Part shown: piece by piece, positions 1 to 64,000 of the stretch
Position numbering within the stretch: the stretch's first letter is position 1
Layout: each line of letters opens with the position of its first letter
The notes under the pieces: model-generated
Told to the model about the DNA's origin: nothing
The model's input: the letters and a program-made list of their open reading frames with translations, nothing else
The model's database searches: none
Program-made: the position numbers and the translations under genes
Source: Blastopirellula sp. J2-11
Lineage (GTDB): Bacteria; Planctomycetota; Planctomycetia; Pirellulales; Pirellulaceae
Direction: 5' to 3'
Assembly (NCBI RefSeq): GCF_024584705.1
Contig: NZ_CP097384.1
Span: forward strand, 4,154,001 to 4,218,000
DNA: 64,000 bases

Positions 1-1284
1 CGCGGCGGACAGCATTTCGTAGGCCGCCTGGACCTCGCCGGTCAAATAGCCGCGAATGTCCATCTCGTGGATGATTCGGTTTTCGGCCGAGACGCCGCCC
101 AGTCGGCGGCGAATATCGATCGCGACGTTTAGCAGATTGCCGCTACCGAAGACTTGCGCGATCTGCGACGGCGGCAACGGGAGACGAGCCCGACGTGACC
201 TGCTTGAGGGAAGATATATATGGATCTGCTCTTGCAGATCGACGCCGTCGCCCAACTGCCGGCTTTCTATATTCGCTTTTTTCCAAAGCTGATCTCTCTT
301 CTCAAGATCGTTCGTATTCGCCGCCTCTTGCCGCATTTTCAGAATGCTCTCTGAGCGTGCGATGATCGAAGGCTCATTGACGATCGACGCCAGCGCGGGG
401 GAAAGTAGGTCGACCAAGTCGTTCGTGACGAGGCTTCGAAACGTCGTGGGAAGCAGGTCCTCTCCCAGGTAAGGTTCGGCGATCACGGTGATCTCGGCGC
501 CATAGCCTTCGCGGGTGTGCCCGCCAGGAAGAATCGATACCGGAATACGGACCAGATTGAGCGAGTAGCCGGGTGAGTCGGCGATGTCGTCCCCTTCATT
601 GATCCGGCGGAGTTCGTGCAGGTGATTCAGATAACGCGACATCTGATCGAGTTGCAGCGTCGGCTCGAGGGCCAGCGTATCGTTACCGAACTCGAATTGA
701 GTGCCGCCAAATGGGGCGGTTCGACTAATCACCGACATTGCTTTTCCGTCTTCTCCCGTGCCGGTAACCACACTCGGATCAGAAATCAGATTTTGAACGG
801 TGGTGGTGGTGCTCCCCGTTGCAGTGGTGGAACCACGGCCGAAAAGCCCCGGAGCACTCTGCTCTCCATTGACGGCGGCCTGCAGAGCGAACGCCATTCC
901 TAGAAAGGCCTGGTCGCTGCGTCTTAGGGCGGCGTTCATGCGCACCTCGAACCCGCCCAGCTGGGTCTCCATGATCTGTTCGTATTCGGCGCGGTGCCGC
1001 ATCAGTCGGCTCTCTCCCCAAATATCGGGATGCTTGGCGACGACTGACCCGTATTTATCCAAATGATGCTCGAGCCAATCGAGTTCGTTGGCCAGCTCTT
1101 CGATGCAGTTGTCCTGATTCGTCTGCGGTTTAGAACGATGTACCGCCTTCAGGGGCGCTCCGAGATATTGGATAAGCTGATGAAGATCCTCCCCCTTCGC
1201 CTGCCTTGCCTGGGGCGTAGGCGGAAGCGCTAGTATCAGTATCGTAAGTACAGTGATTGTAGATTTGAGGTTGGGGCGATCCAT
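1..1284 (-). CDS. Secreted protein of unknown function, C-terminus beyond window
   Basis: An uninterrupted reading frame of 428 codons runs from an ATG at 1284 leftwards off the window edge, so the C-terminus is not visible. The N-terminus (MDRPNLKSTITVLTILILAL, then PPTPQARQAKGED) looks like a signal peptide. The mature part is rich in charged helices, has a Gly/Ser/Thr stretch near residues 150-165, and then a region on Leu-rich helices with IPVSILPGGHTREGYGAEI. I do not recognise the family. The lack of any stop over 1.28 kb, sensible amino-acid composition and the secretory start make it a real gene. Nothing in the sequence links it to the neighbouring protease genes. Confidence 0.75.
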   Translation of the reverse strand, partial: MDRPNLKSTITVLTILILALPPTPQARQAKGEDLHQLIQYLGAPLKAVHRSKPQTNQDNCIEELANELDWLEHHLDKYGSVVAKHPDIWGESRLMRHRAEYEQIMETQLGGFEVRMNAALRRSDQAFLGMAFALQAAVNGEQSAPGLFGRGSTTATGSTTTTVQNLISDPSVVTGTGEDGKAMSVISRTAPFGGTQFEFGNDTLALEPTLQLDQMSRYLNHLHELRRINEGDDIADSPGYSLNLVRIPVSILPGGHTREGYGAEITVIAEPYLGEDLLPTTFRSLVTNDLVDLLSPALASIVNEPSIIARSESILKMRQEAANTNDLEKRDQLWKKANIESRQLGDGVDLQEQIHIYLPSSRSRRARLPLPPSQIAQVFGSGNLLNVAIDIRRRLGGVSAENRIIHEMDIRGYLTGEVQAAYEMLSAA

Positions 1285-1288
1285 CGTT

Positions 1289-1767
1289 GTTTCCTGTGCG
1301 GTAAGTTGCGATCCATCTAACGAAACGGCAGTGCGTCAACAATTTGCGTGACGCCGCAAGAAAGAAACCGCATATTCAGAAAACTCTATCGGACCCTCCT
1401 TGGCGGTATATTTAGAAATATACGCGAGGGGAGCACCATTTGTATGGGAGACGCCAGCACTGCAACGCTTGCTGTTGGTCGTGCGCGCGGCAACAGTCGA
1501 GTGCCGATCAAGCGGCTGGGATGGTTGGCGCGCTGTCTCCCCACGGGCGCGCGACTTAACGCTAGCATCGGTAGATGCGGCCGATGCTTTCGCAAACGCA
1601 CCAGTTCACTGAAAAGTAGAAACGCCGGCCAAACAAGAACCGCCGGCATTCTCGCCTCGGCGTCCCGGCATCTATCGTTCGCAGGACGCCAATCCTCTTC
1701 GACTCTTCAGAACGTCGTCTCCAATTAGTCGACTAGCTCGGCCGGCTATACGAGGCGCACCTGGGAA
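1289..1767. other. Intergenic stretch, no convincing gene
   Basis: About 480 bases lie between the start of the secreted protein and the stop of the metalloprotease gene. Open frames exist on both strands (the longest 126 codons on the plus strand from 1348) but their products are Arg/Ser-rich, show no motif and look like chance reading frames. The stretch should hold the promoter of the leftward secreted-protein gene. No clear terminator is seen. Confidence 0.5.
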
Positions 1768-2721
1768 CTACTTGAACTCGAAATCCCAATCGTCGTCGTC
1801 AACAGCGGAGAAACCAGCGCCGCTGCCGCCAAACGCGTTATCCGACTTGGGATAGATCTCGCCCATGAAACGATAGTCGGTTGAATTGATATCGTCTCCC
1901 CCCAGAATCGGCTCCCCATCCTTGGTAATCTCGCCAGGAAGCTGATAACACATGATCGAAGTCTGATCAGCTGGAGTTCGCATGAGCGACTTCTCATCAA
2001 GCGGCGTCAAGACTTGCTGATCGACCATGGCCTGGCTCCAACCTTGGGTTCGCAGGAAATAGGCGTAGGCTTTGTTCTTGTCGATCCGTTTCACGAGATC
2101 TTTCCGCATATGTTCGTGCGGACATCCGAGCGTGTGCCCCGTTTCATGGCGAACGACGCGCAAGTATTCGCTTTCCGGTGTGTTCATCGTGAAACCTTGT
2201 AGATTCATCGTCTGACGGTTCTGAGGTATCAGCAGCACGTCAGTTCCCAAATAGGACCAATATCCGCCGCCTCCGCGGGAGATGCGAACTTCGCCGGTAC
2301 CGTTCGTTTCAGCGAAACTAATTCCGCTGGTTTGGTTCCACGCGTTCATATGTTGCAAGATTCGGCGACGTAGCTGCGTCGAGGTCGTCTCCATAAAACT
2401 GACCGACAATTGCCGAGGCTGCGATCCCCAAAACTTCGAGGTCAGCACCGCAATTCGCGCCGGAGTCAAGTCAAAGCTCGCCCCCAACGCGGCCATCGGC
2501 CCCATCTGCGGAGCGTTCATCGGATTCACCTCCACCGCGACGTCGGCCGATTTCTCAAGCAGACGAGGGGGGAGCGATTTGGGCGTGCAAACCGGAAATC
2601 TCTCGAACGAAACGGAACCATCATCGTCATCATCCTGGCCGCCCCCCTGCTCTGCTTTATTGGCGAGCTCGGCAATCTTGCGAAGCAACTCATACAATTC
2701 AGTTTTTTTCATCTTCTTCAA
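1768..2721 (-). CDS. Astacin-like M12 zinc metalloprotease, no signal peptide
   Basis: This 317-residue protein carries the complete metzincin zinc signature HETGHTLGCPH (HExxHxxGxxH) and a downstream Met-turn SIMCYQLP, the diagnostic pair of peptidase family M12A (astacin-like). The N-terminus is a short charged helix (MKKMKKTELYELLRKIAELA) followed by a Gly/Asp-rich linker, not a signal peptide, so the enzyme probably acts in the cytoplasm or leaves by a non-Sec route. The C-terminus is again Asp-rich (DDDDWDFEF). It is transcribed away from the papain-type gene at 3064, with a shared 340-bp divergent promoter region. Known astacins are usually secreted endopeptidases with a propeptide; here the role is inferred to be part of a multi-protease cluster. 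Confidence 0.88.
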   Translation of the reverse strand: MKKMKKTELYELLRKIAELANKAEQGGGQDDDDDGSVSFERFPVCTPKSLPPRLLEKSADVAVEVNPMNAPQMGPMAALGASFDLTPARIAVLTSKFWGSQPRQLSVSFMETTSTQLRRRILQHMNAWNQTSGISFAETNGTGEVRISRGGGGYWSYLGTDVLLIPQNRQTMNLQGFTMNTPESEYLRVVRHETGHTLGCPHEHMRKDLVKRIDKNKAYAYFLRTQGWSQAMVDQQVLTPLDEKSLMRTPADQTSIMCYQLPGEITKDGEPILGGDDINSTDYRFMGEIYPKSDNAFGGSGAGFSAVDDDDWDFEFK

Positions 2722-3063
2722 TCCTAACTGGCGTCAACGAACGAGGGTCCGCAATTCAGAGACGGAGCGCCCAACTACGAGATCTTATTAAGCGCCTATG
2801 CGCACATAAAAGCATCAGACCTTCTAGTCCAACCGAAATCAACAACTTCTCGTGCGAGCATCGTTCGAATCCCTTAACTTCACACCTCCCTAACGCGACT
2901 CCCACACCAACTACGCTTCCAGCGCCTCAGTTTGCTTTACACACAAACCAATTTCTCTCATACGTTATCCTTGCACATGTCAGCCCTATCGAATTCACTA
3001 TAAGACGAAATAGCGTCTTAAACTTGCGACCGCCACCCGACTTTACCACGGAGATTCGTCACC
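2722..3063. promoter_or_regulatory. Divergent intergenic region between two protease genes
   Basis: This 342-bp AT-richer stretch separates the leftward M12 protease gene from the rightward C1 protease gene and must carry promoters for both. The inverted pair TAAGACG and CGTCTTA at 3002-3008 and 3014-3020, about 40 bp before the C1 gene, could be an operator. No -35/-10 box is convincing by eye. Confidence 0.4.
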
Positions 3064-5124
3064 ATGGCCAAGCGAAAAGAGATCAAGAAATCGCCGAAGA
3101 CGACTCGCTCCACCGCCGACGAACGACGTCCTCCGGAAGACGAACCGACGTCGCATTTGATCAATCGCAAATTCGATGCGGTGCCTGATCGGATCGATAT
3201 CCGCGACTGGATTTACCAGCCCCATTTGCAACCGCTGCCCGATCAAGTGATAAGTTGCAATGACGTCCCGATGATTCTCGATCAAGGCGTCGAGGGAGCT
3301 TGCACGGGATTTGCGCTCGCCGCCGTGATTAACTTTCACCTCAAGCGTCGTAACCTGAAACGTTTCGTCAGTCCGCGAATGCTTTATGAGATCGCCCGAC
3401 GTTACGACGAATGGCCTGGCGAAGACTATGAGGGTTCATCGGCGCGTGGCGCGGTCAAAGGTTGGATCGCACATGGCGTATGCGAAGAGCATGACTGGCA
3501 ATACCAGGCTGCCGGCATTCAGCATTTCACCAAAGACATCGCCCAAAAAAGCCTGGCCAACCCTGGCGGCTCCTATTATCGCGTCTCCCATCGCGAGGTG
3601 CGAGACATGCATGCCGCGATCGTCGAGAACGGCTGCCTATACATGACGCTCATGGTTCACCAGGGCTGGCAGGAACCGGTTGGCTCTGACGATCCGAAAT
3701 ACGACATCGTCTACGTTGAAAACGGCAATCTGCGGAAACGCCGATTTCCGGTGATTCATCGTCGCGGCCGCGCTACTGGCGGACACGCCGTCGCCATCGT
3801 CGGCTACACGCACGACGGATTCATTATTCAAAATTCGTGGGGTACCGATTGGGGGCACGAAGGTTTCGCCCTGCTGCCGTACGAAGACTACTTGCTGCAC
3901 GCGACCGACGTCTGGGTGGTTCAGTTGGGCGTTCCAGTACGCCTGAATCTGTGGGAGCAAGCTCAGGGCGCCGACGTTTCCTCCGGGCTTCACCGCGCGG
4001 CGGCGGCGATTCCGCTAGAGGCGATCCGTCCTTACGTCATCAATCTTGGAAACAACGGCGAACTCTCTTCGACCGGACGCTATTGGACCACTTCGGAAGA
4101 TATCGATCGACTCATCACCAAAGAGATTCCCGAACAGACGAAAGACTGGGACAAGATTCGGATCCTCCTCTATCTGCACGGAGGCCTGAACAGCGCTGAC
4201 TATAGCGCTCGCCGCGTCATATCCTACAAGAACAAGATGCTGGCCAATCAAATCTATCCCTTGAATATCATGTGGGAGACCGGCTTTCAGGAGACCCTGC
4301 TGCATGCTTTTGAAGATTTATTCGTCGACGCCGACGATCGGGCTACAGGGCCTGCCGCCTGGATAAAGCGGTTTCGCGAAGGACTATTGGAAGCCAAAGA
4401 CCGTTCGATCGAGATGACCGTCGCACTTCCGGGAACGGCGTTGTGGGACGAAATGAAGGAAAACGCGAAACTCGCATCAAGACACCCCAAGGCGAAGGGG
4501 GGAATGCAGATCCTTTCCAAGCGGGTGGCGGACCTTCTCAAGAGTCTCGGCGATAAGGTAGATTCGTCGCCCGAACTCCACGTAATCGGTCATAGTGCAG
4601 GCGCCATATTCGCCGCTTATGCCCTTGACGAAATGGCCAAGTCAGGCGTTCCACTGAAGTCGATACAGCTGTTCGCACCGGCGATTACCGTCGAAGAATT
4701 CAAGAAGTTAGTCGTTCCCCATATCGAAAACAAAGACTGTCCGTTACCGACGCTCTACCTGCTCAGCGACGCCGGCGAGCGGGACGACACGGTGGGGCCC
4801 TACGGAAAATCGCTGCTCTACCTGGTAAGCAACGCATTCGAAGGAAAACGTGAGACGCCGCTACTGGGGATGCAACGGTTTGTGCAGCCGACCGAAGATG
4901 CTACCGAATATGTCGACCCTATGATGAACGTGCTCTTCTCTAAGAAGGTCGATGAACTCTGCAGTGTGGTTATCAGCGGCGCCGACGGCAAGCCAGGCGA
5001 GCGATCGCAGAGCAACTCACACGGCGGCTTCGACGACGATCCCGCCACGCTCAACTCGGCCCTGTATCGCATTCTGCGAACGGAGCCGAAACACAAATTC
5101 GAGGTTCGTGACCTTCAGTTTTGA
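3064..5124 (+). CDS. Papain-like C1 peptidase fused to alpha/beta hydrolase
   Basis: The 686-residue protein has two enzymes in one chain. Residues about 35-290 are a papain-fold C1 peptidase: oxyanion/nucleophile region DQGVEGACTGFA with Cys80, general base His241 in GGHAVAIVGY, and Asn257 in IQNSWGTDWG. Residues about 320-640 are an alpha/beta hydrolase: oxyanion strand LLYLHGGLNS near 368-377 and nucleophile elbow GHSAG with Ser511. There is no signal peptide; the first 30 residues are Lys/Arg/Glu-rich and probably disordered. A weak GGAG lies about 11 bases before the ATG. Both families are well known separately; the fusion, next to an M12 protease and near a metacaspase, suggests a regulated intracellular hydrolase. 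The substrate is unknown. Confidence 0.85.
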   Translation: MAKRKEIKKSPKTTRSTADERRPPEDEPTSHLINRKFDAVPDRIDIRDWIYQPHLQPLPDQVISCNDVPMILDQGVEGACTGFALAAVINFHLKRRNLKRFVSPRMLYEIARRYDEWPGEDYEGSSARGAVKGWIAHGVCEEHDWQYQAAGIQHFTKDIAQKSLANPGGSYYRVSHREVRDMHAAIVENGCLYMTLMVHQGWQEPVGSDDPKYDIVYVENGNLRKRRFPVIHRRGRATGGHAVAIVGYTHDGFIIQNSWGTDWGHEGFALLPYEDYLLHATDVWVVQLGVPVRLNLWEQAQGADVSSGLHRAAAAIPLEAIRPYVINLGNNGELSSTGRYWTTSEDIDRLITKEIPEQTKDWDKIRILLYLHGGLNSADYSARRVISYKNKMLANQIYPLNIMWETGFQETLLHAFEDLFVDADDRATGPAAWIKRFREGLLEAKDRSIEMTVALPGTALWDEMKENAKLASRHPKAKGGMQILSKRVADLLKSLGDKVDSSPELHVIGHSAGAIFAAYALDEMAKSGVPLKSIQLFAPAITVEEFKKLVVPHIENKDCPLPTLYLLSDAGERDDTVGPYGKSLLYLVSNAFEGKRETPLLGMQRFVQPTEDATEYVDPMMNVLFSKKVDELCSVVISGADGKPGERSQSNSHGGFDDDPATLNSALYRILRTEPKHKFEVRDLQF

Positions 5125-5252
5125 CGAAGGCCGGTCGAGCAGCAAGTTTGCGGCGAGTCGCGTCTTGTGTCTGGCGGGATTTTCCGGCCACCGATGCTGG
5201 GCTACCAACTCTTGGATTGCTTGTGGTAGAAGCGTTCCCGCTGCCGCGGCAT
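5115..5252 (-). pseudogene. Relic of a tyrosine-recombinase gene (5-prime end only)
   Basis: Read on the minus strand from the ATG at 5252, the sequence gives MPRQRERFYHKQSKSW, then a stop codon, then PSIGGRKIP. The intact integrase at 41679-42677 begins MPRQPKPFYRKQTKSWYCSI and continues AGRQIPLGK. The match includes the start codon and about 25 codons, with a TAC or similar codon changed to TAG. After about 40 codons the similarity stops near the end of the C1 protease gene. This is therefore a truncated, dead copy of the same integrase family, marking an old integration boundary next to the protease cluster. Confidence 0.75.
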
Positions 5253-5480
5253 GAATCGCCGCCGCGAAGCGGAGAAGCAAGAGGGACCACGAAGCGTAAA
5301 TACAATTCTCCAGAGTCAGACTGAGAATCGAATGTGCACACTATCAGATGGGGCCCTGAAAATATGTCACCAATATGTCTCCATTCCGGGCGCCACCTCA
5401 CATGGACAATTGGCTGCCCAAAAATAGCCTAGTTTTTTCATTCTCATCTTTCATCGGTTCAGCAAATTCTCTGCGTCCCG
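5253..5480. other. Intergenic stretch between integrase relic and repeat
   Basis: About 230 bases upstream of the dead integrase start. I see no gene, only the short direct pair AATATGTCACC / AATATGTCTCC near 5361-5380. Confidence 0.4.
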
Positions 5481-5596
5481 AATGGAGCCGGGAATTGCTG
5501 CAACTCTTTGTTTCTCGAGACTTTTTGCGATTTTCGACTCCAAGATTTCCATGACTTGGACGATTTCTGTGGCGTTTCGTGCATTAATTCGTGCAC
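5481..5596 (+). repeat. Left copy of ~116-bp direct repeat (copy A)
   Basis: This stretch aligns without gaps to 13938-14053. The first 17 bases (AATGGAGCCGGGAATTG) and the last 24 are identical, and the middle ~75 bases are diverged but still recognisable (for example TTTCTC, GATTTCCA). The last part (5573-5595) contains the direct repeat CGTGCA-TTAATT-CGTGCA preceded by CGTTT. A near-identical 23-bp version sits at 42688-42710 just before the functional integrase gene. The arrangement suggests an attachment-site or recombinase-binding end of a mobile cassette. Confidence 0.7.
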
Positions 5597-5627
5597 GGAT
5601 ATTTCCCTGGACACTTTTGCCAAAGTT

Positions 5628-5638
5628 GCATCTGGCTC
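5628..5638. repeat. Left 11-bp target duplication of IS4 element
   Basis: GCATCTGGCTC at 5628-5638 is repeated exactly at 7206-7216 on the other side of the insertion sequence. IS4-family elements commonly duplicate about 9-13 bp of target. Confidence 0.85.
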
Positions 5639-7205
5639 GAATGGCACGAGCTTAAAGCCTCCGCCCCAGGATGCGGTAACCGTCGAAAGGTGCTGTCGCA
5701 AGATCTTGCGACAGCAGGTGCTCGTCACTGCAACTTAGCGAGATGATTTGAAAAGACGGCGGAGCTTCGCTGAATTGGTGGTGTAACAATCGCCGTTTCA
5801 GGAGGCCCCGCCGTGTCTGATCAGTTTAACGCTTCGCCGCAGGAAGTTCAAAGCAAGTTCCGTAACGTTTCGATCTTCGTCAGCGAGTTGCTGCTGCCCA
5901 ACGGCGTTGTCACCGCGATCTGTCAAGAGATCGGCTTCTCGTTTCGGCAGCGCATCTATTCGCCGATGGTCGTCGTGTGGATGTTCGTCATGCAGACGCT
6001 GTCAGCCGATCATAGTTGTCAGCAAGTCGTCACTCGTCTCAACGCCTGGCGAATGGCGCAGGGGCTGCCGCGCTGCAGCGGCGACACCACTTCCTATTGC
6101 CAAGCGCGGCGCCGCTTGCCGATTGCATTGTTTCAACGACTGCTCGCTTGGACGGCGCGAAAGTGCGATGAAGCTGGCGTCGGCGATTGGCGGTTCCAGG
6201 GACGCGAAGTGGTCATCGTCGACGGCACGACCGTCACGATGGCTGACACCCGCGCGAATCAAACCGCCTATCCGCAAATGAAAAGCCAGAAGCCTGGCTG
6301 CGGCTTCCCCTTGACGCGGATCGTGCATCTCTTTTCGTTAGCGACCGGCGCGGCGACGATGTTTGCGATGGGACGTTACGCCGGCAAGGAGACAGGCGAG
6401 ACGTCACTGTTGCGAACGCTCTTGTCGCAGTTTCACTCGGGAGAAATCGTGCTCGCCGATCGTTACTACGCCAGCTTCTGGCTGCTCGCTTTATCGGAAC
6501 TGCGCGGGATCGATATCGTGGCTCGCGCGCACCATCTTCGCAAAATCGACTTTCGCCGAGGCTTGCGCCAAGGGGACTGCGATCAGGTCGTGAGCTATTC
6601 GAAGCCGCAGCGGCCGACGTGGATGACGCAGCGGGAATATGAAAGCTACCCGTCGTCGATTCTCGTACGTCACTTGCGATATCAAGTCACGCAGCGCGGA
6701 TTTCGGACGCGTCAAATCACGTTGGCGACGACGCTGCTACAGGCTGACGTTTATCGAGCGGAAGACTTGGCCGATTTGTATCGTCGCCGCTGGCAAGCGG
6801 AGTTGCATATCCGGAGCTTGAAAACGCAAATGCAAATGGACCACCTCCGCTGCAAAAGTCCGGCGATGGTTGTGAAGGAACTTCACTGCCACATGATCGG
6901 CTACAATCTGGTGCGGGCCGCGATGCTGGCGACGGCGTTGAAATTTCGCCTGCCTCCGTGGCGGCTCAGCTTTACCGGAGCGATGCAAGCGATCGAAGAG
7001 TTCGCCGCCGCACTCCGCTGGAACACGAAGCAACAAGAGTCCCAGTGGGAAAACCTCTTGCAAACGATCCGCCAACTGGAAGTCGGCGCTCGCCCTGACC
7101 GGAATGAACCACGAGAACTTAAACGGCGGCCGAAAGCGTATAAACTAATGCAAACGCCTCGAAATCGTTACGCAACAGCGGCTTAGAGTTAAGCTCGTGC
7201 CATTC
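5639..7205 (+). mobile_element. Complete IS4-family insertion sequence, 1567 bp
   Basis: The element begins GAATGGCACGAGCTTAA at 5639 and ends with the exact reverse complement of these 17 bases at 7189-7205. It is flanked by the 11-bp direct repeat GCATCTGGCTC and encodes one transposase. It inserted about 30 bp beyond copy A of the 116-bp repeat, splitting intergenic DNA rather than a visible gene. Intact ends, intact target duplication and an intact transposase point to a recent insertion. Confidence 0.9.
5813..7186 (+). CDS. IS4-family DDE transposase
   Basis: The 457-residue protein shows the IS4-family catalytic set: Asp137 in VIVDGTT, Asp216 in IVLADRYY, and the Y-(2)-R-(3)-E-(6)-K signature at Tyr323, Arg326, Glu330 and Lys337 (LYRRRWQAELHIRSLK). 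Length and the N-terminal helical DNA-binding part fit the family. The start is preceded by AGGAGG in GGAGGCCCCGCCGTG; the annotated start is that GTG. It is the only gene of the element bounded at 5639-7205 and appears functional. Confidence 0.93.
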   Translation: MSDQFNASPQEVQSKFRNVSIFVSELLLPNGVVTAICQEIGFSFRQRIYSPMVVVWMFVMQTLSADHSCQQVVTRLNAWRMAQGLPRCSGDTTSYCQARRRLPIALFQRLLAWTARKCDEAGVGDWRFQGREVVIVDGTTVTMADTRANQTAYPQMKSQKPGCGFPLTRIVHLFSLATGAATMFAMGRYAGKETGETSLLRTLLSQFHSGEIVLADRYYASFWLLALSELRGIDIVARAHHLRKIDFRRGLRQGDCDQVVSYSKPQRPTWMTQREYESYPSSILVRHLRYQVTQRGFRTRQITLATTLLQADVYRAEDLADLYRRRWQAELHIRSLKTQMQMDHLRCKSPAMVVKELHCHMIGYNLVRAAMLATALKFRLPPWRLSFTGAMQAIEEFAAALRWNTKQQESQWENLLQTIRQLEVGARPDRNEPRELKRRPKAYKLMQTPRNRYATAA

Positions 7206-7216
7206 GCATCTGGCTC
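7206..7216. repeat. Right 11-bp target duplication of IS4 element
   Basis: Exact second copy of GCATCTGGCTC directly after the right inverted repeat of the IS4 element. Confidence 0.85.
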
Positions 7217-7729
7217 TTTTTGTTTGTGGCAGGAAGTGACTCCTCGACCGTGGGTTCGAATCCCTTTTCGCCCATCTTTTTTTTACACTTATCTTGCAGT
7301 TTCGCCGCCTTCGAACCTTCCGTTAATCTCGCTGGTCCAGCTTTACTGTACCCATTCTGTATCAAGTCGAAAAAACGCAAATGTCATCTCGTCACCTCTG
7401 AACGGCCATTCTCAAACGAACCAAGAGGACAAGAAAATTTATCTGGCTTAACACCGAAGAGACTTGGAGTTAGCACTTATCGTCGAGATATGCTAACTGT
7501 GACCGATGCAAGTTGACGGCTGAAGCGAAATTATCTCTGGCCGTTCGTTCAATGTCGCTCATTCGAAAATTTGAACGCGCTTTGATACCGCATCACGAAG
7601 CATAGGTCCGGCCCATGCAGGCCCGAGCTGCGATCGCAGCGGCAACGCGTTACGACCTTCCACGAGCATGGCTTGGCTAAGCGACTACGCGAATCAATTG
7701 GCAGATACAACCGCTTTAAGGCGTCACCT
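7217..7729. other. Non-coding stretch with tRNA 3-prime-end-like relic
   Basis: About 510 bases between the IS4 element and the stop of the metacaspase gene. At 7250-7274 the plus strand reads GTGGGTTCGAATCCC then TTTTCGCCCA, which resembles a tRNA T-arm plus the acceptor 3-prime strand, followed by a run of T. No 5-prime half is present. Only three of five T-stem pairs form, so it is a decayed fragment. It resembles the 3-prime end of the tRNA-Val at 42775 (GGGTTCGAGTCCC...TCGCCCA). The rest shows no gene. Confidence 0.45.
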
Positions 7730-9483
7730 TTAATATTGCAAAATTGGCGAGGGACGTGCGATAATGGCCGTTGGTCCGACCACCGTCGCGTTTTGGGGAA
7801 GATTCAAGTCTTCGCGAATGACCTTACTTACTTCGTCGATTAACGCCATCGTACTGAGTCGGAGACGCTTGTCGTTACGCAGCCGTGACCGGCGTAAGCA
7901 ATAGCCAATAGCAAAAGAAAATGCTCCGTAGGCCACTCCGCCATGAAAGTATTCGTACGCTTGCTCATCCATCCTGCAGTCCTGTAAAATGACAGGCATA
8001 TAGGGACCTTTGTGGCCACGATCATTGCGACGTTGGCGGAACTGCGTGTCGGAAGTCGACGTACTGGAAGAGCACGCCCCATGCGAAGCGTCGCTCCATC
8101 TTCTCCCGCAAACGATTCCATTCGATTGGAATCGAGCGTTAGGTCGCCCATTAGCGGCTTCAGTTCTCGCCGCATCCACAACTGTCGTTCAGTATCCCAT
8201 CGCATCGCACGATGGCGGATATCTTCCGGCGGATCGATCCCACGAATCGGGGCACCCGCGCGTGCCTGGCCACCGGCATGGCAACAGTCCAAAATCATCG
8301 TTACTTGGACGGCATAGGGAAGATTGACGTACATTTCGTAGATTTGCTCGTCCGTAACGGCCGAAGATATCGATCCGTTAAAGTCGTACGGAACAAGGCA
8401 TTCATAGATCCGGTCGACTACAGTCTGAGCATTGTAACCAGGCAAGGCGGTACCATGCCCACTGAAATGAAACACAAGGCGATCGCCGTCCTGAACATCA
8501 TGAAACAGCCACTCCAGACGTTCGCGAATACCAGCCGCCGTGGCGCGATCGTTCACGAGTAGCCGAATGTGATCCGGTGAAAACCCGTTCTCCTGCAGAA
8601 CGCTGCTCATGAGAAATACATCGTTGATGGGACCTTGCAAGCAATGCCGAGGATTGGGGTATTCGTTGATCCCAACCAAAAGTGCTCTCGTTGTGGGTTC
8701 CCGTCGCGTCTGTTTTTCTTCCGCCACTAATGTAATGAATTCTGCTTGGTCACGATCCAAGAGCATAGGCCATACACGTTCCACAGTTTGCGGGTGCGCA
8801 AGATATTCCGCAGGATTGTGGTCTCCCCACGAAAGCCATTGGCCAAACGGCGTATCGATCTCGACAAAGGAAGAATCGAATAGACGTATTCGATGGGTAA
8901 ATACATCATCCCAGCGATTGTAGAGGTGATACCATTTCACATCCGTGATCGGTTCGATTCGCCCAGCCATGAAGTTGCCTACAACGAACGGATTGCCGAT
9001 TTGGGAGCCAAACGAAACGAATGCAGCATTCCGAAATTTTGGGCGATCGATCGGGTGCGTCAGAACATCGTAACCTACGAGTGATCCAAGACTATGCCCC
9101 AAGATGACATCTGGCCGCCACCGGTTGATTTCCTTATGAACGGCTTCCCGGAGCTCTTCTCGCAATGCGTTGTTTGCAACCCACTGAACTACCATTCCTG
9201 CGGTCAAACGGGCTTTTTGATTCAGGCCGTCGAATAACCCTTCGGCGGAAGTGCTCTTTTGCCATAGCTGGGTAGCGCCGCTGGCGGCCAGCATCGAAAT
9301 CGCCCGCAGCGTATCCGTGTAGCTGATCGGATAACGTTCAAAAATATGATCGTATTCAAGAAAATTGAAGCTAAATTGGAAGTCGAGGCCACGGCAAGCA
9401 CGACGCATCGCATTCTTCCAGTCCTCTTGCCAAACTCCGCCAGAGGCATGCCCGCCGACGCCATGGAGACATAGAACTCGCAT
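7730..9483 (-). pseudogene. Alpha/beta hydrolase-metacaspase fusion with a frameshift
   Basis: From the ATG at 9483 the protein has an alpha/beta hydrolase (LCLHGVGG at 4-11; GHSLGS with Ser131) followed by a caspase-like C14 domain: ALLVGINEYP at 267-276, FHFSGHG with His343, and ILDCCHAG with Cys401. The main frame then loses sense and stops at 7840. A second frame reaching 7730 carries what looks like the rest of the caspase fold (GPYMPVILQDC, AYEYFHGGVAYGAF), so one base has been gained or lost between about 8030 and 8080. It could be a true mutation or a sequencing error; if corrected the protein would be about 584 residues. No signal peptide. It lies 70 bp downstream of, and on the same strand as, the trypsin-NUC1 gene, so the two are probably co-transcribed. 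Confidence 0.85.
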
Positions 9484-9553
9484 GAGCCATCCGTCTTGAA
9501 AAAGGCCGATCCAAACGCAACTGCACCAGGGTAATGTGGCTCGTGACTATGCA

Positions 9554-11422
9554 CTACAAGACGAGATCGGCGGGACCATTAATGGTGGGGAATGCGAACG
9601 ATTCGACGGATTCGAGCGGATCAAATTCGCGTAAACCATTGAAACTGATGCCGGTTGCCTGCTCGATGACCCGAATTGGCGTTTGATATGTCCTGAAGCG
9701 TCCAATGACAAATTCGAGGTCGTCCATGAATTCCTTCTGACTCAGCATGTAACCAGTCGCTCGAAGTTTATTTCGATACACCATTACGGCGACCTTCCAA
9801 AAGTCATGTGGCAGTGTAGTCCCACGGAAGGACGTGTCGTTTTCCGTAAAGACTGGCCCAGTGAAGACGGTCAGCTTCTGGTCATCCTGGGTAGTATTTT
9901 GCAAGAGGTAATCTTCCAGATCGAGCCATGTCCTTTGATTTAAATCTTGATGTTGAGGTGCGCAATTCGTGTAGTGGAACGTGTCGGTATCGGCTTGCTC
10001 GGCTTCATCGTCCGAACCCCAGACCGGATCAAGTCGGCGGACCATATGCCCTCTGTCCAGTTTATTGCGCACATACAACTCATTGCCATACTGGTGGTCA
10101 CGATCAATCCGGGGATCAAGCTTCCATTGCGTATTTCGTCGACGTAGTAGGACCTCCTGACTGCCGTCTATGTTGACTGCAGTGAAAAACGGCAGACGCC
10201 GTTTCTTGTTCATCACCACCGAAAAATGCGTATAGTCGAGCACGAACTTACTGACGCCGCGGGAACGTTCCCGCCCTTTGACTGGGGCAGCATCGTCGAT
10301 CAAGTCGCCGGTGAGACTTGGAAACGGTACGCGATAGCGGCCTCTTCCCAGAAATGACTCGCTATATCCTTCCCGGTTTTCCAATGATTCCAATGGCAAT
10401 GGCGCGTCATCGCCGCCGACGACTACGGACGACGATCCAGTGATCCGTAAGAGTTGCTGCTTGATCACAGTCATCGGAATCGCAAAATTCTCGGACATGA
10501 AACGACCAGCGAAGTGAAGTCCCACGACTTTGCCGGTTGCTTGATTGAGAACTGGCGAACCACTATTGCCTCCAAGCGTCGAACAGTCATGCGTGAACAC
10601 GCCGTCACGAACATCTGCGATTCGCCCTGGCGCATAGCGTTTGACATTGTAAATGTCCTGGAAAATACGCGCCATCGCCGGGCCCGGATTTCGACGACCA
10701 TCCCAAGCCGGATAGCCGATGATTCCTACATCGGATTGCTCTTCGGCGTCATCCACAGCCAACTCCAAGGGGCTAGGTAAGTCGTTATTCTGCTTGACTT
10801 TCAAAAACGCGATATCTGGATGGGCGGCGCCTGCAGGCGATACGAATAAGATCGACTGAATTTCAATTTCAATATAATCTGCGCGGCGGTGCTCCTCCAG
10901 GAAATCGACCCGCGCTTCAATCGTCGCACCGAATATTCGGCGGAATTGGTACGACATTCCCTGCTGTTCGCTGAAGACTTCGGCGACATGTCGGTTTGTG
11001 ACCAGAACGTTGTCTGCGAGCAACCATCCGGTTCCGATCCATTCATAGTCCGGATGATGCAATAACTCGATCCGGCCGACCGATGGAATGGGGGCTTCAA
11101 TGGTCGCCAAATTGTCTTGAAGACGCTGCCTCAGGCTTGGTAATTGCAGCGATGCAAGTTGAATGCGACCATCTTGGATCAAAAGCGATGGACGGCCTGT
11201 GGCCATTACAATTGCCTCTGAAAAGTAGGCGCTCTCTGGATCGTGCGATTCGGTCGGCCCGATTGGTTCTTCCAGGAATTCAACAATTGCTCGATGGCCG
11301 ATCTGGGTTAGATCCTGGACGCTCTCCATGGCGTCGATTTTTCGACGTTTGTTGTTAAACAATTCATGAAGATCTTCCATTACCGCACGGTCGTCGCGCA
11401 GAGATTGCAAAGGCGTTTTCAT
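9554..11422 (-). CDS. Trypsin-like protease fused to NUC1-type DNA/RNA endonuclease
   Basis: The 622-residue protein combines two domains. An N-terminal charged helical part (1-110) precedes a chymotrypsin-fold protease (about 115-325) with His145 in VTNRHVAEV, Asp203 in HPDIAFLKV and Ser287 in LGGNSGSPV. Residues about 375-600 are a non-specific DNA/RNA endonuclease of the Serratia/NucA type: DRGHM with catalytic His459 and the metal-binding region HYTNCAPQHQDLNQ with Asn495. No signal peptide is seen, unlike secreted NUC1 enzymes. The arrangement suggests a nuclease held in check or released by the protease. It is the first gene of a probable operon with the metacaspase fusion. The family assignment is firm; the biological role is inferred. 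Confidence 0.9.
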   Translation of the reverse strand: MKTPLQSLRDDRAVMEDLHELFNNKRRKIDAMESVQDLTQIGHRAIVEFLEEPIGPTESHDPESAYFSEAIVMATGRPSLLIQDGRIQLASLQLPSLRQRLQDNLATIEAPIPSVGRIELLHHPDYEWIGTGWLLADNVLVTNRHVAEVFSEQQGMSYQFRRIFGATIEARVDFLEEHRRADYIEIEIQSILFVSPAGAAHPDIAFLKVKQNNDLPSPLELAVDDAEEQSDVGIIGYPAWDGRRNPGPAMARIFQDIYNVKRYAPGRIADVRDGVFTHDCSTLGGNSGSPVLNQATGKVVGLHFAGRFMSENFAIPMTVIKQQLLRITGSSSVVVGGDDAPLPLESLENREGYSESFLGRGRYRVPFPSLTGDLIDDAAPVKGRERSRGVSKFVLDYTHFSVVMNKKRRLPFFTAVNIDGSQEVLLRRRNTQWKLDPRIDRDHQYGNELYVRNKLDRGHMVRRLDPVWGSDDEAEQADTDTFHYTNCAPQHQDLNQRTWLDLEDYLLQNTTQDDQKLTVFTGPVFTENDTSFRGTTLPHDFWKVAVMVYRNKLRATGYMLSQKEFMDDLEFVIGRFRTYQTPIRVIEQATGISFNGLREFDPLESVESFAFPTINGPADLVL

Positions 11423-11880
11423 CGGCTATCCAATGGAATGTAAAATTTCGACAGGAAATAATCCTTCCAACATCAAGACTCGAAACTACCACGTCTGGAA
11501 ATAACCTCAATGACTTGATTATTAAGATTGCGATAAGTAACACTCAACCTCAATTTCCAACCCTCTGATCGACATTCGCAAAACCATGGACGAGCTCGGT
11601 GCCAAGACAACTGGCTTACAATGCGAATATCGCAACAAACCTGCGCAGTACTTCCAACCTACGCTGGACATTGCACACGCCAATTGCCACTCCGCAAATA
11701 CGCATTGATCGACTGCGTGTTTTCCAACAAACTCCCCCATTATAGAAATCGTATTTCAACAGAAATCTGAGTCATTGAATTGTCAAAATCGATTTATTAC
11801 ATTTCGAACAAGCTCAATACACAGAAGACTCGCTGCATATTTAGTCCGATAGCTTGCGACTCAAACTTAGGGAGAATGAA
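11423..11880. promoter_or_regulatory. Divergent region between protease-nuclease operon and membrane-protein operon
   Basis: This 458-bp AT-rich gap separates two divergently transcribed units and should hold both promoters. No gene is supported; a 72-codon minus-strand frame inside it has no motif. Confidence 0.4.
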
Positions 11881-12534
11881 ATGGCGCACTTACTGTTGGT
11901 TACTTTGATTCTTACGTCTCAACCCAACGTGCTCTCCAAGTATGGCGAAGCGCCGCCATCCATAGGCGATCCGTATATGCGCGAGGTCGTCGAGTCGTAC
12001 GAAATTCAGATTCCTGAGAAAAAGGTTGTTTGGGAACGTTGTATCGAGCGTTACGGTTTGTTTGGACGCCGTTGCCGCGTGGTCTACCGGAAACGCATGA
12101 CGCAGACCATGAGTTCAGAGACCCGGTTACGCACTGTTCAGGTCGCCGAGTTGGCGCTACAGGGTCAGAGCGGCGCCAAAGAGACCGCGCCGATCGAGAT
12201 TGAGTTAGAGGCGCCGAAAACGGCTGGGGCTATTGCGCTACTGCTGGCAAATGCACTGAACGAAATATTCCCGGACCAGACGTCTCCTTTTAGTCAGATG
12301 ATTCGCACAATAAATGACAACGCTGTCGATTTTCGTTCCGACGTGCCGCTGCCAAATTCGGGCCAAAGCACAGGCTCAGTTGATCTGCAGGTTCGTATCG
12401 ATATTGACCGGTTAAACCGTAGAAAAATTAAGCTTGTCGTTGTGGCGCGAGATAAACTAAACGGTAACAATTCCGCGACGGAAGCGCAAAATCGCGCCGA
12501 CGAGATCGAGCCGCTAATGACGGCGCAACCGTAA
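11881..12534 (+). CDS. Small secreted protein of unknown function
   Basis: I choose the ATG at 11881 because AGGGAG lies 6-7 bases upstream; an ATG at 11854 is in frame but lacks a ribosome-binding site. The 217-residue product starts MAHLLLVTLILTSQPNVLSK, a plausible signal peptide, followed by a segment with two Cys (ERCIERYGLFGRRCRVVYRK) and an alpha/beta mix without known motif. It ends 9 bp before the next ATG, so the two genes form an operon. No family recognised. Its place, divergent from the protease-nuclease operon and inside the same repeat-bounded segment, makes it a possible accessory part of that system. Confidence 0.6.
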   Translation: MAHLLLVTLILTSQPNVLSKYGEAPPSIGDPYMREVVESYEIQIPEKKVVWERCIERYGLFGRRCRVVYRKRMTQTMSSETRLRTVQVAELALQGQSGAKETAPIEIELEAPKTAGAIALLLANALNEIFPDQTSPFSQMIRTINDNAVDFRSDVPLPNSGQSTGSVDLQVRIDIDRLNRRKIKLVVVARDKLNGNNSATEAQNRADEIEPLMTAQP

Positions 12535-12543
12535 GGACTCGAA

Positions 12544-13779
12544 ATGGCAAAGCAAACGCGATCAGGTCAGGACCCCGCGACAGGGGAGGGAAATGGTTGG
12601 CTTGTCGCGGTGGCGATTTGGCTCGAAGGCTTGTTCGCGCGTCGAAACCCTAGCGCTGAGTCATTTCAGGAAGTTTGGCTCAGCAGTGAACCCCACTTGC
12701 AACGGATCGCCGATAAATTTTTCTCTCGCGGTAAACGGCAGAATTTTACGGCGAACATTCTATTGTGCGTGGCTATTGTTTTGGTTTTCATAGGCATGCT
12801 GGCATTCTTATACCCGACAAACTTTTCGGACGCTTCATCAGGCGAAATCGACAATCGTCTTGAAGAACTTCGCCGTGATTTACGCGAGATTTCCGAACAG
12901 GAGACTGACATCGAACAACGCCTGGTCACCCAATCGCAAGTACGAGCCGGTTTGGCGCCTTTCAATGAATTGAAGAATTTTTTGTTCAACCTTAGTTCTG
13001 CCGGAAAACTCGCGGAACAGCGCCCGGGTGATACCGTGTCTCAACGGTTTGTGGACACGAAGCAATTGCTTGTTGCAATCCAGACCCCGCCGGAAAAGTA
13101 TTCACTTGACCTCCGAAATTACTCGTATACCGGCAGTCAGCCCAAGCGGATCGAGGCGTTGTCAATGCAATCACTTCTCGCATTGCGGACGACGATCGAG
13201 GCTGGTGGAATAAATGTACCGACTCTCACGGAGAACGTGGAAAAATTATCGAAGTCGGTTGGCTCGCCGATGCTTGCAGATCAGGCCCTATTTGCAAGTG
13301 CCTACGAGGACCTTGAGGTTCTGGCAAAAGCCTTTCAAAGCGAGGAAGACGCAATAGCTGAACTGCAGCGCCAAGTCGATGCCTTAGGCCAAGTAGCGAC
13401 GCAACGCCAGCAAAAGAAAGAGGAGTTGCAACAGGAGATTGCTCAGGTACTGGCAATTCGGGAATTGGAGCACGCCGCCGGGGTGAACCTGCAAAGTTGG
13501 ATTCCGGTCCTCTCGGTACGCGTTGGTGTGGTTATTTTACTGTTATTTCTCGTGCAAATTTTGCTTGCCACCTATCGGTATTCGATGTCGCTGGGAGCCT
13601 TCTTTACTGCTCGAGGGGACGCGATGCAGTTGGTAAGCGCCGGCGCGGGCAACGAACTCATGAACCGCGAACAGCTCAAAGAACTCGTGCAAGTCCTGGC
13701 GCCTGATCAACTCAAGATCGATCCGGTTGTTTCGCCAGACCAAATCATCGCCAAGGCGGTAGCCAGGGAGGGATCGTAA
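12544..13779 (+). CDS. Two-TM coiled-coil membrane protein of unknown function
   Basis: The 411-residue protein has a hydrophobic segment at about 69-90 (TANILLCVAIVLVFIGMLAF), coiled-coil stretches at about 98-128 and 262-308, and a second membrane segment at about 320-343 (VVILLLFLVQILLATYRYSM). The C-terminal 65 residues are helical and charged. The loop between the membrane segments is likely on one side of the membrane. I do not recognise the family. It directly follows the small secreted protein in an operon and may anchor or sense for the neighbouring cytoplasmic proteases, but that is inference from position only. Confidence 0.7.
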   Translation: MAKQTRSGQDPATGEGNGWLVAVAIWLEGLFARRNPSAESFQEVWLSSEPHLQRIADKFFSRGKRQNFTANILLCVAIVLVFIGMLAFLYPTNFSDASSGEIDNRLEELRRDLREISEQETDIEQRLVTQSQVRAGLAPFNELKNFLFNLSSAGKLAEQRPGDTVSQRFVDTKQLLVAIQTPPEKYSLDLRNYSYTGSQPKRIEALSMQSLLALRTTIEAGGINVPTLTENVEKLSKSVGSPMLADQALFASAYEDLEVLAKAFQSEEDAIAELQRQVDALGQVATQRQQKKEELQQEIAQVLAIRELEHAAGVNLQSWIPVLSVRVGVVILLLFLVQILLATYRYSMSLGAFFTARGDAMQLVSAGAGNELMNREQLKELVQVLAPDQLKIDPVVSPDQIIAKAVAREGS

Positions 13780-13937
13780 TTCTCTCGTTGATGTATGAAT
13801 CAACCATGTATGAATTTGGAACCGTCAACACATTTGCATAGCTCGCCTTCCGCCGTCTCTTAGGAGCAACAGACGGGCGATTTCACACTCCCTTCTCGAA
13901 CAAATTTTCTAGCCCCACAACACATCTCTACGATGTC
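13780..13937. other. Intergenic stretch before right repeat
   Basis: Non-coding. A tandem echo ATGTATGAATCAACC / ATGTATGAATTTGG occurs at 13792-13817. Nothing else stands out. Confidence 0.3.
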
Positions 13938-14053
13938 AATGGAGCCGGGAATTGTGAAAACCACTTATTTCTCAGGAGTGTTTGCTATTTCTGGTTCTAG
14001 GATTTCCACAGAATGCAGGATTTACTCGTCGTTTCGTGCATTAATTCGTGCAC
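13938..14053 (+). repeat. Right copy of ~116-bp direct repeat (copy B)
   Basis: Same orientation and same internal spacing as copy A at 5481-5596: the shared 17-base start and the 23-base CGTGCA-containing core (here 14030-14052) are both exactly 92 bp apart in the two copies. Together they bound 8.5 kb holding the metacaspase and trypsin-nuclease genes. Confidence 0.7.
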
Positions 14054-14105
14054 TTTTTTATCGTCGGGCCAACTGGACAATTTGAAAAATCACAGTTCCA
14101 AGCTG

Positions 14106-15854
14106 CTATGGTACCACCGCCTGCTCTGGATCAATTTTGTAAATATAAATCGAGTACCCCGCCTTCGCGAACAGCTCAAACCTCTGAAAATACGTGTAAG
14201 CGGGCTTGTCGTTCTCGTAGTGCTGGTAGCCATAAAGATGATTGACGCTGACGGCGTACCAGCCTGGTTCGAGTTTGGGAACATCCAGTCCAATCTCGGA
14301 TTCAAGGTACTGCGGAACTTCCTCAAACTCAATTCCTGCATGCCCAGGCGTGGCGTAACCAAAATAGGCAAGGTGGATTGGCCGCGCCTCTGGATGCCGA
14401 TCTAAGAATTTCTTGAGCTCCAACAGATCTTGCCCCCAGTCAATATTCGCGTCCAACAGATGCCGCGGGCCGCCAGTAGGGCCGCCTGCCGCCAAATTGA
14501 AATAAGACATCGAATGCGGAAAGACGGAGAGGCTGCCGATGACTGCGACGATCGCACAGGCGGCAACCGGAATGGCGATCGACTTCAGCCGCAACTCGAA
14601 CGCCTTTGCCGCTGACGAGGCGAATATGAAGAGAAATGGGTACGCCGGTAGGACGTATCGCAAATAACGATTGAAGCCGGTCTGTGAACTCACCAATATC
14701 AAGACGGTGACAGCCGGCAGCAAGAGTACGACGGCATCGCTGAAACTCATTCGAAAGTCTGCTCGTGAAACGGCTAACGCGATGGCGAGCCCAAACAGTG
14801 CGATGGTTCCCAGCGGCGTCTTCACCGCCATCGCGTAGAGGTAGTAATACCACCAGCCCCCCTTTTTCGTTTCGCCACGCAGGTATGATGATTTCCCTCT
14901 CTCGAAGTCGTATTTCTGCACATCCATGCCGCTTAAAAAATTGGCAGGGACAGGAACCGGAATCTCCGCCAATAAGGTTCCTCGAAAGCGGTTGCCTGGC
15001 GTCTCGTTCGCTTCGGGACCGCCTAACGTTTGTGAGATAAACTCGAAATCTCCCAAGCGCTGAAAGCTCTTTTCAAAACCATATCCCATGTTGAGCAAAT
15101 AAAGTCCGCCGATCAGAATCGCCCCCAATTGGATCAACTTCGGCTTGGGAATTTCCAGGTTCCGATTGCTGAATCTCCAAATTAGCCCAATCAATGGCCA
15201 AAGTGCGAAGAGCAGAATCCAGGTCGATTTCGTAAGCTCGGCCAAACCTAGCGCAAGTCCAGCAATGGCGACGTTAGCCCAGGTCGGCGATTTCAGCCAA
15301 CGCCAGAAAGCATAGCCTGCGGCGACTCCAAAAGTTGCTGCGCCAGCGTCAGGGGTGATTGTCGCTCCCCAAGCAAGTAGATTGGGATCAAAGCACCATA
15401 GCGCAAGTGCAAGCAAGCCGGACGAAGTCCCGAACAGTGCCTTCGCCCAACAATAACAAATCCAACCGCCCAGTGCTGAGACGCTAATTTGAGCCCAGCG
15501 AGCAATCGTGAAATGCCAGAAAGATCGTTCGCCGTTTTTATCGAGGAACCTTCTGCCGACCGCGAATTCGGGGCGCGCATATGCCCCTTCCGAATACCCG
15601 TTCCAATCTTCTGCGGGGGCACTAATTAGCAGAGGAAGCGACGCAATCATGCGCATCAAAGGCGGATTAACCCGATAGAGCGAAAAATTGCCGAATCGCC
15701 AATGGCTTAATCCCGAGGGCAAGTGCGCAATCTCGTCATAGACCGGAGCGTTGACGACGGCAATCCGTCCTAACAAAAGACAATGAACGCCCAACATCAG
15801 CACGATGACAATCGTGACCCAATGCGCCATCAAGAGTTGTTTGAGCTGTTTCAT
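14106..15854 (-). CDS. GT39-type membrane glycosyltransferase
   Basis: A polytopic protein with about ten hydrophobic segments and the family-39/ArnT-like architecture: an early periplasmic acidic motif (VVNAPVYDEIAHLPSG, the DE of the catalytic loop), multiple helices, and a C-terminal soluble domain. Such enzymes transfer sugars from polyprenyl-phosphate donors at the periplasmic face. I choose the ATG at 15854 (MKQLKQLLMAHW) because AGGA lies 8 bases upstream and the longer frame overlaps the previous gene; the product is about 582 residues. The stop lies 57 bp after copy B of the repeat. The OpgC-type gene upstream suggests a shared role in envelope glycan modification. Confidence 0.8.
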   Translation of the reverse strand: MKQLKQLLMAHWVTIVIVLMLGVHCLLLGRIAVVNAPVYDEIAHLPSGLSHWRFGNFSLYRVNPPLMRMIASLPLLISAPAEDWNGYSEGAYARPEFAVGRRFLDKNGERSFWHFTIARWAQISVSALGGWICYCWAKALFGTSSGLLALALWCFDPNLLAWGATITPDAGAATFGVAAGYAFWRWLKSPTWANVAIAGLALGLAELTKSTWILLFALWPLIGLIWRFSNRNLEIPKPKLIQLGAILIGGLYLLNMGYGFEKSFQRLGDFEFISQTLGGPEANETPGNRFRGTLLAEIPVPVPANFLSGMDVQKYDFERGKSSYLRGETKKGGWWYYYLYAMAVKTPLGTIALFGLAIALAVSRADFRMSFSDAVVLLLPAVTVLILVSSQTGFNRYLRYVLPAYPFLFIFASSAAKAFELRLKSIAIPVAACAIVAVIGSLSVFPHSMSYFNLAAGGPTGGPRHLLDANIDWGQDLLELKKFLDRHPEARPIHLAYFGYATPGHAGIEFEEVPQYLESEIGLDVPKLEPGWYAVSVNHLYGYQHYENDKPAYTYFQRFELFAKAGYSIYIYKIDPEQAVVP

Positions 15855-15910
15855 CACCGATTCCTGGGCGACTATTGAGAACGTGAAAGCGTTGAAAAGC
15901 GATCGCCAAC

Positions 15911-17128
15911 TTATATTGTGGATTGAGGCATGATTCTTCGGGGCGATTTGATCCAAGCGACGAAGTACGCAAAACCAATCGAAACGAGACAGCAGTCCAT
16001 CGCGACGAACAGCACTAGTTCAGAGTTGCCGCGAAACGCGTCTAGCAAGGGAAAGCAAAGGTACATCGCGACAACGCCCAAGGCGTAGACTTGCAGCGAA
16101 TGCTGACCAGCCTTGACGATTGGCGCCGCCCAAACGCTTTTCCAAAATTTTGCAGTAGGGCCCGGCAACAAGATCGCCAGCAGATAAGCCAGACAGAGGA
16201 AGTGAACAATCCGAAGCGGGTGCGGTCGCGTCTTCTCGCGCCAATCGCCTAGCCACTCCTGAATTCCTTCACCAAGAAATTCCAACTCCGGCAGTGGACT
16301 TGTCGACCACTGAACGCGAAGTCCCCAAGCCAGTACGGCGATGGCAAAAATAATCGCTAAGAATCGAGCGAGCCGCGACCCGGCAGTCTTAAAGTCGATT
16401 CGTGAAGCGACCAGCCCCAGAAAGAACACAAACTGCCACGCGAATGGATTGAAATACCATTCCCTATCTCCCCAAGGAAAACGGGGCAATTCTACCCAGT
16501 TGAAATTTCGAGCCGCCATATAGGCGCCCAGGGAGAGGAGACAAGCCAGTTGCCAATAGCGGTCATAAAGCCAGAGCAATACGGTTGCGAACGGCATTAA
16601 AACGACGTAGAACGCGAGAATCTCCAAACAATAGGGCTGGAAGCAGAGAGTAAACGACCAGAGCCAAGGCAAAAGCACGCCGTCGCCCAGGTCGATCAAT
16701 CTTGTCAGTGACGCAGAAGATGCACCGAAGAGCATGGCGACAAGCAGCACGGCCCATGTCGCGAACAGAAAGGTGACATAGATCAGCAGTGCTCGCCAGA
16801 GTGCGCTTTTCTGGACGAATAGGAATCCATTCCGCTCAAGCCGCCGAAAACCAACGAGCCCAAACACCACGCCAGACAAAAAGACAAACGCTTCCGCCCC
16901 ATCGGAAAAGCCCAACGAAATCGGAGTCCAGGCGCTGATGAGCTTAACGCCTCCCCGAGCTTCGATATGGTCCACCAACACTACCAGCAGCGCCACTCCA
17001 CGTAAAAAATCCAACTCTAGCCGGCGGGTTCCCACTTGCGGTGGATGGGCGACACCGATGTCGCCATTCGGATCTTCGCTTGGCGTAAGCGACAACTTCT
17101 GACTCGGATAGGTGGACGACAAATTCAA
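15911..17128 (-). CDS. OpgC-type membrane acyltransferase
   Basis: The 405-residue protein has about ten membrane segments. The segment LELDFLRGVALLVVLVDHIE near residues 38-57 matches the start of the OpgC/acyltransferase-3 fold, in which a conserved Arg and a catalytic His lie in the first helix. OpgC enzymes add succinyl groups to periplasmic glucans. Here the target is not known, but the next gene downstream (57 bp) is a membrane glycosyltransferase, so modification of an exported glycan is plausible. The first 35 residues are a Pro-rich cytoplasmic tail. Confidence 0.85.
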   Translation of the reverse strand: MNLSSTYPSQKLSLTPSEDPNGDIGVAHPPQVGTRRLELDFLRGVALLVVLVDHIEARGGVKLISAWTPISLGFSDGAEAFVFLSGVVFGLVGFRRLERNGFLFVQKSALWRALLIYVTFLFATWAVLLVAMLFGASSASLTRLIDLGDGVLLPWLWSFTLCFQPYCLEILAFYVVLMPFATVLLWLYDRYWQLACLLSLGAYMAARNFNWVELPRFPWGDREWYFNPFAWQFVFFLGLVASRIDFKTAGSRLARFLAIIFAIAVLAWGLRVQWSTSPLPELEFLGEGIQEWLGDWREKTRPHPLRIVHFLCLAYLLAILLPGPTAKFWKSVWAAPIVKAGQHSLQVYALGVVAMYLCFPLLDAFRGNSELVLFVAMDCCLVSIGFAYFVAWIKSPRRIMPQSTI

Positions 17129-17146
17129 GTTCGCTCGCCGGATTGA

Positions 17147-17725
17147 TTATCGTTTCGGCCAGAACCAATAGCCCAGTCCACCAGCCATCGCCAGCATGTC
17201 AACGCAAACGATTCCTACCACGATCGGGTCCCACGAGTTCTGGTTCTTTTGGGCCAGTTGCGGTTTGTTCCTTTGTACTTGCGGTTCCTTGGGCATATTG
17301 ATGACGCGCAGGATTTCGGCAATGCTCCGGTCCATGTCTGGTTGGCGCGATGCATCCTTGCCTTTGATGTTTTTTTGCAGAACGCCATCCGACTTGCTTT
17401 GAATTTGCTTAGGAAGGTTGTATCTGGCAATCTGGTAAATATTCGTACTAGCTGGCGACTTTAGGCCTCTTTTGCTAGTCGAATAATTCTCGATATCATC
17501 CGCGATCGCATCTAGCTTGGGCAGTGCTTCCTGCTGGAAAGCCTCCCAATCCGCATCGCTCGCCTTGCGCGCCTTCAGCTCTTTGCATTGGGTCTGGATC
17601 GCCAGGCATATTTCGTAGCCTTCCTGGTCCGAGAAATCGCGAAAATGAAACATTCGCGGGACGGTGATCGCCATGAACACGAGCAATATCGCCCCCAATA
17701 AATACCATTTGGGATCTGCTTGCAT
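17147..17725 (-). CDS. Small membrane protein of unknown function
   Basis: AGGAG lies 8 bases before the ATG at 17725, so I use this start (MQADPKWYLLGAILL) rather than the longer frame from 17842. The 192-residue protein has a TM segment at about 7-23, a charged helical middle, and a second TM near the C-terminus (IVVGIVCVDMLAMAGGLGYWFWPKR). No family recognised. It ends 19 bp before the OpgC-type gene and may be co-transcribed. Confidence 0.65.
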   Translation of the reverse strand: MQADPKWYLLGAILLVFMAITVPRMFHFRDFSDQEGYEICLAIQTQCKELKARKASDADWEAFQQEALPKLDAIADDIENYSTSKRGLKSPASTNIYQIARYNLPKQIQSKSDGVLQKNIKGKDASRQPDMDRSIAEILRVINMPKEPQVQRNKPQLAQKNQNSWDPIVVGIVCVDMLAMAGGLGYWFWPKR

Positions 17726-17838
17726 GATCGTTTCTCCTCTACAACGTATAGTGTGCCTAAACCTTCGTTCCATTTGGTGAGCGGTGAATTTCCATTGCCC
17801 TACCGACTTACAACTCCAACACACTTCGCTTGCCCGCT

Positions 17839-18744
17839 TCAACTAGCGGAGGTATCTCCAAGCACGCTACGACGCTTTTGCTGAAACAGCCAATCGAGCA
17901 GTTCATGGGAGTCGCGAAAAACAGGCTCCCAAACTCCATGCCCGACGCCTGCAAGTTCGGAATAATGGGGCGTTCCGCCCGCAGCTCGGATTGCGGCGAT
18001 CATGTCGCGCGAGCCCGCTGGAGAAACGACATCGTCCGCGGCGCCATGGATCGCCCAAATTGTCGTTTCCCTTAGCAATTCAGCTCGATCGATACTTCCT
18101 CCACCAGCCACGGGAATCACCGCGGCGAACCTGTCAGGACATCGACAGGCCAACTCCCAGGCGCCATATCCGCCCATGGAAAACCCAATGACATAAATGC
18201 GATCGACATCGACTGCACACGTTTTAATGACGTGGTTAAGAATTTCGCAAACCGCATCCAATTCATCGGGAAAGGTTGCTCCCGGCTGACGGTTTCGTAC
18301 AAACCACCAACCAGCCGCCATCGAGCATTGCGGCGCCACCAGATAACAGGGATATCGCTCCCGATAAGCGTCGCTGGCCAGCAGCGCCGGTAACGATCGC
18401 AATTGCCGTACATTGTCGTCTCCCCGTTCTCCCAGCCCGTGCAAATAGAGAATCAAGGGATAACGTCGCCCGAACTCTTGCTTGAGCGGCGCAAGCAACT
18501 CGTATCTTGCGAACTTGCGATCTCCATATTTAAGATCGACGAGGGGAGCCTTTCGATCCTCGAACTTCATCGCGACTTCAAAGGGGAGGCCATATTGAGT
18601 GCAGTCAGCGTTTCGCTCGTATAAATCGATAATCCGAAATGCGATCAAGTTGGCGGCCACCCAAAATGCGATGACAAATGCTAACTCGCCGGCAAGCCTT
18701 CTTCTCGACTGGCGAACGGAACTGGAAGCGGAAGCGCTATTCAT
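17839..18744 (-). CDS. Esterase / PHB-depolymerase-like alpha/beta hydrolase
   Basis: The 301-residue protein has an N-terminal membrane anchor (LAFVIAFWVAANLIAF, about 19-34) and an alpha/beta hydrolase core: LILYLHGLGERGDD, nucleophile elbow GFSMGG, an acid region IHGAADDVVSP and a final His in GVGHGVW. This is the arrangement of the LpqC/prolyl-oligopeptidase-like esterases common in planctomycetes. The start overlaps the stop of the upstream gene by 8 bases (ATGAATAG), indicating translational coupling. Substrate unknown; an ester of an extracellular polymer is likely. Confidence 0.82.
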   Translation of the reverse strand: MNSASASSSVRQSRRRLAGELAFVIAFWVAANLIAFRIIDLYERNADCTQYGLPFEVAMKFEDRKAPLVDLKYGDRKFARYELLAPLKQEFGRRYPLILYLHGLGERGDDNVRQLRSLPALLASDAYRERYPCYLVAPQCSMAAGWWFVRNRQPGATFPDELDAVCEILNHVIKTCAVDVDRIYVIGFSMGGYGAWELACRCPDRFAAVIPVAGGGSIDRAELLRETTIWAIHGAADDVVSPAGSRDMIAAIRAAGGTPHYSELAGVGHGVWEPVFRDSHELLDWLFQQKRRSVLGDTSAS

Positions 18745-20041
18745 CGCTTTTCGGCTCCTTCGGCTTGCGAGCAGAAAAGCGGATCACCAGGAACATGCCG
18801 ACGCCAATCACCCCCAAAGGCAAGGCGAGACCTGGCCAGCGCGTCAGTGCGATCAGTTGCCGACGCAGCATGTTTTTCCAACTCACCGTACGGGGAACAA
18901 TTTCTTCCCCACGCGAGATCGCCAGCACTTGCGGATAAGTCAGCGTGACGTTCTGCGTCGGGTCAATCTCAAACGGGCCATCTTCTAGAGCCAGAAATCG
19001 ACGCCCTGCAACCAGATCCTCAACCCAGGCTAGCGGTGGAATTGCCTCCTTAAATGCGATTTCAGCATTAGGTTGCTTTTGAAGATCGCATTCAGTCCGT
19101 ATAGCGGTCACAATTTGCGTTACGACCGCTGGTCCAGCGCCGAGAGTTAGTACAGTCCACTGTTTCGGTGCCCAAACTCCGTCTATCGGCTGATCATACA
19201 AAACATCCAACTGCACGACTGCCCGCTCTTCACGGTAACCGATCGCGCGGCGGATCGAGTAATCTTGACCTGCATCCAGAAAAAACTTCCAAGTGAGCGA
19301 GTTTTCGTCCGTCGAATCAGCCGGCAAACGCATCACTACATTCTCTTGACCAACTGTAGCTTGTTTGACTTCGATCATCATATCTTCCATTGTCGAAGTC
19401 AGTCTCGCGTCAAATAAAGAGGGGCGAAACGCCAGCAACAGTGGCAGCGTTAAAAGCTGATGCAAGACCGGGGACGGAACGCCCGAAAAATTCTCGGCAG
19501 AATCCGAATTGTAAGCAGTCGCTCTAGCCAGAGAGGCAATTTCGTGCAGCGAACTAGTCGGCAGGATGACAGCCCGAGGGTATTCTTTGTTGCCACCATG
19601 CCAAGCATGCGTTAGGACTGTCTGAGTCATCGTCAGCGTATAAGAAAGCAACTCTCGCTGCTCCGCAGCCGGGTCCGGAAATTTGGAAAGGAGAGCTGAG
19701 CGATAAAACTCTCGTTCGTTTGTTCCCTTGACCAAGCTATAACCGAACTCGGGATACTCGAAGCTCCGGCTGATGTACTGAAAATTCGGTCCCGAGAAAA
19801 CGAGCTGCCCTCCTATCTCCACATTGGCTTGAGAATCGACAGGAACCCAGGTCGTCTCAAAGCGACCAAATTTCTCATCAGCGATCTCCCATTCAATGTC
19901 ACCTGCCGCATAGGCGTCCGCTCGCTGATCCCAAGCGTCCAAGATTTGCTTCACGCTCACCGGGGCCGCAGCAGACGCGACACTCGCTTCGCCGGTGGCG
20001 ACAAATAGAGAAGCGATGATCATGACACCAGTCATGTGCAT
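18737..20041 (-). CDS. Secreted, C-terminally anchored protein of unknown function
   Basis: The open frame extends to 20236, but that part overlaps the upstream gene; the ATG at 20041 follows the previous stop by five bases and starts a signal peptide (MHMTGVMIIASLFVATGEAS). The roughly 434-residue product ends with a TM segment (LALPLGVIGVGMFLVIRFSA) and a short basic tail. The middle resembles beta-rich lipid/lipoprotein-sorting folds (KQILDAWDQRADAYAAGDIEW) seen in planctomycete outer-membrane-sorting-like proteins, but the match is only suggestive. It is translationally coupled to the esterase downstream. Confidence 0.65.
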   Translation of the reverse strand: MHMTGVMIIASLFVATGEASVASAAAPVSVKQILDAWDQRADAYAAGDIEWEIADEKFGRFETTWVPVDSQANVEIGGQLVFSGPNFQYISRSFEYPEFGYSLVKGTNEREFYRSALLSKFPDPAAEQRELLSYTLTMTQTVLTHAWHGGNKEYPRAVILPTSSLHEIASLARATAYNSDSAENFSGVPSPVLHQLLTLPLLLAFRPSLFDARLTSTMEDMMIEVKQATVGQENVVMRLPADSTDENSLTWKFFLDAGQDYSIRRAIGYREERAVVQLDVLYDQPIDGVWAPKQWTVLTLGAGPAVVTQIVTAIRTECDLQKQPNAEIAFKEAIPPLAWVEDLVAGRRFLALEDGPFEIDPTQNVTLTYPQVLAISRGEEIVPRTVSWKNMLRRQLIALTRWPGLALPLGVIGVGMFLVIRFSARKPKEPKSDE

Positions 20042-20045
20042 TTGA

Positions 20046-21392
20046 CTAACCCCGCTCCTGTACAGATCGCACTCGCAGGTTTTTCCAGCTGACTCCTTCG
20101 TCGGATACGATCGCCGGCCGCAATTCTCTTGCCTGGCCATTCTCTGAATCCAGAAGCGGCATTTCCATTGCCAGCCACCCATTGATTCGCAATTCGAGAT
20201 GCTTCCCTTGGCCAGCAATACGAATATCATTGGCATGGTCGGCTTGAAGTTGTCGCTGAGCTTCGGGATTTAATGCTGCAATCCATTCGCCATTCAGCCG
20301 ACGCACTCCGCCGATGCCTGCCTCAGAAAGAGGCAACACAATTTCCAATCCGGAAGGAGAAACGGAATCGCCATCGCTTTCGACCAGGACGATGCGACAC
20401 AGAGATGCAGTTTCGCCAAAGATCGCATCGACATGGAAATCGAATGGGCCGTAGGCAAGATCGCTCACTAACATCGCAAAGTGATCGGCATCACCTACCG
20501 CAGACGAAGCAACAAGAGAGCCGTCTTCCGATGCTATCCAAGCAGAATCTGGACTAGCCGTCCATGCATCCAACGCCTGTTGCGGCGATAACAACTGGAA
20601 CAGCCCATTTTTCGCACGGTCTGGGGTTCGACTCTGTTTGGTCAACCAATTCCACATTCCGACTGAACGAAATCCAAGGTTCCAGCAGTCGTGGCCGCCT
20701 TGCTTGTATTGGGTAAAGTTTGGACTCGCACCAGCTTCGAGCAACTGTTGTCGCGTCTCTTCATTCATTTTGACAAGACTTGCACTATCGCCCTGATTGT
20801 AGAGATTCCAGATGGGCAAACCTGAGCCAGCGAGCTTCTCAGCATCAACGCGGGGTTTGCCACAAAGCGGTACAGCGGCAGCGAAGCGTTCAGGATACTT
20901 GCTGATCGCATGCCAGACGCCATCGCCTCCCTGGGACACGCCAGTGATATAGAAGCGATCTGGATCTGTACCATACTCTTTTGCAACATAGTCGGCGAAA
21001 TCGAGAGCGACTTCTAGCTGTTCGCCGTTAAAGTTTTTGTTCTCGGCGCACTGAGGAATGGCACAGACGAAGGGAAAAGACTGTTTGTTTTCCCAAATTT
21101 GAAGGCCGAAGTTGTTCTCAATCGTCCAATAGCCGTCGAACCCGTTTTCGCCACGACCATTGAGAAACAAAAGAAGCGGCAAACGTTCTACCGATTGATG
21201 CCCGGGCGGAACATACACCAGAAACGTGCGTTCATGTTCAAATTTATCGATAAACTTGGTTTCCACAAAACCATGAGCAATTACCGATTTACTCTGGAAT
21301 GACATTGACCAGACACCCCAGAAAAATGCCCCGATGGCTACCGCGCCTACAGCAAAAAGAAACGCCAGTCGTACGGTATAATGCCATTTCAT
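20046..21392 (-). CDS. Anchored esterase-like hydrolase with C-terminal beta-sandwich
   Basis: GGGGAGGAAG lies before the ATG at 21392, so I prefer it over the TTG at 21419. After an N-terminal membrane anchor (AFLFAVGAVAIGAFFWGVW) comes an alpha/beta hydrolase: LLLFLNGRGENG, nucleophile elbow GVSQGGDG, acid/His region YNQGDSASL and GGHDCW. From about residue 265 a concanavalin-like domain follows (LLSPQQALDAW, LELRINGWLAMEMPL, GVSWKNLRVRSV) resembling DUF1080, a planctomycete domain linked to glycan hydrolysis. The fusion suggests a carbohydrate-binding esterase. First of three coupled genes down to 17839. Confidence 0.78.
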   Translation of the reverse strand: MKWHYTVRLAFLFAVGAVAIGAFFWGVWSMSFQSKSVIAHGFVETKFIDKFEHERTFLVYVPPGHQSVERLPLLLFLNGRGENGFDGYWTIENNFGLQIWENKQSFPFVCAIPQCAENKNFNGEQLEVALDFADYVAKEYGTDPDRFYITGVSQGGDGVWHAISKYPERFAAAVPLCGKPRVDAEKLAGSGLPIWNLYNQGDSASLVKMNEETRQQLLEAGASPNFTQYKQGGHDCWNLGFRSVGMWNWLTKQSRTPDRAKNGLFQLLSPQQALDAWTASPDSAWIASEDGSLVASSAVGDADHFAMLVSDLAYGPFDFHVDAIFGETASLCRIVLVESDGDSVSPSGLEIVLPLSEAGIGGVRRLNGEWIAALNPEAQRQLQADHANDIRIAGQGKHLELRINGWLAMEMPLLDSENGQARELRPAIVSDEGVSWKNLRVRSVQERG

Positions 21393-21434
21393 CAGCTTCC
21401 TCCCCACCAAGCCGTTCAAGTCCTGAAAAAAAGC

Positions 21435-22247
21435 TCAAAGCACTAAACACACCCTACGTTTCGCAACTGCCCCGCCGTCAACCATCACCAAAAGCGAGAC
21501 ATATATTCTTTCTAAATCACTCAAATCCGATGCGCCAGTCCTCTTTATTACAAATGACAGTTCCCCCTCCCGCAGCACCAAGCCCTTATCGTCAACAAGC
21601 ACGGGATCATCCAAAGTAACTTCTGGCAAGATCCACTCAGGGCAACCCTCAACCCGAATTTGATAGTCAACACAATCCCAAGAATCAAGCGACGGAACCC
21701 GATAATAGCCCTTTAGAGCCATGACTAAGGGCACGCCCTCGCCGTGGCTCTCAGGATCCAAGCTGCCAACTGACAAACAAGACGGCGTCGGCTCTAAGTC
21801 ATCAAGGACCTCAAGGACACCGCCAATCCGAACCTCGTTGGAGCCATCCGGCTCGGTCAAGAAAGCACTTCTCGAAACTCGACCGATCGTGCTAGGATAT
21901 GGAATCGAAAGATCAATACCAAGCGACTCCGTACCAGCGGCAACTAAACGGTCCCCAACAGATAGCGTAGATCCTGCCTGAAATATAGATATACATCCAC
22001 AACTCTTTGACGCTACTACCAACTCATTGGGCGTTCCATTGCCGCTGGGGATATCAAAATGAAAGCTTAAACGTTCTCCGCGACGAGCTTTCTCTAGACA
22101 CTCCGAAAGAAGAAATCGCTTCATGACGTTGGTCTGCCCAAAATGCTCTCCTGCAACAGGCGATCCGAGCCCCACTACTAGGACGGTGGATGAAGCGATG
22201 ACACATGAAACGCATGTCCATAACAATATCTGGATTGGTTTACTCAT
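21435..22247 (-). CDS. DUF1573-like secreted protein
   Basis: The ATG at 22247 (MSKPIQILLW) starts a hydrophobic signal segment; the open frame begins at a TTG four codons earlier. The protein (270 residues) has the NELVVASKSCGCISI motif of the DUF1573 family (paired Cys after a beta strand, typical of planctomycete and Bacteroidetes cell-surface proteins) and further beta-rich sequence with Cys in SLDSWDCVDYQIRVEGCPEW. Function unknown. It is 42 bp upstream of the esterase operon. A second DUF1573-like gene is at 25453. Confidence 0.65.
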   Translation of the reverse strand: MSKPIQILLWTCVSCVIASSTVLVVGLGSPVAGEHFGQTNVMKRFLLSECLEKARRGERLSFHFDIPSGNGTPNELVVASKSCGCISIFQAGSTLSVGDRLVAAGTESLGIDLSIPYPSTIGRVSRSAFLTEPDGSNEVRIGGVLEVLDDLEPTPSCLSVGSLDPESHGEGVPLVMALKGYYRVPSLDSWDCVDYQIRVEGCPEWILPEVTLDDPVLVDDKGLVLREGELSFVIKRTGASDLSDLERIYVSLLVMVDGGAVAKRRVCLVL

Positions 22248-22848
22248 AAAGCAGGACAATTTAACCTGATGAAATAAAACATGCTTGTCTCAGCTAACGA
22301 AGTGTCAACTGCTAGATCCATTAGCCTATCTCAATAGACTCGCCGCATTAGTCGCAAGCCCCAAAACACCAAACTGGTTCGTCGCAACCAGGCCTTCGTG
22401 TGGGCAATTGCCCTGTCGTTGCGGATTTGCTGAAAGACACTTGAAAAGGACTATTCTCGCGATTCGATCGAGACGTAAACCAGCCCCTGACGTCCTCACC
22501 TTGTCCGAACGTATTCCTCTGACGAGCTAGTGGATCCGCACCAACAGATTGTCGAAATGGACCCTGCTCTTTGAATAACTTCGCCACCCTTGCTCGTCTT
22601 CTCAATTCTCAAGCGGGCCTTGACTGCTAACGCCTTCCAGGCCCAAATATTTACACACGTAATCAGGTGAAGTCTCATCCTCCTGGCGCTCCGTCAGATG
22701 TTCATATAGCACACCAACTATAGGGACTAAATTCGCCGAAACTGACGCTCTGTAACTATAAATTCGGCATGCCCCCCCTGCTTGCAGTCTGGCTGCAAAA
22801 CAACATCAGAGAGAAGCGAAGGACTCCTTAAGCTAGATCTTTATGGGC
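22248..22848. other. Intergenic stretch, no gene seen
   Basis: Roughly 600 bases with only short chance reading frames on both strands. No RNA gene or clear hairpin noticed. Confidence 0.4.
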
Positions 22849-23112
22849 TTAGCTTAATAGACCGCCCTCTTCGCCAATGTCGCCATATTCATCTATGTGG
22901 CAGTTGGTCTTAATAATCACCCATTTGAGTTCAGCATACCTGGCAAACACATCAAAACACGCTACACGTGAAAAGTGCGATTCGGTTCCAGTCGCATGCA
23001 ATACAGATGCCAGATGCAACATGACCTACGCAGAGGATAAAAGGCATACACACGTGAGTGCAAGGCTAAGCACTAAAGTCCTTCCTGTTCCTACAGATTC
23101 GTATATTGTAGA
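22849..23112 (-). pseudogene. Decayed paralogue of the Cys-rich secreted protein
   Basis: The minus strand from 23022 reads MLHLASVLHATGTES, then ACFDVFARYAEL, CHIDEYGDIGEEGG and a stop at 22849. The intact gene at 23470-23979 has IMAHLASALHATGQEE, CFPAYSTPL and CYHDEEGDWGEEGE in the same order. Upstream, RTLVLSLALTCVCLLSSA is followed by an in-frame TAG at 23026 exactly where the signal peptide should continue. So this is a duplicated copy inactivated by a stop and truncated after the first third. Confidence 0.65.
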
Positions 23113-23469
23113 AGAATAGTGCTTCTCACTTGCAATGACAATTGCATTAAGAAACGGACCCAATCCCCACCCTCTGTAGCTCCTTGCTTCCCCAAAGCCA
23201 AATTTCAAACCGCGAAAGTAGACGCCCATCGGTAGCGGTCGGGCGCGTCATAACAGGCCAAGCCGCTTCGAGCTAGTGATCAAATCTAATCTCAGCCAGC
23301 AATCTACCCAGCCGGCGACAGGATACATTTCGTAGTCCAGAACCGTCCGCATCCGCCGAAATCCAAAAAAAACAGTGGCTGCTTTACGGTGTCACCGCGT
23401 TGCGATTCCCACGCCCTCGATTCGGGATTAAGCTTTAGAGAGCTTGCGACGGAAAAAATTGACGGACGG
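23113..23469. other. Intergenic stretch, no gene seen
   Basis: About 360 bases between the decayed paralogue and the intact Cys-rich gene. It holds no supported gene; it may contain the promoter of the dead copy. Confidence 0.35.
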
Positions 23470-23979
23470 CTAAAGGCTGTTACAGTCTAAACTGTCGAAT
23501 GTAGCGCTTCCTCCAGTCGGGCCCAGGTAAACACAAGAGCATTCGAGGGTCATCTCATTTTCCTCGCATTGAAAGGCGTACTGATATGTCGTGAATTCCG
23601 TAAGAATCAAAACGGGCGGAACCTGAGTCGACTGCTCGCACTTTTCTACGCCGCCCGGGTAGACTCCCTCCTTGCACCCCCCTGGTTCCACGCTGTCCCA
23701 TTGAAAAGCTGAACACGTTACCTTAGTAGTTTCTGGATTAATCTTAATACACTCCCCCTCTTCGCCCCAGTCGCCTTCTTCATCGTGATAGCACGCGAGT
23801 TCGAGGTCCCCGTACACCAGATCAAGGGGGGTGGAATACGCTGGAAAACATTTATTTCCTGGATACATTTCCTCTTGGCCAGTCGCATGCAAGGCAGATG
23901 CCAAATGTGCCATGATCCACAACGAGGAGAAAAAGAGGGGTGCCCTGAGTGCAGAGCGAAAAGTTGGTCTTTTTTTCAT
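23470..23979 (-). CDS. Cys-rich secreted protein of unknown function
   Basis: GGAGG five bases before the ATG at 23979 fixes the start. The 169-residue product has a signal peptide (MKKRPTFRSALRAPLFFSSLW then ...ASALHATG) and ten Cys in the mature part, spaced like a small disulfide-bonded extracellular domain (CFPAYS, ACYHDEE, ECIKI, TCSAF, GCKEG, KCEQ, QCEE, ECSCVY, DCNSL). No known family. A dead paralogue lies 450 bp downstream, so the family has been duplicated here. Confidence 0.7.
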   Translation of the reverse strand: MKKRPTFRSALRAPLFFSSLWIMAHLASALHATGQEEMYPGNKCFPAYSTPLDLVYGDLELACYHDEEGDWGEEGECIKINPETTKVTCSAFQWDSVEPGGCKEGVYPGGVEKCEQSTQVPPVLILTEFTTYQYAFQCEENEMTLECSCVYLGPTGGSATFDSLDCNSL

Positions 23980-24174
23980 ACTTACCTCCAAGAGAATCTT
24001 AAAGACATTGGCAATGAGGATACATGCCGTGATTGGAAAAAGTGAAGCCGTAAAATTTCATATCCACTATTGTCGCACAGCCCCCGGAAGACGCATATCG
24101 TCCCGAGCCAGAGCTATTGATCCGCGAAAGTCAGGCATGCCCTTTCCTCTCCCTGACGCATCATTAGTCCGAAG

Positions 24175-25443
24175 CTAAGACCGCTTGTACTTCAGCCAAT
24201 AATAGACGAGCCCAGCCAATACGATCGCGTTGACGACTAAGAGCGTTACCCTCCATCCCCACCTTCCTTCCAGAACTGCGTTTTCTTGGGGGTGCAAAAT
24301 GATGCCATCCGGGAGCTCTTTCATCACGTCTTTATATTCCCGACGAATTTTTTCAACTTGTGCTGTAGAGTTCGTTGGATTGACTTCCACATACGTATCG
24401 CCGGCACTAGCCGGCACAGCAAAAGCTGTCGCGGCAATAGGTGCATCTAAATCCGCTCGCTTAATAAAATAGGGCGAACAGGACCATTGATTTGGTGCCG
24501 ATCCCTTTCTTAACTCGACGGTAATTGCGGGGCTGGTATGTGGCACGGGGGCACGCACGTCGTGATGGCCGAAGTGAAACCTAACTATTCGCGGCTCCCC
24601 CGTGGCAGTTCTCGTGGTAACACTGGCGAAGATCGAATCGCTATCATGGTCGGCCAGAAAATGCTGCGTCGCAGCCCCTCTGTTGATTGAATACAGGGTG
24701 AATTGGCCAATCCTTCTTTCAACTGCGTCACCAGAAAACCACACGCTAGATCGCGAGAAAAGCTCAGCGGTTCCCAAGTGACGCTCCATAGCAAACGGTC
24801 CGCTTGAGTGCGTAATTTGATCAACCTTTCCTTGCTGGCTCACGGAAGCCACGCCTTTGCTAGTCCGGACCTGCCTAATACCTCGCCCGCTTTCCTTGCC
24901 CCCAAATTGTTCAGAAATCGAATAGCTCTTGCCATCAAAATAAACATCGGATTGGATCCAGTCAGGGCGATCTGTTACATGCGATTTGCCGCCAGGAAGC
25001 CCCTCTAGGGAGACGGGAGGCGCTTCCTGCAAATTCAACCCGAATTCGCTGACAAAATCCCATGACGGCTTGGCATCTCGAAACCCAAAAGACTTGTGGC
25101 GTTCGTAAAACTCAACCACATCCTCGATGGAATCTAATTGAAGGCCCTCGATCCTGCGCGTTATCGCAGACCGCGAACAAACAACATGGCCGTTAACCGG
25201 CACATAGAACCTCTCGGACAGTTCAATTGCGAAAACATCGGAAACCGACAACGGGACCGCGATCAGCGCACAGACCGCAAGCCAAGGGGAAACGCCTCGG
25301 CGATGTGCCCAGATACGCAATACAAAGCAGGTTGCCGCGGAGCGATAAAACATAAATAAATAATTCTCCGTTATAAGCTCTGACAAAACCGCAATTTTAT
25401 ACGACGAAATTGTGGTGTCAGTATCGTAGCTGGTCAACTCCAC
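24175..25443 (-). CDS. Membrane-anchored secreted protein of unknown function
   Basis: AGGAG six bases before a GTG at 25443 supports this start; an ATG at 25353 is an alternative with a weaker site. The 422-residue protein has a hydrophobic export segment (WLAVCALIAVPLSVSDVFA, about residues 54-72), a beta-rich extracytoplasmic part and a C-terminal TM with basic tail (VTLLVVNAIVLAGLVYYWLKYKRS). This N-signal/C-anchor layout matches the 18737 protein. It begins 9 bp after the DUF1573-like gene, so the two are an operon. No function can be assigned. Confidence 0.68.
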   Translation of the reverse strand: MELTSYDTDTTISSYKIAVLSELITENYLFMFYRSAATCFVLRIWAHRRGVSPWLAVCALIAVPLSVSDVFAIELSERFYVPVNGHVVCSRSAITRRIEGLQLDSIEDVVEFYERHKSFGFRDAKPSWDFVSEFGLNLQEAPPVSLEGLPGGKSHVTDRPDWIQSDVYFDGKSYSISEQFGGKESGRGIRQVRTSKGVASVSQQGKVDQITHSSGPFAMERHLGTAELFSRSSVWFSGDAVERRIGQFTLYSINRGAATQHFLADHDSDSIFASVTTRTATGEPRIVRFHFGHHDVRAPVPHTSPAITVELRKGSAPNQWSCSPYFIKRADLDAPIAATAFAVPASAGDTYVEVNPTNSTAQVEKIRREYKDVMKELPDGIILHPQENAVLEGRWGWRVTLLVVNAIVLAGLVYYWLKYKRS

Positions 25444-25452
25444 GTCGCACTC

Positions 25453-26142
25453 CTAGTAACAATACTTCGTCCCCTTGGGATGAGAAGCATTCACGTCAAT
25501 CTGCTGCTCTTCGGCGCTCTGCTGCACGTTATCCACCGACCACGGCGACTTCAAGCCAAGAATATCACTTGACGATCGCTTCCTATTATCATTTTCGACA
25601 ACAACATCGAAGTTCTCGGAAGTATATCGAAGAGCATTCATTGCTCCAAATCCTTGCGCTTTGCGTTTTGCACCTGAGATCAATACGGAAATATCTCGAT
25701 CAAGAACCTGGCCTGACTTGAGTCGTATCTCTAGTCCAACACGGAGCATTATCCCGCGCGAAACAGCGTGATCCTGAGCAGGCTCATCGAACTTAATCTG
25801 AACAGCAACCCTCCGCTCACCTCTTGCGTTGATGTAGTCGCACGCAGTAGCTACAGCACATTCGCAGGAGGTTGCAATGCTATCGACACCAGAGGCGTCT
25901 GCGATTTCTGCCACCTCAAGCGGAAAAGTGATGGTCGTCACTTCGCCAGGAAAAACAATCCCGGCATCCCATGCGCTACTGGGAGCAGATTCGGTCGCTT
26001 GGTGCCCAGCAGCTGCGATTGCTTCAGTCTCACGACTGCAACCGACGCTCGTCAATACGATGCCGAAGCAAGTAGCAATTATTAGTCCTGCAATGCGAAA
26101 ACGCGTTGCTACAGAATCCAGCAGGTACGTCGAAGAGTTCAT
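25453..26142 (-). CDS. DUF1573-like lipoprotein
   Basis: The 229-residue protein has a lipobox (LTSVGC, Cys35) after a hydrophobic segment, so it is probably an outer-membrane or periplasmic lipoprotein. It contains DAGIVFPGEVTTITFPLEV and then VDSIATSCECAVA, the DUF1573-like beta-strand plus paired-Cys motif. The final CY lies close to the start of the next gene, which it precedes by 9 bp. Function unknown; members are widespread in planctomycetes. Confidence 0.68.
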   Translation of the reverse strand: MNSSTYLLDSVATRFRIAGLIIATCFGIVLTSVGCSRETEAIAAAGHQATESAPSSAWDAGIVFPGEVTTITFPLEVAEIADASGVDSIATSCECAVATACDYINARGERRVAVQIKFDEPAQDHAVSRGIMLRVGLEIRLKSGQVLDRDISVLISGAKRKAQGFGAMNALRYTSENFDVVVENDNRKRSSSDILGLKSPWSVDNVQQSAEEQQIDVNASHPKGTKYCY

Positions 26143-26370
26143 TTGTTAAAAGCCCGCTGAGCGGTTGCCAGCAACGACGCTCGCCAATTAGTATTGCGCG
26201 GAAAGAGAAGAGACAGCTACGCCCAATGACGACGAGCGTGTGGTCACAATTTATCATGGCATCGCTTCGCGTCAACATCTTTTATTAGCGAGTTTTCTCC
26301 GAGATAAAAGCAATAGTCGTGATGTTACAACACTCCTCAATTCCCTCGTAAGAGTTCTCACAATCCGCTA

Positions 26371-27258
26371 CTATCGTGTGACAACATCCTCTCCACTCGC
26401 AATGGTCTCCAATGCTCGCCAGATCGTCATGTCGATCGTGTCCGATGCAAACGAAACCGATCCGGCGGCGAATGCAACACTAACGCCGCCGGGATGATAA
26501 CTACGAGGCGCAGCATGTCCGCGGGTGCCTTTCGATCCATCCATGCAATCTCGTCGACCGGAGTTAGGCGTGAGCGTGTGCGTATAAAACGTGGCAGTCA
26601 TGCTACCGCGATAGTATTGAAGTCCACGATAATTCCAGACGGTATTTCCGGATATCTCACACTCAGCAGGTGGCGCTAGTAAATTCTCGGGCGTATCGGC
26701 AAAGTTGCTGGTTAGCCAAGTCGCGACACGGTATCCGTTGCGATTGCCAAACCCTGTGCTGGCAGAAGAGGATGATCCGCCAGGCCCTTTTTTCGTTTCG
26801 CTTAAGACCGCCGTATGCGAAGCACTATCGACGATGTCTGCAAACCGGGCTCCACTCTGAACCGGTTTATTGAGAAAGATAAGGTTATCTGTCGTTACTT
26901 CCTGAAGAAGGCGAGTCATATATATGGTCGCCGATGAGTCGAAGGCACCGTGTCGCAGTGGATTACCACGTGGAAATGAACCATGCGTCTCATCGTAGAC
27001 ATGCAGCACGAGTACGAGTTGCGTCAAGTTCGCACTGCATTGAATTCGCCGCGCCGCCTCACGAGCCTGTCGTTCAGCCGGCAAAATTAGCGAGATCAGA
27101 ACCCCGATGATGGCCATCACCACCAGCAGTTCGAGCAGCGTAAATCCACGTTGAAGAGCGAGTGCAGCCACGGAAAAACTCCGTCCGAAGCCCCTTCGAC
27201 AGGCAGAACGCGTCCCTCCAAGGAGATGAGCTGCTACAGAGGGGAAAGCGACATTCAC
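26371..27258 (-). CDS. DUF1559 prepilin-like protein, short variant
   Basis: The type IV pilin-like signature [20 protein letters not shown] followed by [21 protein letters not shown] marks the DUF1559 family, present in dozens of copies in planctomycetes and processed like prepilins. The family C-terminal motif ([18 protein letters not shown]) is present with changes. The product of 295 residues is shorter than usual, because the segment after HGSFPRG that normally leads to WQ..ILPYLEQ is reduced. The frame opens at a GTG with a long 36-residue leader, so the true start is uncertain. Confidence 0.75.
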
Positions 27259-27364
27259 ATTTGTAGCGGCGTAAAGATTTGAATGCGAGAAAAAAAAGAC
27301 GTTTAGGCACGGAATTCAAAAGATTAATCGAGTATGCGCGTTTATTTTCCAAGCGATGGGTCTA

Positions 27365-27940
27365 AAACCCTCGCCTTCAGGCGAAACCTTTAGGTTCTTC
27401 CGTTTCCGGCTAAAATCGAGGAATGGAAAGATACCGCACCAGTTCGCATAGTCGTTTTGACATCAAGTACCACTTTGTCTGGGTGACCAAATATCGAAAG
27501 CCTATTCTCGCAGGGGAAGTCGGCGTTCGATTGCGGGAACTGGTTCGCGAGGTTTGTCGCACCAACGAGATTGAGATCTTGGAAGGGGCGGTGTCGCGAG
27601 ATCATGTTCACGTGTTGCTGTCGTGCCCGCCGAACCTTGCGCCCAGCAAAATCATGCAGTACATCAAGGGGAAGAGTTCGCGGAAGCTGTTGATGGAGTT
27701 TCGGCATTTGCAAAAACAGTATTGGGGTCGGCATCTGTGGGCACGCGGGTACTTTGTGGCGACCAGCGGCAACGTGACCGACGAGGTGATTCAGGAATAT
27801 ATCCGCCAACAGGACGGGACCGAGCCCGGCGATGGCGGCGACCAGTTTCAAATTACTCCTTCGTGAGTTGAGGACTTCAGTCCGAATCTCACGAACACTC
27901 TTTAAACCTGCCGGCTTCCAGCCGGAAGTTGTTTAGTGTT
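27365..27940 (+). mobile_element. IS200-like element with subterminal hairpins, tnpA only
   Basis: A left hairpin (TCGCCTTCAGGCGA at 27371-27384) and a right hairpin (CCGGCTTCCAGCCGG at 27911-27925) flank a Y1 transposase gene. This is the layout of IS200/IS605 elements, which have no inverted-repeat ends or target duplication. There is no tnpB. Exact ends are approximate. Confidence 0.75.
27423..27866 (+). CDS. tnpA: IS200/IS605-type Y1 transposase TnpA
   Basis: The 147-residue protein begins MERYRTSSHSRFDIKYHFVW and contains the HUH motif HVHVLLSCPP and, near the end, YIRQQ with the catalytic Tyr position. These are the hallmarks of the single-strand Y1 transposases, which cut at the foot of the end hairpins. 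It is the only gene of the element and appears intact. It lies between the prepilin-like gene and the left part of the mobile island. Confidence 0.92.
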   Translation: MERYRTSSHSRFDIKYHFVWVTKYRKPILAGEVGVRLRELVREVCRTNEIEILEGAVSRDHVHVLLSCPPNLAPSKIMQYIKGKSSRKLLMEFRHLQKQYWGRHLWARGYFVATSGNVTDEVIQEYIRQQDGTEPGDGGDQFQITPS

Positions 27941-28262
27941 CCTGCGGGGTTTCAATATCGTGTTAGTGGCAAAGGATTGATCGGTTTTGCCTTAAAATCG
28001 TAAGCTATCTCCGATTGGCATCCGCTTCATTTGCGCAATCGCTTCTCTCAATCGCGCAACGGCGGCATCATCATCATGCTGGCTTGCCCATCGGCCCGAC
28101 CTCGACATTGCTTCTAGAAATGCCTCTTCGACGACCGCGGCATTTTCACCCGATCCTTCTTCTGTAGTTCTAGATAGGCCCGCATATCCTCATCCGAAAC
28201 CCGCTTGCAAGACGCAATTTCATAGCACGGGATTTCGCCACAGGCGATCAACTTGTAGGCAA

Positions 28263-28271
28263 GGCTAAGAC
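28263..28271. repeat. Left 9-bp direct repeat flanking second IS4 element
   Basis: GGCTAAGAC at 28263-28271 recurs at 29895-29903. It is consistent with a 9-bp target duplication; the exact ends of the element could be shifted by one or two bases because the end sequence partly matches the target. Confidence 0.7.
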
Positions 28272-29894
28272 CTTAAGTCCGCCCACATCTCACGCGCATG
28301 AATTCCAGATCTGTCGATTTCCTGATCGCCCGTGCTAGCGTCTTTAAATTGGGCGGTGGCTTATAGCTTGGCGTTTTGCATTGGATTTATCGAGACTTCA
28401 TGGGGGAATTTAGGGTGGATTTCTGATTGGCGATTGCATGGATGAAAGAGGAGGCAACCTACTTTTTCACCAAGAACGGAGTCGATCATGAGCGTCACTC
28501 AACAAGCGAATCAGAGTTTGGGGCAAGCCATGTTTGGGCAGGCGGAGTTGGGCGACAAGCGACGCACCAACCGCGCGGTTGCGGCATTTGACTCCCTCTG
28601 TCGGCATCCCGGCGGGACGTTGCCCGAGAAGTTGGCGATAGGCGCGGAACTGAAAGGGCTTTATCGACTCTGCGAAAATGATGCGGTCGAGCATTCCGCG
28701 TTGATTGCGGCGATGCATGAATACACGCTCGCTCGCATCGAAGAGCATCAAGGCCCCGTTCTGGTCGTGCATGACGCCACCGAGTTGGATTACTCGACAC
28801 TCTATTCGTTGACGGACGACCTGGGTCAGATCGGCCGCGGCAATCATCGCGGCTACATCTGTCAGAACGTGCTGGCCGTTGATTCCGAGTCGGGCGAAGT
28901 CTTGGGTCTGCTCGATCAGATCTTGCATTGCCGCGACGAAGTGCCTGAGAACGAAACGCTGCCTGAGCATCGCAATCGCGAGACGCGAGAAAGCCTGCTT
29001 TGGCCTCGCGGCGCGCAGCATCTGCCGGACGATTGGCGCTTGATTGACGTGGCCGATCAAGGGGCGAGCACGTTTGAGTTTTTCGAGCATGAATACCGCA
29101 GCGGTCGACGCTTTGTGATTCGCAACGGTAAATCTCGCAAGGTCTATCCGGGGCATGAAGCGAGCGGTCAAAAGCGGCTTTTACGGGGGTATGCGAAGAG
29201 TTTGCCGGAACTGGGACGTTTCACGATGGATGTTCAATCGCAACGCGGCAAGCAAGCCCGAAAGGCGCGGAAGCAGGCTGAGTTTATCTTGCGAGGAGGT
29301 CCGATTCTGCTCTGCGCGCCGCACGGCAAACATGGACATCACGGTAATGATCGGCTCTCCATTTATGTAACGTATGTCGAGGAAGCCGCTCCGCCGCGAA
29401 AAGAAAAACAAGTCAGTTGGCTGCTGCTGACGAACGAGCCTGTGCGTACGTTTGACGACGCTTGGCGCGTGGCTCAGTGGTATGAACGGCGGTGGGTTAT
29501 CGAGGAATTTCACAAGGCGCAGAAGACCGGTTGCGGGATTGAGAAATTGCAATTCACCAACGTCCATCGCTTGCAACCGGCGATCGCGATGCTCTCGGCG
29601 GTGGCGTTAACCTTGCTAAATTTCCGCACGGCAAGTCGCAGCCCCGACGCCAAAACGCGTCCGGCGAGCGAAGTCATCGATCCGGAATATGTCGAGGTGC
29701 TCAGCCGCTGGCGACACGGGAAGTACGATGCAAACTGGTCCGTGTACGAATTTTTCTACGCACTGGCACGCCTCGGCGGTCACCAAAACCGTAGAAACGA
29801 TAAACCGCCCGGCTGGCTGATCCTGTGGCGAGGCTGGGAAAAAATGCAGTGCATGATCGATGGATATCGAGTTGCGAAATGTGGGTAAACCTAA
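28272..29894 (+). mobile_element. Second IS4-family (Tn5-like) insertion sequence, ~1.62 kb
   Basis: Imperfect inverted ends are seen: CTTAAGTCCGCCCACATCT at the left and, reverse-complemented, TTAGGTTTACCCACATTT at the right. The 9-bp repeat GGCTAAGAC flanks the element, and it splits an otherwise readable excisionase-like gene. One transposase gene fills it. Confidence 0.82.
28488..29888 (+). CDS. IS4-family Tn5-like transposase
   Basis: The 466-residue protein starts with the Tn5-type DNA-binding segment (FGQAELGDKRRTNRAVA) and carries the catalytic residues Asp96 (VVHDATELDY), Asp190 (VADQGAST) and the Y-(2)-R-(3)-E-(6)-K set Tyr332, Arg335, Glu339, Lys346 (WYERRWVIEEFHKAQKTG). Length matches the family. 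The C-terminus ends six bases before the element end. Intact, so potentially active. Confidence 0.92.
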   Translation: MSVTQQANQSLGQAMFGQAELGDKRRTNRAVAAFDSLCRHPGGTLPEKLAIGAELKGLYRLCENDAVEHSALIAAMHEYTLARIEEHQGPVLVVHDATELDYSTLYSLTDDLGQIGRGNHRGYICQNVLAVDSESGEVLGLLDQILHCRDEVPENETLPEHRNRETRESLLWPRGAQHLPDDWRLIDVADQGASTFEFFEHEYRSGRRFVIRNGKSRKVYPGHEASGQKRLLRGYAKSLPELGRFTMDVQSQRGKQARKARKQAEFILRGGPILLCAPHGKHGHHGNDRLSIYVTYVEEAAPPRKEKQVSWLLLTNEPVRTFDDAWRVAQWYERRWVIEEFHKAQKTGCGIEKLQFTNVHRLQPAIAMLSAVALTLLNFRTASRSPDAKTRPASEVIDPEYVEVLSRWRHGKYDANWSVYEFFYALARLGGHQNRRNDKPPGWLILWRGWEKMQCMIDGYRVAKCG

Positions 29895-29903
29895 GGCTAA
29901 GAC
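29895..29903. repeat. Right 9-bp direct repeat flanking second IS4 element
   Basis: Second copy of GGCTAAGAC, inside the interrupted excisionase-like gene. Confidence 0.7.
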
Positions 29904-29976
29904 TGATCCGAAGTTCGTTCGCCAGTTCTTTGATGGTCAGCAGTTTCATGGATTTCTCTCGGGGAGGAGCGTTCGC

Positions 29977-30705
29977 TCAATTCATGTCGATATCGACGCC
30001 TGGACGTATGCAGTCGCCGAGCGGATGAGGTTTGGGGCTAGTTAGTGTCGCGGCGGCGGTGAGCACCATGATGATTTTGATCACGTCTTTCGCTTGGACA
30101 GGGGCGATAGGAAGAGAACGGAGGATGGTCTCTTGTTGGCCGATTGGGCTTGTCGCGGTCTGACAGAGCATCGATAAGACAAGTTCGATGCAAACCGCCT
30201 CCTCGACATCGTTGCGAGTCAGTCGCTTGCTGTCTTCCAGCTGACTGGCGAACGTCTTGGCTTCGTCATCCGGCTGCATATGGAATTGGGTTTTGACCGG
30301 CTGCCCTTGCCAGCTGCGCCAAATGACGACTGGTTGATCGTAGTAGCGACTGCGGAAGGCGATCGCTTCTTCGCTGAACCAGATCGTGAGTCGGCTGGCG
30401 AAAAACTGCCGGGCTAAAGCTTCCGGCGCCAAGGTTCGCAGTAGTTGCGACGCGAAGGAGCCAATCGTCAATCCGCCCAGGATGGAGAAAGCGATTCTCA
30501 ATCCGACTTCCTCGATCCCAAGGTGCGACCAGACAATCACGACAGAAACGCCGTTGATGATCCAGATCAGGCATTCCGTAGCGAACTGTCCCCAACCGAT
30601 GCTACGCCAATGAACGACGCGGGCTGAGACGACTGCTCGACGCTTATCGGGATCAAACAGGAGCGGCGGCCATGGGGAAAGGCCGGGCGCCGACACGCGG
30701 ATCAT
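29977..30705 (-). CDS. Membrane protein of mobile-element operon
   Basis: The 242-residue protein has two hydrophobic segments in the first 90 residues (ECLIWIINGVSVVIVW and IAFSILGGLTIGSFASQL) and a soluble remainder. It follows the coupling-protein gene by 3 bp and precedes the excisionase-like gene, so it is part of the same operon. No family recognised; a conjugation accessory role is inferred from position. Confidence 0.65.
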   Translation of the reverse strand: MIRVSAPGLSPWPPLLFDPDKRRAVVSARVVHWRSIGWGQFATECLIWIINGVSVVIVWSHLGIEEVGLRIAFSILGGLTIGSFASQLLRTLAPEALARQFFASRLTIWFSEEAIAFRSRYYDQPVVIWRSWQGQPVKTQFHMQPDDEAKTFASQLEDSKRLTRNDVEEAVCIELVLSMLCQTATSPIGQQETILRSLPIAPVQAKDVIKIIMVLTAAATLTSPKPHPLGDCIRPGVDIDMN

Positions 30706-30708
30706 CGC

Positions 30709-31953
30709 TTACCTTTCGTCAAACTTGCCGCGAAACAGTTCGTGCTTGTCGTAGTAGGCCCGCTGCAAGATCATCGGCCGGTAACCTGGTCGGATCACCA
30801 ATTGCCGCAATTTTTTGTCATCACGAGCGAAGTAACGTCCGATTTCCTCGGAAGTCATCAGCGGATGCGTCGCTACCGACCAAGATTCGCCGGTGGCGGC
30901 ATGTTTGGCCGCTTGTTCGAATGTGGGCATGTTCGTCGAGCGGGTGATCGCTAGCGACTGTCCCAGGAGCTTCGAGCAATAGTCCAGCGTCGTCTGATCG
31001 GCGCCTCCAAAAACTTGGAGCATGCCGGCGTTGGCGATGAACGTTTCGAAATTTTTGGGGAAGTTCGCCCGGAGCTGATTCAAATCCTGCAGAACGACAT
31101 ACATACGCAGGCCAAAGCCAGCTACCTGCCCTATCGCGACCTCCAAACAGCGCAACGCCCCTAATGAGAAAAATTCTTCCAAGAGAAAAATCGTCGCGTG
31201 TCCCTGTTGGTTGTGCTCTTCTTCATGGGCGGCGATCGCCAACTGCACAATCAGGCGAAGCCAGCCGCTGAGATCGGCCATCCGCATCGCCGGCAAGCTC
31301 ACATAGAGGGCGAGCGAGCTTCGTTTTAAATCGCGGAGGTCGATCGAGTCGCCGCGAAGCACCTCCTGGATGCAGGGTATTGAAATAAATTCGAGGTGCT
31401 TGTTCAGATTGGAAAGAACCGACGAGAATTCGCCGCCGGTCCGCGAATAAAAATTCATCGCGGCGACGCGGACCATGCCTTCGCCAGCGTCGCTCTCGGT
31501 CATTTCTCGTTCCAACCAATAGCGACGCGGATCTTGCGGATCAGGCGTCGCCAATTCGGAAGCCAATTTCCAAACGGTGACGAGGTCACGCGTGCCCGCA
31601 AAACTTTCATGTTTGGCGACGAAGAGGCAGAGCGCAGCAAGAATCTGTTTCGCCGTATTGTCCCAATGCGGATCTTTGGTTTCGCCCGGCACGATCAAAG
31701 CGTCAGCGATCAGCTTGGTGTTCGGCACGAGCGTACGCCGGTCGGAATGGAGCAGAATTGTGAGCGGATTAAACGCTCGGCGAAAGCGGCGTGTGGTTTC
31801 GCCGGAACAATCGAACGGATCGAGCATGGCGACCTCTTGTCCCAGCCCATCGGCCCGCCAACGAGCCGTAATCTTGGCGATTTCTCCTTTCGGATCGATC
31901 ACCACGAGGGAGGTCGAGGGCGGCAGACTCAGTGCTTGGGGAATAGTGGCGGT
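30709..31953 (-). pseudogene. TraG/VirD4 coupling protein, truncated before Walker A
   Basis: The product contains VVIDPKGEI (the segment after the first nucleotide-binding strand), ALYVSLPA, FLLEEFFSLG (Walker B-like), VVLQDLNQLRANF and QVFGGADQTT, all typical of type IV coupling ATPases of TraG/VirD4/TraD type. The frame can be read upstream to 31953 as TATIPQALSLPPSTSLVVI, exactly the stretch that normally follows the Walker A helix, then meets a TGA. No GxxGxGKT is found. The gene has therefore lost its 5-prime third (membrane part and Walker A) at the point where the rightward NACHT gene begins. A GTG at 31905 would still give 398 residues, but without nucleotide binding. Confidence 0.82.
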
Positions 31954-33934
31954 TCACTACCACAACGACATTGCAGAGATTGAGCGTGAGCTGGAGCTTC
32001 GCTTCGGTCCCCATCACGATGATTTCGTCGAAGTGAAACTCGAGAACCTGAAAGACATCTGCAAAAAAAAGGGGATTTCGCCGACCGGTCTGGCGAGGCT
32101 CACCGGCATTAGTCAGGCCCAGACTTGGCGAATCCTGAAGGATGGCGCCCAAAAGCGAAATCTGGGGATGCTTCTCGCGATTTCGCTCGCTCTGGAGTGC
32201 GATTTGGGGGAGGTCGTGGCCTCGCCGCCCCGATTCGGCGCGGTAATCTCCGAAACCGAGCTGGAGAGAATCGCCCCGCGTCTGCTCGATGTACGCATGG
32301 TCCGTACGCGTATCGATCCCAAGACTCCGGTCGATGTAACGACTTTCTACTACAAGACCGTCATCAGCTCTTCCCTGGGAGAAAGCGAAATAAAATCGCT
32401 CCGCGATCTCCCTTCCGACGCCGTTCTCATTCAGGGGCCAGCAGGCCAAGGTAAATCGACGTTACTTCGCTACTTGGCCGTCCAAGCGGTTGAAAGCAGG
32501 GCCGTTATTCCTATCTTCCTGGAACTTGCGCAGATTCACGATGAATCGCTCTGGGGCGCCGTTTCCAGCGAGTTGCAACTAGTCGGTCTCCGCCTAAATC
32601 AAGAGCTGGAGAAGAGTATCTACGAGCGTGGAGAAATCGCCCTGCTGCTCGACGGCCTCCATGATTTGACGCCAGATCGCCGCTCAGGCGTTCTGAAAGA
32701 ATTAGGGCAACTGAAGAAACAGTACCCCAATCTCCCTATCGTAGTCGCCTCTCGGCCGCTCGTGGCGGCAATCCCGAATTGGCTGCAAGTGGTTGATCTT
32801 GTTCCCCTTGGAGAAGCCGATCTCAGTTCGGTAATCGGGCTTCATACTTCGCCGGACGAAGCCGAGACGCTCGTGAAGGCGTTAGTCAGCGACGCCGTCA
32901 GTTTTTCGATCCGCAAGCTGATTACGTCGCCCCTCATGGTGGAACTTCTTATCGTCCATTTCCGCCGGAGTCAAAATCTTCCGGCCGGCGTCGCCGAATT
33001 CTTCAACGGGGTTCTCTATGCCGTGATGGAGACGCTCAACGTCAAGCTGCATGGCCCCAGTCTCCCCTTGCGGTGCGGACTTGATCCCCTGGCGTTTCGA
33101 CGTTTTTTTGAAGCGTTCTGTTTCGTGATTCAGGGAGAACGGGGCGAGGCGCCGATACATCGGTTTGATCTCGAAGAAATGTCGCGTAAAGCCCTGACGC
33201 TCGTGTCGCAAGCCTCTACGCCTTCCGCGGCGCTCGACGATGTGCTTGTCGTAACGGGCCTGATGGAGGAAGAGGAAGGTTATTGTCGGTTTCTCCACAA
33301 GAGCGTGCGGGAATACTTCGCCGCCCTCTTTGTCCGACATTCCGACGAGTTTCAAGCCGAACTCCTCTATCAAGATCTTCGTCGCAGTTGGCAGAAATGG
33401 ATGCCGGTTCTGGAATTCCTGGAGGTGATCGATCGTCAGCGTTGCCTGGAGTACGTTATTTTGCCGGAATACGCCGATCTGGAGCCGTTCGAGGCGACAA
33501 CTCTCGCTTCCAATTATCTGCGACTCGCCTTGAACAAACGCGACTCGAAAACACTCAAGCCAGTCCAAGAGCCGCAATTTGACTGGCGACTATCGCGTTC
33601 CACTTCCTACACCCTTCGCCGAGAGGAGCTGTTGGGAGTTTTGGATCAGACCTCCGTTCTCCATCTCATTCAGAACGAATCATGGGGGCCATCCGCAAGT
33701 CAGAAGCTTGAGGCTCAGGGGAAAGTCGTCGTCGACCGAGCATCCAGCGATTCGTCCTCCGGACGGCCCGGTTGGGCATTCTCGCCGGAGACGAAGTGCG
33801 GTTGGCAAATTCGCAACAGCCGGAACTCCATTCAAGGCAGAATGTTTCTGCCCAGTTCGCCAACGTTAGAACAACGAGCCGCCTATCATCGACAGCGTTT
33901 TCAGCAACTACGGTCCGAACTCGATCCACGTTGA
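31946..33934 (+). CDS. HTH-NACHT STAND ATPase, NLR-like defence candidate
   Basis: Starting at GTG 31946 (GGGG five bases upstream) the 662-residue protein has an XRE-like HTH at about 32-90 (LKDICKKKGISPTGLARLTG, SQAQTWRIL), a linker, and a NACHT NTPase: Walker A GPAGQGKST at 164-172, Walker B IALLLDGLHD at 231-240, sensor VVASRP at 266-271, then a winged-helix/helical part (FCRFLHKSVREYFAALFV-like segment around 450) and a C-terminal region without clear repeats. NACHT proteins are a known class of bacterial antiphage NLR-like STAND ATPases; a DNA-binding type N-terminus is less usual than a nuclease effector. It lies in a mobile island, opposite to the truncated coupling gene that it interrupts. 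The open frame extends further left to 31577 but only as antisense of that gene. Confidence 0.82.
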   Translation: MAVHYHNDIAEIERELELRFGPHHDDFVEVKLENLKDICKKKGISPTGLARLTGISQAQTWRILKDGAQKRNLGMLLAISLALECDLGEVVASPPRFGAVISETELERIAPRLLDVRMVRTRIDPKTPVDVTTFYYKTVISSSLGESEIKSLRDLPSDAVLIQGPAGQGKSTLLRYLAVQAVESRAVIPIFLELAQIHDESLWGAVSSELQLVGLRLNQELEKSIYERGEIALLLDGLHDLTPDRRSGVLKELGQLKKQYPNLPIVVASRPLVAAIPNWLQVVDLVPLGEADLSSVIGLHTSPDEAETLVKALVSDAVSFSIRKLITSPLMVELLIVHFRRSQNLPAGVAEFFNGVLYAVMETLNVKLHGPSLPLRCGLDPLAFRRFFEAFCFVIQGERGEAPIHRFDLEEMSRKALTLVSQASTPSAALDDVLVVTGLMEEEEGYCRFLHKSVREYFAALFVRHSDEFQAELLYQDLRRSWQKWMPVLEFLEVIDRQRCLEYVILPEYADLEPFEATTLASNYLRLALNKRDSKTLKPVQEPQFDWRLSRSTSYTLRREELLGVLDQTSVLHLIQNESWGPSASQKLEAQGKVVVDRASSDSSSGRPGWAFSPETKCGWQIRNSRNSIQGRMFLPSSPTLEQRAAYHRQRFQQLRSELDPR

Positions 33935-33946
33935 CGCCCAAAAGAT

Positions 33947-34369
33947 CTAGGGCATTTCCAAGGGATCAAAACGATATTGAGAGGTCCGTTTTCCGAGGAA
34001 GTGGGCTCGTAGTACCGCGGAATCCTGCTGAATTGGAAGTTTCTTTATTTCCTCGGCCGCTCCATTGGCTGCGGCGACTAGTCGCATTGCGTTTCGCAGC
34101 AACTCACTCAGCTTGTCGGCCTCCGCCCATTCGGCGTCGGTGAGATCACTCCAGTCAAAATCTTCCGGCTTTCCGTCGAAGCCGTGGATTCGCCAATCGA
34201 CGTCTCGGACGCGGTTGAATTCCTGCTGAAGGGACTCGCTTGTTCTTGTGCCGCAGAGCCAATCGTTACAACTCTCGCCGACTTTTCGTACCAGTTCGAC
34301 CAGTTCTTGCGGACTCAGAAACTCCGTTTGTCGCTTATCATCCTTATCTGATTCAACCCTGGGTTCCAT
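33947..34369 (-). CDS. Small acidic protein convergent with NACHT gene
   Basis: The 140-residue product is acidic and helical (VELVRKVGESCNDWLCGTRT, DWSDLTDAEWAEADKLSELL) with no recognised domain. Its stop is 12 bp from the NACHT gene stop. Composition and length favour a real gene. Whether it is a partner of the NACHT ATPase or an older island gene cannot be told. Confidence 0.55.
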   Translation of the reverse strand: MEPRVESDKDDKRQTEFLSPQELVELVRKVGESCNDWLCGTRTSESLQQEFNRVRDVDWRIHGFDGKPEDFDWSDLTDAEWAEADKLSELLRNAMRLVAAANGAAEEIKKLPIQQDSAVLRAHFLGKRTSQYRFDPLEMP

Positions 34370-35300
34370 TCATTTCACCACCGCTTCATTCGACCTAGCC
34401 AAACATTACCTCGAGAGCATCCTGCGGCGCAAGAGAAAAGTTGTCGTGATCGCTTGCCTGAATTCGATGTCAGGGGCGCCCATGGGGATCAAGAAACAGC
34501 TTGCGATATGGCGAATACTTGCGCTACGGTAGTCCTGTCGGGCGAATAGTCGCCCGATGAGGTGTCGTAGCCTCCAGACAAACGGTCCGTCAGGTCCGGA
34601 TGGTCGCGAAATACAAGAGGGCCTCCGGTCTAAATACGCGGCACTGCTGTCTGGCGGTTACGAACATCCGGACGCCAACCGAGAGGACCGTCACCGATGG
34701 AAAAAATTTTCGTTACCCAAGCGGAAATTGACGCTGCCGAGCATACGCTCTGTCCGTATGGAGCCAGCGCCGCCGGGCGGCTAGCCGCCAACAACGATGT
34801 GGTCGCCAAGGAAGATAACTTCCGCTAAGCCGTCATTCACCTTGCTTTGCTTGGCTGTCGAGACGCAAAAGCCCGGAGAGATCGCCTTCGAGATCCATGG
34901 CAAAACGGCCAACGACAATCTTGAACCGAGCGGATGACGACTCCATCGCTTCCGCAGCGCGCGTTTTCCCCCTTCAACAACTCAAAAAAAGCAACAGGTG
35001 TCGCTTGACGGGTTTGCGTTTGTGGACAAGTTCGGGCATGCTTTTCGGGAAGAGTCGATTCCGGCTCTTTAGTTCAACAGTCCTTTAACAAGGAGATTTC
35101 ATCACGAACCCATAGAAAAACCCGCCAAAAAAATTAGCGGGCTTCTCGAAACTTTTGCAACTAAAGCGATGCGAGCTCTCAACAGGTTCAGCATCGCACG
35201 AAAACGAAATGCGATGCAAGCACTAATTCGATTCTTGCAACAGTTTTTTGCGGCCTGAATTTTGGCGAGGTTTTCTTCAGCACGAAAAGGAGAAAACATC
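34370..35300. other. Non-coding or small-ORF stretch in mobile island
   Basis: About 930 bases. Besides the 43-codon frame listed separately it contains a perfect 8-bp hairpin TCGGGCGA-ATAG-TCGCCCGA (34538-34557), a minus-strand terminator-like hairpin (CCCGC at 35121-35125, GCGGG at 35137-35141, with a T-run on the minus strand), and several copies of GCGATGC/GCATCGC at 35166-35218 that can pair. These could belong to a small antisense or regulatory RNA upstream of the replication-type gene, but I cannot confirm one. A 63-codon frame at 34897 is not convincing. Confidence 0.35.
34697..34828 (+). CDS. Possible 43-residue small protein
   Basis: ATG at 34697 is preceded by GAGG ten bases upstream and opens MEKIFVTQAEIDAAEHTLCP, ending DVVAKEDNFR. 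The composition is soluble and protein-like. It is too short for a family call. Confidence 0.35.
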   Translation: MEKIFVTQAEIDAAEHTLCPYGASAAGRLAANNDVVAKEDNFR

Positions 35301-35879
35301 ATGCTGCATATCTCACATACCGCCGCCATTCTGGCGCAGCGGCCCTATCAGGCCACCGAGGAATTACGAAACGCTCCGCAACGTAAATCACTCGCCTGCC
35401 CGTCTGACCGGGGAACCTTCATTCGACCGCTCAAGCAATGTTTTATTCGCAATCCGCGACTGATGCCGATGACCCGTCTCGCCCTCTCCTTACTTGCCGG
35501 TTGGGCCGGACATGGCGGTTTGATCCAGACCACGATTGGGATCATCGCCAGACATTTGAGGCGTTCGCGACGCCAGGTATTTCGTTATCTGCGTGACGCC
35601 GCCGAGGAGGGTTACCTCTACTATTCGAAAACGAAGGACCGCATTGGCCGCTATACCGGTATCTCGATCCGGCTCAACTTCTCCGCTATTCGCCATGAAA
35701 AGCAAGGGAAGCGAACGGCAACCGAGTCGAAAACCGCGAAAACGCTAGAGGTGACACAGGAGTCCGACACTAAAGCAAAGATTCTTATTTCTATGCCGAA
35801 TGAAGAAGGATTCCAACGAAGATTAGCGGCGATTTGTCGGAGGAATGGAATTGATCCTCCTTCTTCCACATCGTTATGA
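35301..35879 (+). CDS. Winged-helix/HTH protein, replication- or plasmid-type
   Basis: AAGGAG nine bases before the ATG at 35301 sets the start (MLHISHTAAILAQ). The 192-residue protein has a winged-helix-like middle (MTRLALSLLAGWAGHGGLIQ, then IARHLRRSRRQVFRYLRDAAEEGYL) and a charged C-terminus. Proteins of this type in mobile elements of planctomycetes are usually regulators or replication helpers. The exact role is unknown. Confidence 0.68.
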   Translation: MLHISHTAAILAQRPYQATEELRNAPQRKSLACPSDRGTFIRPLKQCFIRNPRLMPMTRLALSLLAGWAGHGGLIQTTIGIIARHLRRSRRQVFRYLRDAAEEGYLYYSKTKDRIGRYTGISIRLNFSAIRHEKQGKRTATESKTAKTLEVTQESDTKAKILISMPNEEGFQRRLAAICRRNGIDPPSSTSL

Positions 35880-36042
35880 AAATGATGGGGCGATAGGAAA
35901 CAAAATTCTAGGGCAAAATCGGTCGACGGCGACTCGATATCGCTTCCCGATGGCGAAAATCTGACAAATAGGGTTCCGAGAAAAATCGTCTGTTGGCTGC
36001 CTGGGCTTCCAATCGAAAATTAAACCGTGACAACCTGCCAAA
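35880..36042. other. Spacer between HTH gene and resolvase
   Basis: A short gap with AT-rich blocks that probably carries the resolvase promoter; GATAGGAAA here recurs before the methyltransferase region (AATAGGAAA at 36900). Confidence 0.3.
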
Positions 36043-36681
36043 ATGCGTCTACCCTTTTTGACGCATGCCCAGCTCGAAATTGCATCTCTCGCCTGTTACT
36101 GCCGCGTCTCTACGCGACGGCAGAAGACGGCCAGTCAGCGTGCGGAGATCGAAAGTTGGCTTCAAAGTCGCGGTCTTGATCCCTCTTCCGTTTGGTGGTT
36201 TGAAGATATCGAGACAGGGAAAAAGCTTGATCGGCCAGCGTTCGAACGATTGCAGCAAGCAGTCGCTAGTGGAAAAATACGAACAATCGTCGTCTGGAAG
36301 TTGGATCGCGTGTCCCGGCGACTGAAAGAGGGAGTCAATTTGCTGGCGGAGTGGTGCGAGTCAGGCGTACGGATCGTATCAGTCACCGAACAGATTGATC
36401 TCTCTGGACCGGTCGGCCGGATGATCGCCAGCGTAATGTTCGGTCTGGCGGAGATTGAGCTGGAGTTCCGTCGGGAACGCCAAGCGGCCGGAATTCGGCT
36501 CGCCAAGAAGAATAGAGTTTACCAAGGTCGCCGCCCCGGAACGACCAAAGCAAAACCGCTCCGTGCCCATGAACTACGCAAGAATGGCCTGCTGGTCGCG
36601 GAGATCTCCCAAGCCCTTGGCGTTAGCGAGCGAACGGTATTTCGCTATCTTGCTGACGAACCTAGTTCCGTGCCGTCGTAA
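36043..36681 (+). CDS. Serine recombinase (resolvase/invertase type)
   Basis: The 212-residue protein has the resolvase catalytic start ACYCRVSTRRQKTASQ with the nucleophile Ser in RVST, the VVWKLDRVSRRLKEG motif with conserved Arg/Asp, a long helix (GRMIASVMFGLAEIELEFRRERQ), and a C-terminal HTH (ISQALGVSERTVFRYL). All parts of the small serine-recombinase family are present. It may resolve multimers of the mobile element or invert a segment. A palindrome overlaps its stop (36669-36702). Confidence 0.92.
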   Translation: MRLPFLTHAQLEIASLACYCRVSTRRQKTASQRAEIESWLQSRGLDPSSVWWFEDIETGKKLDRPAFERLQQAVASGKIRTIVVWKLDRVSRRLKEGVNLLAEWCESGVRIVSVTEQIDLSGPVGRMIASVMFGLAEIELEFRRERQAAGIRLAKKNRVYQGRRPGTTKAKPLRAHELRKNGLLVAEISQALGVSERTVFRYLADEPSSVPS

Positions 36682-36925
36682 AATCGTTTTATCGTTGGCA
36701 CGACTTGCCGCATTCACGCAGGCGATTTTCTTTCCTATCGCCCCCGCAATGGATTTCGCCAGTCGCGAATTTCGGACAAATTCGTCAGTCTCGAGTTTGA
36801 GACACACTTTGCAACGACGCTTCTTGCTTTGACTTGCGGAACGCTCGAGTGGAACCTCAATTGCTTGAGAATTGAATACATCGTCTCTCTTCGGCCGGGC
36901 AATAGGAAACAAGAATGCACCCTGG
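36682..36925. other. Intergenic stretch downstream of resolvase
   Basis: No gene is supported. It contains a partial copy of TTTCCTATCGCCCCCGC (36729-36745) that recurs exactly at 37912-37928 within the 5-prime region of the primase gene, so this block has been duplicated. Confidence 0.45.
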
Positions 36926-37093
36926 ATGATCGCCGTCTGTGGCGTCAAGGGTCGCGAAAATTTTCCTCATCGCAAAGAGCGGGAAATTTTTCGGCGATCC
37001 GCCGGGCGGCAAACCCTGGACGCCCAGACCTTAGCGATCATCCGATCGGCTGGCATCGTTTCCCACAACCAACCGAAAGGAGAAAAACGATGA
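36926..37093 (+). CDS. Possible small protein coupled to methyltransferase
   Basis: A 55-codon frame (MIAVCGVKGRENFPHRKERE...) ends with TGA overlapping the ATG of the methyltransferase in ATGA (37090-37093). The product is basic and helical (LDAQTLAIIRSAGIV). The overlap is typical of coupled genes, but the ribosome-binding site is weak. Confidence 0.35.
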   Translation: MIAVCGVKGRENFPHRKEREIFRRSAGRQTLDAQTLAIIRSAGIVSHNQPKGEKR

Positions 37094-37839
37094 TCCTAAC
37101 CACCGATCCACAAACTCTGGCCCCACAGTCTGTCCCCACTCCCAACAACAGCGAGCAAAACTTCACGCCGAAACCGAAATTCATCGAACTACCGGTCGCT
37201 CCGCGAAACGCCAGTCCCGTTCCCGAACTAACCAGCATCCACAGCGTCAAAGGACGCGGACCGTACGGCAATTGTCGCTATCGAGGCAACTGCGGCGGGC
37301 ACATCATTCGCGATCTGTTGCGATACTTCCAACCCAAAAGCGTTCTCGATCCGATGATGGGCTCCGGCACCTGTCGCGACGTTTGCCGAGAACTCGGCAT
37401 TCCGTGTCACTCGATGGATGTTCGCAAAGGACAAGACGCGGCCGATCGAGCCAGCTACGCCGACTGCGAACCGGTCGACTTCGTCTGGATGCACCCGCCC
37501 TACTGGCGTATGATTCGCTACAACGACGATCCTCGCTGCCTTTCCAATGCTCCATCACTCGACGATTTCCTGGATCGCATGGAGCTCGTACTGCGAAACT
37601 GCCAGGGCGTGCTCAGGCCTCGCGGCAAGATCGCCGTCTTGATCGGCGGCTATAGCGATCGCGGTCGTTACCAACCGTTGCCGCACCTGCTCGTGGCTCG
37701 GGCCATCCAAGTCGGTCTCTGGCCTGCTTGCACCGAGATCATTCGCTTTCAGCATGGCAATACTTCGTCCCGAAAAACGTATCAGTCGAGCTTTATTCCC
37801 AGACTGCATGACGTATGTCTCGTGTTCGAGCGGGTCTAA
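37090..37839 (+). CDS. Orphan DNA methyltransferase with HPPY motif
   Basis: AAGGAG before the ATG at 37090 fixes the start; the longer open frame is not needed. The 249-residue protein has motif I VLDPMMGSGTC (SAM binding) and the catalytic motif HPPYWR in place of the usual DPPY/NPPY, in the alpha or gamma order of N6-adenine/N4-cytosine methyltransferases, with a final LVFERV strand. There is no restriction gene next to it, so it may be an orphan enzyme protecting the mobile element. The HPPY variant is seen in a subset of phage and plasmid methyltransferases. A strong 12-bp hairpin follows the stop. Confidence 0.85.
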   Translation: MILTTDPQTLAPQSVPTPNNSEQNFTPKPKFIELPVAPRNASPVPELTSIHSVKGRGPYGNCRYRGNCGGHIIRDLLRYFQPKSVLDPMMGSGTCRDVCRELGIPCHSMDVRKGQDAADRASYADCEPVDFVWMHPPYWRMIRYNDDPRCLSNAPSLDDFLDRMELVLRNCQGVLRPRGKIAVLIGGYSDRGRYQPLPHLLVARAIQVGLWPACTEIIRFQHGNTSSRKTYQSSFIPRLHDVCLVFERV

Positions 37840-37846
37840 AGCATGA

Positions 37847-37888
37847 CGACGAAGCGTAAAATCGCATTTCCGCCGATACGCTTCGTCG
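37847..37888 (+). repeat. Perfect 12-bp hairpin downstream of methyltransferase
   Basis: CGACGAAGCGTA (37847-37858) pairs with TACGCTTCGTCG (37877-37888); the loop contains AAATCGCATTT. It belongs to the family of CGTAAAATCGCATTT-type palindromes seen after several genes of this island. It may act as terminator or protein site; no T-run follows. Confidence 0.7.
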
Positions 37889-37974
37889 CCTCGCCGCAAT
37901 TGCGACTTTCTTTTCCTATCGCCCCCGCTGCATTTTTGCTTGCCTCAGAGAACGCATCCGCGCTACGATTCCGC

Positions 37975-38952
37975 ATGACTGAGGCGAAACGAACCGACGA
38001 GTTGGAAGACTTCAAATCGCAGATCAATTTCTGCCAATACGCCAGCTCACGCGGCTTTACGCTCGATCCCAAGCAGAGCAGCCGCAGCAGCGCCGTGATG
38101 CGGCACGCAAACGGCGATAAGCTGATCGTCGCTCGCTCGCCAAATCGCCATTGGATCTATTTCAATGTGCATGACGCTCGTGATCGGGGCACGATTATTG
38201 ACTTTGTCCAAATACGTGATCGGTTATCGCTTGGCGAAGTTCGTAAGGAACTGCGTCCCTGGATCGGTCGCCAAGAGATGATCGCCCTGGCTAAGCAGCC
38301 AACATTTTCCGAACTGATGCCGGTGGAACATGACGTAGCTCGCGTGCTGGACGTTTGGCTAAAAGCCCAAGCAGTCAACGGCTCACAGGCTTATCTGGAG
38401 CAGCAACGAAAAATTCCCCAGGCAGTGATGGGCAATCCGATTTTTGCGGATCGAATTCGTATCGATCATCGCGGCAACGCCCTCTTTCCGCATTTTAGCT
38501 GCGATGGTCTGTGCGGGTTTGAGATTAAGAACAACAACGGTTTCACTGGCTATTCGCCTGGCGGCGTGAAAGGACTGTGGTGCTCTCGACCCCAGCTGGA
38601 CGATCTACAGCTAGTGATTTGCGAAACGGCGATCGACGCCTTGAGCTATGCCGCGTTATTCGGCGTGACGCGAACTCGGTTCGTCAGTACCGCCGGGCAG
38701 ATCAGCCCTGCTCAGGCAAAGCTATTGCAATCCGCTGCAGAGAAATTTCCCGAAGAGGGTCAGATCGTGCTGGCGATGGATAACGATCCCGGCGGGCGTC
38801 AACTGGTCGATACGATCTCCCAGGAACTGTCGGAGATCGATCTCGCGAACAAACTTCTTGTTGTGCGGCAGCCAGATGTCGAGGGAGAAGATTGGAACGA
38901 TGTGCTCAAACGGACCGGCAGGACATCCCCGGCTTCACCGGCCTTTGGTTAG
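37975..38952 (+). CDS. TOPRIM/DUF3991-type conjugal DNA primase
   Basis: I choose the ATG at 37975 (MTEAKRTDELEDFKSQINFC), where similarity to mobile-element primases begins; the frame is open to 37843 but that part holds the hairpin. The 325-residue protein has a DUF3991-like N-terminal part (HWIYFNVHDARDRGTIIDFVQ), then a TOPRIM fold: VICETAIDALSYAALFG with Glu and VLAMDNDPGG with Asp-x-Asp. Such primases act on the single strand during conjugative transfer (TraC/MobL-linked). Only part of a transfer system is present in this island. Confidence 0.85.
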   Translation: MTEAKRTDELEDFKSQINFCQYASSRGFTLDPKQSSRSSAVMRHANGDKLIVARSPNRHWIYFNVHDARDRGTIIDFVQIRDRLSLGEVRKELRPWIGRQEMIALAKQPTFSELMPVEHDVARVLDVWLKAQAVNGSQAYLEQQRKIPQAVMGNPIFADRIRIDHRGNALFPHFSCDGLCGFEIKNNNGFTGYSPGGVKGLWCSRPQLDDLQLVICETAIDALSYAALFGVTRTRFVSTAGQISPAQAKLLQSAAEKFPEEGQIVLAMDNDPGGRQLVDTISQELSEIDLANKLLVVRQPDVEGEDWNDVLKRTGRTSPASPAFG

Positions 38953-39100
38953 GCACGATCCGCTTTTACGACGCAACGTAAAATCGCATTTACGACTGTC
39001 CGCATACGCGTCTCCAACGGCTGCGACTATAATGGAGCGCGCCGAGTTGCTTTGACCAAACCGGAGCGTTCATGCTACGATCGCAGAAAAGGAGAAAACC
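38953..39100. other. Spacer with CGTAAAATCGCATTTACG palindrome
   Basis: The palindrome at 38977-38994 (CGTAAA-ATCGCA-TTTACG) sits 25 bp after the primase stop. The remainder holds the promoter and AAGGAG ribosome site of the antitoxin gene. Confidence 0.45.
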
Positions 39101-39334
39101 ATGGAAATTGACCTGCCGGAAGATCTGACGCAGCGGCTAAAACAGCGGGCAGCTAGCGGCATGAGCGAGATCGACGTCATTCGCCAAGGACTCGACGCAC
39201 TCGATTGGCAAGACGGCGAACGTTCGGCGATCCAAGAAGGGATCGAGGCGATGGCGGCGGGCCAAGTCGGAGATTTCCACGAATTCGATCGCCAGTTTCG
39301 TCAACAACACGGCATCGCTCCCGACGCCTCATGA
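39101..39334 (+). CDS. ParD-type antitoxin
   Basis: The 77-residue protein MEIDLPEDLTQRLKQRAAS then MSEIDVIRQGLDALDWQDGE has the ribbon-helix-helix-like beginning and acidic C-terminal tail of ParD/CC2985-type antitoxins. AAGGAG lies upstream of the ATG. Its stop overlaps the toxin start as ATGA, the usual coupling in type II modules. It would neutralise the ParE-type toxin and repress the operon. Confidence 0.88.
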   Translation: MEIDLPEDLTQRLKQRAASGMSEIDVIRQGLDALDWQDGERSAIQEGIEAMAAGQVGDFHEFDRQFRQQHGIAPDAS

Positions 39335-39660
39335 TCGATTTGAAGATCACCGAGCCTGCCCAGCAAGATATTCAAGCCGCCTACCAGTGGTGGCGGGATC
39401 ATCGTTCTCGGCGGCAAGCGGATCGCTGGTATCTAGGCCTCTATCAAGCGATCGAGTCGCTGCGGCAAAATCCCGAGCGATGTCCCCTCGCCCCGGAAGC
39501 CGCCCTGCTTCCCCAAGGCGTCCGGCAGCTTCTCTTCACAATCGGCAAACGCCCCACGCACCGCATTGTCTTCGCCTTTGACGAAAACGCGGTCACGATC
39601 TTGCGCGTTCGTCACGCCGCCCAGGCTGATCTCCAGGCGGAAGATTTACCTCGTGAGTGA
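39331..39660 (+). CDS. ParE/RelE-superfamily toxin
   Basis: Starting at ATG 39331 the 109-residue protein begins MIDLKITEPAQQDIQAAYQW and contains WYLGLYQAIESLRQNPERCP and VRQLLFTIGKRPTHRIVFAF, the beta-sheet and helical hairpin of ParE/RelE toxins. ParE members inhibit gyrase, RelE members cut ribosome-bound mRNA; which applies is not clear from sequence. The ATGA overlap with the antitoxin and close spacing support a functional pair that would stabilise the island. Confidence 0.9.
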   Translation: MIDLKITEPAQQDIQAAYQWWRDHRSRRQADRWYLGLYQAIESLRQNPERCPLAPEAALLPQGVRQLLFTIGKRPTHRIVFAFDENAVTILRVRHAAQADLQAEDLPRE

Positions 39661-40126
39661 ACCGAACTATAGCGGGACGTAATGACGACGTTCCGGATCA
39701 CCGTAACACCGCAACTGCTGCGATACGATCTTGCAGCAAATCGTAATCCGGTCCAGACAAGCAACTCGATCTCTTCTAACCCGCCGCCTGTTTTCACTGG
39801 TCGAGCGTGAGCTGCATGATCGCCTTATCGTGCCGTCGTATTTCCGCATTTACGACGCTGCGAAATTCCGCTGTTACGATCCGTCGCATTTGCGATGGGT
39901 TGAAATTCTGGATTCGATCTCGGTCCCATTTCGTGCTAGGAGAAATTCAAGCAGGCAAGACTCGCCAGCCTGGCCCAAGCTGCCGCACGGCCGCACCTAT
40001 GCGATCAATGCCCGGCCCGCACAAACGTGTGGGGCATGACCGCGGAGCGTCGCGAGCGGCGAGGAACCAGCAAGGCTGGCAAGTGCCCGCTGAAATACTC
40101 AACTAGCAACAGAAAAGGAGACCATC
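39661..40126. other. Intergenic stretch with hairpin and zinc-ribbon-like frame
   Basis: A perfect hairpin CGTCGTA (39834-39840) with TACGACG (39851-39857) encloses TTTCCGCATT, another member of the island palindrome family. Around 39940-40126 a plus-strand frame without clear start codes ...PHLCDQCPARTNVWGMTA...GKCPLKYS, with CxxC and GKCP spaced like a zinc ribbon; it may be the end of a small protein or chance. Confidence 0.4.
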
Positions 40127-40390
40127 ATGTCTAAATCCAAAACCAATTCGCCCGTCCACCGCATCCACATCGGAAGCGTCAGCGTGTCGATTTTCGCCAA
40201 CCAGTCGCAACTCGGGAAAACGTTTCATTCCGCCCAGTTCGATCGGAGCTATCTCGACGGCGACGAGTGGAAACATACCCGCAGCTTCGGACGGGACGAT
40301 TTGTTGGTGCTGGCCAAACTGGCCGATCAGGCTCACAGCTGGATCGTGGAGAACCGCGAAGTCGACGGCGAATCGCCTGAGCCGAACTAG
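40127..40390 (+). CDS. Small beta-rich protein conserved in planctomycete mobile elements
   Basis: AAGGAG precedes the ATG. The 87-residue product (MSKSKTNSPVHRIHIGSVSV, then FHSAQFDRSYLDGDEWKHTRSFGRDDLLVLAKLADQAHSWI) has a four-strand-then-helix pattern that recalls PC4/transcription-coactivator-like single-strand binding folds. I have no database result to prove it. Its place after a TA module and before the integrase in a mobile island is in keeping with a DNA-handling accessory. Confidence 0.65.
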   Translation: MSKSKTNSPVHRIHIGSVSVSIFANQSQLGKTFHSAQFDRSYLDGDEWKHTRSFGRDDLLVLAKLADQAHSWIVENREVDGESPEPN

Positions 40391-40508
40391 ACGCAAATGG
40401 CCGTACCAGCGACTGCCGGTGCGGCCTTCGCCTTGCGATGAATCGCAAATGCAATTTTACGATTTTGCGGCGATACGGCGATAAACGTTCAAACTACATG
40501 CGATCACG
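40391..40508. other. Spacer with TTTTGCG/CGCAAA palindrome
   Basis: The stretch CGCAAATGCAATTTTACGATTTTGCG at 40442-40467 is the fifth member of the palindrome family in the island, here in the reverse orientation. Confidence 0.4.
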
Positions 40509-41291
40509 CTAGTACCCAGGCCGACGGCGAAAATGGCAGATCGCCAAGCCGACGATATTGTCAGGCAGTTCCACGTAAATCAAACCATAAGGGAACTTGC
40601 GAAACGGGAAGCAGCGTGTGCCATGGAAGTAGGGGGTCCAGCTTTGGGGAGGCCCATCGATAACCACATCGTCATAGTCCGACGCCATCATCTCGATCTC
40701 TTTGTGCAGCGTCGCCTTCGCCATGCATTCGTCACGCATATGGAGGATGCAGCGGAATACGTGAAACTCGGCCTCCTGGTACTCCCCTAGGGTCATGTGT
40801 ACCCCTGCGCGCCCGTGCGCGACTTGATTGCGCATCTCGTACAGTCTCTTGCTTAGAGCATTGTCCTCCTTACTCGGCAAACAGCTTATGCCGAAGACAT
40901 TCGAGAAAATCTTGTGTCGCTCCACATTGTTTTCGGATTGCCTCGATATCCAAGTCCAAATCGCAGGCTTACTATAGATAACCTTATCGCCGTCTCTCGT
41001 TCCTAGTTCAGCTACAACTGACTCTTCGACCTCAATCTCGTCGTAGTCGTTTGAATTGCCCGAGCGGGCGCTCGGTCGATAGTATAAGAGGGCCTTAAGA
41101 ACGTCTCGCTCAAATTGCTCTTGTGCCCCCAGCAGCCGTAGCAGCGCGGAAGTAATCACGAAATCTGACTGATTCTTGAAGTCGGCTCCCGATCGCTGCC
41201 TGCCGATGTCTTCTGCCGATTGCGCTGATCGCTGTCCCAGTGACGTGATGCGGCCCCCCCAAGGTTGCTTTAGGCGATTGAAGTCAAGCAT
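40509..41291 (-). CDS. HEPN-like protein with RelE-type C-terminal segment, 5-prime end damaged
   Basis: From ATG 41291 the 260-residue frame has a helical part ending in MRNQVAHGRAG, the R-x-x-x-x-H type motif of HEPN RNases, and then a C-terminal segment of about 55 residues (PPQSWTPYFHGTRC, FRKFPYGLIYVELP, AICHFRRRPGY) that matches the end of RelE/ParE toxins, where RRRPGYW is the signature. The Trp is replaced by a stop. Upstream, the same frame is still protein-like back to about 41430 (LRTVDLEEVREWIRSQG, NEDDPPFVLAM) but has no start codon and meets a TGA, so the gene is probably 5-prime truncated. Either a natural double-toxin or a hybrid made by recombination between two toxin genes. 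Confidence 0.6.
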   Translation of the reverse strand: MLDFNRLKQPWGGRITSLGQRSAQSAEDIGRQRSGADFKNQSDFVITSALLRLLGAQEQFERDVLKALLYYRPSARSGNSNDYDEIEVEESVVAELGTRDGDKVIYSKPAIWTWISRQSENNVERHKIFSNVFGISCLPSKEDNALSKRLYEMRNQVAHGRAGVHMTLGEYQEAEFHVFRCILHMRDECMAKATLHKEIEMMASDYDDVVIDGPPQSWTPYFHGTRCFPFRKFPYGLIYVELPDNIVGLAICHFRRRPGY

Positions 41292-41678
41292 CGCCAGAAC
41301 AAACGGGGGATCATCCTCGTTGCAAGTGATTCCCTGGGACCGAATCCACTCACGAACTTCCTCGAGATCGACCGTTCGAAGTCCCTGAGAATTGTTCCGA
41401 ATTGGATTGCCGTTCCCATGGCTACTCGAATGGCTTCAACTTGGCGAAGTAACGCCCAACTAGCAATTGGCATTGTGCACCACCATACTGACCTAATTAG
41501 AGAAATTTAATCGGACTGTTTTCTCATGCCCATCGAAACCCGATCTTGGGAGACACTAACCTACGGCCTGAGGTTCGAATTTCGCCATGCTCTGGATTCT
41601 GCGTGGATATCCAATAGCAGAGCGGCGGAACGAATCGACTTTCTTCTTATGATTCCGCTTTAGTCCACTACCTCAACG
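41292..41678. other. Stretch with 5-prime remnant of HEPN-like gene
   Basis: The first 140 bases continue the reading frame of the HEPN-like gene without a start codon; from about 41440 to 41678 nothing recognisable is seen. Confidence 0.4.
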
Positions 41679-42677
41679 TCATTTTCCAATCGCCTTCAAC
41701 GCTTGTTGCCGCAGGAACTCCGGATTCCTCGCAATGTGCGAATAGACGCGGCTAACCATCGTCGGATCTTTGTGCCCCATGAGATGGGCAACGGAAATCG
41801 GGTCGACGCCGCCCTTGGTCAGGGCCTCCGTCGCGAATGAGTGCCGGGCGCCATACGCGATCACGCGGAAGCCGACCGTTTTGCTGACGCGGGTCAGTTG
41901 AAGAATGATGGCGTTCTTCGTCCAAGGACGGCCACGGGTGTTACGGAACAAGATGCCGGTCGGTCGGTCTTTCGCCAGTCGGGCGAGAATGGCTTTCGCC
42001 TCCGGAACCAAGTAAATCACCCGCGGTTCGTGCTCCCCTTTCGATTCGTCTGCCGGGAAGATGACGAGATCGTCGTGAAGGTGACGGGCCTCAATCGTTC
42101 TGGCTTCCAAGGGACGGCAGCCGGTTAGGTAGAGGAAGTCGAGCAGGTCGCCCAAAGGCCCGGGAACATTCTCTCGAATGAGCTTCCATTGCTCCGGGGT
42201 ATAGAAAACGTCGCGTCGTTTCCGTTTCCGTTTCGGCTTCTTCATCCGCTTGATTGGGTTGCGGTAGAGATATTCTTGCTCGACCGCCCAGTTCAACATT
42301 CGCTGTACGATCCCGACGGCGTCATTTTGCGTGGTCGTGCCGACGGCCAGGCCTTCGTGCCATTTGGAAACGTGGTGCACCCGCAGTTGAGAAGGCCGCA
42401 TTCGCCGGCCGACGCTGTCGATGAACGATTTCAGGTAGCGTTTGTGCAGTTGGTAGGTCGCCGGTTTGCGGTTCGCTTCGCACCAGTCGAGATAGGCCTG
42501 GGAGAGCTCATAGAGGGTGGTGAGTTCGTCCTTGACCTGCTCGCGATCGGCCATTAATTCGTGGAATTTGGCATGGGCGGCGTCGCGGTTTTTGCCTAGC
42601 GGAATTTGCCGGCCAGCGATGCTGCAGTACCAGCTTTTGGTCTGCTTGCGGTAGAAGGGTTTGGGCTGCCGTGGCAT
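41679..42677 (-). CDS. Tyrosine recombinase (integrase) at tRNA-Val
   Basis: The 332-residue protein has an N-terminal SAM-like core-binding domain (LSQAYLDWCEANRKP...) and a C-terminal catalytic domain: Arg188 (TGCRPLEA), the box II Arg278 in YGARHSFAT with Tyr275 at the usual His position, His302 (MGHKDPTM) and nucleophile Tyr312 (RVYSHI). It starts 98 bp from the 3-prime end of tRNA-Val and is transcribed away from it, as in many islands. The 23-bp CGTGCA-containing sequence at 42688-42710 lies directly upstream. Appears intact, unlike its relic at 5115-5252. Confidence 0.93.
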   Translation of the reverse strand: MPRQPKPFYRKQTKSWYCSIAGRQIPLGKNRDAAHAKFHELMADREQVKDELTTLYELSQAYLDWCEANRKPATYQLHKRYLKSFIDSVGRRMRPSQLRVHHVSKWHEGLAVGTTTQNDAVGIVQRMLNWAVEQEYLYRNPIKRMKKPKRKRKRRDVFYTPEQWKLIRENVPGPLGDLLDFLYLTGCRPLEARTIEARHLHDDLVIFPADESKGEHEPRVIYLVPEAKAILARLAKDRPTGILFRNTRGRPWTKNAIILQLTRVSKTVGFRVIAYGARHSFATEALTKGGVDPISVAHLMGHKDPTMVSRVYSHIARNPEFLRQQALKAIGK

Positions 42678-42687
42678 GAATCGCCTC

Positions 42688-42710
42688 CGTTTCGTGCATT
42701 GAATCGTGCA
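42688..42710 (+). repeat. 23-bp core repeat upstream of integrase
   Basis: Reads CGTTT, then CGTGCA-TTGAAT-CGTGCA (partly overlapping), differing in two bases from the sequences at 5573-5595 and 14030-14052. It lies between the integrase start and tRNA-Val, the place for recombinase arm-type sites or the integrase promoter. Confidence 0.65.
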
Positions 42711-42772
42711 TTTGACGATTTCATGCTTGGAGGCCTAGCGGCGAAAGGCAAGTTTTGCCCGAGAAAAAAGCG

Positions 42773-42848
<76 letters not shown>

Positions 42849-42994
42849 GCGAAGCCCGAAATAATACCGTACAGCAAGAAAGATCGTCAATCGGGCGCCT
42901 TTTGTCGTAAGTGGGAGGAACCTTTGTCGGGGAAGGCTCGCTATAATCTGGAAATAATTCGCAACTCCCATCGCCTTCAATACTTACTAACACC

Positions 42995-43912
42995 TTGATA
43001 TTCCTACGCATTCTCTTTCTGGCGGCCCATTTGGCCGGCATGAATTTCGCCGCGGCGGGTCCTTTGGCGTCAATTTGGGTCGATTGCCGCGGCGGCAAGC
43101 AGCGGGACGAGCCGCTGTTTTGCCTGGCTCGCACCGTTACTTGGTGGTCGCTCGCCGCGTTTGCGTTGGCGATGCTGCTGGGAGCCGTAAATGGGCTGTT
43201 AATCTGGGCAAGCGGGGATCGGGAATTCTTCTCGGCGCTGCTGCGGTTTTGGGAGACGAAGATCTTCTTCGGGTGGTGGGAACTCGCTTTTTATGGGGCC
43301 TGCGTCGGCGGCTTTCTGCTGTGGAGATCGCTTCGCCCAGTCGCGACGCGCTGGGAGCGGATTGTTTCGCGAATCTTGCTGCTGCTGGCCGGGACCAATC
43401 TGCTCTATCATTTTCCGCCGCTGTTCAGCGTGATCCAGATGCTGGCGCGCGAAGACGGGGCCGCAGGGCCGACGATCGATTCAAGCGAATTTCGCCGTTT
43501 AATGGCGACTCCCCAGGTAATCTGGCTCAGCGTTCATTTTTTGCTGGCGTCGACGGCTGTGACCGGCATGCTGACGGCACGTTTGGCCCTTTGGCGGTTG
43601 GAAGCCAGCATCGCCGACCCGATCGTCGCTCGATCGTCCTTGGCGGCTCTGATTGCGACGCTGTTGCAATTGCCGATCGGTACAGCGTTTCTGTTGGCAT
43701 TGCCGGCCGGCGAGCAACGGAGCTTGATGGGCAGCGATATGGTCGCGACCGGCTTGTTTGTGGTCGCGATGCTCTCGGCTCTCTGGTTGATGCATGTGCT
43801 TGCCGCAGCTGCTTTTTTTCAGCGTACCTCACGCCAAGTGAATCAGGCGTTGGCGACCCTGTTTGGCGTGATCGTGCTGATGACGGCGGCGATGTTGGTG
43901 AGTCGCTTGTAG
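42995..43912 (+). CDS. Polytopic membrane protein of unknown function
   Basis: The 305-residue protein has about eight hydrophobic helices (for example WWSLAAFALAMLLGAVNGLLIW, LLLLAGTNLLYHFPPLF, TGLFVVAMLSALWLMHVL). The frame opens with TTG at 42995; an ATG at 43040 is also possible, but the first helix supports the TTG. No catalytic motif is recognised. First gene on the normal chromosome side of tRNA-Val. Confidence 0.7.
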   Translation: MIFLRILFLAAHLAGMNFAAAGPLASIWVDCRGGKQRDEPLFCLARTVTWWSLAAFALAMLLGAVNGLLIWASGDREFFSALLRFWETKIFFGWWELAFYGACVGGFLLWRSLRPVATRWERIVSRILLLLAGTNLLYHFPPLFSVIQMLAREDGAAGPTIDSSEFRRLMATPQVIWLSVHFLLASTAVTGMLTARLALWRLEASIADPIVARSSLAALIATLLQLPIGTAFLLALPAGEQRSLMGSDMVATGLFVVAMLSALWLMHVLAAAAFFQRTSRQVNQALATLFGVIVLMTAAMLVSRL

Positions 43913-43972
43913 GCGATGCTCTAGGCAGCGGAGTTCCGCTCCGTTTCAATAAGAAAAACGCCGCCACTTTCT

Positions 43973-44923
43973 ATGAGAAAAAACATGTCAATAGAAATAG
44001 CCGCCATCCGCGACGTTGAATCAGGCGCATCGGCCGAGATCGCCGTCGGTCTTGGTTTCAACTGCTTTCGCTTTTCCGTACCAGACGGCGAGAAGTCGCT
44101 GGAAATTCTTTGGGCGGAAGAAGGATTTGAGACCGGAACGCGTCGCGCATCGAGCAGCGGCATTCCCCTGCTCTTTCCTTTTCCCGGTCGCTTGAAAGGC
44201 GGCGTCCTCGCTTGGGAAGGGAAAGAATATCACGTGCCGGAAGGGGATGGCGGCGGCAACGCGATTCATGGATTTGCGCATACGCGTCCGTGGCGCATCG
44301 TCGCTCAAACCGAAAACAGCGTGACCGGAGAGTTCACCGCTTCGATTGACGATCCGAGCATCCTAGAAATGTGGCCGGCCGACTTTCGAATCAAGGCCAC
44401 GTACGCGCTGCATGGCGCGACGCTTTCGGCGACGTACGAAGCGACTAATTGCGGCGACGCTCCGTTGCCATGCGGACTGGGGACGCATCCTTACTTTCGC
44501 GTTCCACTAGGAGGAAGCTCGGCCGACGCATGTCAGATACATGTGCCATACAGTTGCCAATGGGAGTTCTCTGACAAGATGGCGACCGGCGGCAAACTGC
44601 CGACCGAGCCGTTGAACGCGCCATTTTCCGCCACGTCGTTTGATAACGCGTTTGGCGATATGCAGTGGGCCGGCGGGACTTGTTTGACTTCGATCGAAGA
44701 TCCGGAGAGCGGCGTGAAGATTACGCAGAGTTTCTCCGAGGAGTTCATCGGCGTGGTTCTCTACAACCCCGGACACCGCCAGGCGTTTTGCATTGAGCCT
44801 TACACGATGATCCCCGATGCGTTTCAGTTGGCGGCCCAGGGCAAAGAGGCCGGTCTGCGCATCTTGGCGCCAAGCGAGTCGTTCACGGCGAAGGTTGATA
44901 TCGCCGTTGCGATGACCAAATGA
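43973..44923 (+). CDS. Aldose 1-epimerase family protein
   Basis: The 316-residue beta-rich protein has the hallmark segments of the galactose mutarotase-like fold: GIPLLFPFPGR, NAIHGFAHTRPW with the catalytic His, GLGTHPYFRVP with the second His, and a final CIEPYT with Glu. Aldose epimerases interconvert alpha and beta anomers of sugars. ATG 43985 is an alternative start four codons in. No pathway genes sit next to it. Confidence 0.9.
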   Translation: MRKNMSIEIAAIRDVESGASAEIAVGLGFNCFRFSVPDGEKSLEILWAEEGFETGTRRASSSGIPLLFPFPGRLKGGVLAWEGKEYHVPEGDGGGNAIHGFAHTRPWRIVAQTENSVTGEFTASIDDPSILEMWPADFRIKATYALHGATLSATYEATNCGDAPLPCGLGTHPYFRVPLGGSSADACQIHVPYSCQWEFSDKMATGGKLPTEPLNAPFSATSFDNAFGDMQWAGGTCLTSIEDPESGVKITQSFSEEFIGVVLYNPGHRQAFCIEPYTMIPDAFQLAAQGKEAGLRILAPSESFTAKVDIAVAMTK

Positions 44924-45604
44924 TCGTTGCGCTGGCGGGGCAGACATTTCTCTTCGTCGCCCGAAGCGCAAGTTTTGAGGTGGCGCAATTTTGCCAAACC
45001 GCATCCGGTTGGCCCGGATAGCTCCGCTATCGGGGCCGACGTAGTCGGTAAGAGGCATCGAGCCGTGGTCGGACGAACTTCGGTGGTCACTATACCGTTG
45101 GAAATGGCGAAAAGCCCCTGAACTGCTTACGGGGAACCAAGGCCTCTTACGGCTGCGCCGCCGCGGATAGCGGAGCTATCGCGGCCAACCAGGAAAATGG
45201 CGCAACTTCAAAAAGCGCAAGCGAGGGAATGCGGTCGCTACTTCAATCCATGTTGGTGTCGCCAAGCGGATTCCCTCGCTGGCGCTGCGGGCTAGTGCTC
45301 TGGCACGCGACAATTTTCAGGCGCCATGTTTTATTAGCCGTAGTGCGTTAGCACTGGTTTCTGATGGGAACTCATTTGCGAAAGACAATTGGTGACAGAA
45401 ACCGCGGCTAACGCCGTGCGGCTGATTTCGTGGAAGCCGAAAATAGCGGTTTGACACAACACTAGTAGTCTACCGCAGCTCAATTTTCGGGCGCCCGGAT
45501 TTCTAACCGAAAACTAAGGTGCGGCAGACTACTCGTGTCCAGTTGGTTCGAAATAACGCAACTTCAAAACGGGCTGTGATGAGAAAGCTGTTCGCCGAGG
45601 TCAC
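44924..45604. other. Non-coding stretch with dispersed palindromic repeats
   Basis: About 680 bases. Contents: inverted blocks GATAGCTCCGCTATC near 45018 and GGATAGCGGAGCTATC near 45167; a REP-like inverted pair (45333-45360 and 45399-45426); and a long imperfect hairpin at 45465-45536 with arms AGTAGTCTACCGCA and TGCGGCAGACTACT. No gene is supported. Confidence 0.6.
45333..45426. repeat. REP-like inverted repeat pair
   Basis: The left unit (ATTAGCCGTAGTGCGTTAGC, continued to 45360) is an inverted, diverged copy of the right unit at 45399-45426 (AAACCGCGGCTAACGCCGTG, continued). The right unit recurs exactly in reverse at 60109-60136, so it is a dispersed genomic repeat rather than a local hairpin. 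Confidence 0.7.
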
Positions 45605-45606
45605 CA

Positions 45607-45642
45607 CAAAAAAAGACCGTGGGGTTATCCACGGTCTTTCGT
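45607..45642 (-). terminator. Rho-independent terminator of the cytochrome gene
   Basis: Perfect 11-bp stem AAAGACCGTGG (45612-45622) with CCACGGTCTTT (45629-45639), followed on the minus strand by a run of T. It is 40 bp after the stop of the cytochrome gene. Confidence 0.9.
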
Positions 45643-45680
45643 ATTTCACACGCTGAGTTCTGATTGTCTACGGCAAAAGC

Positions 45681-46082
45681 TTACTCGGCCGCAACCGGCA
45701 GCTTGCCCGCTTTGATCAGTTCGCCAAAGGTTTCGCCCGACGGCGATTTTTCGCCTTCGACCTTGACGATGGCGGCGAGGATCACTTCTTTGCCTTTGTC
45801 TTTGTCTTCTTTCAACAAGGCGACGATTTCGGCCTTGTCGAGCAGCTTGTCGAGAGCCACACCGTAAGCGTTACGGTCCTTCTTCGACTTGCCTTCGTGG
45901 CACAAGTTGCACTTCACTTCGGCGACCGCGGCAGCCAGCGATTTATCGGCATCGGTCTTCGGTTCTTTGACGTTGTAATTTTCGACAAACACGTCCATAA
46001 ACGGCTTGATCGCAAACGCTTCATCAACGGTGACAATCGAGGCGACAGCGCCCAAAATCAGACAAAACAGAACTTTCTTCAT
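45681..46082 (-). CDS. Small secreted monohaem c-type cytochrome-like protein
   Basis: GGAGGAG before the ATG and signal peptide MKKVLFCLILGAVASIVTVD...AFA mark a secreted protein of 133 residues. The single CNLCH motif (CxxCH) is a haem c attachment site. The rest is Lys/Glu-rich. Small monohaem proteins of this sort carry electrons in the periplasm; the sixth haem ligand is not evident. Single gene with its own terminator. Confidence 0.85.
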   Translation of the reverse strand: MKKVLFCLILGAVASIVTVDEAFAIKPFMDVFVENYNVKEPKTDADKSLAAAVAEVKCNLCHEGKSKKDRNAYGVALDKLLDKAEIVALLKEDKDKGKEVILAAIVKVEGEKSPSGETFGELIKAGKLPVAAE

Positions 46083-46317
46083 CCTTACTCCTCCAAGGGT
46101 TTACGCGAGACCCGCCTAGCAGCTAACAGGTTGTACGGCAAACGGTCTTTTTTTGGTGGGATATTGGCAGGGAGGGCGCGTGTGGAATATGCCGTTGCCA
46201 TTCTAGTTAAACTGCACGCAAATTCCGTGTCAAGCTACTCCCTCTGCTGTTTTCCCGAAGTTTATCCCCTTAGTTTACGCTGCAAATGATCTAAAGGGCC
46301 AAATATTTGCCGGAAGT
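46083..46317. other. Intergenic stretch between cytochrome and transporter genes
   Basis: About 235 bases with the cytochrome promoter; nothing else seen. Confidence 0.3.
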
Positions 46318-47148
46318 TTACTTCCCGTGGTCCAAACGCGGGTCCAACGCGTCACGCAACCCGTCTCCTAGCAAATTAAAGCCCAGGATAGTGACAGAGA
46401 TGGCCAGTCCCGGGGCAATTGCCGGCCAAATGCTTGTCGAAAGGTCATTTTTCGCCTCCGCCAACATTCCCCCCCATTCCGGAATGGTGGGATCGCCGCT
46501 GATTCCCAAAAAAGAAAGTCCGGCAACTTCCAAGATTGCGCTTCCCAGCCCCAGCGTCGCCAAAACGACCAGCGGACCTACCAACCCTGGCAACAACGAC
46601 CAGAAGAAGATGTGCCGCGTTGTTGCGCCGGCGGCGACCGCAGCCGTCACATAGTCTTGCGAACGCAACGTCAGCGTTGTGGCGCGTATCTGTCGGGCAA
46701 AGATCGGGATGTTGATTAGCCCCACTGCAATGATCACCGCCGGCCAGCCTGGCGCTAGCGCCGCCATTACTAGCAGCGCAATCAAAATCGCCGGAAACGC
46801 CAGCACCACGTCGATTGAGCGCATGATCACTTGGTCGACGGCGCCTGGAAAATATCCGGCCGCCGCCCCCAGCGGAACGCCCAGGAAGATCGCCAACACA
46901 ATCGACAAACTGCCGGCGGTCAGCGAGAGACGCGATCCGTAGATCACCCAGGTCAGCACATCTTTCTCGTTGGTGTCGGTTCCCAGCCAATGAGCGGCGC
47001 TAGGAGGCCCCAATTTCTCATCACGCTGATCGATCGGATACGGAGCGATCAGACTAGCCGTCATCGCGACCAGACAGACAAACACCACCACGACGCCGCC
47101 GATCAAAGCGCCGCGATTCGACAAAAATCGTTTCCAGGATCGATTCAT
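46318..47148 (-). CDS. Peptide ABC transporter permease, DppC/OppC type
   Basis: The 276-residue protein (start at ATG 47148, two bases after the stop of the upstream permease) has an N-terminal TM, the OppC-N linker (HWLGTDTNEKDVLTWVIYGSR) and the permease EAA loop (VTAAVAAGATTRHIFFWSLLPG). DppC-type permeases pair with DppB to form the channel of nickel/di-/oligopeptide importers. Third gene of the operon with the substrate-binding lipoprotein and DppB. Confidence 0.92.
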   Translation of the reverse strand: MNRSWKRFLSNRGALIGGVVVVFVCLVAMTASLIAPYPIDQRDEKLGPPSAAHWLGTDTNEKDVLTWVIYGSRLSLTAGSLSIVLAIFLGVPLGAAAGYFPGAVDQVIMRSIDVVLAFPAILIALLVMAALAPGWPAVIIAVGLINIPIFARQIRATTLTLRSQDYVTAAVAAGATTRHIFFWSLLPGLVGPLVVLATLGLGSAILEVAGLSFLGISGDPTIPEWGGMLAEAKNDLSTSIWPAIAPGLAISVTILGFNLLGDGLRDALDPRLDHGK

Positions 47149-47150
47149 CG

Positions 47151-48146
47151 TTACGACTGAGTCCGGATACGAGGATCGAGCCATAAGTACGCGATGTCCA
47201 GCAACAGATTCGCCGTCACAAACATCGCCGCAATCACCAGTGCGCCTCCCTGGACGACGGCGTAGTCTTGCTCACGCACGGCCGTCACCAGGTAGCGTCC
47301 CATACCGGGCCAATTGAAAACGGTCTCGGTTAAAACGGCGCCCGAGAGGAGCATGCCGACTTGGAAGCCTGCGATGTTGACGATCGGCACCGAAGCGTTG
47401 GGCAACGCGTGCCGCCACACGATTCGCCCTAGGGTCGCGCCTTTCGCTTTCGCAGTTCGCAAATAGTCGGACGATAAGACCTCGAGCATGCTGCTGCGGG
47501 TAATTCGTGAAATCACGGCGGCGGGAATGGTGGCCAGCGCGACAGCCGGCAACAGCAAATGTCGCAGCGCGTCGAGCGCCAGCGCAAATCGCCCAGTGAG
47601 GATCGCTTCGCATAAAAAGAAGTCAGTATGGAACTGCGAGATCATGGTCGGCGCAACACGGCCGCTGGTCGGCATGTTGGTAAAGATGGTCATCAGGCAG
47701 ATCCCCAAAAAGAAGACCGGCACGCTGACGCCAAGCAGTGCGAATGTCATCGCCGCGTAATCGGGCCAACTACCGCGCCAGAGCGCCGATGCGACGCCGG
47801 CGCAAATACCCAACGGAACCGCCAACAAGATCGCTGTGATCGACAATTCCAACGTGGCCGGAATCGTTTCGGTCAATCGCGCGGCGACCTGATCGCCGTG
47901 AAAGAACGATACGCCCAGATCGCCCCGCAGCAGTTCGCCGGGCAAATCGATCAATTGCGCCAAGATCGGGCGATCCCAACCTTGCTGGGCCATTTCGGCG
48001 GTGACACGCGCCGGCACGCTATGCTGTCCGAATCGCGCCAGCGCCGGATTGCCCGGCAATAGTCGAATCGAAATGAAGATCAGCACCACGGCGACCGCGA
48101 CGGTGGCCAGCGACTGCAAGATACGAACGAGTAAGAAACTCCACAC
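47151..48146 (-). CDS. Peptide ABC transporter permease, DppB/OppB type
   Basis: 331 residues with six TM segments, the DppB N-terminal pattern (LLVRILQSLATVAVAVVLIF, LLPGNPALARFG) and EAA loop (YLRTAKAKGATLGRIVWRHALPN). It is 19 bp after the substrate-binding gene and next to the DppC permease. The two ATPase genes are not in this window. Confidence 0.93.
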   Translation of the reverse strand: MWSFLLVRILQSLATVAVAVVLIFISIRLLPGNPALARFGQHSVPARVTAEMAQQGWDRPILAQLIDLPGELLRGDLGVSFFHGDQVAARLTETIPATLELSITAILLAVPLGICAGVASALWRGSWPDYAAMTFALLGVSVPVFFLGICLMTIFTNMPTSGRVAPTMISQFHTDFFLCEAILTGRFALALDALRHLLLPAVALATIPAAVISRITRSSMLEVLSSDYLRTAKAKGATLGRIVWRHALPNASVPIVNIAGFQVGMLLSGAVLTETVFNWPGMGRYLVTAVREQDYAVVQGGALVIAAMFVTANLLLDIAYLWLDPRIRTQS

Positions 48147-48165
48147 GGCGAGTTCGGCCCTTTGT

Positions 48166-49725
48166 CTATTTGGCCAACTTCGTAAGTCGCAAACGGGTCA
48201 GCGACGAGGGATGCAGCAAATAGCCAGAGACCGCTTTGCTTTGCACGTTGCGTACCGACGTATGAACGAGCGGAACCAACGGTGCGTCAGCAAAAATCTC
48301 TTCTTGCGCTTCGCGATATAATTCGGCCCGTTTCTCCTGGTTCATTTCCACTTTCGCTTGGGCCAGCAAGTCGTGAACTTTTTGGCTGCGGTAGCGGCTC
48401 ATGTTGTTGCCGCCGACATCGTTGATGTTGTCGAGATCAAGTAACGTATAGAGAAAGTTGTCAGGATCCGGCATATCGGCCGTCCAACCGGCCAGACCCA
48501 ATTGATGTTCGCCGCGCGTCATACGGCGGAAGTGCTGCGAGTTTTGGTTCGTGACAATTTCGGTTTCGATCCCTACTTTGGCGAGCGAGTCTTTGATAAA
48601 GATCGCCGTTTGTCGCGGCTGCTGCATGTAAGGACGGGGATCGGTCATTACGAACAGTTGCAAGCGAATCGGCATCGGCACGCCGTCCGCCGCCGCTGCG
48701 GCCAGCAGTTGTTTCGCCTTTGCGGGATCGTAATCACGATCGGTCAGATCGGAATGACTTCCCCACAATGTCGGCGGCACCAACGTGACCGCTTTCGTCG
48801 CATGCCCCGAATAGGCCGACTTGATCAACTGGTCACGATCGATCGCGTACCAGATCGCTTCCCGAATCCGTTGATCGTCTAGCGGCGCTTTGTCGTTGTT
48901 CATCGTCAGGTAGCCGGTATTCATCCCTTCCTTTTCCTGCACGATCACCTCGGGATTTTTGGATAGCGAATCGATCTCGGCCGGGGGCAAATTGTCGGCG
49001 ATGTCGATCTCGCCGCGGAGCAACTGCTTGACCCGCACCGCACTTTCTCCCACCGGCAAAAAGATCACGCCGTCAATCTCGGGCCGGCCGCGCCAATGAT
49101 CGTCAAACGCCAGGAGCGTTAGCTGCTGATTGACGTTCCAAGAGTCAAACTGAAAGGGGCCCGTACCGACCGGGTGCTTCCAGAACTCTCCTTCGTACTT
49201 CTTCACAGCAGTCGGGCTCACGATACTGGCGGGAAACATCGCCATTGTCGTCAAAAAGGCGGCGGTAGGACGCTTCAAGCGAACTTTGACCGTCAGCGGA
49301 TCGACCGCCGAGACCGACTCGATCGCTTCAAAACTTTGGACGTACGGAATCACCTGATCAAACACGAACGGGTGCATGGGAACCGTCAATCGCTCAAGCG
49401 AGAAGAGCACCGCGTCGGCGTCTAGCGGCGTTCCATCATGGAACGTCACCCCTTTTCGCAGGTGAAACGTCCACTCGAGTCCATCGTCGCTGGTCGACCA
49501 TGATTCGGCCAGACTGGGGACGAGATCGAGCGTCTCCTCGTCGTAGGTGACAAGCGTATCGTAGATATTGCACATCACGGTGACCGATTCGCCGATGTCG
49601 GTATGGATGGGATCCAACCGATCAGCGTCGTCGCCGCGGCCATAAATCAAGATATTACTCGGCAGGGCTGGGCCGCCGCATCCGAGGAAAGTGGAGACGA
49701 TTAGACAGAAGAGAAGCGAGCGCAT
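48166..49725 (-). CDS. Peptide-binding lipoprotein, family 5 solute-binding protein
   Basis: The 519-residue protein has lipobox STFLGC after a short signal, and the family 5 (DppA/OppA) features: LDPIHTDIGES, PSLAESW, WTFHLRKGVTFHDGTPLDADAV, and the later FFPV-like lobes. It captures peptides or nickel-like ligands and delivers them to the DppBC channel encoded downstream. Confidence 0.93.
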   Translation of the reverse strand: MRSLLFCLIVSTFLGCGGPALPSNILIYGRGDDADRLDPIHTDIGESVTVMCNIYDTLVTYDEETLDLVPSLAESWSTSDDGLEWTFHLRKGVTFHDGTPLDADAVLFSLERLTVPMHPFVFDQVIPYVQSFEAIESVSAVDPLTVKVRLKRPTAAFLTTMAMFPASIVSPTAVKKYEGEFWKHPVGTGPFQFDSWNVNQQLTLLAFDDHWRGRPEIDGVIFLPVGESAVRVKQLLRGEIDIADNLPPAEIDSLSKNPEVIVQEKEGMNTGYLTMNNDKAPLDDQRIREAIWYAIDRDQLIKSAYSGHATKAVTLVPPTLWGSHSDLTDRDYDPAKAKQLLAAAAADGVPMPIRLQLFVMTDPRPYMQQPRQTAIFIKDSLAKVGIETEIVTNQNSQHFRRMTRGEHQLGLAGWTADMPDPDNFLYTLLDLDNINDVGGNNMSRYRSQKVHDLLAQAKVEMNQEKRAELYREAQEEIFADAPLVPLVHTSVRNVQSKAVSGYLLHPSSLTRLRLTKLAK

Positions 49726-49810
49726 ACGTTCTTTCGATTAACTGCGTTCGGGGCTGGGGATCGTATTCTAGCGCCAAACGCGCCACGGTCACAAGCCGCG
49801 CAGAGGAGAA

Positions 49811-52450
49811 TTACGGGAGTTCACCGGCAGAAACGCCAACGTTTGTCGTCGCGGACGCGTCAGTCGGAAATTTCGGCAGTTTTGCAAAGTCGGCGCCGGC
49901 GATTTCGGCGCCTGCTTTTTTGTCATAGGCGTAATTTGCATCCGCTTCCGCGTTCAAGCGATAGTCGCTTAACCGACGCTGTGAATAGGGGGGCAATTGA
50001 TCAAGCGGCTGCGCCCAAGCGACCGGATCTCGTTTGCCAAATTTATCTCCCTCGACCGCGGCGCCCCACATTTCGGCATGCAGCGCTTCGATCTCCAGGC
50101 GAGTCTTCTTCTCCCAGAAGATTTGCCTCAGACTGCTGGTCAAATCATAGAAGTTGTTGTCACCTTTGAACCGCACCGCATTCAGATCGGTCAGCTTGGC
50201 GCTGGGAGCACGATCATATTGCAGCAACATCGCTTCGCTGGGCGACCAGCGGACGATGCAATCGGTCAACGTCGCCTCCAAGTCGCGTTGCTCGGGGAAT
50301 TCGGCCGAACTCTCCAAGCGGAACAGGCCTTTAGCCGCGGCGGCCGTCACACGATTCAAACGGACATCGATCAGATCGGTCGAAGCTTTGGTCGAACCTT
50401 GCGCGTCGAGCAACACGCCGGAGATCGCCAGCAATCCGTTTTGCCAATCGAACTTGAATTGCGACGCCTGATCAAGGTGAACGACGTCCGTTTCGCCACG
50501 GATCACGGTATCGACCAGGGAGATCGACGGCGGACGAAACATCATCGCTTCGGTCGTGATGGCCGGCGCCATCGCAATCGTGACCGGTCGACGAAATACC
50601 GAGGGCAACATGGCCATGTTGGCCGGAGCAACCACGGTAAACGTACAACGATTGGTTTTGATGGCGCCGCCGGTCTCAAGTAAAAACAAACTGCCTGGAT
50701 CGACCGATGCGTCGGTTGTTTCTAGTCGAAACGCGATGCCGTCAAACAAGGCTTGTACTCGGCCAACGCGAATCATGTTGCGATACATTGACATCGCGTT
50801 GATCGCAATTGTCATTTCGGGCGCAAAGCCGATCGCCGCGCGAAGCGTGATCTTTTCGGTCTCTATGTCTCCTTCCAGCAATAACGGCGCATCCATTTTG
50901 ACGGGGCCGTTGAAACGCAATTCGATCGTGTCGATGCGACTGTCGAGCTTCGCCTTGGTGACGGCGTCGTAAATCTGACTGGCGCTCGCGGTGCTGACGA
51001 CCTTCACATTGGGCATTTCCACCGTCGCCGGCGGCATAATCATCGGAGCGACGGAAGGTTCCTGCGGATTGGAGGGCCGCGCAGGCGGAGTCGTCGCCGG
51101 GCTAGGCATTGCATCCTCAGGAATCGGGAGCACGCGATCGTTGCGGCTGCCTGTCGCTGGCTCGTTGCCAGTGGGATTATTGAGCGTGCGGTGTCCGCTT
51201 GGATCCTGAAACGTCAGTCCTGGCAGGAGGTATTGACTGCTTCGCGCCGACCAGACCGCGTCCATCACAAAAAAGATAGCGATAAACGCCAGAATCGGAG
51301 CAATCCAAGGAAAATGACGCTCAACGATCGTCGGGGGCTGAACGTCCGCGGCGATCGTCATTCCGCCGCCATGCTGCAGATGGATTCCCAGGTCTTCGCA
51401 AAACAGCAGCATTTCGGCGATAAACTCGGCCGGAGTTTGATAACGATCCTGCGGGTTCTTGGCGGTCAACCCGCTCAGCAGCACCATCGTCTCGTCAGGA
51501 AGATCGTCGCGTAGCTCGCGCGGATCAAGCGGTTCGTCACTGCTGTGGCTAAGCAACTTCTGCAAGACCGTTCCTTCGGGAAACGGCGGTCTGCCGGTCA
51601 GCATGTAATAGAGAGTGCAGCCAAGCGAGTAGAGATCGCTGCGCACATCGGCCAAGCGCGGATCACGCGCCTGCTCGGGTGAAATATAGTCAAACGTGCC
51701 AAGCGTGACTCCACTAGCGGTCAAATCACCATCGCCGGCGTCGACTTGATGCAAGCGGGCCAGCCCCATATCGACTAGTTTCGCTAAGCCGCCGGAACTG
51801 ACCAGAATGTTGGATGGTTTGATGTCGCGATGAACGATGTCGCGCTCCGAAGCATGATGCAACGCTTCGGCGATTTGCAGCGTATAGTCGAGCGCTTGCT
51901 CGACCGGCAAGGGACCATCACGATCGACCAGATCGCGAATGTTGTGCCCTTCGATGTACTCGAAAACGATGTAGTTCCAATCGTTGTCGGTACCGACGAA
52001 ATAAACGCGGGCGATATTCGGATGGTCAAGCCGAGCGGCGCTTTGGGCCTCGTTGCGAAAACGGCGAACGGTTTCTTCGCTACCGTTGTTTTCGCGCGAC
52101 AAGACTTTGATTGCGACTTCGCGTCCGAGCAGCGTATCAAAACCGCGGAAGACGGCGCCCATGCCGCCGGCGCCGATAAACTCGCGCAGTTCAAAGTGCC
52201 CGAGCGTTTGACCAACCAGGTCGTTGCGAAGCCAGGCGCTGTTGATCGGGCGAATCGTAGAACCGCCATTGCGTTCGGCTCGGTCTCGCGCCGAAATCAC
52301 CGTCGCTTGTTCTTCGGTCGTCATCAACATCTCAGGCGCGGCGGTCGACGGCAAATCGCGCGCAGAAGCGGCCTTCGTTTCGCGCTTGGCGGAAGCGCTA
52401 GACGAGGACGACTCTTGCGTCACATCGGCGTCGGGCGAATGAGAGTCCAC
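49811..52450 (-). CDS. Hanks-type Ser/Thr protein kinase with large C-terminal extracytoplasmic part
   Basis: The 879-residue protein opens with a GTG and a low-complexity 70-residue leader. The kinase domain (about 85-350) has GAGGMGAVFRG, Lys115 (VAIKV), HRDIKPSN with Asp209, and LVDMGL with Asp227 (DMG in place of DFG). A TM segment (IAPILAFIAIFFVMDAVW) at about 390-410 is followed by a Pro-rich linker and a beta-rich domain of about 430 residues without known family. Such PknB-like kinases are abundant in planctomycetes. The outside part is likely a sensor, perhaps of wall or sugars. Confidence 0.9.
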   Translation of the reverse strand: MDSHSPDADVTQESSSSSASAKRETKAASARDLPSTAAPEMLMTTEEQATVISARDRAERNGGSTIRPINSAWLRNDLVGQTLGHFELREFIGAGGMGAVFRGFDTLLGREVAIKVLSRENNGSEETVRRFRNEAQSAARLDHPNIARVYFVGTDNDWNYIVFEYIEGHNIRDLVDRDGPLPVEQALDYTLQIAEALHHASERDIVHRDIKPSNILVSSGGLAKLVDMGLARLHQVDAGDGDLTASGVTLGTFDYISPEQARDPRLADVRSDLYSLGCTLYYMLTGRPPFPEGTVLQKLLSHSSDEPLDPRELRDDLPDETMVLLSGLTAKNPQDRYQTPAEFIAEMLLFCEDLGIHLQHGGGMTIAADVQPPTIVERHFPWIAPILAFIAIFFVMDAVWSARSSQYLLPGLTFQDPSGHRTLNNPTGNEPATGSRNDRVLPIPEDAMPSPATTPPARPSNPQEPSVAPMIMPPATVEMPNVKVVSTASASQIYDAVTKAKLDSRIDTIELRFNGPVKMDAPLLLEGDIETEKITLRAAIGFAPEMTIAINAMSMYRNMIRVGRVQALFDGIAFRLETTDASVDPGSLFLLETGGAIKTNRCTFTVVAPANMAMLPSVFRRPVTIAMAPAITTEAMMFRPPSISLVDTVIRGETDVVHLDQASQFKFDWQNGLLAISGVLLDAQGSTKASTDLIDVRLNRVTAAAAKGLFRLESSAEFPEQRDLEATLTDCIVRWSPSEAMLLQYDRAPSAKLTDLNAVRFKGDNNFYDLTSSLRQIFWEKKTRLEIEALHAEMWGAAVEGDKFGKRDPVAWAQPLDQLPPYSQRRLSDYRLNAEADANYAYDKKAGAEIAGADFAKLPKFPTDASATTNVGVSAGELP

Positions 52451-52470
52451 GACCGCGAATACCTCGAATG

Positions 52471-52682
52471 AGTTGGATGCGGTTTATTGGAAAAGCAAAA
52501 ACATGTCGTTAACGATAAGACCTATCGACATGTATCCTTAGCTGATTCTAGACACGGCTTCGCAATCGTCAACCGAATGTCTCGTGTGCTAATGACTTAC
52601 GAAAATCTCTTGCGTCAAAAAACGACCATGCCAAATGCGCCTATCATGCCGTTCATGCGGCTGAAAAGCCATCGTAGATGCG
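52471..52682. other. Spacer between kinase and rsgA
   Basis: About 210 bases. It holds the kinase promoter; a repeat of ATGTCGTTAACGATAAGACCTATCGACATG-like inverted bases (52502-52532) may be an operator. Confidence 0.35.
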
Positions 52683-53810
52683 TTAGGCCATGTCGCCGGC
52701 ATAGATCTGGCAATAGCTCTCATACCGGCGAACGTCAAGAAATCCGTCTGCTACAGCCCCTTTAACGCCGCACCCCTCTTCGTGAGTATGCGAGCAGTCG
52801 GGAAAGCGGCACCCTGTAATAAAGGGGCGGAGATCGCGAAAATATCCGGCGACTTCTTCCGGAATCACGTCCCACAGCTGAAACTGTCGAATTCCTGGGG
52901 TATCGACCACATGCCCCCCGGCCGCTAGCGGAACCAAACTGGAAGTCGTCGTCGTATGGCGTCCTTTGTCGGTCGTTTCGCTGACGTGACCGACCCGCAG
53001 GTTCAAGCCTGGTTCGATCGCGTTCAAAATAGTCGATTTGCCGACGCCGCTTTGCCCCGAGAGGACGCTTGCGCGATCGCGGACGGCGACGCGCAGTCGC
53101 TCGACGCCGATTCCTTCGGTCGCCGACAACAGAATGACCTGATAGCCCATCTGACCATAGACGCCGACCAGCGGTTGCAAATCGGCAGGATCAATCAGGT
53201 CGACTTTGTTGATGCAGATGACCGGCGTGATTCCCGCTTTTTCCGCCGTGATCAAATAGCGGTCAATCAAGTTCGGCTTCAGATAGGGTTCGGCGGCGCT
53301 GGCGACAATCAGCAGTTGGTCAACGTTGGCGACAATCACATGCTGCCGACGCTTGCTGGCCCGACAGAGAATCCCATAACGGGGCTCGATGCTCTCGATG
53401 ACGCCTTCTTGGTTATCGGCGGCGCGAAACCAAACGCGATCTCCAGCTGCGACCACATGCCGCTGATCGGTCGAAAGCGTTTTTAACAGACGCCGAGTGG
53501 CGCACTGATAAATCTGGCCGCTCGCCATTTCGACTTCGCTGACCAGTCCGCGAACGCGTAACACGCGCCCCTGCAGACATTCTGATTGATCAACGTCGAT
53601 TTGCAGCTCGCCATCTTCACCTTCGGCGGCGCCATGGATTGTTCGCTTGCGGGTCAGGTCTCCTTTGCCAGACAGACGTTCGGCCGAAGCGAGCTTGTCA
53701 TGGTTGATCTCGTCTTTCGCGAATTGACGAGTCAGATCGGCGTCGCGAACGCGCGAGGACCGGTTCTTGCGGAATTCAGTGCGAAACTTTTTGGAACTGC
53801 GCTTCGCCAT
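52683..53810 (-). CDS. rsgA: Ribosome small-subunit GTPase A
   Basis: The 375-residue protein has the circularly permuted GTPase order of RsgA/YjeQ: G4 NKVD at 201-204 before G1 SGQSGVGKST at 251-260 and G3 DTPGIRQF, an OB-like N-terminal region, and the C-terminal zinc motif CRFPDCSHTHEEGC. RsgA helps the last maturation steps of the 30S subunit. It starts 12 bp after the ftsH stop, so they are probably one operon. Confidence 0.95.
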   Translation of the reverse strand: MAKRSSKKFRTEFRKNRSSRVRDADLTRQFAKDEINHDKLASAERLSGKGDLTRKRTIHGAAEGEDGELQIDVDQSECLQGRVLRVRGLVSEVEMASGQIYQCATRRLLKTLSTDQRHVVAAGDRVWFRAADNQEGVIESIEPRYGILCRASKRRQHVIVANVDQLLIVASAAEPYLKPNLIDRYLITAEKAGITPVICINKVDLIDPADLQPLVGVYGQMGYQVILLSATEGIGVERLRVAVRDRASVLSGQSGVGKSTILNAIEPGLNLRVGHVSETTDKGRHTTTTSSLVPLAAGGHVVDTPGIRQFQLWDVIPEEVAGYFRDLRPFITGCRFPDCSHTHEEGCGVKGAVADGFLDVRRYESYCQIYAGDMA

Positions 53811-53822
53811 AGGTTCTTGCGA

Positions 53823-55868
53823 CTACGCCTCTTCCGATTGCGTGCGCGGAGGAGCCTCGACGCCGGGCATTCCATTGCTTGATTCGTACCGGGTCTCTTC
53901 TTCGTGATCCGTTTTCTTGTTCAACGCATGCACCGACGGGCCGATCAGCGCGGTGATCTCCACGTCAGACAACTCTTCTTTTTCGCACAACTCTTTGGTG
54001 AGACTTTCCAGCTTCTCTCGATTCTTCAACAAGACGTCGTAAGCCCGTTTCGCCGCGTCATGCAAAATGCGGGCAATTTCTTCGTCAATCACCTGCATCG
54101 TGTGTTCACTGAACAGACGAGACTCGTGCATTTCGCGTCCTAAGAACGGATCTTCGCCTGACATCTTGTAGCTGACCGGTCCGATTCGCTCGCTCATGCC
54201 CCACTGAGTCACCATCCGGCGAACCATTTTAGTGGCTCGCTCCAGGTCGTTCTCGGCGCCGGCGCTCAGCTCTTCGTAGGCGATTTTCTCGGCGGCGCGG
54301 CCCCCCAGGATAAACGCCAACTTGTCGAATAGTTCGCTCTCGCTGACGTTCATCCGCTCTTCTTCGGGCACTGTCTGCGTGACGCCCAGCGCACGACCGC
54401 GCGGAATCACCGTTACCTTATGCAGACGATCGACACCCGGCAGCAGCCAGGCCAATAACGCGTGACCCGCTTCGTGATAAGCAGTCTTTTCTTTTTCTCG
54501 CGCGACCAGCGTTTCTTCGCGACGAGCCCCCATCAAGATTTTGTCGCGGGCATATTCAAAGTCGATCATGTGGACTTCCGTCTTGTCCTGACGAGTCGCC
54601 CACAGCGCCGCTTCGTTGATCAGGTTACGGATGTCAGCGCCGGTCAGACCGACGGAACCGGCCGCCAAACGCTCCATCGAAACGTCATCCGATAGCGGCA
54701 CGTTTTTCACATGCACTTTGAAGATTTCCAAGCGCCCCTTCAAACTGGGACGATCGACGGTAATATGCCGATCGAAGCGGCCTGGTCGCAGCAAAGCGGG
54801 ATCGAGCACGTCAGGTCGGTTGGTCGCCGCGACAACGATGACGGTTTCGCCCTGCGTGAACCCGTCCATCTCGCTCAAAATCTGGTTGAGCGTTTGCTCG
54901 CGCTCGTCATGACCACCGCCAAGTCCGGCGCCGCGTTGGCGACCGACGGCGTCAATTTCGTCAATGAAGACGATCGACGGCGCGTTGTCTTTGGCCGTTT
55001 TGAACAAGTCACGAACGCGACTCGCGCCGACGCCGACAAACATTTGAATAAATTCAGATCCGCTCACCGAGTAAAACGGCACTCCCGCTTCGCCGGCGAT
55101 CGCGCGAGCCAAGAGGGTTTTGCCGGTGCCAGGAGGTCCGATCAGCAGCACCCCCTTGGGCACTTGGCCGCCGAGACGTTGAAATTTTTCAGGCTTCCGC
55201 AAAAAGTCGACGATCTCTTGCAGATCGCTTTTCACCCCTTCCAGTCCGGCGACGTCGTTAAACGTCACGGCGCGGCGGTTGGCTTCGTACTTTTTGGCCG
55301 GGCTCTTGCTAAAGCCTGACAGAAAACCGCCTCCCATGATCTGATCACGGCTACGGCGGAAGCTGTTCCAGATCAATAACAACACCACTAGCGGCAACAG
55401 GGCGAAGAGTACGCCCAGGATGACCATGCTGTGGTTTTGTTCTTTGTAGGCGAACTCGACGTCGTTCTCGGTCAGCAGCGTGGTCGCTTCGGCGGCGGCG
55501 GCGTCTCCAGCGCGGATATTCACCCGAAATTTCGACGGCAGTTCGATTGGATTGTTATTTTTATCCTTTTTCTCGACAAACTTGCCGTCGGCCCCCTCCT
55601 CCCGCGCATGGACCGTGCGAATGAATTCGCCGGTGATTTGCGCTTCATCAATCAAGACGTCTTTGACGTTATGATCTTTGACTTGCTCTTCGAATTTCGA
55701 GTAGGAGATCAGCCCGCGGTTCGAGCCTCCTGGAGACGCCAACAGCATCACCACCAGCACCGCTAGAAGCAGCATCACCAAAAAGATGCTGAACTGTGGC
55801 CGGAAGCCGCCGGGTGCAGGCTCGTTTTTCGGGTTCTCTTGATTCGGATCGTTTGGCTGTTCCGCCAT
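53823..55868 (-). CDS. ftsH: ATP-dependent zinc metalloprotease FtsH
   Basis: 681 residues with two N-terminal TM segments (about 25-45 and 148-167), Walker A GPPGTGKT at 244-251, Walker [11 protein letters not shown], second region of homology RPGRFDRHI, and zinc motif HEAGH at 465-469. FtsH degrades membrane and some soluble proteins. Full length. First gene of an operon with rsgA. Confidence 0.97.
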
Positions 55869-56009
55869 CCATATTCCCTTACAGGGACCAACTATTGATT
55901 TGAAACGCGGTAGGATCGACGTGCAGGATACGGCGCAAATCGCCGCAAAACCATAAGTATTCTTACCTTTTGCATATCAAGTTGCCCACCCCCTGAGGCT
56001 TTTAACATC
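55869..56009. promoter_or_regulatory. Divergent region between ftsH and Nudix gene
   Basis: A 141-bp gap with promoters for ftsH on one side and the Nudix gene on the other. No box is certain. Confidence 0.35.
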
Positions 56010-56483
56010 GTGACTTCGCAGCCGCAAAACCCGCAAACTACGCCTGTTCGACGCAAAGCGGCGGTTGCCGTGATCGTGCGACAGCGGCGACTCTTGGTGA
56101 TTCGTCGATCCGAGAAAGTGGTCGCGCCCGGCAAACTTTGCTTTCCTGGCGGCGGCATCTTGGCAGGCGAGTCGGAGCATGACGCAGTAATTCGAGAAAT
56201 CCAGGAAGAAATCGGCGTCTCCTGCGTGCCGCAGCAAAAAATCTGGCGTAGCCAGACATCTTGGGGCACTGAAGTCGCCTGGTGGGAGACGACAATCGAT
56301 GCGGCGGCTCCCTTGACGCTTAATCTGGAAGAAGTCGCCGAAGCCGTCTGGTTACGCCCTACTGAGCTGCACGCTCGCGCCGATTTGTTGCCAAGCAACT
56401 ACGAATTTCTCTCGGCCTGGAAAGCCGCGAAATTCAGCATCGGCGGATTTAGCGACCCGTTTGGCCCGCATGACGGCGATTGA
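56010..56483 (+). CDS. Nudix hydrolase
   Basis: The 157-residue protein, opening at a GTG, has a complete Nudix box (GGGILAGESEHDAVIREIQE then EIGV). Nudix enzymes cleave nucleoside diphosphates linked to other groups; the substrate cannot be told. Its last 35 bases overlap the end of the convergent haem-like gene. Confidence 0.9.
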   Translation: MTSQPQNPQTTPVRRKAAVAVIVRQRRLLVIRRSEKVVAPGKLCFPGGGILAGESEHDAVIREIQEEIGVSCVPQQKIWRSQTSWGTEVAWWETTIDAAAPLTLNLEEVAEAVWLRPTELHARADLLPSNYEFLSAWKAAKFSIGGFSDPFGPHDGD

Positions 56484-57537
56484 AGATTTCAGGATCAAAC
56501 GGATCCCGTGACTGATAACCGCCGCTTTGCCCTGCTGCAGCTGGAGCCGGCGTATTTGGCGCTCGCTGAATGTTGCTCGGCAGTGAACCCGGAAGCGTGC
56601 TGGACGATGGACTCGGCGTCATCCGGGAAGACGGGATCGGCGTCAGCGTCTCTTGAAATCCAACTTGCTGAACCTCGTTATTGAGCGGTCGCGCTTCGCC
56701 GCGCGGCTGAACGGTGATCGCCCATGCACGCAATGCTGCAAGTTGTCGCGGCCAAGCGTTCGTTTTCGTGTTGATTTTGTTGCCGTGCGTGTCGTACAGC
56801 ACTTCCAACAGGGGGATCGTGCCGTTTTTGAGCTGGGCGACATCGTAAGTCGCCTTCATATTCCGGAGGGTCAAACGCCGCGGCATTAGCCCGTGTCCGC
56901 TCTGAATCAATTTGAATTCCGAAACGGTGGAGGCCGAACCATGGCACGCCGACGCGGAACAAGCGTTTAGCAAGATCGGCTGGACGATCGTCGCAAATTG
57001 CCCGACCGCCAGCGGGTGGAACTTTTTGGTGAATTCTTCCAATTCTTTGTCCGAGATCACCGCGAGCTGGTCCTTGACCGGGGTCTCTTCGATCGCCGAA
57101 GTCATCGCAATTTCTGGTTGCTTGAGCAGTGAATCGAGCCGCCGTCGCGACATTTGGCCCATCGCATTATCGGGTTCCGAGCGTTCTACCCACCGTAAAT
57201 GGTGGTCTGCTTCCGAAAAAAGTTCCGATCGCATGCACCATTCGGCGATCTCTAAGCGTCCGGCGATCGTATCCAACGATACTTGTCCACAGCGGTACTC
57301 ATGCGCTTCGGCCAAAGTAGAGCAGCGATACTGCACCTGCTTCGAGGCGACTCGAATCACCGCATCCTCATTGATTGCAACAACATACGCATCGCCAGAC
57401 ACGGTAATCGCACCGGCGAGAGTATTGCCGTTTTTCAACAATAACACGCCGTGCGTAGGGCCGATCCACCCTTCCTGGCCAAGAGCGGGGGAAACGGTCG
57501 CTAACGACAACAACAAGATGGTCAGTATGCGTTTCAT
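56449..57537 (-). CDS. Secreted protein with CxxxCH haem-like motif
   Basis: Signal peptide MKRILTILLLSLATVSPALG. The 362-residue protein has a first part with SGDAYVVAINEDAVIRV, then a domain with CSASACHG (CxxxCH), found in planctomycete cytochrome-like proteins, and a Pro/Ser-rich tail. The end overlaps the Nudix gene (35 bp, convergent). Whether haem is bound is not certain because the motif has one extra residue. Confidence 0.7.
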   Translation of the reverse strand: MKRILTILLLSLATVSPALGQEGWIGPTHGVLLLKNGNTLAGAITVSGDAYVVAINEDAVIRVASKQVQYRCSTLAEAHEYRCGQVSLDTIAGRLEIAEWCMRSELFSEADHHLRWVERSEPDNAMGQMSRRRLDSLLKQPEIAMTSAIEETPVKDQLAVISDKELEEFTKKFHPLAVGQFATIVQPILLNACSASACHGSASTVSEFKLIQSGHGLMPRRLTLRNMKATYDVAQLKNGTIPLLEVLYDTHGNKINTKTNAWPRQLAALRAWAITVQPRGEARPLNNEVQQVGFQETLTPIPSSRMTPSPSSSTLPGSLPSNIQRAPNTPAPAAAGQSGGYQSRDPFDPEIFNRRHAGQTGR

Positions 57538-57744
57538 GGGGGTCGAAGGCTATCGATCCTCTCGACATGCGTCAATCGCAATTCGCCGCAGCGGCAAAAT
57601 GCCGTTTGTGAAGAGAATTTCACTAAAATCCGCACAACCCGTTACATGTCAACAACTTCCGGCTTTATTCGACTACTAGCAAATCGCCGTCGCCGCAACT
57701 ATATTGGAGCTTTCCTCACTTCAAGCTGGCATGAGTGCAGCGAA

Positions 57745-58026
57745 ATGAATGGCAACTGGGTACGGCACGAGACCATTTTCGTGGGTCGCGTACAGGGAGT
57801 CGGTTTTCGCGCGACGGCGCAAAATATTGCTCGTCGCTATCCTGTCGTTGGATTTGTACAGAATCTAGCGGACGGATCGGTGCAATTGGTGATCGAAGGC
57901 GATCCCGAAACATGTCGCCAGGTGGTGTATCACATCGCCGACCAGATGGAAGATTTTATTGCTGAACGAAAAATGCTCTCGAGTGACGCTACTGGTGAGT
58001 TTGTTTCGTTCGATATTCGTGACTGA
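57745..58026 (+). CDS. acyP: Acylphosphatase
   Basis: The 93-residue protein from ATG 57745 has GRVQGVGFRATAQ with catalytic Arg22 and GFVQNLADGSVQLVIEG with catalytic Asn40, in the usual order and length for acylphosphatase. It hydrolyses acyl phosphates. The frame is open to 57646 but the extra part has no homology. It is divergent from the haem-like gene and 51 bp upstream of the permease. Confidence 0.93.
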   Translation: MNGNWVRHETIFVGRVQGVGFRATAQNIARRYPVVGFVQNLADGSVQLVIEGDPETCRQVVYHIADQMEDFIAERKMLSSDATGEFVSFDIRD

Positions 58027-58077
58027 CATTCGCTTATCCCGTTTTCTCCTCCTCTGCTCAGGACGATACGACGCGCT

Positions 58078-59637
58078 ATGACGCCACTTCTCGCTTTCTT
58101 CCACATGTCGTCAAAGAATTTCGGTCACTGGGTCACTTCGCTGTGGCTGTTTGGCATAGGCGTTATCCTGGGCGGCCTTGTCGTCTTTGTCGCCTGGTCA
58201 ATCGTCAAGGCGCTTGCTCCGAAGTACGCCGACCGCTGCGTTGAAGCGCTGCGGGGTTCGATCCTGTTTCCGATCACCATGGTGATGTTGATCTGGGCCG
58301 CAATCGGCGTTTTTGGAACCTTTGCGGTTCAAGAACCAACCGCGATCCTCAACTCACTTCGTCGCCTTCCCTACGCCGGAGCGTCCGATCACAAAATTGA
58401 GATCCCCGCGACGACCGAGTTGAACGCCGATGGCACGGTTCCGACCGTTGATCTCAACATCAAAGTCGATTCTGACGAACTCTCGAAACTCGAAATCGAC
58501 GCGACCGGACGCTTTGACCTAGTCGCTCGCATTGTCGGAGAGCCGGAAGATGTCGCAACCTACACCATCCGAGAAGCTTCGGTCTGGCAATGGACGCGCG
58601 GAGACAAAGCGTTTCTCTCGCGCAAGCTGCCGCCGGGACAAATGGTCGAGTTTTTTGCTCGCAATGACACCGAGAACCCGATCGAAGGGATCATGACCGT
58701 CACGATCGAGCCGGAGCATGTCGAAGCGGTTTCGATTTTCTCGACCGCACTGATCGTGGCGATGCTCTACTTTGTCTATTTTGGCTACTCGATGTTCTTC
58801 CCGAAGACGGTCGCGATTTCCGAAGCGACCGCGACTTCCGAAATATCGCAACTCTTGTTCATGCTGTGCGCCGTCATCGGCTGCTTGTTTATGATCATCG
58901 CGATTTACCTGCCGTATCAAACCTTTGGCGAAGACATCAAGGTCCTCAAACACACCGGACTTCAGGTGATGTTGATCTTGGGAATGATCGTCGCGATTTG
59001 GGCCTCTAGTACGTCGATCTCCGACGAAATCGAAGGGAAGACCGCGCTGACGCTGCTGTCGAAACCGGTCAGCCGTCGCCAGTTCATCATCGGCAAATTC
59101 CTGGGCATCGTCGGCGTGGTCGCGGTGTTGTTTGTGATGGTCACCCTCTTCTTCCTACCGGCCGTCGCCAGCAAACCGATGTTCGACTCGCGCGAAGGCG
59201 CGACCTTCGAGTACGAACGCTTCGGCGAAAAAGGAATCAGCTGGCAATTGCTGCACGAAGAGACCGTTGACGTCGTCCCCGGCGTGGTCCTCGTCTTTCT
59301 CGAAACCATCGTCTTGGCGTCGGTCAGCGTCGCGATTTCGACCCGCTTGCCGATGATCGCCAACTTCATGATCACCTTTGGCGTCTACGCGATGGGGCAC
59401 CTTACCCCGGCGATCATGCAAGTGTCGGCCCAAGGGTTTGAACCGGTGAAGTTTGTCGCTAGTTTGTTGGCGACCGTCTTGCCGGTGCTCGAGAACTTTG
59501 AGATTTACGGCGCTATCTCCGCAGGCCGCGAGGTCCCGATGGAGTACATCGCGCTTTCAGCCTGCTTCGCCATCCTCTATAGCTTGATGGCGATGTTCCT
59601 GGCGCTGATCTTGTTTGAAGATCGCGACCTGGCGTAA
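58078..59637 (+). CDS. ABC-2 type transporter permease with extracytoplasmic domain
   Basis: 519 residues with a TM pair at the start, an extracytoplasmic beta-rich domain (about 100-215, including TELNADGTVPTVDLNIKVDS), and a set of four to six TMs with the ABC-2 pattern SISDEIEGKTALTLLSKPVSRRQFIIGKF. Such permeases pair with an ATPase that is not visible here. A strong terminator follows 19 bp after the stop. Confidence 0.82.
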   Translation: MTPLLAFFHMSSKNFGHWVTSLWLFGIGVILGGLVVFVAWSIVKALAPKYADRCVEALRGSILFPITMVMLIWAAIGVFGTFAVQEPTAILNSLRRLPYAGASDHKIEIPATTELNADGTVPTVDLNIKVDSDELSKLEIDATGRFDLVARIVGEPEDVATYTIREASVWQWTRGDKAFLSRKLPPGQMVEFFARNDTENPIEGIMTVTIEPEHVEAVSIFSTALIVAMLYFVYFGYSMFFPKTVAISEATATSEISQLLFMLCAVIGCLFMIIAIYLPYQTFGEDIKVLKHTGLQVMLILGMIVAIWASSTSISDEIEGKTALTLLSKPVSRRQFIIGKFLGIVGVVAVLFVMVTLFFLPAVASKPMFDSREGATFEYERFGEKGISWQLLHEETVDVVPGVVLVFLETIVLASVSVAISTRLPMIANFMITFGVYAMGHLTPAIMQVSAQGFEPVKFVASLLATVLPVLENFEIYGAISAGREVPMEYIALSACFAILYSLMAMFLALILFEDRDLA

Positions 59638-59655
59638 GCCCCAAGAAGGACCAAC

Positions 59656-59686
59656 AAAAAAGGCGCCGCTATGCGGCGCCTTTTTT
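59656..59686 (+). terminator. Rho-independent terminator of ABC-2 permease gene
   Basis: Fourteen-base arms AAAAAAGGCGCCGC (59656-59669) and GCGGCGCCTTTTTT (59673-59686), loop TAT, followed by T-run. Bidirectional in principle. Confidence 0.92.
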
Positions 59687-60470
59687 TGTTCGTTCTTCGT
59701 AAAGCCATCTGGGTAGAGTGCGTCAAGACGCACGTCGAACCTGCCCTATCGGCCGCTATCCCCTTCGCGCGGCGACGCAAACGATGAACGCCGCCAGCGC
59801 TAGCCGCTGTAACCTATTTACAATGCCGACGCGAAGTTTGCCCCTGAGCGCAACGCAGCAAGCGTTCTCTTTCTTAAGCCCAACGGGCTGCTCTAATCTA
59901 GCCCAGGGTGGAGTCGCGCAGCGACGCAACCCTGGGTCGATGCTTCAGGGGCTGCAAACCCAAACGTCAACCTTTCTGCGCGCTGTAAACCCAGGGCTGC
60001 GTCGCCTGCGGCGGACTGACCCTGGGCTAGAGCGGTTTCCTGCTAGCTGACCCATTTTGATTTTCCAACGATTGAAAGTGAAGATGGTGCTGCGCGGCAC
60101 GTATCGACATCAGCCGCACGGCGTTAGCCGCGGTTTTTGCCTCCAATTTTCCGTCGACAAAGAGTTCCTGTCAGCTGGGTAGGGTGCGTCAAGACGCACC
60201 TCGAACCTGCCCTAGCGGCCGCCATCCCCTTCGCGTGGCGACGCAAGTGGTCAGCGTTGCTGGTGTTACCACGCTGGGTTGGATTCTTTCGCCTGTGGCA
60301 GGGCTTGGTGCGTCTCGACGCACCCTACGGATGTCTTATTTAGTCCTTGACAAATACTTAGGATATTGTGATACTTATGTGCGTAACTAATCAGTGATCG
60401 GCTCGGCGGCCGTTCTGTGCGCGTTTCTGCGCGTTGACTTCACGACTCTCGCACGGGGGAGCGATATCGG
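59687..60470. other. Non-coding stretch rich in repeats
   Basis: About 780 bases. Two 72-bp copies (59709-59780 and 60175-60246) start CTGGGTAGAGTGCGTCAAGA / CTGGGTAGGGTGCGTCAAGA. A related inverted block GGTGCGTCTCGACGCACC is at 60308-60325. Two arms of CTAGCCCAGGGT / ACCCTGGGCTAG lie at about 59898 and 60019. The dispersed 28-bp repeat is at 60109-60136. No gene is supported. Confidence 0.65.
60109..60136 (-). repeat. Exact inverted copy of 28-bp REP-like repeat
   Basis: Begins ATCAGCCGCACGGCGTTAGC; reverse complement is identical over 28 bases to 45399-45426. A dispersed element of unknown function. Confidence 0.85.
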
Positions 60471-62228
60471 ATGAGAATCAAACAAATTCGCCAGACCATG
60501 ACGCGATTACGCAAGAGTAATGCGGCGCTGCGCGACCGGGTCTCGGCTCGTGATCAGACGCAGGACGAAACGCTCGAAGCGCAGTGGTTAGCTTGTGCTT
60601 TGATCACGCCCACTCTGTTGTCCGCAGACCCGCCGCCGCTCGAATGTTTTCGGAGCAAACGACATCGCGATCTCTACTCGGTGATGTTGCAATTGCACGC
60701 GGAATGCGGCTCTGCCAGCGACGTCCCGCAACTGATTGACCGGCTGTCGTCCGCCGGATATCACCGGCAACAAACGGTCCATTTGCTCGACGCCATCATG
60801 CACTGCGACGCCGACGAAACCGAATCGGATCGTTATGCGGAGAGCTTGCTGCAGCGGCTTTCGAACGACGACGCGATGGCAAACGAAGCTGCTGACGAAG
60901 CGGGTTTAGGCGACGGACAAATCGTGCGGCTCGACCTGACCGGCGGCAGCCCGTTTCAGGAATTCACCACCGAGCAATTTTTAAACGAGGCCAAACCGCG
61001 CGAGTGGTTGTTGCCTGGCGTGCTCGCGCGAAACGAACCGGCGGTGATCGTCGGGCCGAGCAAAAGCATGAAGTCGTCGCTCGCGGTCGACTTGTGCGGC
61101 GCTTTGGCGAGCGGCGGCAAGTTTTTGGGGCAGATCGCCGCCGAGCGCGCGTTTCGAGTCGGGTTTCTTAGCAGCACCAGCGAGCGTCAGCTGCTCGTCG
61201 ACCTTGCGCGGCGGTGGAGTGACGCGTCTGGCGTGAATTCGACTCAGCTGCCGAATTGGATCTGGGCGCTGTCGATGGCCGGCCTGGCCGACGCCGCCAA
61301 CTTGCAGCACTTGCGCGATTGGATTTCGCGTCATCAATTGGAAGTGGTGATGATTGATCCGCGGCATTTGATCGCGCCGCTCGGCGGCGCCCAAGCGGCG
61401 CAGCTGCGCAAGCTGATGCAATGCTGTCTCGACGCAGGCGCTACGCCGATCCTCTGCCGCAGCACGCAAAAATCGATCGGGCGGCGCGGCGTCGATACAT
61501 CCCATTTGGCCAGTGCCGGCTGCGAAAGTTTCGCCCAACAATGGATATTCGTGAACCGCCGCCGCCAGTTTGAGCCCGGCAGCCGCCAGCATCATCTGTG
61601 GCTCACGATCGGCGGCAACGCCGGGCATAGTCGACGATGGGGCGTCGATATCGACGAAGGTCGCGGGGACGAAGCGACCAGCCGAAAGTGGAACGTCACG
61701 CTGCATGAAGCGGAGTCGCTGCGCGGCGAAGCGGTCGAGCAAGAGACGCGTACGCAGGAGCAAAAGTTGCAAGCCAAGCTTCGCGTCGCGATCACGCGCC
61801 TCGATCCAGAAAGAGCGACCAAGTCCAAAATTCGCGAACAAAGCGGAATCAGCGGAACCAAGTTCAGTCCCGTGTGGGACCAGATGATCGCCGCAGGCGA
61901 AATCAGGATGACCAGCCCCGCCAAGGAAGAATCGCGCTACGCCTACCCACGCTATCACTTGGCCGACCCACCCATGCCGCCAGAAAAAAAGGATCCGGTC
62001 CTGTCCAACGATCCGGTCCTGTCCAACGATCCAGTCCTGTCCAACGATCCAGTCCTGTCCAACGATCCAGTCCTGTCCAACGATCCAGTCCTGTCCAACG
62101 ATCCGGTCCTGTCCAACGTTTTGATCCGGCCAGCAAGTCCCGTCCGGTCCAAACCCCCAAAAGTGCGAAGCCGCCGAGAGATCAATCAGCGGCGCGCCAA
62201 AACCAAGCGCCGCCGCGCCAAACGATAA
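60471..62228 (+). CDS. RecA-fold replication-type ATPase with (DPVLSN)x7 tail
   Basis: The 585-residue protein has a DnaB-N-like helical start (about 25-130), a linker, and an AAA_25/RepA-type RecA fold: AVIVGPSKSMKSSLAVDLCG (Walker A with S-x-x-S-K-S-S), IEVVMIDPRHLIAP-type Walker B at VVMIDPRHLI, plus a C-terminal HTH-like stretch (KSKIREQSGISGTKFSPVWD). The end has seven exact copies of DPVLSN, then a basic tail (RRREINQRRAKTKRRRAKR-like). Related to helicases of replication or phage origin. The chromosome context gives no partner. Long antisense frames (up to 441 codons) on the other strand are shadows. Confidence 0.8.
   Translation: MRIKQIRQTMTRLRKSNAALRDRVSARDQTQDETLEAQWLACALITPTLLSADPPPLECFRSKRHRDLYSVMLQLHAECGSASDVPQLIDRLSSAGYHRQQTVHLLDAIMHCDADETESDRYAESLLQRLSNDDAMANEAADEAGLGDGQIVRLDLTGGSPFQEFTTEQFLNEAKPREWLLPGVLARNEPAVIVGPSKSMKSSLAVDLCGALASGGKFLGQIAAERAFRVGFLSSTSERQLLVDLARRWSDASGVNSTQLPNWIWALSMAGLADAANLQHLRDWISRHQLEVVMIDPRHLIAPLGGAQAAQLRKLMQCCLDAGATPILCRSTQKSIGRRGVDTSHLASAGCESFAQQWIFVNRRRQFEPGSRQHHLWLTIGGNAGHSRRWGVDIDEGRGDEATSRKWNVTLHEAESLRGEAVEQETRTQEQKLQAKLRVAITRLDPERATKSKIREQSGISGTKFSPVWDQMIAAGEIRMTSPAKEESRYAYPRYHLADPPMPPEKKDPVLSNDPVLSNDPVLSNDPVLSNDPVLSNDPVLSNDPVLSNVLIRPASPVRSKPPKVRSRREINQRRAKTKRRRAKR
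61992..62117 (+). repeat. Seven tandem copies of an 18-bp unit
   Basis: GATCCGGTCCTGTCCAAC is repeated seven times in register (copies 3-6 have A for G at base 6), coding DPVLSN. Mutations are few, so the array is young or kept uniform. Confidence 0.95.
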
Positions 62229-62397
62229 CACGGAAGACATGCTTTTTCTACGAAGACGCAGTAAGCGCATGGCGCCGGGCCATGGGCAGATCGCGCTCTT
62301 TGACAATTCGCGTTTCGAAAAGCAGAGACGGTCCGGTCCGCTGGGTGCAGCAGGTAATGCAGAGAATTGCCAGCTCTGCTTGTTCCCAACGCAGCTG
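62229..62397. other. Convergent intergenic stretch
   Basis: About 170 bases between convergent genes. No clear terminator. Confidence 0.3.
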
Positions 62398-63477
62398 CTA
62401 CGCCGCCTCTCGTTTTTGCGGCGTCAGGCTTGGCATCGGCGCGAATTGAGGTCCGCGGACCGAGCGTTGCGATTCGTGCCAGACGTGACGTTGCACGCTT
62501 TTGGCGACCATGTTAGCCACGATGACCGCTTCGCGTCCAGCAGCGCCATCCACACGCGGCTTTTCGCCGGTCGTCATGGCATGGACGAAATCGGCCTGTT
62601 CATCGGCGATTGCATTGGTCGCCGGCAGTTCGACTTCTTCTAGGGGAAGGAGCGACTCGAACAAGTGCTGACGAATGTGGTCTTTCTCGGCCTGCGGCAG
62701 CGCGTGAACATCCAATTCTCCAGCAGCCAGGCGCGCGTCGGGTTTGATCGACTGCAGCTTGCGGCTTCCCATGTCGATCTGTACAAACCCGCCGGCATGA
62801 AAAACCTTCATCTCACGGCGCGGCGAAAAGCTGCTGCGCGACGCGGTAAGATTGGCGACGCAGCCGTTTTCAAAGGTCAAACGGGCTTGCACCATATCTT
62901 CGTGCGGTCCAAAGACGGTCGCGCCGATCGCGTCGACTTCGACCACATGGCTGCCGGCGAGCGACAATACCAGATCGATGTCATGAATCATCAAGTCGAG
63001 CGTGACGCCGATATCGACCGAACGGAACGAGTAACCGCTAGTTCGCGACGCTTCGATATACCGCGGACGATCAATCCGCTTGCTCGCCGCGACAAACGCT
63101 GGATTAAATCGTTCGACATGTCCGACTTGCAGAACGCGGCCATAAGTTTTGGCGAGCGCTAATAAACGATCGGCGTCCTCAATCGACAAGGTAATCGGCT
63201 TCTCGATCAGCAAATCGACGCCGCTGGCCAAGAGATCGGCTGCGACTTCATAGTGATATTGGGTCGGCGTGGCGATGATCGCCGCATCAAACTGACCAGC
63301 GATTTCGTGATGAGACGCGTGAGCGGCGACTCCGTTCTCGGCGGCGGAAGCTTCTCGCGCCGCGGCGATGGGATCGACGATCGCAACCAACTCAAGCCCG
63401 GCGGTTTGTTTCGCCAGACGAGCATGAATTTTTCCGAGGTGACCAGCGCCGATGACGGCGAGACGACGATGGAGCAT
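62398..63477 (-). CDS. Gfo/Idh/MocA oxidoreductase, possible lipid A pathway enzyme
   Basis: The 359-residue protein has the N-terminal NAD-binding GAGHLGKIHARL, the substrate-site EKP (LLIEKPITL near residue 93) and the family C-terminal beta-alpha fold. It lies 75 bp from lpxC on the same strand. In some bacteria a family member (GnnA) works with a transaminase to make the 3-amino UDP-GlcNAc used in lipid A. The neighbour supports such a role, but without GnnB and LpxA in view it is inference. Confidence 0.85.
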   Translation of the reverse strand: MLHRRLAVIGAGHLGKIHARLAKQTAGLELVAIVDPIAAAREASAAENGVAAHASHHEIAGQFDAAIIATPTQYHYEVAADLLASGVDLLIEKPITLSIEDADRLLALAKTYGRVLQVGHVERFNPAFVAASKRIDRPRYIEASRTSGYSFRSVDIGVTLDLMIHDIDLVLSLAGSHVVEVDAIGATVFGPHEDMVQARLTFENGCVANLTASRSSFSPRREMKVFHAGGFVQIDMGSRKLQSIKPDARLAAGELDVHALPQAEKDHIRQHLFESLLPLEEVELPATNAIADEQADFVHAMTTGEKPRVDGAAGREAVIVANMVAKSVQRHVWHESQRSVRGPQFAPMPSLTPQKREAA

Positions 63478-63551
63478 GGCGGAATCCTTTCCAGCCTAAT
63501 CGCTCGCCGCCGTTCCAGAATGCAGCGACGATCGTACCTTGAAAAATAGAA

Positions 63552-64000
63552 CTAGGCCGAACGTCGCAGGCCCAGTTGAACTTGATTTTCGAGCAGTAGT
63601 TGCTTGACCAACTCGGCGTTCAAGCGATGACCGCTACGATAAGCGATTATCGAACCGGCGATGTCACAGCCGGCGAGCGCAAAGTCGCCAATCAGGTCGA
63701 GCGTCTTGTGCCGCACGCATTCGTCGTCAAAACGAAGCTCGTTCTCGATCGGACCTTCCGGCCCAAAGACCACCAAGTCTTGAAAACCAACTTGTTTGCA
63801 AAGTCCTTGCGAACGGAGCCACTGGGCTTCGCTTTCAAGCACAAAGGTGCGAGCCGACGACAATTCGTGCTCAAAAAACTTGGGCGTCAGCGAACCGGTG
63901 AGCGTTTCTCGGCCGATCGGGCTATTAAACCCATAATCGAGCCGATACTTGAAATCGAGCTGCAACTTGTCGCTGGGACGAGCTTCGACCCAGGCTTCGT
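63552..64000 (-). CDS. lpxC: LpxC, C-terminal part (UDP-3-O-acyl-GlcNAc deacetylase), cut by window edge
   Basis: The 149 visible codons end the gene. DDECVRHKTLDLIGDFALAG, then IIAYRSGHRLNAELVKQLL are the LpxC signature: zinc ligands His and Asp in RHKTLDLIGD, and catalytic His in SGH. LpxC deacetylates UDP-3-O-acyl-GlcNAc, the committed step of lipid A synthesis. The start is beyond the window. In planctomycetes LpxC is sometimes fused to FabZ; here the visible end is after the LpxC fold. Confidence 0.93.
   Translation of the reverse strand, partial: EAWVEARPSDKLQLDFKYRLDYGFNSPIGRETLTGSLTPKFFEHELSSARTFVLESEAQWLRSQGLCKQVGFQDLVVFGPEGPIENELRFDDECVRHKTLDLIGDFALAGCDIAGSIIAYRSGHRLNAELVKQLLLENQVQLGLRRSA

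What the first reader, a model, noticed from the sequence alone, without database searches (positions are those of the whole stretch)
1768..11422. Cluster of four signal-less hydrolase fusions: candidate intracellular protease/nuclease conflict system
Within 9.7 kb lie an M12 metalloprotease, a C1 protease-alpha/beta hydrolase, an alpha/beta hydrolase-metacaspase and a trypsin-NUC1 nuclease. All lack signal peptides, three of four are double-enzyme fusions, and all contain intact catalytic residues. Proteases of these clans, caspase-like proteases and NUC1 nucleases are known parts of bacterial suicide/defence modules, but I know of no described system with this set. Mobile DNA relics flank and split the cluster. 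The inference is a protease cascade ending in nuclease release or cell killing.
Basis: partly seen in the sequence, partly recalled or inferred. Interest (0 to 1): 0.78.

Follow-up and report, generated by a model that had tools for sequence, protein, structure and literature searches.

The report
Intracellular protease-nuclease suicide gene cluster
Four neighbouring genes for enzymes that cut proteins, DNA and probably lipids inside the bacterial cell look like part of a self-destruct system; members of the same enzyme families turn up side by side in unrelated bacteria too, but one of the four genes looks broken here.

Summary
Catalytic residues are present; no N-terminus looks like a signal peptide. 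Two corrections: the caspase p10 half is out of frame with p20, and the transposon between the genes is an intact IS4, not a relic.

Trypsin-NUC1 lies next to abh-C14 in Fuerstiella and near astacins in Bryobacter and Nocardia, and is fused to an astacin in one relative. Three rhizobial plasmids carry caspase, trypsin-NUC1 and either C1-abh or astacin within about 20 kb. All four together were seen only in the window; many relatives stand alone.

The core protein fits the predicted NucA-trypsin conflict system and has the layout of LypC, whose peptidase is needed for lysis in Caulobacter. No sensor was recognised nearby.

Best reading: a mobile accessory suicide or anti-invader module of a known predicted kind, widened by protease-lipase partners, possibly impaired here. 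Function is inferred.

The parts
1768..2721 (-). M12A astacin-like metalloprotease, 317 aa, no signal-like N-terminus; zinc motif at residues 192-203, one Cys upstream of it (Cys45, in PVCTPK; candidate cysteine switch)
   Evidence: Pfam Astacin 1.5e-8; closest solved structure myroilysin 1.7e-27; residues; 48% identical to the Nocardia L128 copy, which lies about 7 kb from a trypsin-NUC1 gene
3064..5124 (+). C1 papain-like protease fused to an alpha/beta hydrolase (C1-abh), 686 aa
   Evidence: Pfam Peptidase_C1 2.1e-10, DUF900 below cut-off; both active sites conserved in the family; matches over both domains in 20 of 391 other genomes of the phylum; 57% in a Microvirga plasmid
5638..7206 (+). 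Intact IS4-family insertion sequence (transposase ORF 5813-7186), 18-bp inverted repeats, flanked by the same 9 bases at 5629-5637 and 7207-7215; separates C1-abh from abh-C14
7840..9483 (-). Alpha/beta hydrolase fused to caspase p20 (abh-C14), 547 aa; ends in an unrelated tail because of a frame change
   Evidence: Peptidase_C14 1.8e-19 over profile 3-130/233; alignment with L060-L062
7730..8179 (-). Frame that carries the caspase p10 half (HKGPY...), out of frame with p20
   Evidence: alignment; local C14 profile match on this frame
9554..11422 (-). Trypsin-like serine protease fused to NUC1 (Endonuclease_NS) nuclease, 622 aa; 70 bp upstream of, and on the same strand as, abh-C14
   Evidence: Pfam; AlphaFold2 model mean pLDDT 84.7, pTM 0.53; spacing

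Best explanation
The cluster is an accessory, mobile, cell-internal suicide/conflict module of the NucA-trypsin kind. Shown by sequence: the trypsin-NUC1 protein belongs to that family, and astacin, C1-abh and (abh-)caspase genes are recurrent partners of it or of each other in other bacteria. Inferred mechanism: the enzymes are kept latent (the astacin possibly by a cysteine switch, the nuclease by its protease partner); an infection signal, sensed by a component not recognised here, switches on trypsin and/or caspase; limited proteolysis then frees the nuclease and the fused lipid-type hydrolases, so that DNA and membrane are attacked and the infected cell dies. In this strain the caspase is probably damaged, so the module may be partly out of use.
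For: Core family: Trypsin_2 + Endonuclease_NS fusion, 262 relatives in the genome collection (80 returned). EAD1, the adaptor that Kaur et al. link to this system, lies in the fetched stretch around trypsin-NUC1 in 7 of 50 genomes, 12 of the 19 EAD1 copies found (placed by hand from coordinates and frame lengths; 0.045 expected). Layout equals LypC (trypsin 1-335, nuclease 354-662; S296, H471, N505) against S287, H459, N495 here. A Paraburkholderia plasmid relative (36% over 96%) follows a 603-aa trypsin protein and a 1031-aa AAA protein, with CBASS genes nearby. Partners: trypsin-NUC1 next to abh-C14 in L080, the only C14 found in that 9.2 Mb genome (0.0006 expected over the 15 loci that I took as planctomycete); next to two C14 in L087; astacin in L084, L085, L128 (0.035 expected, P 7e-6); Trypsin-NUC1-Astacin fusion in L067. 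Astacin beside C1-abh and a patatin gene in L234 (about 0.0015 expected). Plasmids: L259 with hydrolase, trypsin, trypsin-NUC1, two M12, caspase, trypsin-PLD, S8; L271 hydrolase-C14-trypsin-NUC1 in a row plus two C1-abh; L277 trypsin-NUC1, C1-abh, C14; L278 hydrolase-caspase-trypsin/PLD-trypsin; L274 GDSL lipase-caspase, trypsin, C1-abh. Accessory: no full-length relative in the 3 same-genus genomes.
Against: All four together were seen only in the window; in the plasmid clusters the caspase is not the abh-C14 fusion. 0 of 9 other abh-C14 loci (seven full, two more distant; two contigs under 6 kb) have any of the other three nearby; trypsin-NUC1 is near 0 of 20 C1-abh loci of the phylum and catalytically intact C1 proteases near 0 of 50 trypsin-NUC1 genes. 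The M12 relatives at 56-58% have no partner by profile. C14 near trypsin-NUC1 overall is only weakly enriched (2 of 50, P 0.036). Window and L080 abh-C14 are not each other's closest relatives among those compared, and the pair is oriented differently. Six of ten C1-abh plasmid neighbourhoods and two of nine trypsin-NUC1 ones show no partner. The genes are not one operon (strands -, +, -, -). No EAD1 in the genome, and no sensor-type NTPase in the 10 proteins scanned on each side (about 18 kb right, 20 kb left). In LypC the nuclease is dispensable for lysis. In L234 the C1-abh start is not in the open frame. No sham pair of families was run as a control. No experiment exists on these proteins to my knowledge.
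Confidence: 0.6

Rival explanations
1. Coincidence in a mobile-DNA-rich accessory region: trypsin-NUC1 (with its downstream abh-C14) is one suicide unit, while M12 and C1-abh are unrelated accessory genes that landed beside it.
For: M12 and C1-abh are divergently transcribed and separated from the other pair by an IS4; most C1-abh, abh-C14 and close M12 relatives examined stand alone; the closest C1-abh found is from Microvirga (57%) and the closest M12 from Paraburkholderia and Fischerella (56-58%), so they may have come separately.
Against: Astacin with trypsin-NUC1, astacin with C1-abh, and C1-abh with trypsin-NUC1 and C14 recur in other phyla above the chance estimates.
Confidence: 0.22
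2. Programmed self-lysis for release of particles or for development rather than phage defence, as LypABC does for gene transfer agents in Caulobacter.
For: LypC has the same architecture and its peptidase is needed for the lysis that releases gene transfer agents.
Against: LypA- and LypB-like partners were not recognised near the window; gene-transfer-agent genes were not looked for.
Confidence: 0.1
3. Enzymes without signal peptides that are exported by a dedicated machine and act on other cells or on nutrients.
For: 4 of 17 astacin relatives have signal-like N-termini; the closest solved relative, myroilysin, is a secreted enzyme as I recall.
Against: C1-abh, abh-C14 and trypsin-NUC1 relatives mostly lack signal-like N-termini; no secretion or immunity genes were recognised among the neighbours scanned.
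Confidence: 0.08

Closest known systems
NucA-trypsin conflict system (System 3 of Kaur et al. 2020, PMC7159879; named again in PMC8195603)
   Same: Fused or linked trypsin-like peptidase and Endonuclease_NS; further peptidases; EAD1-trypsin neighbours in relatives; predicted proteolytic cascade deploying the nuclease (passages read)
   Different: No EAD1 in the window's genome, no STAND NTPase recognised nearby; partners here are astacin, C1-abh and abh-caspase, which the System 3 passages that I read do not list
LypC of the LypABC CARD-NLR-like system, Caulobacter (PMC13236601)
   Same: Same order and similar size of trypsin and NucA-type nuclease domains with corresponding catalytic residues
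   Different: LypA/LypB not recognised beside the window gene; the LypC sequence itself was not compared
canu caspase-nuclease system and trypsin-nuclease pairs (Tuck et al. 2025, PMC12799240)
   Same: Caspase or trypsin next to a nuclease that it activates (part 1 of 6 and passages read)
   Different: Their nuclease is of the metallo-beta-lactamase type with gating insertions; here NUC1, and no Ig-like domain matched
VMAP ternary systems with caspase plus alpha/beta hydrolase (Kaur et al. 2020)
   Same: Caspase paired with an alpha/beta hydrolase (passage)
   Different: Here fused in one protein; no VMAP, MoxR or vWA match among the neighbours scanned

Membership tests
NucA-trypsin system (Kaur System 3) | Endonuclease_NS and trypsin-like peptidase fused or in one operon | tested here: met
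   protein 5
NucA-trypsin system (Kaur System 3) | Family found in EAD1-bearing neighbourhoods (EAD1 itself optional) | tested here: met
   EAD1 near 7 of 50 relatives; EAD1 is absent from the window's genome
NucA-trypsin system (Kaur System 3) | Additional peptidases (S8, trypsin paralogues) in the locus | tested here: inconclusive
   Window cluster has other peptidase families (M12A, C1, C14) but no S8 or second trypsin by profile in its first 30 kb
LypABC / CARD-NLR | LypC-like trypsin-nuclease protein | tested here: met
   Domain order, size and catalytic residues agree with the published description; LypC sequence not compared
LypABC / CARD-NLR | Adjacent CARD-trypsin-ATPase and NLR-like ATPase genes | tested here: not met
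   No NTPase domain in the cluster's proteins or in the 10 right-hand neighbours scanned; of 10 on the left the only ATPase is an ABC transporter subunit about 18 kb away
canu | Caspase with Ig-like domain activating an MBL-fold pro-nuclease | tested here: not met
   Nuclease is Endonuclease_NS; no MBL or Ig match
Caspase-like peptidase C14 | p20 with His-Cys dyad | tested here: met
   H343, C401; nearest solved structures are metacaspases
Caspase-like peptidase C14 | p10 half in frame | tested here: not met
   p10 in another frame
Astacin M12A | HExxHxxGxxHE and Met-turn | tested here: met
Cysteine-switch astacin (myroilysin type) | Pro-segment Cys that binds the zinc | tested here: inconclusive
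   One upstream Cys (Cys45), motif shared with L073 and L128; predicted model too poor to place it (pLDDT 49.6)

The most novel reading that the evidence does not exclude
An unrecognised class of cell-internal self-destruct loci built on one grammar: signal-less proteases (trypsin, caspase, papain, astacin, subtilisin) fused to or in operon with an attacking enzyme for DNA (NUC1) or membrane lipid (alpha/beta hydrolase, GDSL, phospholipase D, patatin). The rhizobial operon hydrolase-caspase-[trypsin-NUC1 or trypsin-PLD] would be its plainest form and the C1-abh family its newest part: a two-target (membrane and DNA) death programme gated by a cascade of several protease clans.
Probability: 0.4. 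Interest if true: 0.78.

Novelty: new variant of a known kind. Interest (0 to 1): 0.6.

Why it matters
If true, it extends a predicted immune system from 'trypsin plus nuclease' to a multi-clan protease cascade with lipid-attacking partners, parallel to animal death pathways where proteases free both nucleases and membrane killers. It also points to a bifunctional papain-hydrolase family (C1-abh), conserved in both active sites and found in planctomycetes and proteobacterial plasmids, for which the Pfam and NCBIfam scans gave no model covering the fusion, and it gives compact operons (R. gallicum, M. onobrychidis) in which the idea can be tested.

Tried and rejected
Rejected: 'canu' membership (nuclease of another fold). 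Rejected: a claim that all four genes form a fixed system (no second locus with all four among those read). Rejected as evidence: the L082 'C1' protein, which lacks the catalytic Cys and His (sequence; Pfam 0.0087); a local C14 call in L150 that is antisense to NUC1. Downgraded: astacin near C1-abh in L178, because that astacin has a signal-like N-terminus.

Led nowhere: AlphaFold model of the astacin (mean pLDDT 49.6), so the cysteine switch stays a guess; Foldseek of the trypsin-NUC1 model listed trypsin-like folds only in its 50 rows; phages hold no full relative (4 of 50,697 records match, none at 80% cover); a direct comparison with the LypC sequence was not made, no search that could fetch it being left. 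Paper searches listed no paper whose title or shown start of abstract describes astacin or papain-hydrolase partners of NucA-trypsin; subscription papers are mostly not held, and apart from the papers named here no full text was opened.

Gene calls in loci were open frames, not annotated genes.
Full report
WHERE. The window is G000:C1:4154001-4218000 of a single-contig 6.43 Mb genome. Genome G064, listed as same order, has a contig of the same length (6,649,480) as CP043547.1, Planctomycetales bacterium 10988, so I take the host to be a planctomycete.

OBSERVATION. All four ORFs exist as described. Pfam gives Astacin for 1768-2721(-); Peptidase_C1 and a sub-threshold hydrolase (DUF900) for 3064-5124(+); Peptidase_C14 and a sub-threshold Abhydrolase_6 for 7840-9483(-); Trypsin_2 and Endonuclease_NS for 9554-11422(-). 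Catalytic residues are in place. By a hydropathy proxy none of the four has a signal-like N-terminus. M12 and C1-abh are divergent, 342 bp apart; then comes an IS4; then abh-C14 and trypsin-NUC1 on the minus strand, trypsin-NUC1 upstream by 70 bp.

CORRECTIONS. (1) The caspase is split: p20 with both dyad residues is in the 547-aa frame; the p10 half, contiguous in L060, L061 and L062, is in ORF 7730-8179 in another frame. No homopolymer of 5 or more lies at 7901-8200, so an ordinary homopolymer read error is not obvious, but an assembly error is not excluded. (2) The element between C1-abh and abh-C14 is an intact IS4: 18-bp perfect inverted repeats at 5638-5655 and 7189-7206, open transposase, and the 9-mer catctggct directly outside both ends, as expected of a recent insertion.

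DISTRIBUTION. In 97 relatives besides the own genome, abh-C14 over nearly its whole length occurs in 3 (G095, G022, G058) and M12 matches in 4 at E<=0.001; none of the 3 same-genus genomes has a match to trypsin-NUC1, C1-abh or M12 at that limit, and one has weak caspase-domain matches. In 391 other genomes of the phylum: abh-C14 over both domains in 4, and over part of the hydrolase plus the caspase in 2 more; M12 at E<=1e-6 in 10; C1-abh over both domains in 20. The cluster is therefore accessory. On plasmids: trypsin-NUC1 matches in 101 of 72,556 records, 13 at 80% cover; C1-abh in 41, 15 at 80%; M12 in 13; abh-C14 in 152, none at 80%, the 20 rows seen covering mainly the caspase. The window C1-abh is closer to Microvirga (57%) than to any planctomycete found (45% at best), and the window M12 is closest to Paraburkholderia and Fischerella (56-58%), pointing to horizontal transfer.

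WHAT THE CORE GENE IS. The genome-collection scan found 262 relatives of trypsin-NUC1 and returned 80. In L063 its relative stands with EAD1-trypsin, an EAD1 protein without other match, and an EAD1-HEAT protein with sub-threshold NTPase matches; L067 holds a Trypsin-NUC1-Astacin fusion next to EAD1-trypsin. EAD1 was found in 12 of 51 genomes, not in G000; 12 of 19 copies, in 7 of 50 genomes, lie in the fetched stretch around trypsin-NUC1 (L103, L108, L113, L121, L124, L127, L137, placed by hand from coordinates and frame lengths), against 0.045 expected. This is the NucA-trypsin system of Kaur et al. 2020 (System 3; passages read; also named in PMC8195603, passages). A tested protein with the same layout is LypC of Caulobacter (PMC13236601; section 9 read whole; passages): its peptidase Ser is needed for lysis, its nuclease residues are not. 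The Paraburkholderia plasmid relative (36% over 96%) follows a 603-aa trypsin protein and a 1031-aa AAA protein, the order of LypABC, with CBASS genes nearby. Activation of a pro-nuclease of another fold by trypsin or caspase is shown by Tuck et al. (PMC12799240; part 1 of 6 and passages read).

DO THE PARTNERS RECUR? In the 80 trypsin-NUC1 loci (local profiles): abh-C14 next door in L080, two caspases in L087 (confirmed by Pfam), astacin in L084, L085 and L128, a hydrolase-subtilase protein and a C1-like pseudoenzyme in L082, an alpha/beta hydrolase in L105; caspase matches also in loci without the full fusion (L136, L147, L152, L158, L159). Whole-genome counts in 50 of these 80 genomes: C14 in 35 genomes, near in 2 (0.295 expected, P 0.036); astacin in 10, near in 3 (0.035, P 7e-6; two are Bryobacter, so about two events); C1 in 11, near in 0. 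The first look of the genome search missed one of the two L087 caspases, so counts are lower bounds. L080's caspase is the only C14 found in a 9.2 Mb genome; it is convergent with trypsin-NUC1, unlike the tandem pair in the window, and among those compared its nearest relative is L061, not the window copy. C1-abh: in L234 an astacin and a patatin gene lie within 0.4 kb and 4 kb upstream on the same strand (1 of 20 loci; about 0.0015 expected; the C1-abh start is not in the open frame there), C14 in 1 of 20 (L239), subtilase in 1 of 20 (L227), trypsin-NUC1 in 0 of 20. L178, found through another search, has C1-abh and a signal-bearing astacin 3.3 kb apart. abh-C14: 0 of 9 other loci have any of the three partners (L060-L062 by BLAST; L172-L177 by profile; two contigs under 6 kb).

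PLASMIDS. Nine trypsin-NUC1 neighbourhoods were read: one (L259, Bradyrhizobium) has alpha/beta hydrolase, trypsin, trypsin-NUC1, two M12, caspase, a double-trypsin-PLD protein, trypsin and S8; two have S8; one patatin, trypsin and MoxR; one PLD and two proteases; one the LypABC order; one a hydrolase by profile and CHAT; two none. Ten neighbourhoods of C1-abh matches were read (in L278 only the hydrolase part matches) and scanned by profile: caspase in L271, L274, L277, L278; none in the other six, one of which (L273) has an annotated alpha/beta hydrolase 3 kb away. L271 runs hydrolase, C14, trypsin-NUC1 in a row with two C1-abh within 20 kb; L278 runs hydrolase, caspase, trypsin-PLD, trypsin; L274 has a GDSL lipase-caspase fusion. 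Five M12 neighbourhoods were read and scanned: none has the other three; one (L268) has trypsin and two S8. Of the records seen with both trypsin-NUC1-like (60 of 101 listed) and C1-abh-like matches (41 of 41 listed), all 3 have them within 7 kb (Poisson P about 1e-4).

FAMILY NOTES. In the 21 C1-abh relatives aligned, the papain Cys is kept in 20 of the 20 that cover the site, His and Asn in 21 of 21; the hydrolase Ser in 20 of 21 (lost in L239), its His in 21 of 21. Signal-like N-termini (12-residue mean hydropathy above about 1.6): 0 of 20 C1-abh relatives, 0 of 8 abh-C14, 3 of 22 trypsin-NUC1 (start sites doubtful), 4 of 17 astacins. [quoted passage not shown] The window protein has one Cys upstream of the zinc site, in a motif shared with L073 and L128; whether it binds zinc is unknown.

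MECHANISM. Shown: families, residues, neighbourhoods. Inferred: latency, proteolytic relay from trypsin/caspase to nuclease and lipid-type hydrolases, death of the infected cell, mobility. Not identified: the sensor. The module may be partly inactive here because of the caspase frame change.

VERDICT.

Noticed in passing
L253:1095-2228 (G000:C1 about 4144594-4145727, left of the window): Another signal-less trypsin-like protease (Nal1_C match) about 10 kb left of the astacin, beyond two proteins with signal-like N-termini (by eye) and a second IS4-type transposase; may or may not belong.
   Followed up: partly
L271:690-7276, L278:9121-17055: Rhizobial gene rows hydrolase-caspase-trypsin/NUC1 and hydrolase-caspase-trypsin/PLD-trypsin: good compact test systems.
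   Followed up: partly
L262:4965-11869 (Paraburkholderia phenoliruptrix pSYMBR3459): LypABC-like order (603-aa trypsin, 1031-aa AAA protein, 662-aa trypsin-NUC1) several kb from CBASS genes.
   Followed up: partly
L067:7829-10834: Triple fusion Trypsin-NUC1-Astacin in one 1001-aa protein next to EAD1-trypsin and Dyp-peroxidase and PFL-like genes.
   Followed up: partly
L084:5275-6201, L085:11692-12618: Unknown 308-aa gene after trypsin-NUC1, with 40-46% relatives in trypsin-bearing loci of Nostoc and others (L117, L118, L155, L157); no Pfam match.
   Followed up: no
L066:17252-19477: Trypsin fused to Endonuclease I, another protease-nuclease fusion, in a contig with two trypsin-NUC1 genes, a class 3 lipase and a subtilase.
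   Followed up: no
L073:9069-9965: Astacin relative that keeps the CxPK motif but has lost the zinc motif (HHTGH): probably a pseudo-protease.
   Followed up: no
L110:9803-11779: Pseudomonas aeruginosa PA7 chromosome and one P. aeruginosa plasmid record carry a trypsin-NUC1 gene about 42% identical to the window's.
   Followed up: no
window 11854-13779 (+): Two genes divergent from trypsin-NUC1, a 226-aa protein with a signal-like start and a 411-aa protein with two hydrophobic stretches and coiled-coil look (by eye), without Pfam matches.
   Followed up: no
L079:4736-7830 (left of the window): ECF sigma factor next to a Ser/Thr kinase with FGE-sulfatase domain, about 13-16 kb left of the cluster; FGS-type domains are named among effectors in Kaur et al. 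2020.
   Followed up: no
window 1768-2721: NCBIfam's best match for the astacin is 'beta-glucuronidase AbsR1' (5.6e-12, 45 bits against a cut-off of 650); is that family name resting on an astacin-like protein?
   Followed up: no
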